A stretch of DNA of 64,000 bases from Cherax quadricarinatus (taxonomy: Eukaryota > Arthropoda > Malacostraca > Decapoda > Parastacidae): positions 34,730,482-34,794,481 of the forward strand of contig NC_091312.1 in assembly GCF_038502225.1 (NCBI RefSeq), given 5' to 3'. The notes below the pieces were generated by a model. It was not told where the DNA came from, searched no databases, and worked only from the letters and a program-made list of their open reading frames with translations. Of the stretch, positions 1 to 64,000 are shown piece after piece (position 1 is the first letter of the stretch; each line of letters starts with the position of its first letter). Made by a program: the position numbers and the translations under genes.

Positions 1-1128
1 TATTTCCGATAATAGCTAAATCGTAAATGTATTGCTTTATATTGTTATTTGACGAAGTTTCCTTTGTTAGGTAGGATGTAACATATGTGCTCAGTTCAAG
101 TCTTGATTGTCTAACTACTGTAATTATCGCTCCTTGCTCGTTACTCTGCTGGCTTCTGAGCTGCAGTTGTCCACAGAGCTATCATGTGATCGAGGGGGGG
201 GGTGTCCTCACCTCGTCTGAAGTATTCAGTCTGCTCTAGACTCGCTTGGTGGTCGGACAGATTGTCTGTCTCATTATTCTTGTTAGTTCTGTAGAACTCT
301 GTTCACAGAACCTTGTATAGACTTAGTGATTTTCGACGTTGTACTGAGGTTGTGTGTCTCATAGACACTCTGAGCATCTCAGGTCCTGAGCTCTAGCTTC
401 TGACCTACTAATTTGTACTGGTTTCTGTGTATTATCACAGTCGGGGATTTTCTTATGCTGAACTTAGATTCAGTAGTATGGGAGTTTTGTAACTTTTGTG
501 GAGGATCTGCTGATGGTCCCTACTTAGTGTCGTTATATTATCTCCTTGTTCCTGATTCTGTGTCGCAGTTGCTTGTTGTATTGCTATTGGGCTTTAGCAT
601 TCTTTTTGTTGTTCAAGCAGACTGTTCTGGTTGCCAGTCAGTCAAGAAGTTAGTTTATGTAAGGACTTTGTCGGTCACTTGTTTAAGTCTAGTCGAGTCG
701 TGAGACAGAGAACTACTTAGAGCACTTACTTACATATACATACTTGTACATATTTGTAATATCTTATTAAATGTTAATGTACCAGACGGTACTTAAGAAT
801 TATAAATGAGATATGTGCTTTCAGCACAATAATACTGTAAATGAGAGAAGTGATATTATTTTGATTATTGTGATTAATTTAATTTAATTTAATTTGATAA
901 TATACCTCTAGACTTAACAAATTTATTAAATTTTAATTTCTCTAGTTAGTAGCCTACCAGTTGTAATCCTGAAGCACTATTGAATAATACTGAATTTTAA
1001 GGGATAATTGGACAAGGATACTGACTACTTGTTACGAAAACCCAGTAACAGGCTGGATGCTAGAAGGGCAGTCCTTTCTAGTATTCACTGGAGATCTCTA
1101 AGCTTTTAGAATTGCGTTTTTTGTAACA
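1..1128 (+). repeat. 5' LTR, truncated by the window start
   Basis: Base 1 aligns with base 6994 of the 3' LTR, so about 81 bp are missing on the left. It ends TTGTAACA at 1128, two bases before the primer-binding site. About 30 bp near 45-95 are absent from the 3' LTR. A 96-codon hydrophobic open frame at 413-703 recurs in the 3' LTR (7375-7665), which follows from LTR duplication and does not show it is a gene. Confidence 0.9.
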
Positions 1129-1130
1129 AA

Positions 1131-1148
1131 TGGGGGGCCTGTCTGGGA
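1131..1148 (+). promoter_or_regulatory. primer-binding site of the Gmr1-like element
   Basis: TGGGGGGCCTGTCTGGGA starts two bases after the LTR end, the usual place for a tRNA primer-binding site. It resembles the tRNA-Pro-complementary site of murine-leukaemia-type elements (TGGGGGCTCGTCCGGGA) with a few differences. The tRNA assignment is tentative. Confidence 0.45.
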
Positions 1149-1417
1149 GGCTCTTGATCCAAGGTGTTGGAGAAATTGTCCAGTTTGACATACTAGTAAC
1201 TCTATGATCAAACACTTTGAGTACTTTCCTAATCTGAAGACTTTGAGTTTAGTCTTGTACAATATACCAGGTGGATGTATGTACCTGACTGAGTCTCTTG
1301 ATCCAAGGAGATGGAAATACTGTTTATGAGTTCTAACTCTAAGATATCCAACACTAAAATTCTTATTAGGATTATAGTTTCCCATAATCACTCTCTCGTA
1401 GTACAATTATTTTCGTG

Positions 1418-2942
1418 ATGTATGCCAAAGTAAAACAGTTAATTGATAATCTGACTTTGTCTGAGTTAAGTACATTAAAACTGGAGACGTGTTGGCGAGT
1501 AGCCAAATATCTCAGTGTCACGTATAACAGGAATTACACCGCAGAAACTGTCAGAGCGTTAATTAAAGATATATTGTTTCCTGCTCATACAGAGATGTCT
1601 GATTATGATTCAGATTCAGAAAGCCTAATGTCACAATTAGGAGGTATGACTCTATTTGATGACGTAGAGGAAAGAGCAACTAAGGCAGAAATGTCTGAGC
1701 CTAGTGAACCTCCGCTCACACCTTCCCGCCTCACTGACACAATAGTACAGAGTGTAGCTGAAAGGATGACGCTGCCACATACTAGTACAGTGTATGCTAC
1801 ATCTGTATATACTTATCCCAGACCAGATCTAGACTCTCTAGAGATGCCTGGTCAAGGTGCCCGACCTATGGACCGTCCAGACCACGTTAGATTCCTTGCT
1901 CCTCCATTACCCACTGGTCCTATCTCTCAGGAACAGTTTGAGAGGTTGGAACGCCTCATTATGTTGCAGACTGCACAAATAGAGGCACAGAGGAAATTGA
2001 ACGAAGAAGATTTCCAAAGAGAAAATGTTCGTCTGGGAAGACAACAGACTGATAGATCACAGGACCCATTTAATGTGCAGAAAGCTGCATCAATGGTTCC
2101 TAAGTTTTTTGAAAGTGACTTAGACACCTATTTTGATGTGTTTGAGAACCTGGCTTGGGCTATGAACTGGCCACGTAAGCACTGGGCAACATTGTTGCAT
2201 ACAGCTTTGACAGGAAGAGCTCAAACTTGTACTGCTGCTTTACCATTTGCCAAGTACATTAGTTATGATGCTGTCAAACAAACTATTCTAGAGTCATATA
2301 ACTTGTTACCTGTAAGTTATCAAAGAGCATTTCGTACGTTACAATGACGACAAGATCAAACTTGTGTAGAATTTGCTTGTGAGAAAAAAGTTGCTTTTGA
2401 GAGATGGTCTAGAGCTGCCAAGTGTAACAACTACGACAGCCTTGTTCAATTGTTACTACATGAAGAGTTTAACAACTGTATGTCTGCTGACATACAAGAA
2501 TATCTGATCGATCATACTACCTCGGATATTCTGGAAACTGCAGCATTAGCAGACAATTACGAGATTTCTCACAAACTTGTACGTACTAAAACACTCTAAA
2601 GATTGTCCTAGAAGTTGGCAACCTAAATCAGCTGCTCATTGCCGGCCTGATGTACCTGCTACTGTAACTTCTCGTACCATTACCAGGAAAACTCACAATC
2701 CTGAATCTGTCTCTGTGGCTAGACAGAAATCTGATATCGAGAAGAAGAAAGTTAAATGTACCTATTGTAACAGAAAAGGACATGCTAGAGAGTATTGCTT
2801 TAAGTTAGAAAGAGATGCGAGAGACAGTCATGCGGCTGGCGCCCCCACAAAAGTCGTATCCTCTTCCGAGCAACAAAGGCACCAAAATCTTAGTAATACC
2901 TCTGATCCTACTGTTTTAGATAATGTTACTCAGGACAGATGA
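1418..2942 (+). pseudogene. gag of the Gmr1-like element, broken
   Basis: Capsid/nucleocapsid polyprotein that would form the retrotransposon particle. The frame opens at ATG 1418. It has an acidic, proline-rich linker, a glutamine-rich helix near codons 175-205, and a capsid-like stretch near codons 220-310 ending YQRAFRTLQ, somewhat like SCAN/retroviral capsid C-terminal domains. TGA at 2345-2347 interrupts the frame, which otherwise reads on to about 2595. A frameshift there moves the remainder into the frame ending at 2942. That part holds one zinc knuckle, CTYCNRKGHAREYC (CX2CX4HX4C), for RNA packaging. The zinc knuckle makes the gag assignment firm; the SCAN comparison is weaker. Lesions: one nonsense codon and one frameshift. 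Confidence 0.8.
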
Positions 2943-2984
2943 CTAGCGTCATAAAGTGTATCTGACGAAAAGATTCGTTCAGCG

Positions 2985-3310
2985 ATGAGTTCTTACTTTT
3001 CAAGAGGTAGAATAGGATTTGACAAATCACATCTAAATGAGATAATTACTTTCAGAGACACTGGTAGTTATCTCACGTTATTAAGAGAAGATGTACTGCC
3101 CATAACTGATGATACCTATTGCAAGATAGATGTATTGTTAGAAGCCTATGGAGGGGCTGTTATAAAAGTACCTCTTCACAAAGTTTATATTTAAACAAGC
3201 TATTATACAGGTTATATTTCAGTGGTGTATTTCCCATCAGGTCAGTGGACTTGTTGATAGGGAACGATATCCTTCATGGTGGTATATGTAAGGAACCACT
3301 TGTGATTGAT
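2985..3310 (+). pseudogene. aspartic protease of the Gmr1-like element, frameshifted
   Basis: The catalytic motif DTGS is at 3057-3068 in one frame, followed by a beta-rich stretch that stops at 3194. The C-terminal protease signature VDLLIGNDI (about 3245-3270) lies in the next frame, which continues without a break into the integrase. A frameshift near 3150-3195 therefore splits the domain. The protease would process the Gag-Pol polyprotein inside the particle. Its position between gag and integrase is normal for the Gmr1 order. Confidence 0.75.
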
Positions 3311-3539
3311 AATAACACTGATGATAATTATGCCATTGAAGCTTGTAGAGAGAAACCTATTTTATTTCCTCTCAGCGCAATTACTAGAGCTATGTCAAAG
3401 ATACAACAACCATCCTTGTCTCCTGTTGAGTTAGTTGATGACAATGATTTGGGGTTGAATATGTTGTTTAGTGACGCTCTGCGCCCAGGATCATTAACAC
3501 TGACTCCCCCCAGTCATCAACCTAGTCAAGACACAACTG

Positions 3540-4904
3540 ACGTTAAATTTCTTACTCATGATGATTTAATGAAGGATCAGTTTGTTGATCAGTCACTGGA
3601 AAGACTGAGAGATATAGCAGTTACTGAGAGTGAAGCAAAGGATCTCGATCATTGTTACTATTATAGTAACGGTGTACTGATGGAGAAAAATACATGTAAG
3701 TTGTCGGCTGATAGTGTTTCCACCACAGTCAAGCATCTCGTAATGTTACCAGTTACATTTCGAGAACAAGCCATTGATTTTGCTCACAATAGTCCCATAG
3801 GAGGACATTTGGGTGTCAAGAAGACACTCGGTAAACTGGCAAAACATTTTACTTGGCCAAAGATGAAGGAAACCGTAGCTGACCATGTGCGACGTTGCCA
3901 CGTGTGTCAAGTGACAGGCAAGCCAGCGCACACACCTCCACCTGCACCTCTCATTCCTATCACCGTGCATGGTGAACCATTCTCACGTCTTATTATTGAT
4001 TGTGTTGGTCCTTTGCCTAGAACCAAACTAGGAAACCAATACTTATTTACTATTATGGACGCTGCAACACGCTATCCCGAAGCTATTCCTATGAGAAAAA
4101 TTAATGCTCGTGCTATTGTGAGAGCGTTGATGAAATTTTTCTCCCAGGTTGGATTGCCACGAGAGATACAATCAGATCAGGGATCTAACTTCACTTCTAA
4201 GATCTTTCGAGAAGCATTATCCCACCTAGGAATAAAGTCTGTACTTTCAACCAGTTATCATCCACAGTCACAAGGTGCTCTAGAGAGATTTCATCAGACA
4301 CTGAAGTCCATGATGAGAGCTTATTGTGAACATTTTTCTGTTCGCTATGAGAGAAAGTGAGCAAGAAAGTCTCGGGTTTAGTCCGTTTGAATTAATATTC
4401 GGACACCAAGTGCGTGGTCCTCTCGCAGTGTTGAAAGACGTGTGGACAGGAAAATCAAATCCATCATTGAGTACTTCACCTTCATTAATGCAGCAACATT
4501 TGACAGCTGCTAGAGAGCTAGCTTCGAAAAACCTAGTTTCAGCCCAAGCTAGAATGAAGCAACATTATGACAAGTGTGCTGTCTCTCGCTCTTTTAAAGC
4601 AGGAGATAAGGTGATGGCTAGGAAATTAGTACCAGGTCATGCTCTACAAGCCAGGTATGATGGTCCCCTGGAAGTAGTGAAAAAGCTTAGCGACGTAAAT
4701 TATTTGGTACGTACGCCAGGGAAAAAGAAATCTAATCATGTGTACCATGTTAACCAGCTTAAGACATACTACGCTAGTCCTCTACCTACTACTTCTATTC
4801 TTCCTAGGACAGAGGAAGAAAATGTCAGTCTACCTGACATCTCTAGAGGTATAGAGGTTCGTTTAGAAAATTCAGTGACTACAATCACTAGACGATTTTC
4901 TTAG
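3540..4904 (+). pseudogene. integrase of the Gmr1-like element, located upstream of RT
   Basis: A complete integrase set in order. The HHCC zinc-binding module is at about 3780-3915 (H near GGHLGVKKTLGKL, then CHVCQ). The catalytic core has Asp codons at 3998-4000 (LIIDCVG) and 4175-4177 (QSDQGSNF) and Glu at 4283-4285 (GALERFHQ), giving DD35E spacing. The C-terminal GPY/F-like module is at about 4600-4760 (RYDGPLEVVKKL). A frameshift with loss of a few codons at about 4335-4350, just after the catalytic Glu, puts the C-terminal part (MRESEQESLGFSPFELIFGH, to 4904) in another frame. The enzyme would insert cDNA into the host chromosome. Its place before the RT is the distinguishing trait of Gmr1-type elements. 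Confidence 0.9.
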
Positions 4905-4941
4905 TAACCTTGGAATTGATAAAGCTGGTGATATTAAAAAC

Positions 4942-6281
4942 ATGATTTTGCATTTCCCTGAATTGTTCAGTGATGTTCCTAAACGTTGTACTCTAGGTGT
5001 ACATGACGTTGATGTACAGGGAGCATCACCCATTAAGCAATCACCATATAGGATGAGTCCAACGAAGCATAAAGCCTTGAGAGAAAAGGTTGATTTTCTG
5101 TTATCTCACGGACTTATTGAGCGCAGTAAAAGTCCATGGGCATCTCCCTGTATTTTAGTGCCTAAACCTGACGGTAGTTTCAGGATGTGCACTGATTACA
5201 GGAAAGTGAACTCTGTCACCTTGCCTGATGGTTATCCTCTACCTCGCATTGACGACCTTATTGACCGTGTGTCAGGAGCCCAGTATGTCAGCCGTTTAGA
5301 TCTCTTACGAGGCTATTATCAAGTCCCGCTTACTGAACGTGCTCAAGAAATATCTGCTTTTACTGTTCAAGATGGATTGTTTACTACATCGTCACCCCCT
5401 TCGGCCTATGTAACGCGGCTTCTTCATTCCAACGTATAATGAACGAGTTGACCCACAACTTAGGAGTAGAAGCCTACCTTGACGACTTAGTGGTGTGCAG
5501 TGACGAGTGGGAACAGCACTTGACGCGTCTCAAAGCATTGTTTGAGAGACTGGCGCACTACAACTTCACTGTTAACTTAGCTAAATGTAGTTTTGGTCAA
5601 GCCAAGATTACCTATCTAGGCTTTTGTATCGGCCAAGGTGAGGTTGCTCCTATTGAGGCTAAGGTTCGTGCAATTTCTGAATTTCCAGTGCCACAGGATA
5701 GGAAGGGAGTACAGAGATTCCTGGGTATGGCAGGATTTTATCGCAGGTTCTGTCCAAACTTTTCTCAGATCGCAGCTCCTCTCACTGAGCTTACTAGTAG
5801 CAAAGCTCAGTTCACCTGGACTAGAGATTGTTCAGACTCGTTCAAAAGGTTGAAGCGCTTGCTATCCTCTGCTCCTGTGTTGAAAAGTCCTAATTTCAAT
5901 CTTCCCTTCTTTTTACATATAGATGCGAGTGGCTATGCAGTGGGTGCTGTGCTGCTCCAACAGTCAACACCCACTGATATTCTCCATCCTATATGTTACA
6001 TTTCATCTAAACTTAAACGACACCAGAAAAATTATGCCACTATTGAGAAAGAGGCTCTAGCTCTTGTGGTGTCCTTGGAACATTTTGACGTGTATTTGGG
6101 CACTTCCCCATTTAAAATTAACGTTTTTTCAGACCACAATCCACTCACTTATATTAACAATATGAAGAGTAAGAATGCTAGGATCATGAGGTGTTCTCTC
6201 AGAATCCAACCTTATTCTATTAGTATAAAACACATAAGTGGTCATTGTAATGTAATTGCTGATGCTCTGTCACGTCCTTAA
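4942..6281 (+). pseudogene. reverse transcriptase and RNase H of the Gmr1-like element
   Basis: RNA-dependent DNA polymerase followed by RNase H. RT blocks include SPWASPCILVPKPDGSFRMC, then LDLLRGYYQVPL, and FGLCNAASSFQRIM with the catalytic YLDD at 5475-5486. The connection and RNase H follow (HIDASGYAVGAVL, TIEKEALALV, FSDHNPL, ADALSRP) and end at TAA 6282. A frameshift in the C-rich run near 5388-5400 separates the first 150 codons of RT (stop at 5439) from the rest. The C-terminal end of RNase H is followed directly by non-coding DNA and the purine tract, so no integrase or envelope gene lies downstream. Confidence 0.92.
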
Positions 6282-6912
6282 TAATTATCAGTTACATTAA
6301 ATTAACGTAATTTTATGCCCAAATACCTTTTGTTACTTGCCATGTCAAATTCAGTAAAGTAACGTAATCCCTCCAGCCCATATTAACTATGTATACTCAT
6401 GTCATGTCTAATTATTATATTTATATATTCACAGTATTCTTGTGTGAGGAGAAGACATAAGCTGAGTGTTGAGTGGGTAGTGTGGGGTGGGCAATGTTAC
6501 TGCGTGTGACACAACACTGTACTGCCGCAGACCCCCCCCCTCACTACACACCTTAAGCTGTTTCATACTCAGATGTCTATACTGCATAGCATTCCACAAC
6601 CACTACTTAAGAGTGGAATGCAGTCTCCTCTACTATGATCGAGCCTCAAAGTGCCCTGCTCATCTACACTATCCTGTCTCTACACTGATGTACATAACCT
6701 CGAGTATGCAGAGATACGATACTGTGTACTGCCCTAGTACTAGGGGCATATCCTAGTGACGGACGCTGTGAAATTGTAGAGGTGCTTGGCACGAGAGTGA
6801 CTCTGATTAATTTTTATATTATCTTGTTAGTAATGTAACCTGAGTAATCAGTAATAATGAAAGACATTAATGCAACTCCTAGTGCGACCGTCTGTCGTGT
6901 TGGGGGGGGGGG
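6282..6912 (+). other. 3' untranslated part and polypurine tract of the Gmr1-like element
   Basis: 630 bp with no recognisable coding content. An eleven-G run at 6902-6912 directly precedes the TGTTGCAA start of the 3' LTR and is the expected polypurine tract for plus-strand priming. Confidence 0.7.
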
Positions 6913-8092
6913 TGTTGCAACCCCTGAATGGATTGCAATGCTTATTATGTATATATATAATTTTTACTTTTTCATTTAATTTTATATTGCTTATATTTGC
7001 GATAATAGCTAAATCGTAAATGTATTGCTTTATATTTATATTTATATTATGTGCTCAGTTCAAGTCTTGATTGTCTAACTACTGTAATTATCGCTCCTTG
7101 CTCGTTACTCTGCCGGCTTCTGAGCTGCAGTTGTCCACGGAGCTATCACGTGATCCAGGGGAGGTGTCCTCACCTCGTCTGAAGTATTCAGTCTGCTCTA
7201 GACTCGCTTGGTGGTCGGACAGATTGTCTGTCTCTTTATTCTTGTTAGTTCTGTAGAACTCTGTTCACAGAACCTTGTATAGACTTAGTGATTTTCGACG
7301 TTGTACTGAGGTTGTGTGTCTCATAGACACTCTGAGCATCTCAGGTCCTGAGCTCTAGCTTCTGACCTACTAATTTGTACTGGTTTCTGTGTATTATCAC
7401 AGTCGGGGATTTTCTTATGCTGAACTTAGATTCAGTAGTATGGGAGTTTTGTAACTTTTGTGGAGGATCTGCTGATGGTCCCTACTTAGTGTCATTATAT
7501 TATCTCCTTGTTCCTGATTCTGTGTCGCAGTTGCTTGTTGTATTGCTATTGGGCTTTAGCATTCTTTTTGTTGTTCAAGCAGACTGTTCTGGTTGCCAGT
7601 TGGTCAAGAAGTTAGTTTATGTAAGGACTTTGTCGGTCACTTGTTTAAGTCTAGTCGAGTCGTGAGACAGAACTACTTAGAGCACTTACTTACATATACA
7701 TACTTACTTGTACATATTTGTAATATCTTATTAAATGTTAATGTACCAGACGGTACTTAAGAATTATAAATGAGATATGTGCTTTCAGCACAATAATACT
7801 GTAAACGAGAGAAGTGATATTAATTTGATTATTGTGATTAATTTAATTTAATTTAATTTGATAATATACCTCTAGACTTAATAAATTTATTAAATTTTAA
7901 TTTCTCTAGTTAGTAGCCTACCAGTTGTAATCCTGAAGCACTATTGAATAATACTGAATTTTAATGGATAATTGGACAAGGATGCTGACTACTTGTTACG
8001 AAAACCCAGTAACAGGCTGGATGCTAGAAGGGCAGTCCTTTCTAGTATTCACTGGAGATCTCTAAGCTTTTAGAATCGCGTTTTTTGTAACA
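6913..8092 (+). repeat. 3' LTR of the Gmr1-like element
   Basis: 1180 bp, starting TGTTGCAA and ending TTGTAACA, a near-perfect terminal inverted repeat with TG...CA ends. From 6994 on it is collinear with the 5' LTR (1-1128). The DNA right after 8092 is the integrase coding region of another element on the opposite strand, which fixes the boundary. Confidence 0.92.
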
Positions 8093-10275
8093 ACAGGTTA
8101 TTTACATTTATCCCCATCTCTGCTAGGGTGAGATTGACATATGCAGAATGGGTGTCATCTCTGGGAGGATCAAACTCTGTTGCACTGGCTAACGCATGCT
8201 GTATTTGAGGCAAATCTGAATTGGTAGTTACAAATGATACTTGAGTATTTCTCAATACCTGTCGTGTATGTAGGGAATAACGACATTCAGGTTGATCATC
8301 TGACTGAGTATTAGAGGTAGAGAGTACAGGATCAGGAGGATTGTCAGAGTCTGTCACACCAGTCTGGGTTGGAACATCATTATCATCACATACTATCTTC
8401 AAATGATCTAAATGCGATTCTTTATACTGACCAGTACTAATTTCTCTAACCTTATATTTATTGCCAGTGATATGTTCAACTACTTGATAAGGACCAACAA
8501 ACTTTTGATCAAGCTTTGGCATTGCAAACGTTTTGTTAAAGTTAGTCAGCATAACTCTCGAACCTACTTTGATTTTGGATGGCTTTGCTCGAGTGTTTGC
8601 GACTCTTGTAAATTCTGCTGTTGATTTATGAAGTGTTTCACTGATTCTTCTAAAGACGCTTTGAGCTAGGCTGGTACGAGTTGCTATGAAATCATTTGGG
8701 TTGTAATTTGGTTTCGGGTTAGAATATAGCAACTCATAAGGCAAACGTTTATCTACACCGTACAATGCATAATGTGGAGTGTCACCTATAGAAACATTGT
8801 AAGCAGATCTTATAGCACACTGCACATCAGGTATAACTTCATCCCAAGTTTCACTGTTGAGATTGATAGTGGCTCGTTCCGCTAACCCATTGCTGGCAGG
8901 ATGATGAGGAACAATGGTGGATTTAGAGATCTTGTACAAGGTACACAAATTTTCAAGAATCTCATTACAGAATTCACCTCCATTATCTGTTACTAGGGAC
9001 TTAGGGGTGGTATGCCTGCAGATAATGCGTTCTTTAAACGCTTTAGCTACTGTCTCAGTAGTCTTATCTGCAATAGGAACTAACTCACAATATCTGGTAA
9101 AATGGTCTACCATAACACAAAGATGTTTGTTGCCTTGGAAGGAACTTTGGAAATTAGTTAACAAATCTAGTGCAACTCTTTCCCATGGTTCGCTAGTAGT
9201 TGGATACACTTGGATTGGATTAGGACCATTAGCATTACCTTTATGTTGCATGCAGACACTACATTCCTTAACATACTCAGAAATATCAGTTGCCATACGA
9301 GGCCAAAGTATTTCAATCTGGCTTGTTTTACTGAACGATCCATACGAGGGTGCGCAACACCTGGTACATCATGAATTAACTGTAAGGCTACATTCACTAG
9401 TGACTGTGGAATTACTAACTGGTATACTCTTCTGCTAGGAGTACCCAACTTGGCTGTTCGATACAGTAATTCTTGGTTCATGACAAAGTCACTGATGGGT
9501 GCTGGTGGCTTCACAGTCAGAATAAGATCTTCCTGGAGCAGGAATCGAATCACACCAGACCACATGGGATCTGCTCGTTGAGCATTCTTTACATCTTCGG
9601 CAGTAAATGGAGGGTCTGCAGTTACTATACTAACATGTCGTGATAAGGCATCTGCGTTTACATTTGACTTGCCAGGTAAGTGTTCAAAGGTGGGATTGAA
9701 CTCTTGGATAGTCAAGGTCCATCTGGCTAACCTTCCAGTAGGTTGTTTGTTCTGGAATAAAGGTATCAGTGGAGCATGGTCTGTCAAGACATGAACAGAG
9801 TACTGATAAATGTCTCGAAAGTGCTTTAAAGACCATACTATTGCTAATGGTTCTTGCTCAGTTACTGTATAATTACGTTCAGCCTTCGTAAGGACTCGGC
9901 TAGCAAATGCAACTGCGTTGTCCTTGCCATCAGTCTTCTGAGCTAGTAAGGCACCTATGCCTATAGAACTATCATCAGTTGTCAGATAGAAGGGCTTAGA
10001 AAAATCTGGAAATTTCAAAATTGGAGCAGATGTTAGCTTTTCTTTTAGAGTTTGGAATGCTCTTTCTTGACGGAAGGTCCAAACAAAAGGAGCATCTTTC
10101 TTAAGCAACTCCGTTAGAGGAGCAGCTATAGAAGAAAAAATTGGCAATGAAAGATCTATAAAAACCTGCTAAGCCCACAAAAGATCTTACGACATCACCA
10201 GTTTTGGGAGTTGGAAAATTTTGTACTGCAGTTACTTTACTTTGGTCGGTCACAGTCTCGGCTGAGTGGTTGAGG
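8093..10275 (-). pseudogene. Ty3/Gypsy pol fragment: RT end, RNase H, integrase
   Basis: Read on the - strand from about 10275 down. The end of RT/connection (SKVTAVQNFPTPK, then VGLAGFYRSF) is followed by RNase H (LTTDDSSIGIGALL, TEQEPLAIVWSL, LTDHAPL, NADALSRH). Next come the integrase zinc region, the DDE core (VALDLLTNF, LVTDNGGEF, GLAERATI) and a GPY/F-type C-terminus (KFVGPYQVVEH). This is the conventional RT-RH-INT order, unlike the neighbour at 1-8092. Frameshifts lie near 10140 and near 9290. The C-terminus is cut at 8092 by insertion of the Gmr1-like element, whose LTR supplies the last few codons of the present frame. The 5' part of pol is missing at about 10275; the RT piece at 19181-19590 in the same orientation may be its continuation. 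Confidence 0.9.
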
Positions 10276-12971
10276 GGAGTAGACGTGTGCTGGGGATCTG
10301 GACCTACTAATTAGCAGGCCTACCCATTTCTCCCGACTGATAAGTCATCATTAAAACTCCTACTGTTGGAAGACAGCTTCAGTGTTGTGAGAACTCTTAT
10401 GTGCGAGCTGTGACTAAGGATATACCTAGTGAAACACTGGAAATAGTTTTCCTTTTTGCAAAGGCCCTCACAGGCCTCTGCTTCCCCTCTGCCTTTCATT
10501 TGACCTCAGCCTTTCGCCTCTATCAACATACAGTGTAGAGGCGAATTTTGCTAGTCCACTGCTACTCGTGCCTCTCAAATACTCACAACTCATCGCTTTA
10601 CCAACCTGAGGAATAACGATGAGTGTGCAGTCCTACGTGAGTTGGTAACCCAGGTGTCCACACACTGAAAATTCGTCTTTCACTCCAAGACACGTGTGCT
10701 AGAAGTTCTGCAAGTTTGGAGTGAGTAACAATCTGTATGAGTATTGCAGTGTTTGGTAACTCTTGAGAAGTCTGCCTCAGCCTGTGACCTTGAGCGAGGC
10801 ACTGCATCACCTGCCTGAGACTTTCGCCCATATTGACTATGTGAAGAAAGGCGAATGTGCGTGTTCAGTTACCCCTGCTGTTCTCTCCGCCTTTAAACTC
10901 AGCCGTTCGCCTCTATCAACGACGTGGAGTGTAGAGGTGTATTTTGCTGCCCCGCTGGTACTCGAATATGTGAGTTCCGCAAGTACTGCAGATTTGTTGT
11001 AACTATTTGCATGAGTGGATTACGCTGACTTAGGACATTGTGCTACCATCAGTACCTACGTAGGCTTAAAATGAGTGAGGAATGTCTGGCCTGCTGGGTG
11101 ACCTTGAAAATGGCACTATAAGACCCGCATGCCACTTACACCCATACTGCGTGTGTCTAGTGAGGTGAATGTCCCTTCCTCGACTTTCCTATTCACCGGT
11201 ATCCCTTAACTCATCGCCATTATCTACATATGGGATAAGGGCGAGTTTAGCTGATCCAGGCCAAACAGCGCTCCAAGCCAGCCAGTGAAGGCCAAGGCTA
11301 CATCTGTTCTGAATCCCAGAATGCCTTTGTGAACGTTCTACAGTGTTCCGGCCACACCTTCGGTGTTGTGAGAACTAGTTCTTATGTAGTGAAAATTTGT
11401 CTGTCATTCCAAGACACGTGTGCTAGATGTGTTAAGTGCTGTGGGTTTGGAGTAATTAACAAGTAGTACAATGTTGGTAACTCTCGAGACGACTGTGGGC
11501 CCAGTGAATGACCTTGAAAATTGCACTGCGACCTGCAGGCCACTACACCCATATTGCCTGTGTCTAGCGAGGTGAATATCCCTTCCTTGTCCCTTCTCCT
11601 TCCTCGATTTGGAACTCAGCCATTCGCCTCTATTTGCTTGTGGTCTAGAGGCGGTTTTTTGCCAGACCACATGGGTGCTTGAGTGCCCGTGTCCTCTGTG
11701 CCGCACTCCGCTCATCTTGCGAGTGTCTCCTGTGTGCCTGCCTGCCTGCTGCAAGCAGGTGTCCGGGTGGTTGGTGCGGGCTTGGCGAGTACAGTCAAGC
11801 AAGCTTGAGGGCAGCACTAAAAGCTAGCCAGAACAAGCTAAGGCAGCCTGCAGTTATAGCTGTCCTAGGGCCCAGCATGTCTGTGTATACGTTCTGCAGT
11901 GCTGCTGGCATACGAGTGTTTCCTGTAGTGGCTTGAGAACAATTTGACGAGCATTGCGGTGCTGACATTTTGAGTGGGACATGCCAGAGGCTCACTTATA
12001 AACATAGTAAGCTTGTGGTGATTGGCTTGTACACAGTGAACATTCATCTGTCATACTTGTGCTAGAAGTGTTAAGTGCTGCTTTCCCCAACAGTTAATTG
12101 TCATTTGTAAGCCTGTATTAAGACTTTAAAAGGCTCAGAGTGTGCTTCAGTGTAGCCACTCCTTACATTTGATAAATCAGTGTAATACATGCTCTGCTCA
12201 GTGTAACTGAACTATTAAATACGGTTACGTAATTAAATTGCTTGTCCTAGTGTCATTGCTGTGATAAAGTGTACACTTGGTGTACTTGGTAACACTTGTC
12301 ATACATAGTAACGCGTGTGTAAGTGAGATTGTTTAGGTACTGGTTCATCTATCTACAGCTGCACACTTATGCTTGCATACATGTATAACATAGTAACGTG
12401 TGAGTTACCCAGGATGGACCAAGGAAGTCAACCAGAGTGATTTATCTCATTGTCATTGTAACATTACCTAGTTGTTTTTTTTTATTAATTCTGTTTACAA
12501 TCTATGGTTGGGGTAAGAGGTTGTCTTCAGCATTCATTGTGATGCCTGCTATATTATTATTTCAGTGAGGTACATTAGGTGGCAGTAGCCTGAACTAACT
12601 CAAGTGGAAGTTATCATTGAAATTGAACCTCTTGTTTAATGTGATGTATGTCAGAATTCTAATTTTATGCTCAATATTACCTACTTTGTCTCTCTCTCTC
12701 TCTCTTTTCATCTTTGTAATTTGTGATAAGGTGTAAGACCTCGCCTGTACCATCCATTATATCATTATATGTACCATATTATTAACACACATACAAGAGG
12801 TCTCTGAGTGTGTTTTTGGGGTGTTCATTGAACTTGAGCACTTGTGTCTTGTGATCTATTTTGGACTTCTGACTTTGTAGTGAATAATTGCTCTTGCATA
12901 AGCTATAAGGGAAAGATAAGCGAGGAATTCTTGTGTTGTGAGTCTTACACCAGATATCATCACTGACAAAC
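10276..12971 (+). repeat. long 5' region of the I-like LINE with imperfect internal repeats
   Basis: No coding content recognised. Several blocks recur. TTCGCCTCTAT followed by TAGAGGCG is at about 10512-10545, 10905-10945 and 11620-11655. CAAGACACGTGTGCTAGA is at about 10686 and 11411. TGACCTTGAAAAT with a following shared 80 bp is at about 11099 and 11508, a spacing near 410 bp. These look like diverged tandem promoter-type units, as in the 5' UTRs of some LINEs. A short TC run is at 12691-12706. The segment 12100-12970 has no clear repeat. Confidence 0.5.
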
Positions 12972-14582
12972 ATGGCAACTGTTATAGAGGAACCTATTTC
13001 TGCAGGTGATGGAAATGATGATAGCTTCCAGACCTTTAAAAGTAAACAAAAGAGAAAAAGTGAGAAAGGGCTAGAGCGTCGACGTAGTCAGACTCACTTG
13101 ACTCGTACACAATGTGACACTAAACGTCCTTGGTGCACAGAGGCTGCAAGAAGTCTTTCTTCAAAGGAAGAATGTGTTAAGCTGAACTTCCCTGACAACA
13201 CCCCGCTGCCTGCTAAGTGTGCATGGCTAATGGAAGCTGTAAACAAGCATCCTAACTCAAGGATCCAATTTAGGAAAAACACACACAACTTTGTGTTTGT
13301 GGAACAGAATGCAGAACTGATCAATGATCTACTTAGTACACCTTATGGGGATATTAAGCTGCTCCGACCTCCATCAGACACTCACCACTTTACCAAAAAT
13401 GGGTCAGTATCATAATCTTTGGATACCCTCACTGCATGGACCCATCCCATTTGACTCTCAGTGAGCATATCATCAAGCCTAAAAGACTTAAAGGAAAATC
13501 CCAAATTATTGCCAGTTGGGTGGGTCCTGTGCCCCTCCCCCGGAATATCTGGGTGCATGGTTTACGTTTCCTAAACATCGAAGTGTACCTACCCCCTAAA
13601 CGTAGGTGTTACAAATGCCAGCACTATGGCCATGTTGCAGTAGACTGTGGAATACTACATTCTTGGTGTGGTAAGTGTGCTGGGAAACATTCCACTAGAG
13701 AATGCACAGTAGGCCCTGACAGCCAAAAATTTAAGTGTATTAACTGTAAAGAAGTTGGGGTTACAGTTTCCCACAAGGACTGCAGTCAGAACCCAAACAA
13801 CCTTCGATGTAAACCTGATAACAACCCTTTAATGGTAACTGAGGATGAGGCCATCCAGTCTACCACAGCCAGATCTGAGACTGAACCTCTGCAAAGTGTG
13901 CAAGAACCCCACCTCACTGCAAATGATTCTGGTGATACCAGAATGCCATCACACACACCAGCTGTGGAGGAGCTAGCCATCCCTGCTAGCACATATGGAA
14001 CTACTGGTCTGCCACTACAGATACCTATGGCTACACCTGAATATGGGGATGAGTTTGTCATTTCTCCCAATACACACAACTACAACAGTCAGACGGACAC
14101 CACACAGGTAACCCCCCTGGAAATTGGAGATGAGTCAGATGCACAGGACCTACCTGCAATGAATGATGAAACAGAGAACACTAATGTAACCATGGTACCT
14201 GTTAAGGTGATAGGTGTTAAAGAAAGCACTAACCCAGAAGTGCCATCCTCCGGAGAGGCATTGGATTCGCCTGACCTTCCTCATATTATAACAAATTTCC
14301 AGAAAAAAAATTGAGCATCTTGAACAGATCCTGACAAGTTTAATAAATATATGTAATCAGGATGATGCTCTTGAGCATGGTGATGATGTCAAAAGTGCAG
14401 CAATCTCCGTTCAGCTTCCAGCAATTTGTGAGAAAGAAGCCCATGACTCTTGCCTTCAAGACTTGCCTTTTAACTGGCTGCCAAGATGCCGAAAAATGCT
14501 TAAAAATAAAGGTCCTGAAGATAAAGACGTACAAACTATGCTATTTGCTCTTAAGTGTCTGCACACTGTAGTCAAAGCATAA
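12972..14582 (+). pseudogene. ORF1 (gag-like, three zinc knuckles) of the I-like LINE, two frameshifts
   Basis: Nucleic-acid-binding protein of an I-type LINE that coats the element RNA. It starts at ATG 12972 with a basic N-terminus. The middle part precedes three cysteine-histidine knuckles: CYKCQHYGHVAVDC, CGKCAGKHSTREC and CINCKEVG...HKDC (about 13605-13790). A Ser/Thr/Pro-rich acidic tail follows and the gene would end at TAA 14580-14582. Two shifts break it, both at A runs: A5 at 13395-13399 reads as if one A is missing, and A8 at 14303-14310 as if one A is extra. Net, the frame is about 537 codons. The ORF2 start lies 45 nt downstream. Homopolymer slippage or assembly error could explain both breaks. 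Confidence 0.82.
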
Positions 14583-14627
14583 TAGTTTTACCATCTTATG
14601 AGCAAGAGATTGTAATAACTCACTACA

Positions 14628-17600
14628 ATGGATACATTACAAATCTTTTCATGGAACATTGCTTCCATCAGGAAGCGGTTGCCTGACTTACATCATATTA
14701 GTGCAACCAAGAATATTGATGTCATCTGTTTGCAGGAATGTAGATTGAAAGATGGAGCACCTCCACCAAACTTGCCTGGATATGCAGCTTATAACCTAAG
14801 GTCAACCAACTGTTGTGTGATGTATGTCAGAAAGAACTTGCCACATTCACTCCTTTCCTTGCAGAGTCGAGTTAACATGCAGTATCATGGTGTCAAAGTA
14901 TATGCAGGCGATTTTTCCATAAACATTTTTAATCTCTATGCCCCAGCGAACCAGCTTCGACCTGATGCTTTACCAGATCGCATCAATAGTGAACCTACCA
15001 TCATTCTTGGAGATTTTAATGCCAGACATAAGAATATTGGTGGGTCTATAACAAACACCAATGGAACTAAACTAGTGAGATTGCTAAATGAGCATGATAA
15101 TGTTCGAATTGTGGGCACTACTGAGCCTACTCACATATATGGTGGCATACTAGATCTGTGTCTTGGATTTAATACATCATATACGATGCATGACTCTGTC
15201 ATAGTTGATGATCTTCTATCTGATCACTTCCCAAGACTAACAACTGTCAATCTTGATCACATCTCCAGCAATCAAGGAGCTAAATACAGAAGGAGGAAAC
15301 TTATTCTCAAACCAGAACACAGAGACAACTTTATTAACCACTTGGATCAATGGTATAAGAATTACGAGCCCATTGGCACACAAAAATTTAATGATGATTT
15401 AATTACCACTATTGAGAGTGTTCTCACAGATCAAGTGGGCAGGAATAGGAAACAAAGACCCTCCACTATAAATAACAATAAAAACCAATGTAAATACTAT
15501 AATGATCCACAGCTACGCAATCTAACACATGCAGCTAGGAGGATTGGTAAAGCATACCGTGAATGTAGAACCCCAGACCTGCTCAGAACGTTCCAAGCTG
15601 CACTAACAAATGCAAGGAATAGAAAGGAAGAACTTAGGCAACAGGAATGGGAACAGTTTGTTAGTGGATTAAATAGGTCCACCCCTTTGAGTTTGGCTTG
15701 GAAAGGTATAAATAAAATAACCAGGAAAAAGACTGGCAATGTTGCTCATCCCTTTCCTCTTGAAAAAGCAAATGACCTCATAAATGACTGGTCCAAAACA
15801 TCCAGGCATGAAAGCCTTCCATCTCATATTAGAAAAAATTTAGAGAGTACTTCTGAAGAAATGTTGAAACTGATTAATTTTATGAGCCAAAATATTGATG
15901 AGAGTGATTGCCTCTTTACCGAGTATGAATTAGATAATGCATTAACCAAAGGTCGATCAACTGCTCCTGGAGAGGATGGTATAACCTATGATATTCTCAG
16001 AACTCTAAGGCACGTGCCTGATAACCCTTTGTTGGCACTGTATAATCTCAGTTACATTGAGGGCGTTCTTCCTACTTCCTGGACCAATAGTCTCATTGTG
16101 CCTATCCCTAAGCCCCAACAGCCTGATACATTTAGGCCGATCTCCTTAACTAGTTGTCTTTGTAAAACTTTTGAAAGAATGATGCTTAACAGACTGTACT
16201 ACAGAATCAGACACCAACTTTCCCCCTACCTCTATGGGTTCATGAAAGGTAAAAGTGTGCAGAACTGTATTTCCACCTTTCTCACTGCACACACCTCTAC
16301 TAGTTTTACCACTTTTCTTGATCTAAAATCTGCATTTGATATTGCGAACAGAACCGTTATACTACATGAACTAGCCAAAATGAATATTGGTGGTAGCTTA
16401 CTCTGCTGGATAATAGGATACCTGTCAAATAGAGTATCCTCTGTCCTTTACCAAGGCTTCAGAAGTGATTCTAAAGAAATGTCTTTAGGTACACCGCAGG
16501 GAGGAGTTCTTAGTCCCATGCTATTTAATATTCTGATTAATGCTCTCCTAAATGCTCTACCTGCCTCACCTAAACATATAGCTATAAGCTATGCTGATGA
16601 TATCATGATCCATACAACAGGGCATAAGAAGATGAATACCATTCTTAATGAAGTTCAAGCAATTTGTAATCGACTAGGCCTCATAATATCTTCCTCTAAA
16701 ACAAAGATCTTAACAAGCAAACGACATCCCCCACCCATCTATTTGCAGGGTGAAATCATTAGCTACGTTAAAACTTACAGATATCTTGGTGTAGATGTAC
16801 CCTTTAACAAATCCACTATACCACAACTAAACAAGAAATGCAAAGCTAGGCTAAATGCTCTCAAAGCTGTTGCTGGCTACAATCCCAACTATGGTGCTAA
16901 TGTGAGAATCGTGAGAATGATGTACATAGCCTATGTTAGGTCCTTAATTGATTATGCTGCTCCCATGTTGATATTAGCTAGAGAAAGTTCTCTCCGACCC
17001 TTGGAGTTAATGCAAAATGAAGCTCTCAGGATTATTCTTGGCTGTCCCAGATCTACAAAAGTTCTTAACATGAGGAAGGAGCTTGGTATTTCTAGTATCA
17101 GTGATAGGATTGTTGAAATTAACACTGTACTCGGTATTAGAATGTTGAGAAACGAACCAGACACTGTCACAGTGAATCTTACCAAGTGTCTAGAGGTAAA
17201 TACACACAGATCTAAATGGATTGTGAAAACGTGCAATTGCATTAAGTTTTATAACCTACATGAACTGTATCACTGTAGGCAACAAGAGCATTTCACCCCT
17301 CCATGGAAGATGTGTTCATTTAATATCACATACCTACAAGTCCCTCCCAAGAAGCTCATTGCTAGTAATCCCTTCCTTAAATCTCTTGTTAGAGCAACTG
17401 CTCAAGAAGAAATTTCTCACCTAGCCGGTAGTAATAAGTTATCACAAGTTATATACACTGATGGATCTAAACAGGAGTCTTCTGGCAGGGCTGCATCTGC
17501 TCTTGTTGCCACCTCCCTAGTTAAGAACGATAATAAATTTGTTGAGTTAGGCATAAGAATTAACAACTGGGCGTCTACACTGCAAACTGAATTGTTTGCA

Positions 17601-18302
17601 ATCCTAATGGCGCTAAAGCTAACCTATGACACTGAGCTTGACTCTATCATCATTACTGATTCTATGTCATCATTGAAGGCTCTTGACTCATATAATGACT
17701 CCAACAACATGCTCATTGGGGAAGCCAGGTATAGATACTCAAAAATTAGGGACAAAGGAATTAATGTACAATTGCTATGGATCCCATCACACATTGGATT
17801 ACTCCTTCATGATAAAGTTGATATGTTAGCCAAGAAGAGTACCCAGAAGGAGAATGTAGAATATAACTTTGGTATAACTGTGTCTAGCATTAGGAATAAT
17901 ATTAGGAGAGAAGTAAATAATGAAAATGATTGTTATAGGAATGCAGTTAGAAGCCTGAGTAGATCTATAACCCACTATGATAACATGAACGTAGATAAGT
18001 ATGTTTATGGAGCAACTTGCAATGTGAACAGACTGACTGATGTTGTAGTGGCCAGGCTTAGGCTTGGTTACAAGTACTTCTGGCAGTTTGGGAGACACAC
18101 AGATGATGATCAAACTAAATGTAAATTATGTGATCAGGCATATGGTCACTCTCTTGAACACTATGTGCTTAATTGTCCACTTATTGAGGAATACAGAGAC
18201 AGACAGTATAATAACCTATGTGACATGTCAAGATATCTTATTAATGAAAATAAGATACCAGATATACTAAGCAAATTTCCTAAATTTGCTTGTAACAGAT
18301 AA
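14628..18302 (+). CDS. ORF2 of the I-like LINE: endonuclease, reverse transcriptase, RNase H
   Basis: An uninterrupted 1224-codon frame for the retrotransposition enzyme. An APE-type endonuclease fills codons 1-220 (FSWNIASIRKRL, ICLQECRL, ILGDFNARH, LLSDHFP). RT is near codons 400-730 (FRPISLTSCLCKTFERM, FLDLKSAFD, GTPQGGVLSPMLFN) with YADD at 16590-16601. RNase H is near codons 940-1075 (IYTDGSKQ, ELFAILMAL, ITDSMSSL, WIPSHIG, DMLAKKS). The C-terminal knuckle is CKLCDQAYGHSLEHYVLNCP. EN plus RT plus RNase H points to the I group; I cannot separate I, LOA or Outcast families by eye. With no stop or frameshift, this is the most intact transposon gene in the window and may be recently active. 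Transcription would come from the repeat-rich 5' region. Confidence 0.95.
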   Translation: MDTLQIFSWNIASIRKRLPDLHHISATKNIDVICLQECRLKDGAPPPNLPGYAAYNLRSTNCCVMYVRKNLPHSLLSLQSRVNMQYHGVKVYAGDFSINIFNLYAPANQLRPDALPDRINSEPTIILGDFNARHKNIGGSITNTNGTKLVRLLNEHDNVRIVGTTEPTHIYGGILDLCLGFNTSYTMHDSVIVDDLLSDHFPRLTTVNLDHISSNQGAKYRRRKLILKPEHRDNFINHLDQWYKNYEPIGTQKFNDDLITTIESVLTDQVGRNRKQRPSTINNNKNQCKYYNDPQLRNLTHAARRIGKAYRECRTPDLLRTFQAALTNARNRKEELRQQEWEQFVSGLNRSTPLSLAWKGINKITRKKTGNVAHPFPLEKANDLINDWSKTSRHESLPSHIRKNLESTSEEMLKLINFMSQNIDESDCLFTEYELDNALTKGRSTAPGEDGITYDILRTLRHVPDNPLLALYNLSYIEGVLPTSWTNSLIVPIPKPQQPDTFRPISLTSCLCKTFERMMLNRLYYRIRHQLSPYLYGFMKGKSVQNCISTFLTAHTSTSFTTFLDLKSAFDIANRTVILHELAKMNIGGSLLCWIIGYLSNRVSSVLYQGFRSDSKEMSLGTPQGGVLSPMLFNILINALLNALPASPKHIAISYADDIMIHTTGHKKMNTILNEVQAICNRLGLIISSSKTKILTSKRHPPPIYLQGEIISYVKTYRYLGVDVPFNKSTIPQLNKKCKARLNALKAVAGYNPNYGANVRIVRMMYIAYVRSLIDYAAPMLILARESSLRPLELMQNEALRIILGCPRSTKVLNMRKELGISSISDRIVEINTVLGIRMLRNEPDTVTVNLTKCLEVNTHRSKWIVKTCNCIKFYNLHELYHCRQQEHFTPPWKMCSFNITYLQVPPKKLIASNPFLKSLVRATAQEEISHLAGSNKLSQVIYTDGSKQESSGRAASALVATSLVKNDNKFVELGIRINNWASTLQTELFAILMALKLTYDTELDSIIITDSMSSLKALDSYNDSNNMLIGEARYRYSKIRDKGINVQLLWIPSHIGLLLHDKVDMLAKKSTQKENVEYNFGITVSSIRNNIRREVNNENDCYRNAVRSLSRSITHYDNMNVDKYVYGATCNVNRLTDVVVARLRLGYKYFWQFGRHTDDDQTKCKLCDQAYGHSLEHYVLNCPLIEEYRDRQYNNLCDMSRYLINENKIPDILSKFPKFACNR

Positions 18303-18780
18303 GTGAACTATAGATATGTAGATATAAATCCATATGTATTCCTGTTAACCCTTTGGGGCCTAGTTCCTAGGCCTTTTGTGTATCCATATGCTCTCGCGCT
18401 ACCGTCCAGTTAGTTTAATATGTTTATTATGCACCCCATACCCATCCTGTGGGCGGTAGTCAAAAGATTACAGAGGTACATAATTGGTCCAGGGACTGGA
18501 CTCCAAAGTTTTGATAGCTGAGCAAGTTACAAAGGTAATGAACTAGATCTGGTCATAATCATGACCAAGTTACAAAGGTAATGAGCTCCAGGTAGAGCTG
18601 GTCACACTCATGAATAATTGCAAAGGTAATGAATCATAAACACATTAATCATGAGAATTTACAAAGGTTATGAGCTCCAGGTAGAGCTGGTCAAAATCAT
18701 GACAAGTTTCAAAGGTAATGAATGATAAACACGTTATCACATGATTACAATCATAGACAAATTACAGAGTAATGAGCAGT
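18303..18780 (+). repeat. 3' region of the I-like LINE with imperfect tandem repeats
   Basis: After the ORF2 stop, about 190 bp of unique sequence precede six imperfect units of 40-55 bp (about 18520-18780). Each contains a form of TTACAAAGGTAATGA, and alternate units add GAGCTCCAGGTAGAGCTGGT. Such repeats at a LINE 3' end may be the RT recognition region. No poly(A) tail or AATAAA is seen. Confidence 0.6.
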
Positions 18781-19180
18781 TAACAAACATAGCAGGGAAT
18801 TCATCCATTGCCCCAACAACAGATGTTGCTAGGTGCCTGTCTCTCCTCGGCAGACAGCCATTGCAAACAGCAGCAAGTTGCCCCGGGATCTGCTGCTTGC
18901 ACGAGCACCATCGACCCTCCCCAAGAGGTCCAAGAAGCCAGTGACTTCGTTAGCAGCCCGAGGGAGAGCTTCCCTAGGGACATGTCAGCGTCCTGGTGGA
19001 CGCCAAGTTGATTGAAGATCCCAGGCCCTCGTGTGCACGGATGTTGAAGCTTGAGGAACTGAGTACACACTGCCTGTGGCACACCTGACAGCTGCCTCGC
19101 GGTCGAACTCCACGATGCTGTCCCTGTAGTGGAAGTTCCTGTGAGCCCGGCACGCCCTGCAGTGCCAATATGGAGGAAGC
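18781..19180. other. unidentified GC-rich 400-bp segment
   Basis: GC-rich compared with both neighbours. On the - strand it is open in all three frames over part of its length, but none of the translations resembles RT, although it abuts an RT fragment at 19180. It may be host sequence or another transposon captured between the LINE and the Gypsy fragment. I do not recognise it. Confidence 0.4.
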
Positions 19181-19590
19181 GATAATGACCTGTAGGAGTG
19201 GAGAATGCAGTTAGCTCTTGGCTGTCCTCGTGAAGAGGGACTTGCCAAAACCCTTGTAACAAGTCCAGGGTTGAAAAGACTTTGTTATCTCCGATGTTAC
19301 GTAAAAGATCACCCAGTACATGGAGTGGGAAGCGATCTGGAATAGTTTTCGCATTTAACTTCCTAAAGTCAATCACTGGGCGCCAAGTACCATCCTTCTT
19401 AGGCACTAGGATCAAGGGTGCATTCCAAGGTGAATTGCTAGGTGCAATAACTCCATCATCAAGCATTTGATTGATCAATTCTTCTGTGACAGCAGCTTGT
19501 GAATGAGGCATTCTGTACGCAGGTATATAGATAGGTCTAGTACCAGGTTCAAGTGGAATACGATGGGATAATGAGTACGCCATCCCCATT
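19181..19590 (-). pseudogene. Ty3/Gypsy reverse transcriptase N-terminal fragment
   Basis: Read on the - strand: HRIPLEPGTRPIYIPAYRMP, EELINQMLDDGVIAPSNSPW, PLILVPKKDGTWRPVIDFRK, then FSTLDLLQGFWQVPL and FSTPTGHYRFL, where RT similarity stops abruptly at about 19180. This is RT blocks 1-4 without the YxDD block. Orientation and missing part fit the upstream half of the pol fragment at 8093-10275, with the I-like LINE and the unidentified segment between, but about 80-90 codons of RT would still be missing. At 19590 it meets a + strand protease head to head. Confidence 0.88.
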
Positions 19591-20056
19591 CACAATTCCT
19601 GAAGCCTTAAGCAGTCTCGAGAATGACAATCCTGCTGATGATGTTGCTTCACACGTCTCTGACATAGATGATTTTGGAGATGAAGTGGGACATTCTGATG
19701 ACAATCCACCTTTTTGTTTGCACATAACTTCCAATGCAACCATAGGCCCTATAGTGCAAGCATCTGCTCATAATGTGCCCGTTCATTTTTTCATGGACTC
19801 TGGTGCACAAGTCAATATTATCAGGTCTAGTTTGTTTAGGGATAAGCAGTTACGACATGTCCTTCTCGTAGAACCGACTTGTGTCCTCCCTTAGTGGAGT
19901 AGCTGGTTCTCACCTGTGTGTCCGAGGTCAGACTTCCCTCACCTTTCTATCCAAGGTAGAGACTTTACTGCTTCCTTCCTTGTTGTCGACCAGATTACTT
20001 TCCCTGGTGACCTTCTACTGTGATTTTCTTCCATGCGAGACTTACGCATTGTGCTC
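19591..20056 (+). pseudogene. Ty3/Gypsy protease fragment
   Basis: An acidic gag-like linker (from about 19600) leads to FFMDSGAQVNIIRSSLF, with the aspartic protease signature DSG at about 19797-19805. The frame stops at 19894. Frame-shifted remnants such as VVDQITFPGDLLL at about 19985-20020, the usual C-terminal protease block, follow. The domain order (linker, DSG, ITFPGDLLL) supports a Gypsy protease. It is broken by at least one frameshift and cut by the SINE at about 20057. Its strand is opposite to the adjoining RT fragment, so a rearrangement or two separate insertions are needed. Confidence 0.7.
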
Positions 20057-20356
20057 AACCCGGTGGCCTGGTGGCCTGGTGGCTAAAGCTCCTGCTTCAC
20101 ACACGGAGGGCCCGGGTTCGATTCCCGGCGGGTGGAAACATTTCGACACGTTTCCTTACACCTGTTGTCCTGTTCACCTAGCAGCAAATAGGTACCTGGG
20201 TGTTAGTCGACTGGTGTGGGTCGCATCCTGGGGGACAAGATTAAGGACCCCAATGGAAATAAGTTAGACAGTCCTCGATGACGCACTGACTTTCTTGGGT
20301 TATCCTGGGTGGCTAACCCTCCGGGGTTAAAAATCCGAATGAAATCTTATCTTATC
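20057..20356 (+). mobile_element. tRNA-derived SINE
   Basis: The head has RNA polymerase III promoter boxes. A-box-like TGGCCTGGTGGCTAAAGCTC is near 20073-20092 and B box GGGTTCGATTCCCGG near 20113-20128, as in a tRNA gene. The region then continues as a non-tRNA body and ends in a TTATC-type short repeat (CTTATCTTATC, about 20346-20356). I remember closely similar SINEs as common in decapod genomes. It interrupts the protease remnant. Confidence 0.85.
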
Positions 20357-20364
20357 GATGGCAT

Positions 20365-21015
20365 GCCCAAATTGATGACTTCATAGTACCATTTTGGGGT
20401 TACCAGCTTGGAGTGTACCAATGGAACCCCTACTTTTAATTGGGGGTATTTTGCATCGCCTGCTCAGTCTTTTACTTTCGTAGGGAGTGATTTCTGTGTG
20501 CAGATTCGGGACCACTCCTTCCAGGATTTTCCAAGTGTAGATTATGATATATCTCTCTCTCCTGCATTCCAGCGAGTACAAGTCAAGTGTTTCCAAGCGT
20601 TCCCAGTAGTTAAGGTGCTTGAAAGAACTTATACGTGCAGTAAAGGTTCTCTGGACACTCTCTAGATCTGCAATGTCACCTGCTTTGAACGGGGATGTTA
20701 ATGTACAGCAGTATTCCAGCCTAGAGAGAACAAGTTATTTGAAAAGGATCATCATTGGCTTGGCATCTCTCGTTTTGAACGTTCTCATTATCCATCCTAT
20801 CATTTTCTTTGCACTTGTGATCGTGGCACTGTTGTGATCCTTGAAAGTGAGATCCTCAGACATTACTACTCCCAGGTCCCTTACAATATTTTTCCACTCT
20901 ATTGTATGCCCAGAGTTTGTAGTATGCTCTGTTCTAGTTATTATCTCCTCCAGTTTTCCATAACGAAGTACTTGGAATTTGTCCTCATTGAACATCATAT
21001 TGTTTTCCGTCTCCC
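20365..21015 (-). pseudogene. non-LTR retrotransposon RT C-terminal fragment
   Basis: On the - strand the reading begins WETENNMMFNEDKFQVLRYG. It continues with RDLGVVMSEDLTFKDH and ITSAKKMIGWIMRTFKTRD, then frame-shifts into LFK/ECRRERYIIIYTWKILEG. These are the thumb and post-RT blocks of a CR1/Jockey-type LINE (catalytic FADD block absent). It is 5'-truncated at about 21015, where it meets a different LINE, and decayed by at least two frameshifts. The clade cannot be fixed from this part. Confidence 0.8.
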
Positions 21016-21803
21016 ACTGGGCTTACCTCCCTTCCCTTCCTCATATAAAAAACCACGTATTCCAGGCTTTCCATACTCCTCCCACCATCGAAGTATATCA
21101 CCCCCCTTCCTCCCATGAGCCCACTCATTCTCCCACCACTCAGCAAAACTATCACCTTCCACCGACCTCTCTAACAAGCTCACATTAAGCTTCCAATAAC
21201 TCGGATAACACATTGGTAAACCACCCCACCCCACATCCGCCACCACCCCTCTATAATCTGAAAACACGAAGTCCATAATTTCCGAGTTAGCAACCGATAT
21301 CCCTGGAGAAGCATAAATACGATCTAATCGTGCCACACATCCCCTGCGCACATAAGTGTGCTCCACTTTCCACCCCTCCCCCTGCAAAACATCCACCAAC
21401 CCAGCTCCCCCTAAAACATCCCACAAAACCCCTAACACACACCCTGCACCTCTCGGCTCCACATCCTTTCTACGAATCACACTATTCCAATCTTCTCCTA
21501 ACAATGAATTAACAGGCAACCCCCGCATATGATAAATTACTATCCGCCGGCATTTATACACCCACAAAACACACTCGTACCTCACCCCATGTCCCATCCA
21601 CCCTCACTACTCTCCCATCCTCTTCCTCCTTCTTCCCAATGTAACATTCGAAAAGGACTGGCCTCCGCTATTAACACAGCTGCACCTCCCTTAATCTTCC
21701 CAGTATACCCTGCATATACTTTATACCCATCCACCAACAAATCTCTTCCATACTTAAAATTATGCTCCTGTAGAAATATTACCTGTATGCTATATCTCCG
21801 CAA
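21016..21803 (-). pseudogene. Tx1/L1-type LINE endonuclease fragment
   Basis: From 21803 down: IQVIFLQEHNFKYGRDLLVD (endonuclease block), YAGYTGKIKGGAAVLIAE, then in a shifted frame LLGEDWNSVIRRKD, GLVDVLQGEGWKVEHTYV, LDRIYASPG and FSDYRGVVADV. The GLVDV...TYV...LDRIYAS pattern is typical of L1/Tx1 endonucleases. The following WWEEYGKPGIRGFLYEEGKG fits the Tx1 linker before RT, but no RT follows; another LINE begins at about 21015. At least one frameshift lies near 21590. It belongs with the ORF1 at 22096-22931. Confidence 0.75.
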
Positions 21804-22095
21804 AAATTCACTAAACCATCTGCCCTTTACATCGGCCCTTAGGCCATTTACATTTAATGTTAAACACTTAAAAATGCTATCTGGGGCTTACCTATTGTCC
21901 TGTGTCCTTGCATTTCTTTATACTTCTTTCCACTATACTTGTCACTATTTCCTTTCCTAGCCTCACCTTTTCCGTGCCCCTCCCCCTCCCTGAGACTTTT
22001 CTTGGCATATTCACCAAGTGTTTCTTACCATGTTTTTGGGCAGGTGTAAGGACATCATCGCTATCAGACGCACCAGCCTCCCTCTTGCGAGATGC

Positions 22096-22931
22096 TTAAA
22101 CTAGGTGTATGTCCTCACCTTCACCTCCCTCCCCGTGCACTTCAACCTCTGTCTCACAAACCCTCGGAGGTTGCTTATCCCTACTACCCGCATTACCTAC
22201 CTCATGAACCCTACCCTTCTCCACAGATTCCCCTTCCTTTACCATACTTTGAGTACTTTCCTCATTATGACCAACCAGTAAGCCTTGTAACACGGTGTGT
22301 ATAGCAGCCGATACACCTTTACCCAATTCCTCTGGACCCACCTCTTCCTCCATTCCTATGGTCTCAATAACCTGAGACACTTCCGGTAACACTCCTCAGG
22401 ATTTTTCTCCACTATTTCACTCCACGGCTTACGAGCCCCATGAAGCTCTCCTGAAGTCTTGGGCATCATTTCTCTATCCTTCGCCATTCCTTGCCCAGCT
22501 CTATTAGTCTCAGATGTTGATCTTCGAGGACACTGCACAGCCATATGTTCATTGGCGCAACACAATCGACATGTTCGTCTCTGGCCCGCATATGTTACAT
22601 ATACCTGAGTCCTAAAGTCGCTCAGTACCACATATGACGGTATGGATTTGAGCAAAGACATCTTAAGAGTAAAGGAGCACTCAGGGATGCCAGCATACAT
22701 AGCCACTGACCACCTTCCAACTGTTGCTAGATGTACTATTACTCCATACTCTTCAAACGTTGCTCGTATGTCTTCCTCATCCGCCTCAAACGGTACACTT
22801 CTTAACTTGACCCAAGTGTAATACTTGGATACGCCCCTCATCCTTACCTGCAAACCTGGGTTAACAATCATACACATATCCTGGTACTTCTCCACCATCT
22901 TGTCGTAGATTGCAGCCGTCACAAACTTCAC
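22096..22931 (-). pseudogene. Tx1/L1-type LINE ORF1 with zinc knuckle
   Basis: The - strand frame from 22931 has an RRM-like stretch (TWVKLRSVPFEADEEDIRAT to SYVVLSDFRTQVYVT) and a CCHC knuckle CRLCCANEHMAVQC, as in ORF1 proteins of Tx1-like LINEs that package element RNA. The frame is lost near 22380 and continues as a Glu-rich tail to 22096. The 290 bp down to the endonuclease start at 21803 hold no gene. Since LINEs are normally truncated at the 5' end, a copy with ORF1 and endonuclease but no RT implies a later deletion or insertion. Confidence 0.75.
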
Positions 22932-22944
22932 AAATATCCTTGTA

Positions 22945-25900
22945 GCTCCATTTAATTAATGTGATGCCATACAGGTCGTCATTATTGATGCAGTAGCAAG
23001 AAGGCAGGCAACATAATAGATGCATTCGAGTTATACACCATGCCTTTTAACACCTCGATTCACACAGTGTTGATCCTCCTCCTGGTGGCCTGCACCATCT
23101 TGTGAAAAGCACTCAAGAGCTACTAACAGGTGTGAGTGCAGCAGCCAACGTCCGACCTCCACTAAAGGTGATAAATGAATAACAGCAGATGGGCCTGATA
23201 AAACAAAGTTTAAGTACTTCAACACTTACACTCTTCTGTTGTCTCCATATTTAGACACCCCTGCATTTGACTAAGAAGCCTACTGTACAGGCGAAACTTT
23301 TCAGGAAGATATATATACCAAACTGTCACACATGTGAGTAAATCACCTTACACCTTATAGCAGCTTTTCGATAATATTTGGACTAAATGAGTTCTCCCTC
23401 TTCAATGGAAAAAAAACTACAAATGTCCTTCCGTTTTGGAAGCTAAGTACCTGGAGCCAGGCTGCTTCTCATCATTCACCTATTACTCTTAACGGATTCA
23501 GTTTATAAGTTACTGGAATGTTTTTTATGAAGGTTTAGTACAGTGCTTAGAAACCCAAAACAGTCTCCCCTGATCATTTTGGTTTTCAAAAGCGTCATTT
23601 TTGTTAGTCTGCTTAGATACATGTGTCCACAACTTCTTCACTAATCATCATTCAAATATAGCAGATTTTTTCGATTTCGAATAAGCATATTTCACTTCTT
23701 GGCATTATGAAATCTTAGCCCAAGCTCATGTTTTAGGCCTCCAAGAAATTTTGACATTTTTCCTAAGAGAATTTTTATTATAGAAGCATTTTCATGTTCA
23801 AATTAGCACCAGCGTACCACATGGGTGAGTTTTTAGCACCAGTTCGCTCCTACTCATCATTAACATCTTCACCTCTGTTCACCCTTCATATATCTCAGTA
23901 TGTTGATGAATTAGCTTTTGCTGATGCTGGAGTTAACAGTTAACTCACAGCGACCTTTCTCTAGTTCAATATTGATCTTTCTTCCATCTGGACCACCTCA
24001 CATAGGGTAGTTTTGTTGTTTAAACAAACCAGATGACTTTTACGTGCCCCTCAAGCTGTCATAAACATGTATTGTTCTTGTATTCCTTAACGAAATACAG
24101 CCAGATTTCTTCTTTTTTTTCTTTGATTATCGATTGCCATAGAAGCCTGACAATAACCTCCCTTAAAGCTGTTTGTCATAGCAAACTTAACCTACTTAAA
24201 CTTTGGGAAGCAGACAGCCAAACATTCATCGCCACCATTCATCACCAGTAAACTAGTAAAGTAGACTACGAAGACAAATTATTTCTCTGCCTCTCCCTCT
24301 CCTCATTCTAAACTTGACAAGAACATTGGACCTGTTAGCCTCAGAACCATCTTTCAGTTTATTCATGTACCGTCGTTTATTACGACTTAATCTGAGTTCA
24401 TTGACCTAAATGACCCTTGTATAGGCAATAATCTTTAACCCCCATTAAGTTTCTAAACTTGATCTCATTCATCATCAAGGTTTGCGTTTGAGTCTGAAAG
24501 CTTTTTTATCTTTCCCCGTAGAGGGCTTGTGCATAGAGGCAAATGTCTTGGATTTGCTTAATTGCTGCGATGCCCAGTGTCTCTCCTAATATGCCTTCTT
24601 CCATTACCTGCACTATCCTTCCACATAGAATACATACACATAAAAGTAAGACTAATTTATATCATCGTTGCCCCCTTTATTGCTTCTCATTAAGCTCCGC
24701 AACCACGCTTTATTGACGTCTGTTAATTTACCAATGACACTTCTGAATTTTTCAAACACTCCTTGGTAGGAACGCAAGATTCAGGTTTGTTCCTCATTCT
24801 CCCCCTCCCCCTCCCCCTCGTTTCTTATCTGTCTGCTGCAAACTTGTGGTCACTCTTGAACATTTTCAATTATATTCTTATGATATAGCATTTCTGTAAT
24901 GGTTCTAAATTCCTGTATAGTGTAGGGTATACCAGTGTTTTTCCAAATAGAGTAAAGGAAATTTACTGGAATGGGTTAGCATTTTTACAGTGGAGCTATA
25001 TGCTGTTCCCTCTGCTCTCGTACACTTTGCAACAGTGCATACATCGTCATTCATTGTTCCTGACTACAAAAGTGCATTAAAAGCTATCCTTAAATTTGAT
25101 TATCCCCTTCATCCTATCATCGTTCGTATACAAACGTCTAGTAAGCACTAACACGCCTTTTTTGTTGAGTTCATGAACATGCCATTGTTCAGGGCAGTGA
25201 AAGCTGATTCAGCTACTTGGTCAGCTATTCAGGAACTAGCATTTTTTTTTTCTTTTTTGCAGGGATATAAATTTCTCAGATCATTTTCTAATATTCTCCC
25301 ACCGACTATGAAACCACTAGCTTCGTCCTGGCCATTTTCTTCACACCACTGTCAGGTTTGGAAAGCTCACTTGCACTATTACGAACTGGAGACACTCGAC
25401 TCACCCATTTCTATTACATGGAGAGATATTCGCCTCTTCTCTGAAACTAATGTCAGATCGCACTGTCAGTTTGTCATATTCTAAATGATTCTGCTTTATC
25501 AGAAAGCATGAAGTATTCACCTCTAACATCAGCAACATCTAGATGCTGTAATCTACAAAAAGGATAATACTTGGTACTGACTTTTCAAGGCGGCAGAGTC
25601 TATTTTTCTTAACTGTCCATGAATTTCTCTATAATTCCTGACTGTGATTTATACAAAAGGATAATTTCCAGATTCTTGTTCTTTCCCTTAATATCTTGTA
25701 CTTCTGTTGTATCCTTTGGAAGTCTCACTTGGCACTATTTACCTTTACTTGTATGAAAAATACTAATATTAAATATTATTTGTACACAGGACTGCTATAT
25801 TATATAAATTCCCTAACCAATTTTCCTCACTTTAGCACATCAGTGTGTCAATATGGAGCTGAGAACACGACACGTATATATCTGTCCTAACCATACACTT

Positions 25901-25970
25901 CCTTACCATTTTTAAGTTACACATCACTAAGGAAGGACGACTAAATAAGACAATAAAGGTAGCAGCAATA
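22945..25970. other. 3 kb without recognisable features
   Basis: AT-rich DNA on both strands with only short open frames (longest about 100 codons at 25173-25484, no familiar motif, with a T-rich run inside). I see no transposon domains, tandem repeats or RNA gene. It could be ancient decayed transposon or plain intergenic DNA upstream of PBLD. Confidence 0.5.
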
Positions 25971-25973
25971 AAG

Positions 25974-26279
25974 AAAACAACACAGACGGAGCCAGGGAGA
26001 AGAACACAGACGGAGCCAGGGAGAACAACACAGACGGAGCCAGGGAGAACAACACAGACGGAGCCAGGGAGAACAACACAGACGGAGCCAGGGAGAACAA
26101 CACAGACGGAGCCAGGGAGAACAAAACAGACGGAGCCAGGGAGAACAAAACAGACGGAGCCAGGGAGAACAAAACAGACGGAGCCAGGGAGAACAACACA
26201 GACGGAGCCAGGGAGAGCAACACAGACGGAGCCAGGGAGAACAACACAGACGGAGCCAGGGAGAACAAAACAGACGGAG
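25974..26279 (+). repeat. 24-bp minisatellite, left part
   Basis: About 12.5 tandem units of 24 bp containing CAGACGGAGCCAGGGAG with AACAACA or AACAAAA tails. The array is cut at 26279 by the LTR element and resumes at 29014 in phase. Frames stay open because 24 is a multiple of three; no protein is implied. Confidence 0.95.
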
Positions 26280-26595
26280 TATAACGGGCTTGTTTGGTAG
26301 CTGTAGCGGGTGTGAATGATATACTTCTTCGGAGGCTTCTTTCTTTATTGATAACTAGTGTTGGGTTACACAGGCTTGTGTGTTTGTGCCCATGGCCCGG
26401 GCAGGGCCATGCCCACGAGAGAGAGCTGGGAGGCCTTGTTCCTTGCTGCTAGGCCGCTGTGTGAGTGAGAGCGAGGCAAGTCTGGGCATACTGAAGTGGC
26501 AAGGCCTATAGATGGCAGCACCTGAGTGGCGCGAAATATGATCTAAGCTGGCAGACAGCATGGGCTGTCTGTGCAGACAGTACAGGCTGTCTACA
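26280..26595 (-). repeat. 3' LTR of the non-autonomous element
   Basis: 316 bp, nearly identical to 28694-29013 except short variable stretches around 26360-26380 and 26430-26450. It contains GGGCATGGCCCTGCCCGGGC and a CAGACAG-rich start. AATAAAG for polyadenylation is near 26345 (- strand). Confidence 0.88.
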
Positions 26596-27744
26596 TACGC
26601 TCGGCCACCTACCGCGCGTCGTCCCGACGCAGCAATACTGGTGGAAAAGAAACTCGGTCTCTCTCTCGTAGGAACAGGGCACAGAACACAAAATAAAAAC
26701 ATATATATACATATGGACATGGAAAAAAAAACTTCCTACAGGGAGGGAAGAAAAAAACATGTGGGGTGTGCTAAACATCGTGGTCAAAGGCAGTGAGCGT
26801 CGAAGGGCATCACTGCACGCCTTCCTGCATCTGGACATATACTGCAACACAGGAGACATCGCTGCGGCTGAGCTGTGACGTAACAGGGTACGGTCTCCTC
26901 TGGAACGGTGAAGCAGACATCGTAGGAGTCGCTGCAGGTTTTCACTCAACCTAGGGCACGACATGCTGGTGCCCTCGAGTGAGGCGTCGACAAAACTCGG
27001 CAACTGGGCAGGACTTCTGGCAAGCGACTCAGGAGGACACTTCTCGACTGGTGCTGTCGCTGGGCTGTCACTGCCGGCGAGCGTGGAGCGAGTTGTGGAG
27101 CGAGTCGTGGCAGAGACGACTGGGCGAAAAATCTGGGAGTCGTAACATCATACACCAGACTGCTGCTCATTGAAGCTTGTGACACGAGGCTGACACAGCG
27201 CCTGCCGACAGGCCTGGCTGCGGCTTGACGAGTATCATCTCTCGACAGTTGGAGTTATAGCAGAGGTTAGTCTAAGCGTCCCCAGACTTGTTTCTCTACA
27301 TATAACTGCACTCTGACGGTCTGGAGGTGAAGTGAAACAAATTTCGATGGGAATCGTAGCAGGTACGATTCTACAGAACATCACGAGCGACGAGCATAAA
27401 AACTTTCTGTACAAGAGGGCTCGGTCACTCGGGCTGTCTGATAGCTGTCAAACACACTGGTCACAAGGGTGACTTAACACTGTGGTGTTACTCAGGTCTG
27501 GCTGGCTCAGACCTCACTGGACACACGGAAACTTTACAAACACACTGCTGTACATACGGTACAACATGGCTTAAACTAGCAAAAGATGCTTTTCTGCGCA
27601 TAAAACTGACTAAGACATATTAAAATGTGAGAACACTGACTGAGAGGAATTAATTAACACACGACATATATCTTCTCTCAATCTTCTCGACAATACTGAA
27701 ATAATTACTGAACACTCGATGGTGACATCATGTGATGTCAGGCG

Positions 27745-28020
27745 TGATGTCGCGAGGTGACGTCAGCAGACATCTCGAGGTGACGTCAGCAGACATCTCG
27801 AGGTGACGTCAGGCAGACATCGTGAGGTGACGTCAGCAGACATCGTGAGGTGACGTCAGCAGACATCGTGAGGTGACGTCAGCAGACATCGTGAGGTGAC
27901 GTCAGCAGACATCGTGAGGTGACGTCAGCAGACATCGTGAGGTGACGTCAGCAGACATCTCGAGGTGACGTCAGGCAGACATCGTGAGGTGACGTCAACA
28001 GACATCGTGACGTCATGAAG
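27745..28020 (-). promoter_or_regulatory. tandem array of twelve CRE palindromes (TGACGTCA)
   Basis: A 23-24-bp unit, GAGGTGACGTCAGCAGACAT plus CGT, is repeated about eleven times. TGACGTCA occurs at about 27758, 27781, 27804, 27828, 27851, 27874, 27897, 27920, 27943, 27966, 27990 and 28008. TGACGTCA is the perfect consensus for CREB/ATF bZIP dimers. The array lies in the interior of the non-autonomous LTR element, about 700 bp downstream of its 5' LTR. Whether it acts as an enhancer is inference. The palindrome reads the same on both strands. Confidence 0.75.
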
Positions 28021-28673
28021 TCGGGCAGCATCGTGGGTGGCGTCGATGTGATGCGGGCAGCAGACCACAGCATGAGGCCTGGGACATCTGGTAACTCACG
28101 TGGCTTTGTAGGTCTACGTGACATCGCCCACACCCACGTGACGTCGTAATCCACGTAGCTTCGAGTGGCCTCGGGCACTCGGATACACAGCACTGGCAAA
28201 GAATTCACACGAAAAACAGCAGAAAACACAGCAGAGGGAGTGGGCAGTGGTGAGTGTATGGTAGTGTGGTGGCGAGGAGCGTGCGTGAGTGTATGGCAGG
28301 GCGGGCATCTGGCCATTCCTCCTCCTCCTCCTCCACCCACAAACACGTGGAGAAGCTCACACTGGACGCAGAAATCACCACAAAACTCACCTCTGGCTTG
28401 CTGAAACAGCTGTGCTGAGCTGAACAACAAAAGCAACATACAAGTGACGCTGAACACGTGACTTGAGAAACAGCGTGGGGTCACTGGGACGCCACTTACA
28501 ATTCTCGGAGAATTTCGGCAAATTTCGGCTGGATCCTGCTAGTACCTGTGTCTGGATGCTCAAACGTGTAGACACGACATCAGGATAACTCGTTGAGAGA
28601 CGGATGCTTCTTGTGTAGGGTGATGAAGTGAAGATGACTTCATACCCTCTCTCCAGGCAAACACAACTGCTGC

Positions 28674-28691
28674 GGAGCACCGCTGTCACCA
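28674..28691 (-). promoter_or_regulatory. putative primer-binding site of the non-autonomous element
   Basis: On the - strand TGGTGACAGCGGTGCTCC begins two bases after the 5' LTR end (28694). The TGG start and spacing fit a tRNA primer-binding site; I cannot name the tRNA. Confidence 0.5.
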
Positions 28692-28693
28692 TT

Positions 28694-29013
28694 TATAACG
28701 AGGCTTGTTTTGGTAGCTGTAGAGCGGGGTGTGAATGATACGTTCTTCGGAGGCTTCTTTCTTTATTGATAAGTAGTTGTGGGTTACACAGCACTGTGTG
28801 TTTGTGCCCATGGCCCGGGCAGGGCCATGCCCACGAGAGAGAGCTGGGAGTACTTGTGTGTTGCTGCCAGGCCGCTGTGTGAGTGAGAGCGAGGCAAGTC
28901 TGGGCATACTGAAGTGGCAAGGCCTATAGATGGCAGCACCTGAGTGGCGCGAAATATGATCTAAGCTGGCAGACAGCATGGGCTGTCTGTGCAGACAGTA
29001 CAGGCTGTCTACA
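28694..29013 (-). repeat. 5' LTR of the non-autonomous element
   Basis: 320 bp, the element's first LTR on the - strand, starting TGTAGACAGCC at 29013. It matches 26280-26595 closely. Confidence 0.88.
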
Positions 29014-30316
29014 GGAGCCAGGGAGAACAAAACAGACGGAGCCAGGGAGAACAACACAGACGGAGCCAGGGAGAACAACACAGACGGAGCCAGGGAGAAC
29101 AACACAGACGGAGCCAGGGAGAACAAATCAGACGGAGCCAGGGAGAACAACACAGACGGAGCCAGGGAGAACAACACAGACGGAGCCAGGGAGAGCAACA
29201 CAGATGGAGCCAGGGAGAACAAAACAGACGGAGCCAGGGAGAACAACACAGACGGAGCCAGGTAAAACAAAACAGACGGAGCCAGGGAGAACAACACAGA
29301 CGGAACCAGGGAGAACAACACAGACGGAGCCAGGGAGAGCAACACAGACGGAGCCAGGGAGAACAACACAGACGGAGCCAGGGAGAACAACACAGACGGA
29401 GCCAGGGAGAAAAACACAGACGGAGCCAGGGAGAACAACACAGACGGAGCCAGGGAGAACAAAACAGACGGAGCCAGGGAGAACAAAACAGACGGAGCCA
29501 GGGAGAACAACACAGACGGAGCCAGGTAAAACAAAACAGACGGAGCCAGGGAGAACAACACAGACGGAGCCAGGGAGAACAACACAGACGGAGCCAGGGA
29601 GAACAACACAGACGGAGCCAGGGAGAACAACACAGACGGAGCCAGGGAGAACAACACAGACGGAGCCAGGGAGAACAAAACAGACGGAGCCAGGGAGAAC
29701 AAAACAGACGGAGCCAGGGAGAACAACACAGTCGGCGCCAGGGAGAACAACACAGACGGAGCCAGGTAAAACAAAACAGACGGAGCCAGGGAGAACAACA
29801 CAGACGGAGCCAGGGAGAACAACACAGACGGAGCCAGGGAGAACAACACAGACGGAGCCAGGGAGAACAACACAGGAGCCAGGGAGAACAACACAGACGG
29901 AGCCAGGGAGAACAACACAGGAGCCAGGGAGAACAACACAGACGGGGCCAGGGAGAACAACAAAGGAGCCAGGGAGAACAACACAGGAGCCACGGAGAAC
30001 AACACAGGAGCCAGGGAGAACAACAAAGGAGCCAGGGAGAACAACACAAGAGCCAGGGAGAACAACACAGGAGCCAGGGAGAACAACACAGGAGCCAGGG
30101 AGAACAACACAGGAGCCAGGGAGAACAACACAGGAGCCAGGGAGAACAACACAGGAGCCAGGGAGAACAACACAGGAGCCAGGGAGAACAACACAGGAGC
30201 CAGGGAGAACAACACAGGAGCCAGGGAGAACAACACAGGAGCCAGGGAGAACAACACAGGAGCCAGGGAGAACAACACAGGAGCCAGAGAGAACAACACA
30301 GGAGCCAGGGAGACAT
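29014..30316 (+). repeat. 24-bp then 21-bp minisatellite, right part
   Basis: Continuation of the array at 25974. Up to about 29870 units are 24 bp (with ACAGACGGAGCC). From there to the end they are mostly 21 bp (ACAGGAGCC), missing three bases. Mixed 24/21 units occur in between (29870-29960). Variants GGTAAAACAAA and GGGAGAGCAAC recur. Both periods are multiples of three, so frames of 380-550 codons stay open on both strands; these are side effects of the repeat, not genes. Confidence 0.95.
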
Positions 30317-30430
30317 AACATAGCAACAGATGCTGACAGTAGTGTTTAGTGAGATATTTATTAGAGTAATATACCGTTGATCACCATGAAGTAAATAAAG
30401 TTTATTATTTCGTTCTGTTTCATTTTGAAG

Positions 30431-30514
30431 ATGAAACTCCAGATGTTCAGTGTGGACGCCTTCACCGAGTCTCCTTTCCGGGGTAACCCAGCAGCTGTGG
30501 TGCTTCTTACCCAG
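30431..30514 (+). CDS. PBLD: PBLD (PhzF-like isomerase family), first coding exon
   Basis: Encodes 28 residues from ATG 30431: MKLQMFSVDAFTESPFRGNP followed by AAVVLLTQ. This matches the N-terminus of PBLD/PhzF-fold proteins, in which a short beta strand leads to the conserved FRGNPAAV motif. PBLD is a cytosolic enzyme-like protein with the two-domain diaminopimelate-epimerase-type fold; its substrate in animals is not established. The exon ends ACCCAG|GTCAGT, a strong donor in phase 0 (GT at 30515). ATG 30431 is chosen because it aligns with the family start. The pyrimidine-rich TTCGTTCTGTTTCATTTTGAAG just upstream could be the acceptor of a 5' UTR intron. The next exon is at 41339. Confidence 0.9.
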
Positions 30515-33500
30515 GTCAGTGCCCTCACCCAGGTCAGTGCCCTCACCCAGGTCACTGCCCTCACCCAGGTCACTGCCCTCACCCAGGTCACTGCCCTCAC
30601 CCAGGTCACTGCCCTCACCCAGGTCACTGCCCTCACCCAGGTCACTGCCCTCACCCAGGTCACTGCCCTCACCCAGGTCACTGCCCTCACCCAGGTCACT
30701 GCCCTCACCCAGGTCACTGCCCCAGCAGCTGTGGTGCTTCTTACCCAGGTCAGTGCCCTCACCCAGGTCACTGCCCCAGCAGCTGTGGTGCTTCTTACCC
30801 AGGTCAGTGCCCTCACCCAGGTCACTGCCCCAGCAGCTGTGGTGCTTCTTACCCAGGTCAGTGCCCTCACCCAGGTCACTGCCCTCACCCAGGTCACTGC
30901 CCTCACCCAGGTCACTGCCCTCACCCAGGTCACTGCCCTCACCCAGGTCACTACCCTCACCCAGGTCACTGCCCTAACCCAGGTCACTGCCCTCACCCAG
31001 GTCACTACCCTCACCCAGGTCACTGCCCTCACCCAGGTCACTACCCTCACCCAGGTCACTGCCCTCACCCAGGTCAGTGCCCTCACCCAGGTCACTGCCC
31101 TCACTCAGGTCACTGCCCTCACCCAGGTCACTACCCTCACCCAGGTCACTGCCCTCACCCAGGTCACTGCCCTCACTCAGGTCACTGCCCTCACCCAGGT
31201 CACTACCCTCACCCAGGTCACTGCCCTCACTCAGGTCACTGCCCTCACCCAGGTCACTACCCTCACCCAGGTCACTGCCCTCACCCAGGTCACTACCCTC
31301 ACCCAGGTCACTACCCTCACCCAGGTCACTGCCCTCACCCAGGTCACTGCCCTCACCCAGGTCAGTGCCCTCACCCAGGTCACTGCCCTCACTCAGGTCA
31401 CTGCCCTCACCCAGGTCACTGCCCTCACCCAGGTCACTGCCCTCACCCAGGTCACTACCCTCACCCAGGTCACTGCCCTCACCCAGGTCACTGCCCTCAC
31501 CCAGGTCATTACCCTCACCCAGGTCACTGCCCTCACCCAGGTCACTACCCTCACCCAGGTCACTGCCCTCACCCAGGTCAGTGCCCTCACCCAGGTCACT
31601 GCCCTCACTCAGGTCACTGCCCTCACCCAGGTCACTACCCTCACCCAGGTCACTGCCCTCACCCAGGTCACTGCCCTCACCCAGGTCACTGCCCTCACCC
31701 AGGTCACTGCCCACACCCAGGTCACTGCCCTCACCCAGGTCACTACCCTCACCCAGGTCACTACCCTCACCCAGGTCACTGCCCTCACCCAGGTCACTAC
31801 CCTCACCCAGGTCACTGCCCTCACCCAGGTCAGTGCCCTCACCCAGGTCACTGCCCTCACTCAGGTCACTGCCCTCACCCAGGTCACTACCCTCACCCAG
31901 GTCACTGCCCTCACCCAGGTCACTGCCCTCACCCAGGTCACTACCCTCACCCAGGTCACTGCCCTCACCCAGGTCAGTGCCCTCACCCAGGTCACTGCCC
32001 TCACTCAGGTCACTGCCCTCACCCAGGTCACTCCCCTCACCCAGGTCACTGCACTCACCCAGGTCAATGCCCTCACCCAGGTCACTGCCCTCACCCAGGT
32101 CACTGCCCTCACCCAGGTCACTGCCCTCACCCAGGTCACTGCCCTCACCCAGGTCACTGCCCTCACCCAGGTCACTGCCCTCACGCAGGTCACTGCCCTC
32201 ACCCAGGTCATTACCCTCACCCAGGTCAGTGCCCTCACCCAGGTCACTGCCCTCACCCAGGTCAGTGCCCTCACCCAGGTCAGTGCCCTCACCCAGGTCA
32301 CTACCCTCACCCAGGTCAGTGCCCTCACCCAGGTCAGTGCCCTCACCCAGGTCAGTGCCCTCACCCAGGTCAGTGCCCTCACCCAGGTCAGTGCTCTCGC
32401 CCAGGTCACTACCCTCACCCAGGTCAGTGCCCTCACCCAGGTCACTGCCCTCACCCAGGTCACTGCCCTCACCCAGGTCACTGCCCTCACCCAGGTCACT
32501 GCCCTCACCCAGGTCACTGCCCTCACCTAGGTCACTGCCCACACCCAGGTCAGTGCCCTCACCCAGGTCACTACCCTCAACCAGGTCAGTGCCCTCACCC
32601 AGGTCACTACCCTCACCCAGGTCAGTGCCCTCACCCAGGTCACTGCCCTCACCCAGGTCACTGCCCTCACCCAGGTCACTGCCCTCACCCAGGTCAGTGC
32701 CCTCACCCAGGTCACTACCCTCAACCAGGTCAGTGCCCTCACCCAGGTCACTACCCTCAACCAGGTCAATGCCCTCACCCAGGTCACTACCCTCAACCAG
32801 GTCAGTGCCCTCACCCAGGTCACTGCCCTCACCCAGGTCACTACCCTCACCCAGGTCAGTGCCCTCACCCAGGTCACTGCCCTCACCCAGGTCACTACCC
32901 TCACCCAGGTCACAACCCTCACCCAGGTCACTGCCCTCACCCAGGTCACTGCCCTCAAACAGGTCAATGCCCACTCCCAGGTCAGTGCCCTCACCCACGT
33001 CACTGCCCTCACCCAGGTAAGTGCCCCCACCCAGGTCACTGCCCTCACCCAGGTCAGTGCCCTCACCCAGGTCAGTGCCCTCACCCAGGTCACTGCCCTC
33101 ACCCAGGTCACTGCCCTCACCTAGGTCACTGCCCACACCCAGGTCAGTGCCCTCACCCAGGTCACTACCCTCAACCAGGTCAGTGCCCTCACCCAGGTCA
33201 CTACCCTCAACCAGGTCAGTGCCCTCACCCAGGTCACTACCCTCAACCAGGTCAGTGCCCTCACCCAGGTCACTGCCCTCACCCAGGTCACTACCCTCAC
33301 CCAGGTCAGTGCCCTCACCCAGGTCAGTGCCCTCACCCAGGTCACTGCCCTCACCCAGGTCACTGCCCTCAACCAGGTCACTACCCTCAACCAGGTCAGT
33401 GCCCTCACCCAGGTCACTACCCTCAACCAGGTCACTGCCCTCACCCAGGTCACTGCCCTCACCCAGGTCACTACCCTCACCCAGGTCAGTGCCCTCACCC

Positions 33501-36500
33501 AGGTCAGTGCCCTCACCCAGGTCACTACCCTCACCCAGGTCAGTGCCCTCACCCAGGTCAGTGCCCTCACCCAGGTCAGTGCCCTCACCCAGGTCACTGC
33601 CCTCACCCAGGTCAGTGCCCTCACCCAGGTCAGTGCCCTCACCCAGGTCAGTGCCCTCACCCAGGTCAGTGCCCTCACCCAGGTCAGTGCCCTCACCCAG
33701 GTCAGTGCCCTCACCCAGGTCAGTGCCCTCACCCAGGTCAGTGCCCTCACCCAGGTCAGTGCCCTCACCCAGGTCAGTGCCCTCACCCAGGTCAGTGCCC
33801 TCACCCAGGTCAGTGCCCTCATCCAGGTCAGTGCCCTCACCCAGGTCACTACCCTCACCCAGGTCACTACCCTCACCCAGGTTACTGCCCTCACCCAGGA
33901 CAGTGTCCTCACCCAGGTCAGTGCCCTCACTCAGGTCACTACCCTCACCTAGATCAGTGCCCTCACCCAGGTCAGTGCCGTCACCCAGGTCAGTGCAATC
34001 ACCCAGGTCACTACCCTCACCTAGGTCAGTGCCCTCACCCAGGTCAGTGCCCTCACCCAGGTCAGTGCCCTCACCCCGGTCAGTGCCCTCATCCAGGTCA
34101 CTACCCTCACCCAGGTCAGTGCCCTCACCTAGGTCAGTGCCCGCACCCAGGTCAGTGCCCTCACCCAGGTCAGTGCCCTCACCGAGGTCGGTGCCCTCAC
34201 CTAGGTCAGTGCCCTCACCCAGGTCAGTGCCCTCACCCAGGTCAGTGCCCTCACCCAGGTCACTACCCTCACCCAGGTCAGTGCCCTCACCCATGTCAGT
34301 GTCCTCACCCAGGTAACTACCCTCACTCAGGTTAGTGACCTCACCAGGTCAGTGCCCTGACCCAGGTCACTGCCCTCACGAAGGTCAGTGCCCTCACCCA
34401 GGTCAGTGCCCTCACCCAGGTCATTACCCTCACCCAGGTCAGTGCACTCACCCAGGTCAGTGTCCTCACCCAGGTCACTGCCATCACCCAGGTCAGTGCC
34501 CTCATCAGGTCAGTGCAATCACCCAGGTCACTACCCTCACCCAGGTCAGTGCCTTCACCCAGGTCGGTGTCCTCACACAGGTCACTACCCTCACCCAGGT
34601 CAGTGCCCTCACTCAGGTGAGTGCCCTCACCCAGGTCACTACCCTCGCCCAGGTCAGTGCCCTCATCCAGGTCACTACCCTCACCCAGGTCAGTGCCCTC
34701 ACCCAGGTCAGTGCCCTCATCCAGGTCACTACTCTCACCCAGGTCAGTGCCCTCACCCAAGTCAGTGCCCTCATCCAGGTCAGTGCCCTCTCCCAGGTCA
34801 GTGCCCTCACCTAGGTCAGTGCCCTCACCCAGGTCAGTGCCCTCACCCAGGTCAGTGCCCTCACCCCGGTCAGTGCCCTCATCCAGGTCACTACCCTCAC
34901 AAAGGTCAGTGCCCTCGCCTAGGTCAGTGCCCGCACCCAGGTCAGTGCCCTCACCCAGGTCAGTGCCCTCACCCAGGTCGGTGCCCTCATCCAGGTCAGT
35001 GCCCTCACCCAGGTCAGTGCCCTCACCCAGGTCAGTTCCCTCACCCAGGTCGGTGCCCTCACCAGGTCAGTGTCCTCACCCAGGTCAGTGCCCTCACCCA
35101 AATCACTACCCTCATCCAGGTCAGTGCCCTCATCCAGGTCACTGCTCTCACCCAGGTCAGTGCCCTCACCCAGGTCAGTGCCCTCACCCCCGTCAGTGCC
35201 CTCACCCAGGTCAGTGCCCTCACCCAGGTCAGTGCCCTCACCCAGGTCAGTGCCCTCAACCAGGTCAGTGACCTCACCCAGGTCAGTGCCTTCACCCAGG
35301 TCACTACCCTCACCCAGGTCAGTGCCCTCATCCAGGTCACTGCTCTCACCCAGGTCAGTGCCCTCACCCAGGTCAGTGCCCTCACCCCCGTCAGTGCCCT
35401 AACCCAGGTCAGTGCCCTCACCCAGGTCAGTGCCCTCACCCAGGTCAGTGCCCTCACCTAGGTCAGTGCCCTCACCCCGGTCAGTGCTCTCATCCAGGTC
35501 ACTACCCTCACCCAGGTCAGTGGCCTCACCTAGGTCAGTGCCCTCACCCAGGTCAGTGCCCTCACCCAGGTCAGTGCCCTCACCTAGGTCAGTGCCTTCA
35601 CCCAGGTCAGTGCCCTCACCCAGGTCAGTGCCCTCACCCAGGTCAGTGCCCTCACCCAGGTCAGTGCCCTCACCCAGGTCACTACCCTCACCCAGGTCAG
35701 TGCCCTGACCTATGTCAGTGTCCTCACCCAGGTAACTACCCTCACCCAGGTTAGTGACCTCACCAGGTCAGTGCCCTGACCCAGGTCACTACCCTCACCC
35801 AGGTCAGTGCCCTCACCCAGGTCAGTGCCCTCACCCAGGTCACTACCCTCACCCAGGTCAGTGCCCTCACCCAGGTAAGTGTCCTCACCCAGGTCAGTGC
35901 CCTCACCCAGGTCAGTGCCCTCATCAGGTCAGTGCCCTCACCCAGGTCACTACCCTCACCCAGGTCAGTGCCCTCACCCAGGTCAGTGCCCTCACCCAGG
36001 TCAGTGCCCTCAGCCAGGTCAGTGCCCTCACCCCGGTCAGTGCCCTCATCCAGGTCACTACCCTCACCCAGGTCAGTGCCCTCACCTAGGTCAGTGCCCG
36101 CACCCAGGTCAGTGCCCTCACCCAGGTCAGTGCCCTCATCAGGTCAGTGCCCTCACCCATGTCACTTCCCTCACCAAGGTCAGTGCCCTCACTCAGGTGA
36201 GTGCCCTCACCCAGGTCACTTCCCTCGCCCAGGTCAGTGCCCTCATCCAGGTCACTACCCTCACCCAGGTCAGTGCCCTCACCAAGGTCAGTGCCCTCAT
36301 CAAGGTCACTACTCTCACCCAGGTCAGTGCCCTCACCCCCGTCAGTGCCCTCACCCAGGTCAGTGCCCTCACCCAGGTCAGTGCCCTCACCCAGGTCAGT
36401 GCCCTCACCCAGGTCAGTGCCCTCACCCAGGTCAGTGCCCTCATCCAGGTCACTACCCTCACCCAGGTCAGTGCCCTCACCTAGGTCAGTGCCCGCACCC

Positions 36501-39500
36501 AGGTCAGTGCCCTCACCCAGGTCAGTGCCCTCACCCAAGTCGGTGCCCTCACCCAGGTCAGTGCCCTCACCCAGGTCAGTGCCCTCACCCAGGTCAGTTC
36601 CCTCACCCAGGTCGATGCCCTCACCCAGGTCAGTGTCCTCACCCAGGTCAGTGCCCTCACCCAGGTCACTACCCTCACCCAGGTCAGTGCCCTCATCCAG
36701 GTCACTACTCTCTCCCACGTCAGTGCTCTCACCGAGGTCAGTGCCCTCACCTAGGTCAGTGCGCGCACCCAGGTCAGTGCCCTCACCCAGGTCAGTGCCC
36801 TCACCCAGGTCGGTGCCCTCACCCAGGTCAGTGCCCTCGCCCAGGTCACTACCCTCACCCAGGTCACTACCCTCACCCAGGTCACTAACCTCGCCCAGGT
36901 CAGTGCCCTCACCCAGGTCACTACCCTCACCCAGGTCACTACCCTCACCCAGGTCACTACTCTCACCCAGGTCAATGCCCTCACCCAGGTCAGTACCCTC
37001 ACCCGGGTCAGTACCCTCACCCAGGTCACTACCCTCACCCAGGTCACTACTCTCACCCAGGTCACTACCCTCATCCAGGTCACTACCCTCACTCAGGTCA
37101 GTGCCCTCACCCAGGTCACTACCCTCGCCCAGGTCAGTGCCCTCACCCAGGTCACTACCCTCACCCAGGCTACTACCCTCACCCAGGTCACTACCCTCAC
37201 CCAGGTCAGTGCCCTCACCCAGGTCAGTGCCCTCACCCAGGTCACTACCCTCGCCCAGGTCAGTGCCCTCATCCAGGTCACTACCCTCACCCAGGTCACT
37301 ACCCTCACTCAGGTCAGTGCCCTCACCCAGGTCACTACCCTCGCCCAGGTCAGTGCCCTCACCAGGTCACTACCCTCGCCCAGGTCAGTGCCCTCATCCA
37401 GGTCATTACCCTCACCCAGGTCACTACCCTCACTCAGGTCAGTGCCCTCACCCAGGTCACTACCCTCGCCCAGGTCAGTGCCCTCACCAAGGTCACTACC
37501 CTCACCCAGGTCAGTGCCCTCACTCAGGTGAGTGCCCTCACCCAGGTCACTACCCTCACCCAGGTCAGTGCCCTCACCCAGGTCACTACCCTCGCCCAGG
37601 TCACTACCCTCACCCAGGTCACTACCCTCACCCAGGTCACTACCCTCACCCAGGTCAGTACCCTCACCCTGGTCACTACCCTCACCCAGGTCACTACCCT
37701 CACCCAGGTCACTACCCTCACTCAGGTCACTACCCTCACCCAGGTCACTACCCTCGCCCAGGTCAGTGCCCTCACCCAGGTCACTACCCTCACCCAGGTC
37801 ACTACACTCACCCAGGTCACTACCCTCGCCCAGGTCAGTGCCCTCACCCAGGTCACTACCCTCACCCAGGTCACTACCCTCACCCAGGTCACTACTCTCA
37901 CCCAGGTCAATGCCCTCACCCAGGTCACTACCCTCACCCGGGTCAGTACCCTCTCCCAGGTCACTACCCTCACCCAGGTCACTACCCTCACCCAGGTCAC
38001 TACCCTCACCCAGGTCACTACCCTCACCCAGGTCAGTGCCCTCACCCAGGTCACTACCCTCGCCCAGGTCAGTGCCCTCACCCAGGTCACTACCCTCATC
38101 CAGGTCACTACGCTCACTCAGGTCAGTGCCCTCACCCAGGTCACTACCCTCGCCAGGTCAGTGCCCTCACCCAGGTCACTACCCTCACCCAGGCCACTAC
38201 CTTCACCCAGGTCACTACCCTCACCCAGGTCACTACCCTCGCCCAGGTCAGTGCCCTCACCCAGGTCAGTGCCCTCACCCAGGTCACTACCCTCAACCAG
38301 GTCACTACCCTCACCCAGGTCAGTGCCCTCACCAGGTCAGTGCCCTCACCCAGGTCACTACCCTCACCCAGGTCACTACCCTCGCCCAGGTCAGTGCCCT
38401 CACCCAGGTCACTACCCTCACCCAGGTCACTACCCTCACCCAGGTCACTACCCTCACCCAGGTCACTACCCTCACCCAGGTCACTACCCTCACCCAGGTC
38501 ACTACCCTCACCCAGGTCACTACCCTCACCCAGGTCACTACCCTCACCCAGGTCACTACCCTCACCCAGGTCACTACCCTCACCCAGGTCACTACCCTCA
38601 CCCAGGTCACTACCCTCACCCAGGTCACTACCCTCACCCAGGTCACTACCCTCACCCAGGTCACTACCCTCACCCAGGTCACTACCCTCACCCAGGCCAC
38701 TACCCTCACCCAGGTCACTACCCTCACCCAGGTCACTACCCTCACCCAGGTCACTACCCTCGCCCAGGTCACTACCCTCACCCAGGTCACTACCCTCACC
38801 CAGGTCACTACCCTCACCCAGGTCAGTGCCCTCACCCAGGTCAGTGCCCTCATCCAGGTCACTACCCTCACCCAGGTCAGTACCTCACCCAGGTCACTAC
38901 CCTCACCCAGGCCACTACCCTCACCCAGGTCACTACCCTCAAACAGTTCACTACCCTCGCCCAGGTCACTACCCTCACCCAGGTCACTACCCTCACCCAG
39001 GTCACTACCCTCACCCAGGTCACTACCCTCACCCAGGTCACTACCCTCACCCAGGTCACTGCCCTCACCCAGGTCACTACCCTCACCCAGGTCACTACCC
39101 TCACCCAGGTCAGTGCCCTCACCCAGGTCACTACCCTCACCCAGGTCACTACCCTCACCCAGGTCACTACCCTCGCCCAGATCACTACCCTCACCCAGGT
39201 CACTACCCTCGCCCAGGTCACTACCCTCGCCCAGGTCAGTGCCCTCACCCAGGTCACTACCCTCACCCAGGTCACTACCCTCACCCAGGTCACTACCCTC
39301 ACCCAGGTCACTACCCTCACCCAGGTCACTACCCTCACCCAGGTCAGTGCCCTCACCCAGGTCACTACCCTCGCCCAGGTCAGTGCCCTCACCCAGGTCA
39401 CTACCCTCACCCAGGTCACTACCCTCACCCAGGTCACTACCCTCACCCAGGTCACTACCCTCACCCAGGTCACTACCCTCACCCAGGTCACTACCCTCAC

Positions 39501-40416
39501 CCAGGTCACTACCCTCACCCAGGTCACTACCCTCACCCAGGTCACTACCCTCACCCAGGTCACTACCCTCACCCAGGTCACTACCCTCACCCAGGTCACT
39601 ACCCTCACCCAGGTCACTACCCTCACCCAGGTCACTACCCTCACCCAGGTCACTACCCTCACCCAGGTCACTACCCTCACCCAGGTCACTACCCTCACCC
39701 AGGTCACTACCCTCACCCAGGTCACTACCCTCACCCAGGTCACTACCCTCACCCAGGTCACTACCCTCACCCAGGTCACTACCCTCACCCAGGTCACTAC
39801 CCTCACCCAGGTCACTACCCTCACCCAGGTCACTACCCTCACCCAGGTCACTACCCTCACCCAGGTCACTACCCTCACCCAGGTCACTACCCTCACCCAG
39901 GTCACTACCCTCACCCAGGTCAGTGCCCTCACCCAGGTCACTACCCTCACCCAGGTCACTACCCTCACCCAGGTCACTACCCTCACCCAGGTCACTACCC
40001 TCACCCAGGTCAGTGCCCTCACCCAGGTCACTACCCTCGCCCAGGTCACTACCCTCGCCCAGGTCAGTACCCTCACCCAGGTCACTACCCTCACCCAGGT
40101 CACTACCCTCACCCAGGTCAGTGCCCTCACTCAGGTGAGTGCCCTCACCCAGGTCACTACCCTCGCCCAGGTCAGTACCCTCACCCAGGTCACTACCCTC
40201 ACCCAGGTCACTACCCTCACCCAGGTCAGTGCCCTCGCCCAGGTCACTACCCTCTCCCAGGTCACTACCCTCACCCAGGCCACTACCCTCACCCTGGTCA
40301 CTACCCTCACCCAGGTCACTACCCTCACACAGGTCACTACCCTCACCCAGGTCAGTGCCCTCACCCAGGTCACTACCCTCGCCCAGGTCAGTGCCCTCAC
40401 CCAGGTCAGTGCTGTG
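30515..40416 (+). repeat. 18-bp minisatellite, about 550 units, derived from the PBLD splice donor
   Basis: Unit GTCAGTGCCCTCACCCAG and variants GTCACTGCC and GTCACTACC. It begins at the exon 1 donor, so the exon end ACCCAG|GTCAGT is itself a repeat boundary. Early units are mainly CACTGCC or CACTACC, the middle (about 32500-36700) mainly CAGTGCC, and 38400-40080 is nearly uniform CACTACC. Indels of one or more bases shift phase in 34300-38900. Longer periods that are multiples of 18 occur, for example one signature at 31073, 31361, 31577, 31829 and 31973. The - strand has paired GGG tracts in each unit. Very long open frames in several phases are by-products of a period divisible by three. 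Confidence 0.97.
30721..30856 (+). repeat. three duplicated copies of the PBLD exon 1 end
   Basis: The last 28 bases of the exon (CCCAGCAGCTGTGGTGCTTC plus TTACCCAG) recur at 30721-30748, 30775-30802 and 30829-30856. Each is followed by GTCAGT, with a spacing of exactly 54 bp (three units). They show directly that exon DNA was amplified with the repeat. Confidence 0.95.
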
Positions 40417-41338
40417 TAAGTATCATTTACTGTAGCATAAAGAAGCAGTGTAATATAGTTCTAACCATTTTTTTAATAAAATATTCGCAGATGTCAGATA
40501 GAGACAGACATGATTCTCGTGTCACACTCCACATTAACCTCTTAAAAAAAATATGCTCAATATTGTTCAGCTTTTTGATGTTGGAAATTAGTACTGATTT
40601 TATGTTTTCTGGGTAAATGTCTTCAAATATATATTCGATTTAACTTATTACTTGGGAGACCTGCACTCCCAAGTTTTTTTTTTTTTTTGGGGGGGGGGGG
40701 CTTTCATGATATTTTAAAGGACTTTTTTGCATATTTATTTTGAGTTTGTTCGTTATTTTGACTGAGAGGATTTTTTAGATTAATCGTTTGTATATTTTAA
40801 GGCAGTGAAGAAGCTAAAGAGGAATCAGGAAAGTATGATTGTCTTAGATTTTATTTAACATTTGATTACTCCTTGATATAATTAATGTAAGGAGTGCACA
40901 AGAAAGCGTCGATAATGCTCCACTGAAATGAACGCCAATATTTATTAGAACAGTATATGAGGATGTCATATCTAGCTGCCAGTTTGGTTCATGTTACTGA
41001 GGTAAGAGTCGATAAAAATAATTTTATCTTTCAGTGCATACTATTTAGTATCAGGTGTGGTGACCAGAAGTATCAAAGGCATTACCCAGGTTTTTAACTT
41101 GGGCTGCGTATATTGTGTACTACAGGATTTTATAAATTTCATTAATAATACTTTTTATGGAATCTGAATCTATGCTGACAATTTTATGCATGTTAAGAGT
41201 GGAATATTGGATAACTGCGTCATGTAATTTATATTTTGAAGTATTTTTTTTGAGATTTTGGGAAAGTTTGATGTTAGTTTGAGATTGGTAAATTTTTCCA
41301 CATCTTTTGGAACATAATGCTCCATAATATGCTCACAG

Positions 41339-41543
41339 CCACAAGATGATGCGACGCTGCAGAAAGTGGCTACTGAACTCAACTTGTCAGAGACATCATA
41401 CGTGCGTCTCCTGGAGGGTGATGAATCTGCCCCCTGGACCACCGGCTGCCGATACTCCCTCAGGTGGTTCACACCTGTACAGGAGGTTCTTCTGTGTGGA
41501 CACGCTACCATCGCCACCGCCCATGTCCTCTTCTCTGAGTTGG
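41339..41543 (+). CDS. PBLD: PBLD, second coding exon
   Basis: Encodes 68 residues plus one base, from PQDDATLQKVATELNLSETS through RWFTPVQEVLLCGHATIATA to HVLFSELG. NLSET holds the Glu that corresponds to the catalytic acid/base of PhzF. RWFTP..EV.LCGHAT is the family signature around the active site, so the catalytic residues appear kept. Acceptor GCTCACAG|CC is at 41338; donor TTGG|GTATGT follows 41543 (phase 1). Only the N-terminal third of the roughly 290-residue protein is in view; later exons must lie right of the window. No lesion is seen in either exon. Confidence 0.92.
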
Positions 41544-41699
41544 GTATGTCTTTAAAACACTTTCACTCCATCCTAAATTGAAGTAAACACTAAAGAGTGT
41601 AATGTACGCTGAGGTCAGTGGTCACGTGTGGTTATACCTGTCCTGAAAAAAACCCTGTCCTGAGCTGTCTGGGTATTAGCGTGGGGTGTTACCGAGCAC

Positions 41700-42664
41700 C
41701 ATGGCTTGTTGTAGTGTTTTGGAATCTCAGTTAAAGTGTTGAAGAAGGAGGTTCTACTTCTTCAGGAGGAAACTAGGAGGTTGAAGCTTCATCTAGATGT
41801 GTTTGGGAGTGAGTGTGAGATAGTTGGTGCTGGTAAGGAGGAAATGCTTGCCACCAGTGAGAGTGGCAGCCGCTTTAAGTGGCAAGTGGTTCACAGTTCA
41901 GGAAGAAGGAAGATAAGGAGGGTTAATATAGAAGATGTGAAGGTAGGAAATCGATTATCTGTTCTCCAAGACGAGTGTACTTCAGTGGTTAGTAAGGTTA
42001 AAGGTACCTCTGACTCCCCTGCTAATCAAGGTAAGAATATTCTGATTGTGGGAGACTCTCAGGTAAGATATATAGACCGTGCTTTTTGTAACAGAGATAG
42101 AAAAATCAGACAGAGGGAGTGCCTCCCAGGAGCTGGTGTTGGTGACATAGTCAGCAGGTTGGATAATATTATGTCAGGCAATGCGAACAAGCCCATTATC
42201 TGTCTTAGTGCTGGTGGAAATGAAATTCGGAAGGGCAGGAGACAGGAGCTACTGGATATGTACAGGTCAGCCATAGAAGTAGTCAGGTCTAAGGGAGGGA
42301 TCCCAATCATATGTAGCATCTTGCCTAGAGGGGGAGTGGGCAATGAATGGATGTCTTGGGCAGTTGGTATAAATTGCTGGCTAGACAGGTACTGCAAGGA
42401 ACTTGCAATCCTATTCCTTGATAACTGGGACAAATTCTATGGCAAGTATGATACGTATGCAAGGGATGGGGTTCATGTCTCTGGGGTTGGAGTGGTTGCA
42501 TTAGCAAATTCGATTGAGGTGGAAATTGATGACTTGTCTAGGACTTTAAACTGATAGATTATAGAGGTATGGGTATTTGTGGGAAACAATCAAACTGCAG
42601 TATTATTGTTGGAAACAACAGATATTACCATGATACCTCAGGGATATGTTTAAAAGACAATATT
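41700..42664 (+). mobile_element. outer CR1-like LINE, 5' half
   Basis: Carries ORF1 and the start of the ORF1-ORF2 linker. It is interrupted at about 42664 by another CR1-like LINE and resumes at about 50975, where the ORF2 start of the same type follows. The linker GGTATGGGTATTTGTGGG here is similar to that of the inserted element, supporting collinearity. No clear TSD, as is common for CR1. Confidence 0.75.
41701..42554 (+). pseudogene. CR1-like LINE ORF1 with SGNH esterase domain
   Basis: The N-terminal part is coiled-coil-like (KKEVLLLQEETRRLKLHLD). The C-terminal part is an SGNH-hydrolase/esterase domain with block I IVGDSQVR, a central block LSAGGNE and the catalytic block RDGVH, as found in CR1/L2-type ORF1 proteins. 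The likely start ATG 41701 (MACCSVLESQLK) is out of frame with the main reading, which is open from 41736 to TGA 42554; one base is lost between them. Otherwise the frame is intact. ORF1 binds element RNA; the role of the esterase is not settled. Confidence 0.85.
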
Positions 42665-42825
42665 CGCATCGCTGTTCACATCGCTGTTGAGACAGTGTTC
42701 GCATCGCTGTTGGGCCGTGCGGACGTGCTGCGCAGTAGCTCCTGATTGAGTTGGCTTTAGCGCAGTGTTGACGTGTACTTGGCTCTGTGAAGACCTCTTT
42801 GCGCGCTCTCTAGAATTGAAGCAAG

Positions 42826-43381
42826 ATGCCCTCCATCGAGCAACTTTACCAACAGCTTAAGGAAGAATTGAGGATGGCGAATATGGAAATTCGGCGACTG
42901 ACCGAGGAAAACAAAAAGATTCGTAGTAGTTCTCCTGGTTTGAGTCCTCAGGTCAAGAAGGGAAACTGGTCAGTGGCTGGACAGCAGGGAAAGAAGTTGA
43001 CAATCAAGAAGACGAATGGAAAGGTAGAAACGATGAAGAAGAAAGAGACTGCCGTGGAAACTGTTGTGGAAACATCTAATACATTCTCAGTGCTACCCGA
43101 CGAATGTGAGTCGTCTACTGGGAACGTCACGACGAACGACACCAAGGAAGGTACGAATATTGTTGTTGTTGGGGATAGCCAAGTAAGGTATATGGATAGG
43201 GCATTCTGCATGAAGAACAGGAGTAGGAGACAGAGAGTTTGCTTTCCTGGGGCTGGGATGGAGGATATTGTTAGCCGTCTGGATGACATCATGAGAGGTA
43301 ATGGGATTAATCCTATTATCTGTCTCAGTGCTGGAGGCAACGATGTTGGCAGACGTAGGAGTGAAGACCTGATAAGCAGGT
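42826..43381 (+). pseudogene. ORF1 of the inner CR1-like LINE, first part
   Basis: ATG 42826: a coiled-coil N-terminus (LYQQLKEELRMANMEIRRLT), a Lys-rich linker and the first part of the SGNH esterase domain (VVVGDSQVRYMDRAF, ICLSAGGNDVG). The coding sequence is cut at codon ISR by the mag-like LTR element. It continues after the duplicated CAGGT at 47729, where YRSAIEIIRSKGG matches the outer LINE's YRSAIEVVRSKGG. The early stop near 43386 comes from LTR sequence. Confidence 0.9.
43377..43381 (+). repeat. left target-site duplication CAGGT of the mag-like element
   Basis: CAGGT at 43377-43381 is repeated at 47729-47733 directly outside the LTR ends. Removing one copy restores the LINE ORF1 frame. 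Confidence 0.93.
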
Positions 43382-43720
43382 TGTAGTGATACTGGTCCTG
43401 TGGGGAGCAGCAGCAGGATAATACTGCACCACCTCTAGGGGCCCTTAACAACAACAACAGTTTGGTGTGTGTCATGGGCACTAACACATGGTGTGTGATT
43501 CTCTCCTACTTTATCCATTTATCAGCGATGCAGATTACATGGTGAGTTTAAATATGTGGCCTGTAGTTATAACTTTTCTCTTGACATATGCAAGACATCA
43601 CCATCCCTGTAGAAGCCATTATTAGATGTACTAGTCATTATATTTTGTTGTTGCAGAAGTACTATGAAGATTCTATGTTCAATAAAGCCTAGAGATAAGG
43701 CCTGTGTTTCTATCACAACA
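43382..43720 (+). repeat. 5' LTR of the mag-like element
   Basis: 339 bp, TGTAGTGATA...TATCACAACA, with matching inverted ends. TATATTTT is at 43639-43646 and AATAAA at 43681-43686. Placing the RNA start about 30 bp after the TATA box gives 43669. Confidence 0.95.
43639..43646 (+). promoter_or_regulatory. TATA box of the mag-like element
   Basis: TATATTTT lies 30 bp before 43669, the first base of the segment complementary to the primer-binding site. That is standard RNA polymerase II start spacing. Confidence 0.6.
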
Positions 43721-43721
43721 A

Positions 43722-43739
43722 TTTATTGAACATAGAATC
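43722..43739 (+). promoter_or_regulatory. self-complementary primer-binding site (Tf1-type self-priming)
   Basis: TTTATTGAACATAGAATC, one base after the LTR, is the perfect reverse complement of GATTCTATGTTCAATAAA at 43669-43686 in the LTR (18 of 18 pairs, ending by mismatch on both sides). If RNA starts at 43669, its 5' end can fold onto this site and prime minus-strand synthesis, as known for S. pombe Tf1 and proposed for Tf1/sushi-type elements. A chance 18-bp match at this exact place is very unlikely. A simple hairpin of other function remains possible. Confidence 0.7.
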
Positions 43740-43782
43740 CTGGGCTACCTGGTGGTGATCCTGCGCTAGACTACATCACAAC

Positions 43783-46700
43783 ATGGAGCGTTTACTGAAA
43801 CCTGAGAGGCTAGACTGTGACCCCAGCTTATCAACGGCTGCTCAGGAATGGAAGCACTGGTTTAAGACTTTCGAAAACTTCTTGGGAGCCCTTCCTAAAG
43901 AAGATCTAGATAAACTAAGTCTGCTTATCAATTTTGTGTCACCTAAGATATATGAGGCTATTTCTGAGTGTAATACCTACGAAGATGCTATCAAAACCCT
44001 CAAGTCTCAGTATATTAAACCTACAAATGAAATCTTTGCACGCTATTGCCTTGCAACTCGCCGCCAGCAGATTGATGAGTCCTTAGAGGAATACTTTCAA
44101 GCACTGAAAATTTTAGGTAAGGACTGTCACTTCTAAGCAGTGACAGCTGCTCAGTATTGTGAAGAGTCCATCAGGGATGCTTTTATCAGTGGCCTGCAAT
44201 CACCAATAATAAGGCAGCGTTTATTGGAGAATAAAACTCTCGACTTAGCCGCTGCCTTTGACCAGGCAAGAGCTCTAGATTCAGCCCAGAAGAATTCTGA
44301 AGTATACAGTACCACTCAGCCTTCTCGAGTGGTAAGTGCTGCAATTCCTGACCAAGACTCTTGCAATGAAGTTACTGGGGAACCTGCCTCAGTGACAGCA
44401 GCAGCAGGTACGGTGTGTTTCTTTTGTGGTTTTTCAAGACATCCACGTCCAAAGTGTCCTGCTCGTGAAGCAATGTGCCATAAATGCCACAAGAAAGGTC
44501 ACTTTGCTAAAGTATGTCGTGCTAATGCATCAACAAGAGCTAGTGCCTCCACACATTCCAGTGATCATGCGACTCTAGCAACAGTGACTTCTGCGGCTAC
44601 TCCAAATTCACTGTCAAAGGCAGTTGTGAAAGTATTCATCAAAGGAACAGAAGTAGATGGTCTTATTGATAGTGGCAGCTCAGAGAGTTTCATCAACCTT
44701 GACTTAGTTAAACGGCTCTCCTTGACTCTACATCACTCATCAGGTACCGTTTCCATGGCATCAACATCTCTCTCTATTCAGACCTTAGGGTTTTGTAAGG
44801 TAAATCTCAGAGTTAATGGAAAGGATTATCAAGATGTACATTTAGCTATTCTGCCACAACTGTGCTCTGATGTTATCCTTGGTCAGGACTTTCAGAAGCT
44901 GCATGGTAGTGTCACCTTAACATATGGAGGTGAACTGCCTCCTCTTGTTGTCTGTGGACTTAGCACTTTAAGGGTAGACCCACCAAAGCTGTTTGCAAAT
45001 CTTACCGCGGATTGCCATCCTATATCAGCTAAGTCACGCCGCTATTCTTATGAGGATCGGATGTTCATTGAGAAAGAAACTCAGAGGCTGCTGAAGGAGG
45101 GTATTATAGAACCGAGTGATTCCCCTTGGCGTGCACAGGTTGTTGTTGTTAAAGATGGTTATAGGAAACGGAGACTGGCTATCGATTACTCTGAGACAAT
45201 CAACAAATTTACACTTCTTGATGGGTACCCTCTACCTCGAATTGACGATACAGTGAACAAAATTGTTCAGTACTACGTGTTTAGCACAATTGATCTGCAG
45301 AGTGCCTATCATCAAGTCCCTATAAGGAATGAAGATAAACCATACACAGCGTTTCAGGCTAGTGATGGCCTGTATCAGTTTACCAGAGTCCCTTTTGGAG
45401 TCACCAATGGGGTAGCCTGCTTCCAACGAATTATGGATTCACTCATTCAGGAAGAGCAACTCATGGGAACCTACGCGTATTTAGATAATGTTACCATTTG
45501 TGGCAAGACCCAGGAGGAACATGATGCAAACCTTGATAAGTTTTTGGAAGCCGCCAAGAAGAAAAATATCAGTTACAATGAGGAAAAGTGCACTTTTTCA
45601 ACTAAAAGGCTTAGCATCCTTGGTTATGTAGTGGAAGGAGGTTCAATATTCCCAGACCCTGAAAGACTACGACCTCTACGGGAACTTCCAATGCCTCAAG
45701 ACAAAAAGTCACTCCGAAGAACTCTTGGTCTCTTTGCTTATTACTCACAATGGATCTACAACTATTCAAGTAAAGTCCGCCCATTGAGTGCTACCACATT
45801 TCCTGTGACAAAGGAAGCAGAAGCCGCTTTCCATACTCTCAAACAGGACATTGAAAACTCAGTAGTTCAAGCCATTGATGAGTCCCTACCAATCGAAGTG
45901 GAAACGGATGCATCTGACATTGCCATTGCTGCAGTCTTATCTCAGGCAGGACGACCAGTAGCCTTCTTTTCGAGAACTTTTCAAGGATCAGAGAAATGTT
46001 ATGCTGCTGTAGAAAAGGAAGCCCAGGCCATCATAGAAGCAGTTCGCCACTGGAGGCATTATTTAACTGGTAGACATTTCACCATAAGGACTGACCAACG
46101 GTCCGTGATGTATATGTTCGACAAGAGGCACAAAAGTAGGATAAAGAATGACAAGATATTACGCTGGAGGATGGAACTATCGTGTTATGACTTTGATATT
46201 CTGTACCGACCGGGTCAAGAGAACATCTCACCTGATGCATTCTCTAGGTCCCACTGTGGAGCAGCATGTCATGATTTGCAATCACTCTCAGCTCTCCACA
46301 AGGCTTTGTGTCACCCAGGAGTTACACGCCTGTACCATTTTGTCAAATCAAAGAACATGCCCTACTCAGTGGAAGATGTGCGACAAGTGATCAGAGCATG
46401 CAGAGTATGTGCAGAGTGCAAGCCAAACTTTCATCAGCCAGAGAAGACTCATCTCATAAAATCCACCCAGCCTTTCGAAAGATTGAATATAGATTTCAAA
46501 GGACCTCTACCAAGCACAAATCAGAATAGGTATTTCCTTAACATAGTAGATGAATATTCAAGGTTTCCCTTTGTATTCCCCTGTGCAAATATGGCTGCTT
46601 CAACTGTTATTAGTTGTCTTTCACAGTTGTTCTCTATTTTTGGTATGCCAGCTTATATCCATTCAGACAGGGGATCCTCGTTCATGAGTAACGAACTTCA

Positions 46701-47370
46701 GGAGTTTTTGGCTAGCAAAGGTATTGCCTGCAGCAGAACAACAAGCTACAACCCTCAAGGCAATGGTCAAGTGGAGCGGTTCAATGGTACTATATGGAAG
46801 GCAGTTACAATGACATTAAAGTCGCGCAATCTACCTGTTCAACACTGGCAAACTGTCCTACCTGATGCTCTTCACTCTATTGGATCACTGCTGTGCACAG
46901 CTACTAATGCAACCCCTCATGAAAGACTCCTCAACTATTCACGTCGTTCCTCTACGGGAGCCTCCGTGCCCACTTGGTTATGTCATCCTGGACCCGTTCT
47001 CCTGAAGAGTCACCGTAGGATGAACAAGACGGATCCTTTAGTGGAAGAGGTAGAGCTCCTGCAAGCTAATCCACATTACGCCCACATTCGCTATCAAAAT
47101 GGTGAAGAGACTACAGTATCTACAAGACATTTAGCCCCAGTTGAAATCCCTATTAGTGTGGAATCTCAAGATACACCAATAGATGTGAAAGATGCTTCGT
47201 TTTCTCCTGGAAAGCCCCTTGAGACTACCCCTATGGAAATAGAGGATTCTGCTCCAGCAGTTAATCAAACCCCGCTGGAAAATATCGAACCTGGTGAAGA
47301 GGCTCAAGGGCTACGAAGGTCGGGACGTGTACGTCGCCCACCTAACAGTTTGGGAGATTACTGTCTCTGA
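43783..47370 (+). pseudogene. gag-pol of the mag-like element, one in-frame stop
   Basis: One frame of 1195 codons from ATG 43783 to TGA 47368-47370, interrupted only by TAA 44134-44136 in the capsid region. Domains in order: capsid (to about codon 185); two zinc knuckles ([28 protein letters not shown], about 44418-44520); protease ([19 protein letters not shown]); RT ([51 protein letters not shown]) with YLDN at 45478-45489 where most families have YLDD; RNase H ([36 protein letters not shown]); integrase with zinc module (CRVCAEC) and core ([25 protein letters not shown]). The stop may be a simple nonsense mutation. YLDN may be normal in this group. Confidence 0.93.
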
Positions 47371-47389
47371 TATTTTAGAAGGGGGAGAT

Positions 47390-47728
47390 TGTAGTGATAC
47401 TGGTCCTGTGGGGAGCAGCAGCAGGGTAATACTGCACCACCTCTAGGGGCCCTTAACAACAACAACAGTTTGGTGTGTGTCATGGGCACTAACACATGGT
47501 GTGTGATTCTCTCCTACTTTATCCATTTATCAGCGATGCAGATTACATGGTGAGTTTAAATATGTGGCCTGTAGTTATAACTTTTCTCTTGACATATGCA
47601 AGACATCACCATCCCTGTAGAAGCCATTATTAGATGTACTAGTCATTATATTTTGTTGTTGCAGAAGTACTATGAAGATTCTATGTTCAATAAAGCCTAG
47701 AGATAAGGCCTGTGTTTCTATCACAACA
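47390..47728 (+). repeat. 3' LTR of the mag-like element
   Basis: 339 bp, same as the 5' LTR except for one base noted at 47426. The RNA-start/self-complementary segment recurs at 47677-47694. It is followed by the second CAGGT. Confidence 0.95.
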
Positions 47729-48016
47729 CAGGTATAGGTCAGCAATAGAAATAATTAGGAGTAAGGGTGGGAACCCTGTCATATGTGGTATTTTGCCAAG
47801 GAGAGGAGTTGGAAATGAATAGTTGTCCAGGGCAATTGGTGTCAATTGCTGGCTGGACAAATACTGTAAGGAAAATGCGGTAACATTCATTGACAACTGG
47901 GACCTCTTCTATGGCAGAAATGACATGTATGCCAGGGATGGGGTTCACTTATCTAGGTGTGGGGTGGGAGCACTGGCAACTGCAGTGGAGGGAGCAGTTA
48001 GGACTTTAAACTAGGA
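47729..48016 (+). pseudogene. ORF1 of the inner CR1-like LINE, second part
   Basis: Continues the esterase domain after the LTR insertion: YRSAIEIIRSKGGNPVICGI, LPRRGVGNE, a TAG stop at about 47820, then LSRAIGVNCWLDKYC, FIDNWDLFYGRNDMYARDGV with the catalytic RDGVHLS block, ending AVRTLN before TAG. Compared with the outer copy (GNEWMS), the stop replaces a Trp codon. Confidence 0.88.
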
Positions 48017-48184
48017 GTAGTTAGTGGTATGGGTTTTGGCAGGAAAACAGTGAAGTCCCAGTGTAGTAATATTACGAGTTCTAGGGGAACTAGTAATAAT
48101 AAGAACGAGGTAGATATTGGAAAGCCTGGGACCTTGGGTGATAAGGACAGTAATAGGTTTAGTAGAAAAATAGAAATGAGCAGG

Positions 48185-50821
48185 AAGGGTAAAGAGAAAG
48201 GAGAGTCTTTCAATGTTTATTATGCTAATTGCCGTAGTGCTAGGAATAAGATGGACGAGTTGAGATTAGTTGCTAGTGCAGGTAACATTGATGTATTTGC
48301 CTTAACTGAGACGTGGTTTAATTAAAAAAGTCGGGACATGCCTGCGGAATGTCATATTCAGGGTTTTAAATTGTTCCAAGAAGATAGAAGTATTGGGAAG
48401 GGGGGTGGGGTGGCATTGTATGTCCGAGATCGCTTGAACTGTTGCATAAAAACGGGTATTAAGTCTGAAGTAACACACACAGAGTCTGTTTGGATAGAAT
48501 TTTCAGAGGGGCATGAAAAAACTGATTTTAGGAGTGATATACAGTCCCCCAAACTTAGATAGGGACCAAGGGAAACTACTATGGGAGGAAATTGTTAAGG
48601 CCACAAGGCACGATAATGTAGTAATTCTAGGAGACTTTAACTTTAGTCATGGTGATTGGAATTTCTTGACTGGGAATTTAGATTCATACGACTTCTTAGA
48701 AGTATTTCAGGATTGTTTTTTGAAGCAGTTTGTGACAGAACCTACAAGGGGAAATAACCTGCTTGACCTAGTTATGGCAAACAATGAATCCCTTGTTAAT
48801 AATTTAGAAATTTCAGAGGAACTGGGTGCTAGCGACCACAAATCAATTACATTTAGCATTGAATGGAAGTACGATAGTAGCGATAACTCAGTAACAGTCC
48901 CAGATTTTCGCTTAGCAGATTACGATGGGCTTAGAGAACACTTATCATCTATTGACTGGGGTAACGAAGAGAGCTATCAATATGACAGTTTTCTGAACAC
49001 TATACATGCTGCTCAAAGAGCGTTTATCCCATATAAAGAAATTAGATCAAATAGAAATGACCCAAAATGGATGAATAATAGGCTCAAATATCTACTAGGG
49101 CATAAGAAAGGAATTTATAGGCGTATCAAAAGAGGTGAGGGTCATCTTATGAATCAGTATATTGACATTAAGAGGGACATTAAAAAGATGATAAGAAAAG
49201 CTAAAAGGGACTATGAAATTAAAGTTGCTAGGGATTCTAAAACTAACCCAAAAAGTTTTTTCCAGGTCTATAGAACAAAAGTTAGAGATAAGATAGGTCC
49301 CCTTAAAAATAACTATGGGCACCTTACTGACAAAGAGAATGAAATGTGCTTGATTTTAAATAATTATTTTCTCTCAGTTTTTACACAGGAAGACACTAAC
49401 AATATTCCAGTAATTAATTTTTACAGTGGGCTAGAAGAAGATAAATTATGTAACATCACAGTCACTAGTGAGATGGTTGTGAAGCAGATAGACAGACTGA
49501 AGCAAAATAAGTCGCCGGGTCCTGATGAGGTTTTTTCAAGGGTTCTTAAGGAATGCAAAATGGAACTCTGTGAACCATTAACTAATATTTTTAATTTATC
49601 TCTTCAAACAGGTGTAGTGTCTGATATGTGGAAGATGGCTAATGTAATTCCTATTTTTAAAACAGGGAACAAGTCGTTACCGTCAAATTACCGCCCAATA
49701 AGCCTGACCTCAATTGCAGGCAAATTACTAGAGTCAATTATAGCTGAGATTATAAGAAGCCATCTCGATAAGCATAGCTTGATTAATGATACTCAGCATG
49801 GATTCACAAGAGGCCGGTCTTGTCTAACTAATTTATTAACTTTCTTCAGTCATGGCTCACTGACAGGAAGCAGAGAGTGTCCATAAATGGGGTTAAGTCC
49901 GAGTGGGGATCTGTAACAAGTGGCGTTCCACAGGGATCAGTCTTGGGCCCGTTGTTGTTTATAATATATATCAATGATCTTGATGAGGGAATTACTAGTG
50001 ATATGAGCAAATTCGCCGATGACACAAAGATAGGTAGGATAATTGATTAAAACGTAGATGTTATGGAACTTCAGGAGGATTTAAACAAACTCTATTCTTG
50101 ATCAGAAAAGTGGCAGATGCAGTTCAATGTAGATAAATGCAAGGTTCTGAAGCTTGGGAGTGCCCATAACCCTAGTACTTATAAGTTAAATGATGTAGAA
50201 CTTAGCCATACAGATTGCGAAAAGGACTTGGGGGTTATGGTGAGCAGCAACCTTAAACCAAGACAGCAATGCCTAAGTGTACGTAATAAGGCAAATAGAT
50301 TACTGGGATTTATATCAAGAAGTGTAAGCAACAGAAGTCCAGAGGTCATACTGCAGCTTTATACATCATTAGTAAGGCCTCACCTAGATTATGCAGCTCA
50401 GTTCTGGTCTCCGTATTACAAAATGGACATAAATTCGTTAGAAAACATTCAGCGTAGGATGACTAAATTAATACATAGCATTAGAAATCTTCCTTATGAA
50501 GAAAGATTGAAGACTCTTAAGTTACATTCACTTGTTAGACGAAGAATGAGGGGAGACCTGATCGAAGTGTATAAGTGGAAGATAGGTATTAATAAAGGGG
50601 ATATTAATAAGGTCTTGAGGATGTCTCTCCAAGAGAGAACCCGCAGTAATGGATTTAAATTAGATAAGTTTAGATTTAGAAAGGACATAGGAAAGCATTG
50701 GTTTGGAAATAGGGTAGTTGATGAGTGGAACAGTCTACCTAGTTGGGTTATTGAGGCTGGGACTTTGGGTGGTTTCAAATCTAGGTTGGATAAGTACATG
50801 AGTGGGAGGGGTTGGATTTGA
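48185..50821 (+). pseudogene. ORF2 of the inner CR1-like LINE: endonuclease and RT, RT core deleted
   Basis: Endonuclease: YYANCRSARNKMDELRLVAS, ALTETWFN, GGGVALYVRD, ILGVIYSPP, VILGDFNFSHGDW, LGASDHKSI. RT: KSPGPDEVFSRVLKECK, NYRPISLTSIAGKLLESI, then after a gap [30 protein letters not shown] and FADD at 50012-50023, followed by the thumb/C-terminal blocks to GRGWI. Lesions: stop after ETWFN (48325), frameshift near 48520, and an internal deletion at about 49847 that removes the LDFxKAFD catalytic block (motif A) and neighbours, so RT activity is impossible. Stops also occur near 50050 and 50101. Confidence 0.92.
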
Positions 50822-50974
50822 GTGGGACTTTCACATCAGAGCTTATTTCTTGGGTGGCATTGAAAACTGGGTTGGGCAAATGTTTTGTTAGTGGGATGAA
50901 TTGTGAAGGACCTGCCTAGTATGGGCCAGCAGGCCTCCTGCAGCATTCCTCCTTTCTTATGTTCTTATGTTCTT

Positions 50975-52495
50975 ATAAATTTCCTGGTAAAGGCACAGCA
51001 ACTGATCAACAAACAAAGAGAGATAGTAGAGGGCAACGAGTGACTAGCTCCATTAAGGGTTACTATACAAGTAGTAGAAGCCTAAGAAATAAGATAGATG
51101 AGCTAAGATTACTCGCAAGTGTAGGTAATGTAGATATTAATGCTATAACTGAGACCTGGTTCAACTTGAAGGATAGAGAAATGCCTTCTGAATGCAGCAT
51201 AAGGGTTATAAACTATTCCACACTGATAGAGTCAACAGGAAGGGTGGTGGAGTGGCGATGTAGTCAGAGATAATTTAAATTGTTGTGTTAGACATGATGT
51301 AAGAATAGAAACATCGGACACAGAATCTGTTTGGTTACAGTTTCTCGAGGGGTACGAAAAATTAATTTTGGGTGTGATTTATAGGCCCCCCAAACCTTGA
51401 TAGGGAGTGCAGTAAGCTGCTATGGGACGAAATTCATAAGGCGTCTAGATATGAAAATGTGTTAACGGGGGATTTTAACTTTAGACAAATTTATTGAAAC
51501 AATTTGACAGGAAATCATGAGTCTAGTGACTTTCTTAATAGAATTCAGGATTGCTTTTTAAAACAGTTTGTGACAGAACGAACTAGAGGAAAAAATCTGC
51601 TTGATTTGGTTCTTGCCAACAAAGATTCACTAAATAATATTCTTGAGATTAATGATGAGCTTGGGGAAAGTGATCACAAATCACTTAGTTTCAATATATT
51701 ACGGAATTACACAGTAAACTGCAATCAAGTCTCTGTCCCAGACTTTCGATTGGCTGATTTCATGAGATTGAAAAATTACCTGGGTGGGTTAAATTGGGAT
51801 TACCTGACTATGGGTCAGGTAGCTGGTGTTGGTTGCCAATAAGGCGTTTTTCAGAGCATAGTTCTAGCTGCTCAGTCAACTTTTGTTCCGAGAAGGGAAA
51901 TTAGATCTAACAAAAATGATCCCAAATGGATGAACAATAGATTAAAACATCTCATTGGTCAAAAGAGAGGCATATATAGTCGTATCAAAAGACGGGGATG
52001 GGCAGTTAAGAAATCAATATATTAAATTAAAGAGAAATATAAAAAAGGAATAAGAAAAGCAAAAAGGGATTTTGAGGCTAAGGTCGCAAGGGATTCGAAG
52101 ACTAACCCAAAAGGGTTCTTTCAGGTATACAGAAGTAAGATTAGAAACAAGATAGGCCCACTTAAGAGTAGCTCAGGTCAGATCACTGACAGTGATAAGG
52201 ATATGTGTGAAATTTTCAATTTTTACTTCCTCTCAGTTTTTACTCAGGAAGATACTAGCGAAATTCCAGATATAATAAATTATGTAGAACAGGACGATAA
52301 TAAACTATGCACGACAAACAGAGAAATTAAAACCTAACAAATCCCCAGGCCCTAATGAATTGTTTGCAAAGGGTTTAAAGGAATGTAAAGAGGAACTTTG
52401 CAAACCATTGGTTAATCTTTTCAACATATCACTACAAACTGGCATAGTGCCTGATAAGTGGAAAATGGCAAATGTAATACCTGTTTACAAGGAAT
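50975..52495 (+). pseudogene. outer CR1-like LINE continued: ORF2 N-terminal part
   Basis: Endonuclease blocks SRSLRNKIDELRLLASVGNV, AITETWFNLKDREMP, LILGVIYRPP, DCFLKQFVTE, RTRGKNLLDLVLANKD, ELGESDHKSL, and the pre-RT region FVPRREIRSNKNDPKWMNNR, YFLSVFTQEDTSEIPD, ending at GIVPDKWKMANVIPVYKEW near 52495. The frame changes several times (about 51240, 51395, 51840, 52040, 52330). It continues the element that starts at 41700 and is cut on the right by sequence of another LINE. Confidence 0.87.
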
Positions 52496-52589
52496 GGTGA
52501 CAGATCCTTGGCTATGAGAAAGAAATGCGAGAGAGGGGGAGAGAGAAAGATAGAAAGAGGGAGAGGGAGAGAGAAGGCTATGTCTCCTC

Positions 52590-53700
52590 AGTGATTACCT
52601 TCATGGTAGATATCTAAGGGTAGTTCTCAATGGAACAGAATCAGCAAGACATCCAATTGGGGCAAGTGTTCCACAAGGAAGTGTTCTGGGACTATTGTTA
52701 TGGAATGTCTACTTCAATGACCTTCTTCATCTCATCTCAGAATCTCATGCATATGCAGACGACTGTACACTGACATTCGCTTATCCAAGAGAAGAAATGC
52801 CAGCTGCTCTAAGCTATATCAATCACCAGCTCAGAGCTATATCAGCTTGGGGAAATAGATGGCAAGTAACATTTGCACCTGAGAAAACACAAATGATGAT
52901 GATCTCTAGGCACCATGATGGTAATGCCGGTGCAGTAGTAAGGATGAATGGGAGGGTGTTGGCACCTGGGGAAGAAATTGATATCCTTGGGGTGAAATTT
53001 GATTCCAAAGTGACCATGAAAAACCACGTTGTAAATCTTGCAAACAAGGCAACCAGGAAGCTTACAGCACTTCGCCATATCTCGCATCTGCTTGACAGCA
53101 GGGGTTGCAAGATTTTGTACGAGGCACAAGTACGCTTACACCTTGAGAATGCTCCACTTTTTTGGTTCGCCTGCCCTTTTCTCATCTGCTACTGCTTGAC
53201 AGAATAGAGAACAGAGCAAGACATCTCATCTCTCGACTGGACCAATCCTGGATAGATCTGTCATTTCAGCAGAGCCTTTAACACAGGAGGGATGTGGGTG
53301 GCCTTACTGTTATGTACAAGGCCAATATTGTAAAAGTACCACACTTGGATCCACTTCGAGGACAGTGTGAAGCAAGTTTCTATACCACAAGACAGGCAGA
53401 AAGCAGCAACTTCATTCTCGTTGTACCCTTCTCCAGAATATCACTCCATCTGAGATCATATATACCCAGGATGACTCGAGTATGGAACAAATTCGTACAG
53501 CATAATGATGTCAACGAGATAAAGTCAGTTGATCAAATGAAAATGCTGGCCCACAGATGACTCCAACTTCATCCTGTTCCCTATTTGTATGTCTCATAAC
53601 AATAAAAATGCTTTCAAATGAGCTGATGTACGTAACAGCTCTTAGCTTGGCAATAAAGTTAGGAATCCTTAACCTGTAAATAGCTTGTCAATAAAGCTAG
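52590..53700 (+). pseudogene. LINE RT C-terminal fragment with repeated 3' end
   Basis: A different, more Jockey/I-like [10 protein letters not shown] is followed by LWNVYFNDLLH, the catalytic YADDC block at about 52753-52767, WGNRWQVTFAPEKTQMMMIS and ILGVKFDSKVTMKNHV, with similarity to about 53570 after a frameshift near 53150. The 3' end carries AATAAA signals and two copies of a roughly 37-bp unit (TTG[G/T]CAATAAAG[T/C]TAGG..CTTAACCT, about 53645-53722). 5'-truncated at about 52590, after a GA-rich stretch (52525-52580). Confidence 0.8.
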
Positions 53701-53732
53701 GGATACTTAACCTTGTCAAACCCTGTGAAAAA

Positions 53733-53757
53733 AAAGGGAGAGGGGGGAGAGAGAGAG

Positions 53758-53833
<76 letters not shown>
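53733..53833 (+). repeat. (GA)n microsatellite
   Basis: About 100 bp of nearly pure GA dinucleotides, starting from a G-rich AGAGGGGGGAG lead. Confidence 0.97.
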
Positions 53834-53836
<3 letters not shown>

Positions 53837-54020
53837 GAGCACGTAGTTGTTTGTATGTTTGTGTTTTTGTGAATGAGTGAGGGTGGGACCGAGGGTGGGA
53901 GTGTACTCACCTATATGTACTCACCTGTATGTGGTTGCAAGTGTGTGTGTGTGTACTCACCTAGTTGAGGTTGCAGGGGTCGAGTCCTAGCTCCTGGCCC
54001 CGCCTCTTCACTGGTCGCTA

Positions 54021-56874
54021 CTAGGTCACTCTCCTTGAACCGTAAGCTTTATCATATCTCTGCTTAAAGCTATGTATGGATCCTGCCTCCACTACATCGC
54101 TTCCCAAACTATTCCACTTCCTGACTACTCTATGGCTGAAGAAATACTTCCTAACATCCCTGTGATTCATTTGTGTCTTCAGCTTCCAATTGTGTCCCCT
54201 TGTTGCTGTGTACCATCTCTGGAACATCCTGTCTTTGTCCACCTCGTCAATTTCTCTCAGTATTTTGTATGTCGTTATCATGTCCCCCCTACCTCATCTG
54301 TCCTCCAGCGTCATCAGATCGATTTCCCTTAACCTCTCCTCTTACGACATACCCCTTAGCTCTGGGACTAGTCTTGTTGCAAACCTTAGGACTTTCTCCA
54401 GTTTCTTCACATGCTTGGCTAGGTGTGGGTTCCAAACTGGTGCTGCATACTCCAATATGGGCCTAACGTACACGGTGTACAGGGTCCTGAATGATTCCTC
54501 ATTAAGATGTAGGAATGGTGTTCTGAGGTTTGCTAGGCGCCCAGATGCTGCAGCAGTTATTTGGTTGATGTGTGCCTCAGGAGATGTGCCTGGTGTTATA
54601 CTCACCCAAAGATCTTTTTCCTTGAGTGAGGTTTGTAGTCTCTGGCCCCCTAGACTGTACTCCGTCTGTGGTCTTCTTTGCCCTTCCCCAATCTTCATGA
54701 CTGCACTTCGTAGGGTTGAACTCCAGGAGCCAATTGCTGGACCAAGTCTACAGCCTGTCCAGATCCCTTTGTAGTTCTGCCTGGTCTTCGACCCAATGAA
54801 TTCTTCTCATCAACTTCACGTCATCTGCAAACAGGGACACTTCGGAGTCTATTTCTTCCGTCATGTCGTTCACAAATACCAGAAACAGCACTGGTCCCAG
54901 GACTGACCACTGTGGGACCCCGCTGGTCACAGGCGCTCACTCTGACACCTCGCCACATACCATGATTTGCTGCTGTCTTCCTGACAAGTATTCCCTGATC
55001 CATTGTAGTGCCTTCCCTGTTATCCCTGCTTGGTCCTCCAGTTTTTGCACTAATCTCTTGTGTGGAACAGTGTCAAACGCCTTCTTACAGTCCAAGAAAA
55101 TGCAATCTACCCACCCTTGTCTCTCTTGTCTTACTGCTGCTACCCTGTCATAGAACTCCAGTAGGTTTATGACACAGGATTTCCAGTCCCTGAAACCATG
55201 TTGGCTGCTGTTGATGAGATCATTTCTTTCTAGGTGTTCCACCACTCCTCTCCTGATAATCTTCTTCATGACTTTGCATACTATACATGTCAGTGACACT
55301 GGTCTGTAGTTCAGTGCTTCATGACTGTCTCCTTTTTTAAAGACTGGGACTACATTTGCTGTCTTCCATGCCTCAGGCAATCTCCCTGTTCTGATAGATG
55401 TATTGAATATTGTTGTTTGGGGTGCACATAGCACCTCTGCTCCCTCTCTCAGGACCCATGGAGAGATGTTATTCGGCCCCATTCCCTTTGAGGTATCTAG
55501 CTCACTCAGAAGCCTCTTCACTTCTTCCTTGGTTGTGTGTACTGTGTCCAGCACTTGGTATTGTACCCTACCTCTCCACTTTCTGGAGCCCCTTCTGTCT
55601 CCTCTGTGAACACTTCTTTGAATCTCTTATTGAGTTCCTCACATACTTCACGGTCGTTTCTTGTTGTCTCTCCTCCTTCCTTCCTTAGCATGATTATCTG
55701 GACCTTGACCGTTGTTTTCCTCCTGATGTGGCTTTATAACAGCTTTGGGTCAGATTTGGCTTTCGCTGCTATGTCATTTTCATATTGTCGTTGGGCCTCC
55801 TTTCTTATCTGTGCATATTCATTTCTGGCTCTACGACTGCTCTCCTTATTCTCTTGGGTCCTTTGTCTTCTATACTTCCTCCATTCCCTAGCACACTTGA
55901 TTTTTGCCTCCCTGCACCTTTGGGTGAACCATGAGCTCATCCTGGCTTTTTCATTATTCCTGTTACCCTTGGGTACAAATCTCTCCTTGCATATTGTTGT
56001 TACATATTTCATCGTCTCATTAACTGGCTTCCCTGCCAGTTCTCTGTCTCACTGAACCCCATTCAGGAAGTTCCTCATTCCCGTGTAGTCCCATTTCTTG
56101 TAGTTTGGCTTCATTCACCCTGGCCTTCCTGCTTCCCTCTCCACTTGTAGCTCTACTGTGTATTCAAACCTTAAAACCATGTGATCACTGGCCCCAAGGG
56201 GTCTTTCATATGAGATGTCCTCAATATCTGCACCACTCAAGGTGAATAAAAGGTCCAGTCTTGCTGGTTCATCTTCTCCTCTCTCTCTTGTAGTGTCCCT
56301 TACGTGTTGGTACTTGAAGTTTTCCAGTACCACCTCTATCATCTTAACCATACATGTATCTTGGCCCTCATGTGGCTCCAAGTTCTCTCAATCGATTTCC
56401 TTGTGGTTAAAGTCACCCATGATCAGGAGCTTTGCCCTGCATGCAGGAGCTCTTCTGGCCACTGCAGCCAGTGTGGAAACCATCACTCTATTGCTCTCAT
56501 CATACTCTTGCCTTGACCTCCTGTTGTTCTGTGGTGGGTTATACATCACTGCAATTACCACCTTGGGACGTCCAGAGTGAAGCATTCCCGCTATGTAATC
56601 GCTTGCTTCTCCGCTGTCTCATCTTTCCAGCTCATCAAAATTCCATCGGTTTTTGATCAGCAGTGCCACTCCTCCACCCCATGTTCCCTTTGTCTTTCCT
56701 CAGGATCTGGTATCCCATTGGAAAGATGGCATCTGTTATCATACCTGTAAGCTTGCGTTCTGTGAGAGTTATGATGTCCAGTGATGCCTCTTTGACTCTT
56801 TCGTGCCACTCCTCCCACTTATTTGTTATTCTATCAGCATTTGTGTACCATACCTTCAGTTTCCTCTCCAACAC
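54021..56874 (-). pseudogene. ORF2 of CR1-like LINE copy 1 (endonuclease, RT)
   Basis: Endonuclease: LKVWYTNADRITNKWEEWHE, IITLTERKL, VVIAVMYNPPQNN, LLIMGDFNHKEID, GASDHMVLRFEY. Pre-RT and RT: SWFTQRCREAKIKCAREWRK, LNYRPVSLTCIVCKVMKKII, NSSQHGFRDWKSC, FLDCKKAFDTVPHKRLVQKL (motif A), TSGVPQWSVLGPVLFLVFVN and FADD (about 54810-54821), then the C-terminal blocks ILEYAAPVWNPHLAKHVKKL and VRKWNSLGSDVVEAGSIHSF. The expected PQGSVLG is PQWSVLG here. At least eight frame breaks or stops divide the gene. Confidence 0.9.
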
Positions 56875-57117
56875 TGTGGTTTGGGGGACCTGTGAGGGTG
56901 GGAGACCTGATAGTGTACTGTGGGATTCTATAGCTGAGTGTTGGGTGGGGGCTGTGAGTATGGATTGTAGTTTTTGTTGGGATGGTGTGATAGGTTGTGG
57001 GGTTCTGGGGATGGTTCTGTGTGTGCTTGCTCTTGTTGCTCTGCCCTGCTCTGACTGACCTCTGCTGGCTCTGTCCTTGTCTCCCTTCCTAGCTCCTTTC
57101 GCTTTTGTGTCCTCTCC

Positions 57118-57932
57118 CTAAGCTGCTGTCATTCTGTTTGTGTTCTGTCTCTGACTAGGAACACCCTCTTGTACTCTGCCAAGTACTTCAACCATGGTTT
57201 CTCTTGGAGGATCCTGTTCTGCACTGTTTCTATCCCAAAAATCAGCTTGATCAGTCAATTTCTCCCCTTCAAGTATCCTCCCTATTCTCTGAAAATTTAC
57301 AATCTCATCCATGTCTTCTTCACCTATTTCTATGATGATGTTCTCAATCTCCTTTCTTTCTGCCTGCCATCTTTCATTGTGTATCTTTCCCTCACTCTCC
57401 TGAAGCCTATGAATAAACACTGACTTTGCCCTTTGGTTCTCCCATTGCCTTTCCCTCTATGACTCTGGTTCCTTTCTGTACATGGCCATTTTCTCCCTTG
57501 TTTTTTCCAGTAGCTCTTGGTAGCATGGTTATGCCTCTGCATTTGACCTATCACCCTGTCCATCTGCACCCAGCTGCTCTCCCCTTTCACTCCTTGGCCC
57601 TGCTTGGCAGGCTGATACGACTTTAGCATAATTCATATCTCCCTTCCAGTTCGGCCTCCCAGCTTCATATTCTGTGTCTTCTCTGGTCAGTGCCCTTGTA
57701 ACTCGCTTCAGCCTTATCCTGGCTACTGCAGTTTTGACTTGTGCCTCCCAAATCTTCTCTTTCACCAGCCTCTTTTTTTTTTTATTTCACAGAAAGCTCT
57801 GTCTCCATTTTTGCAGAAAGCTCTCCTAATTTTCTCTCCCACTCTTGTTCCATCCCTTTCCACTGCTCCTCCATCCACTCCTCCCTACCATTCTCATCTG
57901 ATCCCTGGTTCCTTTGAGTCCCCTCCATTTTT
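57118..57932 (-). pseudogene. ORF1 remnant of CR1-like LINE copy 1
   Basis: - strand frames read charged, helix-prone sequence (EEQWKGMEQEWERKLGELSA near 57850; MDEIVNFQRIGRILEGEKLT near 57280), consistent with a coiled-coil ORF1. No zinc knuckle or esterase block is recognisable. Several frames overlap because of indels, so boundaries are approximate. Confidence 0.55.
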
Positions 57933-57933
57933 T

Positions 57934-58252
<319 letters not shown>

Positions 58253-58327
58253 ATGGAGTGGATATTGGAGTGTGAGAGGGAGGGAGGGTTTATCAGGTCA
58301 GTTTTCAGGAAGGTGTGAAATTCTGGG

Positions 58328-58370
58328 TATATGTGTGTATGCGTGTGTGTGTGTGTGAGAGTGTGTGTAC
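58328..58370 (+). repeat. (GT)n tract at the 3' tail of CR1-like LINE copy 2
   Basis: GTGTGTATGCGTGTGTGTGT and following GT units lead into TACTCACCTAGTTGTACTCA. On the - strand this is the element's AC-repeat tail after two copies of ACTAGGTGAGTACA. Confidence 0.85.
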
Positions 58371-59790
58371 TCACCTAGTTGTACTCACCTAGTTGAGGTT
58401 GCGGGGGTCGAGTCCGAGCTCCTGGCCCCGCCTCTTCACTGACCGCTACTAGGTCACTCTCCCTGAGCCGTGAGCTTTATCATACCTCTGCTTAAAGCTA
58501 TGTATGGATCCTGCCTCCACTACATCGCTTCCCAAACTATTCCACTTACTGACTACTCTGTGGCTGAAGAAATACTTCCTAACATCCCTGTGATTCATCT
58601 GTGTCTTCAGCTTCCAACTGTGTCCCCTCGTTACTGTGTCCAATCTCTGGAACATCCTGTCTTTGTCCACCTTGTCAATTCCTCTCAGTATTTTGTATGT
58701 CGTTATCATGTCCCCCCTATCTCTCCTGTCCTCCAGTGTCGTCAGGTTGATTTCCCTTAACCTCTCCTCGTAGGACATACCTCTTAGCTCTGGGACTAGT
58801 CTTGTTGCAAACCTTTGCACTTTCTCTAGTTTCTTCACGTGCTTGGCTAGGTGTGGGTTCCAAACTGGTGCCGCATACTCCAACATGGGCCTAACGTACA
58901 CGGTGTACAGGGTCCTGAATGATTCCTTATTAAGATGTCGGAATGCTGTTCTGAGGTTTGCTAGGCGCCCATATGCTGCAGCAGTTATTTGGTTGATGTG
59001 CGCTTCAGGAGATGTGCCTGGTGTTATACTCACCCCAAGATCTTTTTCCTTGAGTGAGGTTTGTAGTCTCTGACCCCCTAGACTGTACTCCGTCTGCGGC
59101 CTTCTTTGCCCTTCCCCAATCTTCATGACTTTGCACTTGGTGGGATTGAACTCCAGGAGCCAATTGCTGGACCAGGTCTGCAGCCTGTCCAGATCCCTTT
59201 GTAGTTCTGCCTGGTCTTCGATCGAGTGAATTCTTCTCATCAACTTCACGTCATCTGCAAACAGGGACACCTCAGAGTCTATTCCTTCCGTCATGTCGTT
59301 CACAAATACCAGAAACAGCACTGGTCCTAGGACTGACCCCTGCGGGACCCCGCTGGTCACAGGTGCTCACTCTGACACCTCGCCACGTACCATGACTCGC
59401 TGCTGTCTTCCTGACAAGTATTCCCTGATCCATTGTAGTGCCTTCCCTGTTATCCCTGCTTGGTCCTCCAGTTTTTGCACCAATCTCTTGTGTGGAACTG
59501 TGTCAAACGCCTTCTTGCAGTCCAAGAAAATGCAATCCACCCACCCCTCTCTCTCTTGTCTTACTGCTGTCACCATGTCATAGAACTCCAGTAGGTTTGT
59601 GACAGGATTTCCCGTCCCTGAAACCATGTTGGCTGCTGTTGATGAGATCGTTCCTTTCTAGGTGTTCCACCACTCTTCTCCTGATAATCTTCTCCATGAT
59701 TTTGCATACTATACATGTCAGTGACACTGGTCTGTAGTTTAATGCTTCATGTCTGTCTCCTTTTTTAAAGATTGGGACTACATTTGCTGT

Positions 59791-59796
<6 letters not shown>
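58366..59796 (-). mobile_element. CR1-like LINE, 5'-truncated (copy 2)
   Basis: Same family as 53945-57932 and much less decayed. It starts (on the - strand) at about 59796 inside RT at RKTANVVPIFKKGD, directly beside a (TG)n tract, and ends with the ACTAGGTGAGTACA repeats and AC tail at 58370. The 5' truncation is typical of target-primed reverse transcription. Confidence 0.9.
58449..59796 (-). pseudogene. ORF2 C-terminal half of CR1-like LINE copy 2
   Basis: RT from KTANVVPIFKKGDRHEALNY through NSSQHGFRDGKSC, FLDCKKAFDTVPHKRLVQKL (motif A) and SGRQQRVMVRGEVSE, then a 303-codon open stretch (59360-58449) with [21 protein letters not shown], and the thumb and C-terminal blocks to GSGRVT. Two breaks: near 59605 (after GKSC) and a stop near 59365. 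Motifs A and C are intact here, so it shows what copy 1 has lost. Confidence 0.92.
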
Positions 59797-59856
<60 letters not shown>

Positions 59857-59868
59857 TGTGTGTGTGTG
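59797..59868 (+). repeat. (TG)n microsatellite at the truncation point of LINE copy 2
   Basis: About 70 bp of TG repeats with one GAG interruption, starting exactly where LINE coding similarity stops. Confidence 0.95.
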
Positions 59869-59869
59869 T

Positions 59870-61620
59870 TTATGTAAGCTAGTCCTTATTAACCACGTAT
59901 GTACTACATATGTGCTTAAAATTACGTTCAATTCTGTAGCACTAGGCCTCACCTACTGCGTGTGTGTATGTGCCTATGTGGGGAACGGCGTGTCCACACT
60001 AGCTACCCTTCATCAACTGCCGTACTCTCCTGCACCTCGGTAAATTCTATTAAATGCTAGTAAATGCTGCTTATTCTAATTCTGATAGCTCCAGGAGAGT
60101 GACCCCCCAGTTTCCAGCTAGAGACTAGTATTGTTGACCCCATGCAACTCAACCAGGTGAATATTACGTGCGGCTGGCAGTGGTGCTGAAGTATCACGTT
60201 GCTGGTCCGTCCAGTACCTGGGTCCTGCATAGCTGAAGATACGTGATGCTTCTCGATAATTTTTTTCACTACCTTCCTGTAGGCACTGTAGTCACTAGCT
60301 CATCTAACTTTTTTACTGCACTCACTGTATTTACTGACACATCTATACTTATCTCTTATCTCCCTGGTCTTGAGTAGCACTTGTTCTTCAAATACTCCAC
60401 AACGTAATGTGTGGCAACACTCTTAGGCCTGGTACACGACCGTTCCCCTTCCTTGATCCGGGCCTGCACTTAACACTTGGCACTATTATCTGTGTTTTTT
60501 CTTCTGTGATCACTTATATTTCCTTTTTGCGAGGTTTAAGTAATTATATTCACACGAAAATTTGTCTAGACTGCCTCCATGTGAGTTGCTTACCCTAACC
60601 AGCTCTGTTGACACTGAGCTTCGAGGTCGGCACCTCAGCCTCACAAGTGGCTTATAGGACAGATTTCCACAAATGACTGATGTTGCAAGAAAATCTCGTC
60701 TGCATGCACGAATATAGAACTAATTTAATTGGTGTTGGAGAATCTATTAAGGTCTTCAACCTCCCTAAGCTTTAGCCCCTCTGGACCTACCCTCAGAACA
60801 ACGTGCAACTGGGAGCCTTAATTCCTGCAATATTCAGTCATTATTAGTGACCTGTCTGCACCTCAGAAATCCCTGTTTCCAAGGGGGTGAGAATCCCCTA
60901 GACTAACTATGCAGAGAGTGACACTAGCTTCTGAAGCTGACAAAGAGACGCTGGTACGTACCAGTCATGAACTGCCACCTGCACAAAGGCCCACAGCTCA
61001 ACTCACTCACAATTTCCCCAAGAAACTGGCCAGAATCCCGAGTAGGAAAGGGAGGTCACGTCTTACTGTATGGGCCTGACGGAGGAGGACATCTACAGTA
61101 CGTCGAGGTGCCTCCACCAGATTTCCCCAGGTATAGTATGTGAAGACACGTGGGGCGCCGCCTGCTGATCATGGCACTTGTTGCTCCGACGGTGTCTGGC
61201 CTTAGAAGAAGGGCACTGCAGCCTCAAAACTCCATGCCCAGCATTCAAACTTGGGCTGCCAGTTCTCCCTGGCCAACATAACCTAGTGTTTGCCTACATT
61301 ATCGGCCTATTACTACCTACATTAAGGTCTTAGGTCTACATTATTATCTACAGTTGCCTCAATAATCCTAATATTAGTGTACTAACAGTATAAACTACCT
61401 ACTTTTTCCCTGAAGGGTAAATCTATCAATTAAGATGTACCTTTCCAACCACCTTCGCCAACCCAGGTGTGTGTGTGTGTTTTGGGTAGGTGTAAGCACC
61501 ACCCAACCCAGCCGTTCCATCCATGACCTGATGGGATCTTTGTATGACATATCTGCCCTGTGGAACTTTAGGACCGAATAAATATCCACATCCTCCTGCC
61601 GGCGAAGGTAGGCGCCAAGT
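59870..61620. other. 1.75 kb without recognisable features
   Basis: Only short open frames on both strands; no transposon motif, tandem repeat or RNA gene seen apart from a short GT run at 61468-61480. It might include the 3' part of the BEL/Pao element on its right side, but I could not find an LTR. Confidence 0.45.
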
Positions 61621-62783
61621 CTAAATCAAGTCTGCCTCCCGCAGACCCTCCCAGTGGGCCCTGGACTTGAGCGCCATTAGACGGGTCGTCCGGTCACTCT
61701 GGTCGGTCAGCCTCTGGACTAACTTCTCCTGACCCAGTCCCACCATGTGGACCTCGAGAGGCAAAAGCCTGTTGATGGGTCTTATGGTCTCGGCACCATT
61801 CATTCTCACCTTCACCATTCTCAACTGCCCAGCCTTATCTGGGTGGGTCGACACCACCAGGCCTAGAGGCCAGTATGCCCTGGGTGCCTCAGATTCTACT
61901 AGCACTAGGTCCCCTTCACTCAGTGTCATCTTGTTTGTCTCGGGGTCAGCACCATAGAAATGTTCTCGCAGGGCTGTCAAGTAATCCCTGCGCCACACCT
62001 GGTTCCATTTGTCCAGGATGTTCACCAGTTTGTTGTGACTCCTGTGCAGTTCTTCATTGATGGGGGGACCATCTGGCCCATAATAATCCTGTTCCTTGGA
62101 AGACTGGCTCAAAATTATGGGGAAGGGCTCAATCCTCCTTCCAAATAGCATGTGATTGGGGGTGAGAGCTTCCTGCTCATCAGTCCCATTTTGCATGTAG
62201 GGCAGAGGCCTGTTATTGACTCTTGCCTCTATCTCGGCTAACACTGTCCTCAATTCATCTGTGCTCATTCTCTTGCCATGCAAGACCTTCCGTATGCACC
62301 TTTTGACTCTGCCCAAGATGCATTTGTAGAAATCCCCTTGCCAAGGTGCTCTGGGAACTATGAACTTCCACTTGCACTCTATTCTCTTCAGATATTCTCG
62401 TACTTCTCGGTTGTCCCTAAGATTCCTGAAAACTTTATCGGCCGCTCTGAAGCTCGTGCCATTGCCCAAATAATCAATCGTGGGCATGAGAATTTGGCTG
62501 TAAACCTCCTGAACAACTTCACGAAAGTCTCTGTCAACATATCTTCTGCGAACTCCAAATGTACGGCTCGAGTAGTTGCACAAGTAAACAGGCAGACATA
62601 TACCTTCTGAGGGCCTACCCTATCGTCTCCTGGGTTCTTTAATGTGATAGCCCCGGTATAGTCTATTCCCACAGTCTCAAAGGGCCTGTCACTATGTACC
62701 TGCTCCTGAGGCAGCGGTGGGGGACCTGGGTATGGTAGGGTCCTCCCATCGTACCGCGAGCAGACAGTGCAACTCTTTATCAC
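61621..62783 (-). pseudogene. BEL/Pao integrase, catalytic residues lost
   Basis: On the - strand: the zinc-module end SCTVCSRYDGRTLPYPGPPP, core VGIDYTGAITL (first Asp) and CATTRAVHLEFAEDM, then a frame change near 62470 and GNGTSFRAADKVFRNL, VPRAPWQGDFYKCILGRVKR, EARVNNRPLPYM, LTPNHMLFGRRIEPFP, and the C-terminal domain typical of BEL/Pao integrases (WNQVWRRDYLTALREHF, GDLVLVESEAPRAYWPLGLV). At the second Asp position the DNA reads GGC next to the frame change, and the expected Glu in the PWQGGFYE block is Lys, so the enzyme is dead. Family assignment is firm from the C-terminal domain. Confidence 0.9.
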
Positions 62784-62785
62784 CC

Positions 62786-63035
62786 TTCGCCATCCAGCGG
62801 CTTTATCAATACAAATTCCAGGACATAACTTGAAGACAGTAGAACTATGTACAGAAGATGAGGTAATCAGTCCCTCAACCTAGGAGTAGGTGCGAACAGC
62901 ACCATCTCCACGACTATGGTGCTGTTCGCACCTACTCCTAGGTTGAGGGACTGATTACCTCATCTTCTGTACATAGTTCTACTGTCTTCAAGTTATGTCC
63001 TGGAATTTGTATTGATAAAGCCACTGGATGGCGAA
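62786..63035. repeat. near-perfect inverted repeat, 120-bp arms, with hammerhead-like ends
   Basis: Left arm 62786-62905, 10-base loop, right arm 62916-63035; one mismatch noticed (CAGCGG against CCACTG). It could form a long hairpin. It is inserted in the BEL/Pao pol between RNase H and integrase. Beyond the right arm the sequence runs on as CGTCTACAATAAAGATACCC without a left counterpart. Likely a fold-back insertion derived from a repeat family, possibly Penelope-like. Confidence 0.93.
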
Positions 63036-63040
63036 ACGTC
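63012..63040 (+). ncRNA. degenerate hammerhead-ribozyme-like motif
   Basis: TTGATAA, then the stem GCCA/TGGC with a 5-base loop (63020-63032), then GAAA and CGTC (63033-63040). This is the layout CUGAUGA, stem II, GAAA, ACGUC known from dimeric hammerheads of Penelope-like elements. The core box has C-to-T and G-to-A changes at normally essential positions, so activity is not expected. The mirror copy lies in the left arm. Confidence 0.4.
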
Positions 63041-63471
63041 TACAATAAAGATACCCAGATGTTGCACATGTGTCTTACTCTCATCTTTATCACCTTTTTG
63101 ATGGCAGCTCGGCCCTTCAGTACCCAGTAGTTCTGACGAAGGCTGGTAAGGGTATCTCCAAACCCCTCATGCGTGGTCCTCTGATGAGCATCATGTATCA
63201 ATAACTCTGACGCCCATCACTCCGTTCCCAGTAACACGGGATGTTTGGCTCCATAACTGAGCTCAGAGTTTTGTAGTCTTCCCCTGCATCTTATCAGCCC
63301 AGCATGATCTAGGAACAATTCCAATGAGTGGACCAATTTACTGTTTCCTGAGCCACCCTATGTCCTATCCTGCTGCCCTGCCGCCAGTAGCTCCAGTGCT
63401 CACAGGAACCTCTCCCTTTGGTACTGCCATATCCAGTACTCTCTGGGACCCACGAGAGATAACTGACGACC
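63041..63471. other. segment between hairpin and RNase H remnant
   Basis: The first 60 bases belong to the repeat next to the hairpin. The rest (about 63100-63471) is expected to be BEL/Pao pol between RNase H and integrase, but no convincing motif is visible in any - strand frame, so it is decayed or replaced. Confidence 0.4.
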
Positions 63472-63923
63472 TCAGCTTACCTTGTCATGCAGCTTCCTCA
63501 CAAATTGAAATACCATTTCTGTGACTCCTATAAGTTTCCTCCAAGAGGAGTAGTGTCTGGGGTCAAATAATTCAGTGTCGGGTTCCCCCAAAAAGTGTAC
63601 TATGCTGCTGGTTGTCTCTCCGAATTTCTGCTCTGGCCAGCACTCCTTTGCTGGTAACCAGTCTGGGCCTTTGAACCAAATCTCGCTTTTACTCAGCTTT
63701 TTGTGTGTCACCCCTCGGCTTATCAGGTCAGCTGGGTTTTGATCTGTAGGTACGAACAAAATTGTCGACATTGACTGCAGCTCCTGTATCTCCTTTGCCC
63801 AATTCCTGACATAAGATAACTCGGACCTGTTGTTCTGGACCCAATGTAAGGCCACCTCCGAGTCTGTCCATTCACAGGTGTGTGTCACCCTTAGGTAACT
63901 CAGCACCTCCTTTACATACAACC
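63472..63923 (-). pseudogene. BEL/Pao RNase H fragment
   Basis: - strand from about 63923: VKEVLSYLRVTHTCEWTDSE, ALHWVQNN, FVPTDQNPADLISRGV and WFKGPDWLPAKECWPEQKF. These are the characteristic RNase H end of BEL/Pao pol (WTDS.VAL.W, NPADL.SRG, W..GP.WL). The frame is open down to a stop at 63472. The upstream part is cut at 63924 by the hairpin at the window end. Confidence 0.88.
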
Positions 63924-64000
63924 GACGACGTTTCGGTCCGACTTGGACCATTGACAAAGTGTGACTTTGTCAATGGTCCAAGTCGGACCGAAACGTCGTC
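63924..64000. repeat. perfect inverted repeat at the window end, 37-bp arms
   Basis: Arms 63924-63960 and 63964-64000 with loop GTG; it may extend beyond the window. The right arm holds GGTCC-AAGTC-GGACC (5-bp stem) followed by GAAACGTCGTC, again like the stem II plus GAAACGTC half of a hammerhead. It interrupts the BEL/Pao RNase H. Confidence 0.9.

Follow-up and report, generated by a model that had tools for sequence, protein, structure and literature searches.

Intron 1 of a PhzF/PBLD-like gene of the crayfish Cherax quadricarinatus was found to consist mostly of an 18-bp minisatellite that starts at the exon 1 splice donor. We hold, with moderate confidence, that it is a junction-born, in-frame donor minisatellite which is mostly removed from the first donor and gives rise to minor in-frame isoforms. 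In the window, that is, the whole stretch of 64,000 nt that was analysed, TRF reported a single 18-bp array of 550.8 copies with 90% matches at 30509-40412. The array and its surroundings are as follows.

30431 to 30514, plus strand: exon 1 (84 nt), by sequence and homology the first coding exon of the PhzF/PBLD-like gene (MKLQMFSVDAFTESPFRGNPAAVVLLTQ).
30509 to 40412, plus strand: the 18-bp minisatellite, by TRF and segmentation, with 550 units and the consensus GTCA[C/G]T[G/A]CCCTCACCCAG; its first period takes in the last 6-9 nt of exon 1.
30515 to 30523, plus strand: the presumed true 5' splice site CAG/GTCAGT, intron side and first intron-derived half-unit.
30515 to 32527, plus strand: open continuation of the exon 1 frame, 111 full units plus 15 nt; the first in-frame stop is TAG at 32528-32530.
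39397 to 39918, plus strand: the longest run of identical units, 29 copies of GTCACTACCCTCACCCAG in succession.
40405 to 40423, plus strand: the last unit remnant GTCAGTGCT, passing into GTGTAAGTAT, interpreted as what was originally the beginning of intron 1.
41339 to 41543, plus strand: exon 2 (205 nt), the second coding exon, with the acceptor ATGCTCACAG/CC and the donor TGG/GTATGT.

Dynamic-programming segmentation of 30515-40404 cut the array into 550 units (540 of 18 bp and ten of 17 bp) with 100 distinct sequences, which make up 9,898 bp of the 10,824-bp intron. A degenerate 18-mer (two degenerate positions) matched 541 times in the window with at most three mismatches, as against 0.29 matches expected from shuffles. 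The array is real and lies where the original prediction had put it, in register with the exon/intron border ACCCAG/GTCAGT, and the predicted figure of about 550 units filling most of intron 1 was reproduced. The place and the 18-bp period of the predicted array of GTCAGTGCCCTCACCCAG were also borne out by TRF, but GTCAGTGCCCTCACCCAG is not the predominant unit. Of the 550 units, more started with GTCACT (294) than with GTCAGT (215), and the most frequent single sequences were GTCACTACCCTCACCCAG (n = 145), GTCAGTGCCCTCACCCAG (n = 125), and GTCACTGCCCTCACCCAG (n = 68). A search for a higher-order repeat by unit identity gave no dominant lag (best value, 0.27 at lag 3; chance, 0.14). Besides, a duplication inside the array was observed between 34200-34600 and 35619-36019 (offset, 1,419 bp; 93-97% identity over 400 bp), the two copies of which share rare variants and two 17-bp units. 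The 18-bp unit pattern showed no matches in viral contigs and none in prokaryote contigs, which is uninformative for an animal genome.

The combined product of exons 1 and 2 corresponded to the N-terminus of the PhzF family, the animal member of which we take to be PBLD. It scored 110.5 bits with PF02567 (cut-off, 27; E = 1.4e-31) and 88.4 with TIGR00654 (cut-off, 76.2; E = 5.3e-25). Since the junction was free of gaps in the alignments with the solved PhzF-family proteins 1s7j_A, 1qy9_A, and 1sdj_A (three alignments of 11 matches), the homology speaks for 30515 as the donor position and for a mature mRNA that would contain no repeat unit. The pairing of 30431-30514 with 41339-41543 in the original prediction agrees with these alignments. 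Exon 1 is preceded by the acceptor-like TTTCATTTTGAAG (score of 5.6 with a human-based matrix), and its comparison with plasmids gave one bacterial match (47 nt, 83%, E = 3e-4). Retroelements follow exon 2. A short six-frame scan of the window for a few motifs of the PhzF C-terminal half gave no match, and the remainder of the gene presumably lies beyond position 64000.

The origin of the array from the exon 1/intron 1 junction is well supported by the units themselves. The GTCAGT unit was identical at 16 of 18 positions to the last nine nucleotides of exon 1 (CTTACCCAG) followed by the first nine intron nucleotides behind the array (GTCAGTGCT); the intact junction without the array would read CTTACCCAG/GTCAGTGCTGTG. 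This identity, taken alone, is weak since arrays always finish in partial units. Longer pieces of the exon are present in composite units near the start of the array.

30713 to 30874, plus strand: three tandem 54-bp composite units, each with a copy of the exon 1 end and a full donor.
30721 to 30748, 30775 to 30802, and 30829 to 30856, plus strand: the perfect 28-nt copies of the exon 1 end (CCCAGCAGCTGTGGTGCTTCTTACCCAG).

These copies extend upstream beyond everything in the 18-bp period. The composite units contain the exon codons N-P-A-A-V-V, and since GNPAAV falls in the PhzF family alignment, the direction of transfer was from the exon to the intron. Their joint, GCC/CCAG, has CCC in common with exon 1, as slippage or repair would give, and the reading frame is preserved. 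With three 54-bp units that each carry a perfect 28-nt exon end and a donor, support for junction amplification exceeds what was originally claimed.

The original prediction also equated the GTCAGT unit with the true donor over positions -3 to +6. This was correct for 186 of the 550 units, which contain the exact CAG/GTCAGT (187 sites if the last remnant at 40405 is included), but GTCAGT units are themselves a minority, and 286 units contain CAG/GTCACT, without the G at +5. Using donor and acceptor matrices and a U1 sequence that were human-based and uncalibrated for C. quadricarinatus, we obtained donor scores of 7.9 for CAG/GTCAGT, 4.1 for CAG/GTCACT, 12.7 for CAG/GTAAGT, and 12.2 for CAG/GTGAGT. 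The corresponding U1 duplex energies, calculated with this U1 sequence, were -9.1 (GTCAGT), -5.6 (GTCACT), -13.2 (GTAAGT), and -13.3 kcal/mol (GTGAGT). Since most units are without the +5 G and pair with U1 at -5.6 rather than -9.1 kcal/mol, the description of the array as hundreds of tandem functional donors was too strong. The true donor has an unfavourable C at +3, and the following sites in the array are predicted to be stronger.

33017 to 33022 and 35875, plus strand: GTAAGT donors.
34617, 36197, 37528, and 40135, plus strand: GTGAGT donors.

Most units are thus predicted to be poor donors, about one-third to equal the true donor, and six to surpass it. The true donor has few close competitors, with one exact copy within 100 nt, four within 500 nt, and 18 within 2,000 nt. 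Exact donors are rarer near the exon (19 sites before the first in-frame stop, the true one included). Both of the first two units start with GTCAGT, and an exact copy from -3 to +6 lies 18 nt from the true donor. Directly behind the last repeat, a GTAAGT was observed at 40416-40421 with a perfect intron side (score of 5.8 with the human-based matrix); it is mismatched in phase to exon 2 and may be a decoy or relic donor. RNA structure hiding the donor copies was considered and rejected, as 161 nt around the donor gave a z of -0.98 and 30 of 200 shuffles folded as well or better. On the G-rich strand, canonical G-quadruplex patterns gave three matches with loops of up to 7, and 691 only when loops of up to 12 were accepted.

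The number of edits per unit was 0.12 in the first kb, 0.82 at 34515-35514, and 0.24-0.27 in the final two kb, and the latest growth of the array seems to have taken place near both ends, the exon side included. In the middle of the array, where divergence is higher, GTCAGT prevails (19-21 of 27-28 units per 500 bp at 33515-36514); GTCACTG prevails in the 5' part and GTCACTA in the 3' part. The presence of GTCAGT at both borders of the array suggests that GTCAGT is the ancestral unit and the weaker GTCACT a derived one. GTCACT may have spread by chance or through a smaller disturbance of splicing.

The favoured history of the junction-born minisatellite would be as described below. A tandem duplication of 18 bp across the exon 1/intron 1 junction, made up of the last nine exon and the first nine intron nucleotides, would have served as the seed, and the seeded minisatellite would then have expanded to about 550 units. 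Since each duplication restores CAG/GT, the original donor would be kept where the exon ends, and the repeats would leave with the intron, so that growth of the array would be near neutral for the protein. We infer that the first donor dominates. The 18 bp equal six codons (VSALTQ, VTALTQ, or VTTLTQ) without a stop; if a downstream donor close by were used now and then, 6 residues (30533), 78 residues (30749), or more would therefore be added in frame, as is known for IFI6 and ABCA7. The array would thus be harmless because every duplication restores CAG/GT and adds whole codons. Donors past 32528, behind the in-frame stop, would lead to decayed or truncated products. It speaks against this account that the true donor is predicted not to be the best site, the six array donors named above being expected to pair better with U1.

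It is unlikely that the array is a passive intronic minisatellite which drifts by replication or recombination and whose copies are never used by splicing. The diversity profile along the array is drift-like, a run of 29 identical units is present, and decapods, including crayfish, are minisatellite-rich according to the available part of the source. However, donor copies were used in both human cases, IFI6 and ABCA7, as far as the accessible parts of these papers describe them (PMC4526556, PMC5954066), and in the crayfish gene a full -3 to +6 match to the true donor is found just 18 nt away from it.

Less credence is due to a recursive-splicing ladder, in which many units would act as both acceptor and donor (CCCTCACCCAG/GTCAGT, with the CTCAC branch site in the preceding unit), so that the intron would be removed stepwise and leave no trace in the mRNA; we consider it improbable. 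The typical unit end CCCTCACCCAG/G is acceptor-like, and CTCAC one unit upstream is a possible branch site. With the human-based matrices, AG/GT sites with an acceptor score of at least 3 and a donor score of at least 7 numbered 200 in the array and nine in the remaining window, and 50 mononucleotide shuffles of the array gave a mean of 0.52 and a maximum of 2. Likewise, 522 of the 761 AGs in the array scored at or above the exon 2 acceptor with the acceptor matrix, but since this matrix scores C almost as T, the C-rich tract is probably overrated. The juxtaposition of acceptor and donor at AG/GT, seen here with human-based matrices, is shared with the recursive sites or ratchet points of Drosophila, which are described in the accessible text as juxtaposed 3' and 5' sites around AG/GT (PMC6110457). 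The fly sites, however, are conserved, shown by RNA, and located in very long introns with nearly all segments over 1 kb, according to the same text, whereas the crayfish sites are hundreds in tandem and known from sequence. Moreover, AG/GT sites necessarily arise whenever a CAG/GT junction is duplicated, and in most units the donor is the weak GTCACT. A broader proposal, that the array is a ladder of hundreds of two-sided AG/GT rungs (acceptor, branch site, and donor in each unit) which can be spliced anywhere, with its first 111 units in open frame, appears very doubtful; growth would then be self-tolerated, and GTCACT would have spread near the exon through its weaker competition with the true donor. 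Such a splicing ladder was not among the matches listed for junction-born minisatellites or for recursive splicing in tandem repeats, which included ABCA7 and came from a coverage that many journals lie outside.

There is very little to suggest that the array was inflated or scrambled in assembly. Extended stretches of exact internal repetition (519 bp at a lag of 18 and 336 bp at a lag of 989) are of the kind that would favour such an artefact, and the array length in the assembly may be wrong; on the other hand, the 100 unit types, the gradual change of type along the array, and the scattered 17-bp units point to real sequence.

It is highly improbable that some of the array is translated as a continuation of exon 1 and subject to selection, even though 111 units are open in frame. 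Each 18-bp unit was compared with whichever of the three main units it most resembled, the six composite halves and the ten 17-bp units being omitted; edits amounted to 0.16 per unit in the open stretch (105 units), 0.46 at 32513-34331, and 0.54 beyond. Outside the open stretch, 15 of 222 edits were changes to a stop, which corresponds to about 1.2 stops expected among the 17 edits inside it. Since the open stretch is young and about one stop is expected, the absence of stops is unremarkable. The ratio of synonymous to other changes was 11:6 in the open stretch and 51:171 in the rest (Fisher, 0.0005, with copies counted), but one variant, probably amplified, accounts for seven of the 11 synonymous changes, and the ratios of distinct changes were 5:5 and 22:51, respectively. 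The insert would also cut the conserved N-terminus of PhzF in two. A coding repeat was thus rejected as the main account, the open frame being due to the youth of the stretch and the synonymous excess largely to one repeated variant.

By anatomy, the crayfish array belongs to the same kind as two human minisatellites that the original prediction had not named, since it starts at and includes the true donor (placed by homology) and its units copy that donor. One is the VNTR in intron 18 of ABCA7, the study of which reportedly has De Roeck as first author; the other is that of IFI6 (6-16), presumably about 26 units of 12 bp and reportedly the subject of a paper by Turri et al. in 1995. The crayfish array is far larger than that of IFI6, which is a vertebrate interferon gene. 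For IFI6, the accessible part of another paper (PMC4526556) describes two repeat units further downstream that act as donors, with three mRNA species as the result. The available text on ABCA7 (PMC5954066, 2018) describes a C-rich array of 25-bp units that starts with the exon 18 donor GT, has alleles of up to 10,678 bp (ca. 427 units), can have one unit retained in RNA, and is associated with exon 19 skipping that increases with length. On that description, both arrays are C-rich, reach kilobase scale, and have a first GT that is the actual donor of the exon in front of the array. Retention of 25 bp shifts the frame, whereas the crayfish unit of 18 bp is in frame; the crayfish array holds copies of exon 1, whereas exon copies go unmentioned in the accessible part of the ABCA7 paper; and the ABCA7 VNTR is described there as human and polymorphic, whereas the crayfish array is known from the sequence of one assembly.

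Tandem duplication at splice sites has also been linked to intron gain. The AGGT duplication model goes back to 1989, as described in the available text of Ma et al. 2016 (PMC4974935), and in fission yeasts introns were gained by tandem duplication at proto-splice sites, with 24-nt repeats that each contain AGGC (PMC3629103, accessible part). As in the crayfish, the intron is built of repeat copies carrying a splice proto-site; according to that part, however, the yeast intron is new and its repeats exonic and few, whereas in the crayfish an existing intron was presumably enlarged. In C. elegans, minisatellites are tied to splicing, though not via donor copies in the accessible text (PMC4039745).

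Special to the crayfish array are its in-frame unit, the exon copies inside it, and its occurrence outside vertebrates. It constitutes a natural test of donor choice, with an exact copy 18 nt away, exact donors in 186 of 550 units, and six donors predicted to be stronger. It also provides an example, at the level of DNA, of how a minisatellite can arise at an exon-intron junction with exon copies trapped inside. ABCA7 indicates that donor arrays can bear on disease, and the presence of one in a different gene family of an animal points to a general route.

Other repeats were observed in the window. A second minisatellite, with a 24-bp unit near GGAGCCAGGGAGAACAACACAGAC, occupies 29014-30320 (ca. 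57 copies) and 25976-26279 (ca. 13 copies). A gap of 110 bp separates its end from exon 1, which is thus wedged between two arrays, and the period of this second minisatellite falls to 21 bp as it nears the exon. A direct duplication of 271 bp (26325-26595 and 28743-29013; 96% identical and 2,418 bp apart) adjoins both 24-bp arrays. Downstream of exon 2, a retroelement at 43390-47750 contains reverse transcriptase (RT), RNase H, integrase, and protease domains (ORF, 44137-47370) and is flanked by stretches with near-identical ORFs 4,008 bp apart (43390 and 47398). This retroelement seems to have landed in another element, whose ORF breaks off at 43386 and apparently continues from about 47694. 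Finally, 14-bp tandem pairs, TGTACTCACCTATA and TGTACTCACCTAGT, are located at 53902-53932 and 58366-58395; their minus-strand sequence, TAGGTGAGTACA, resembles a strong splice donor.
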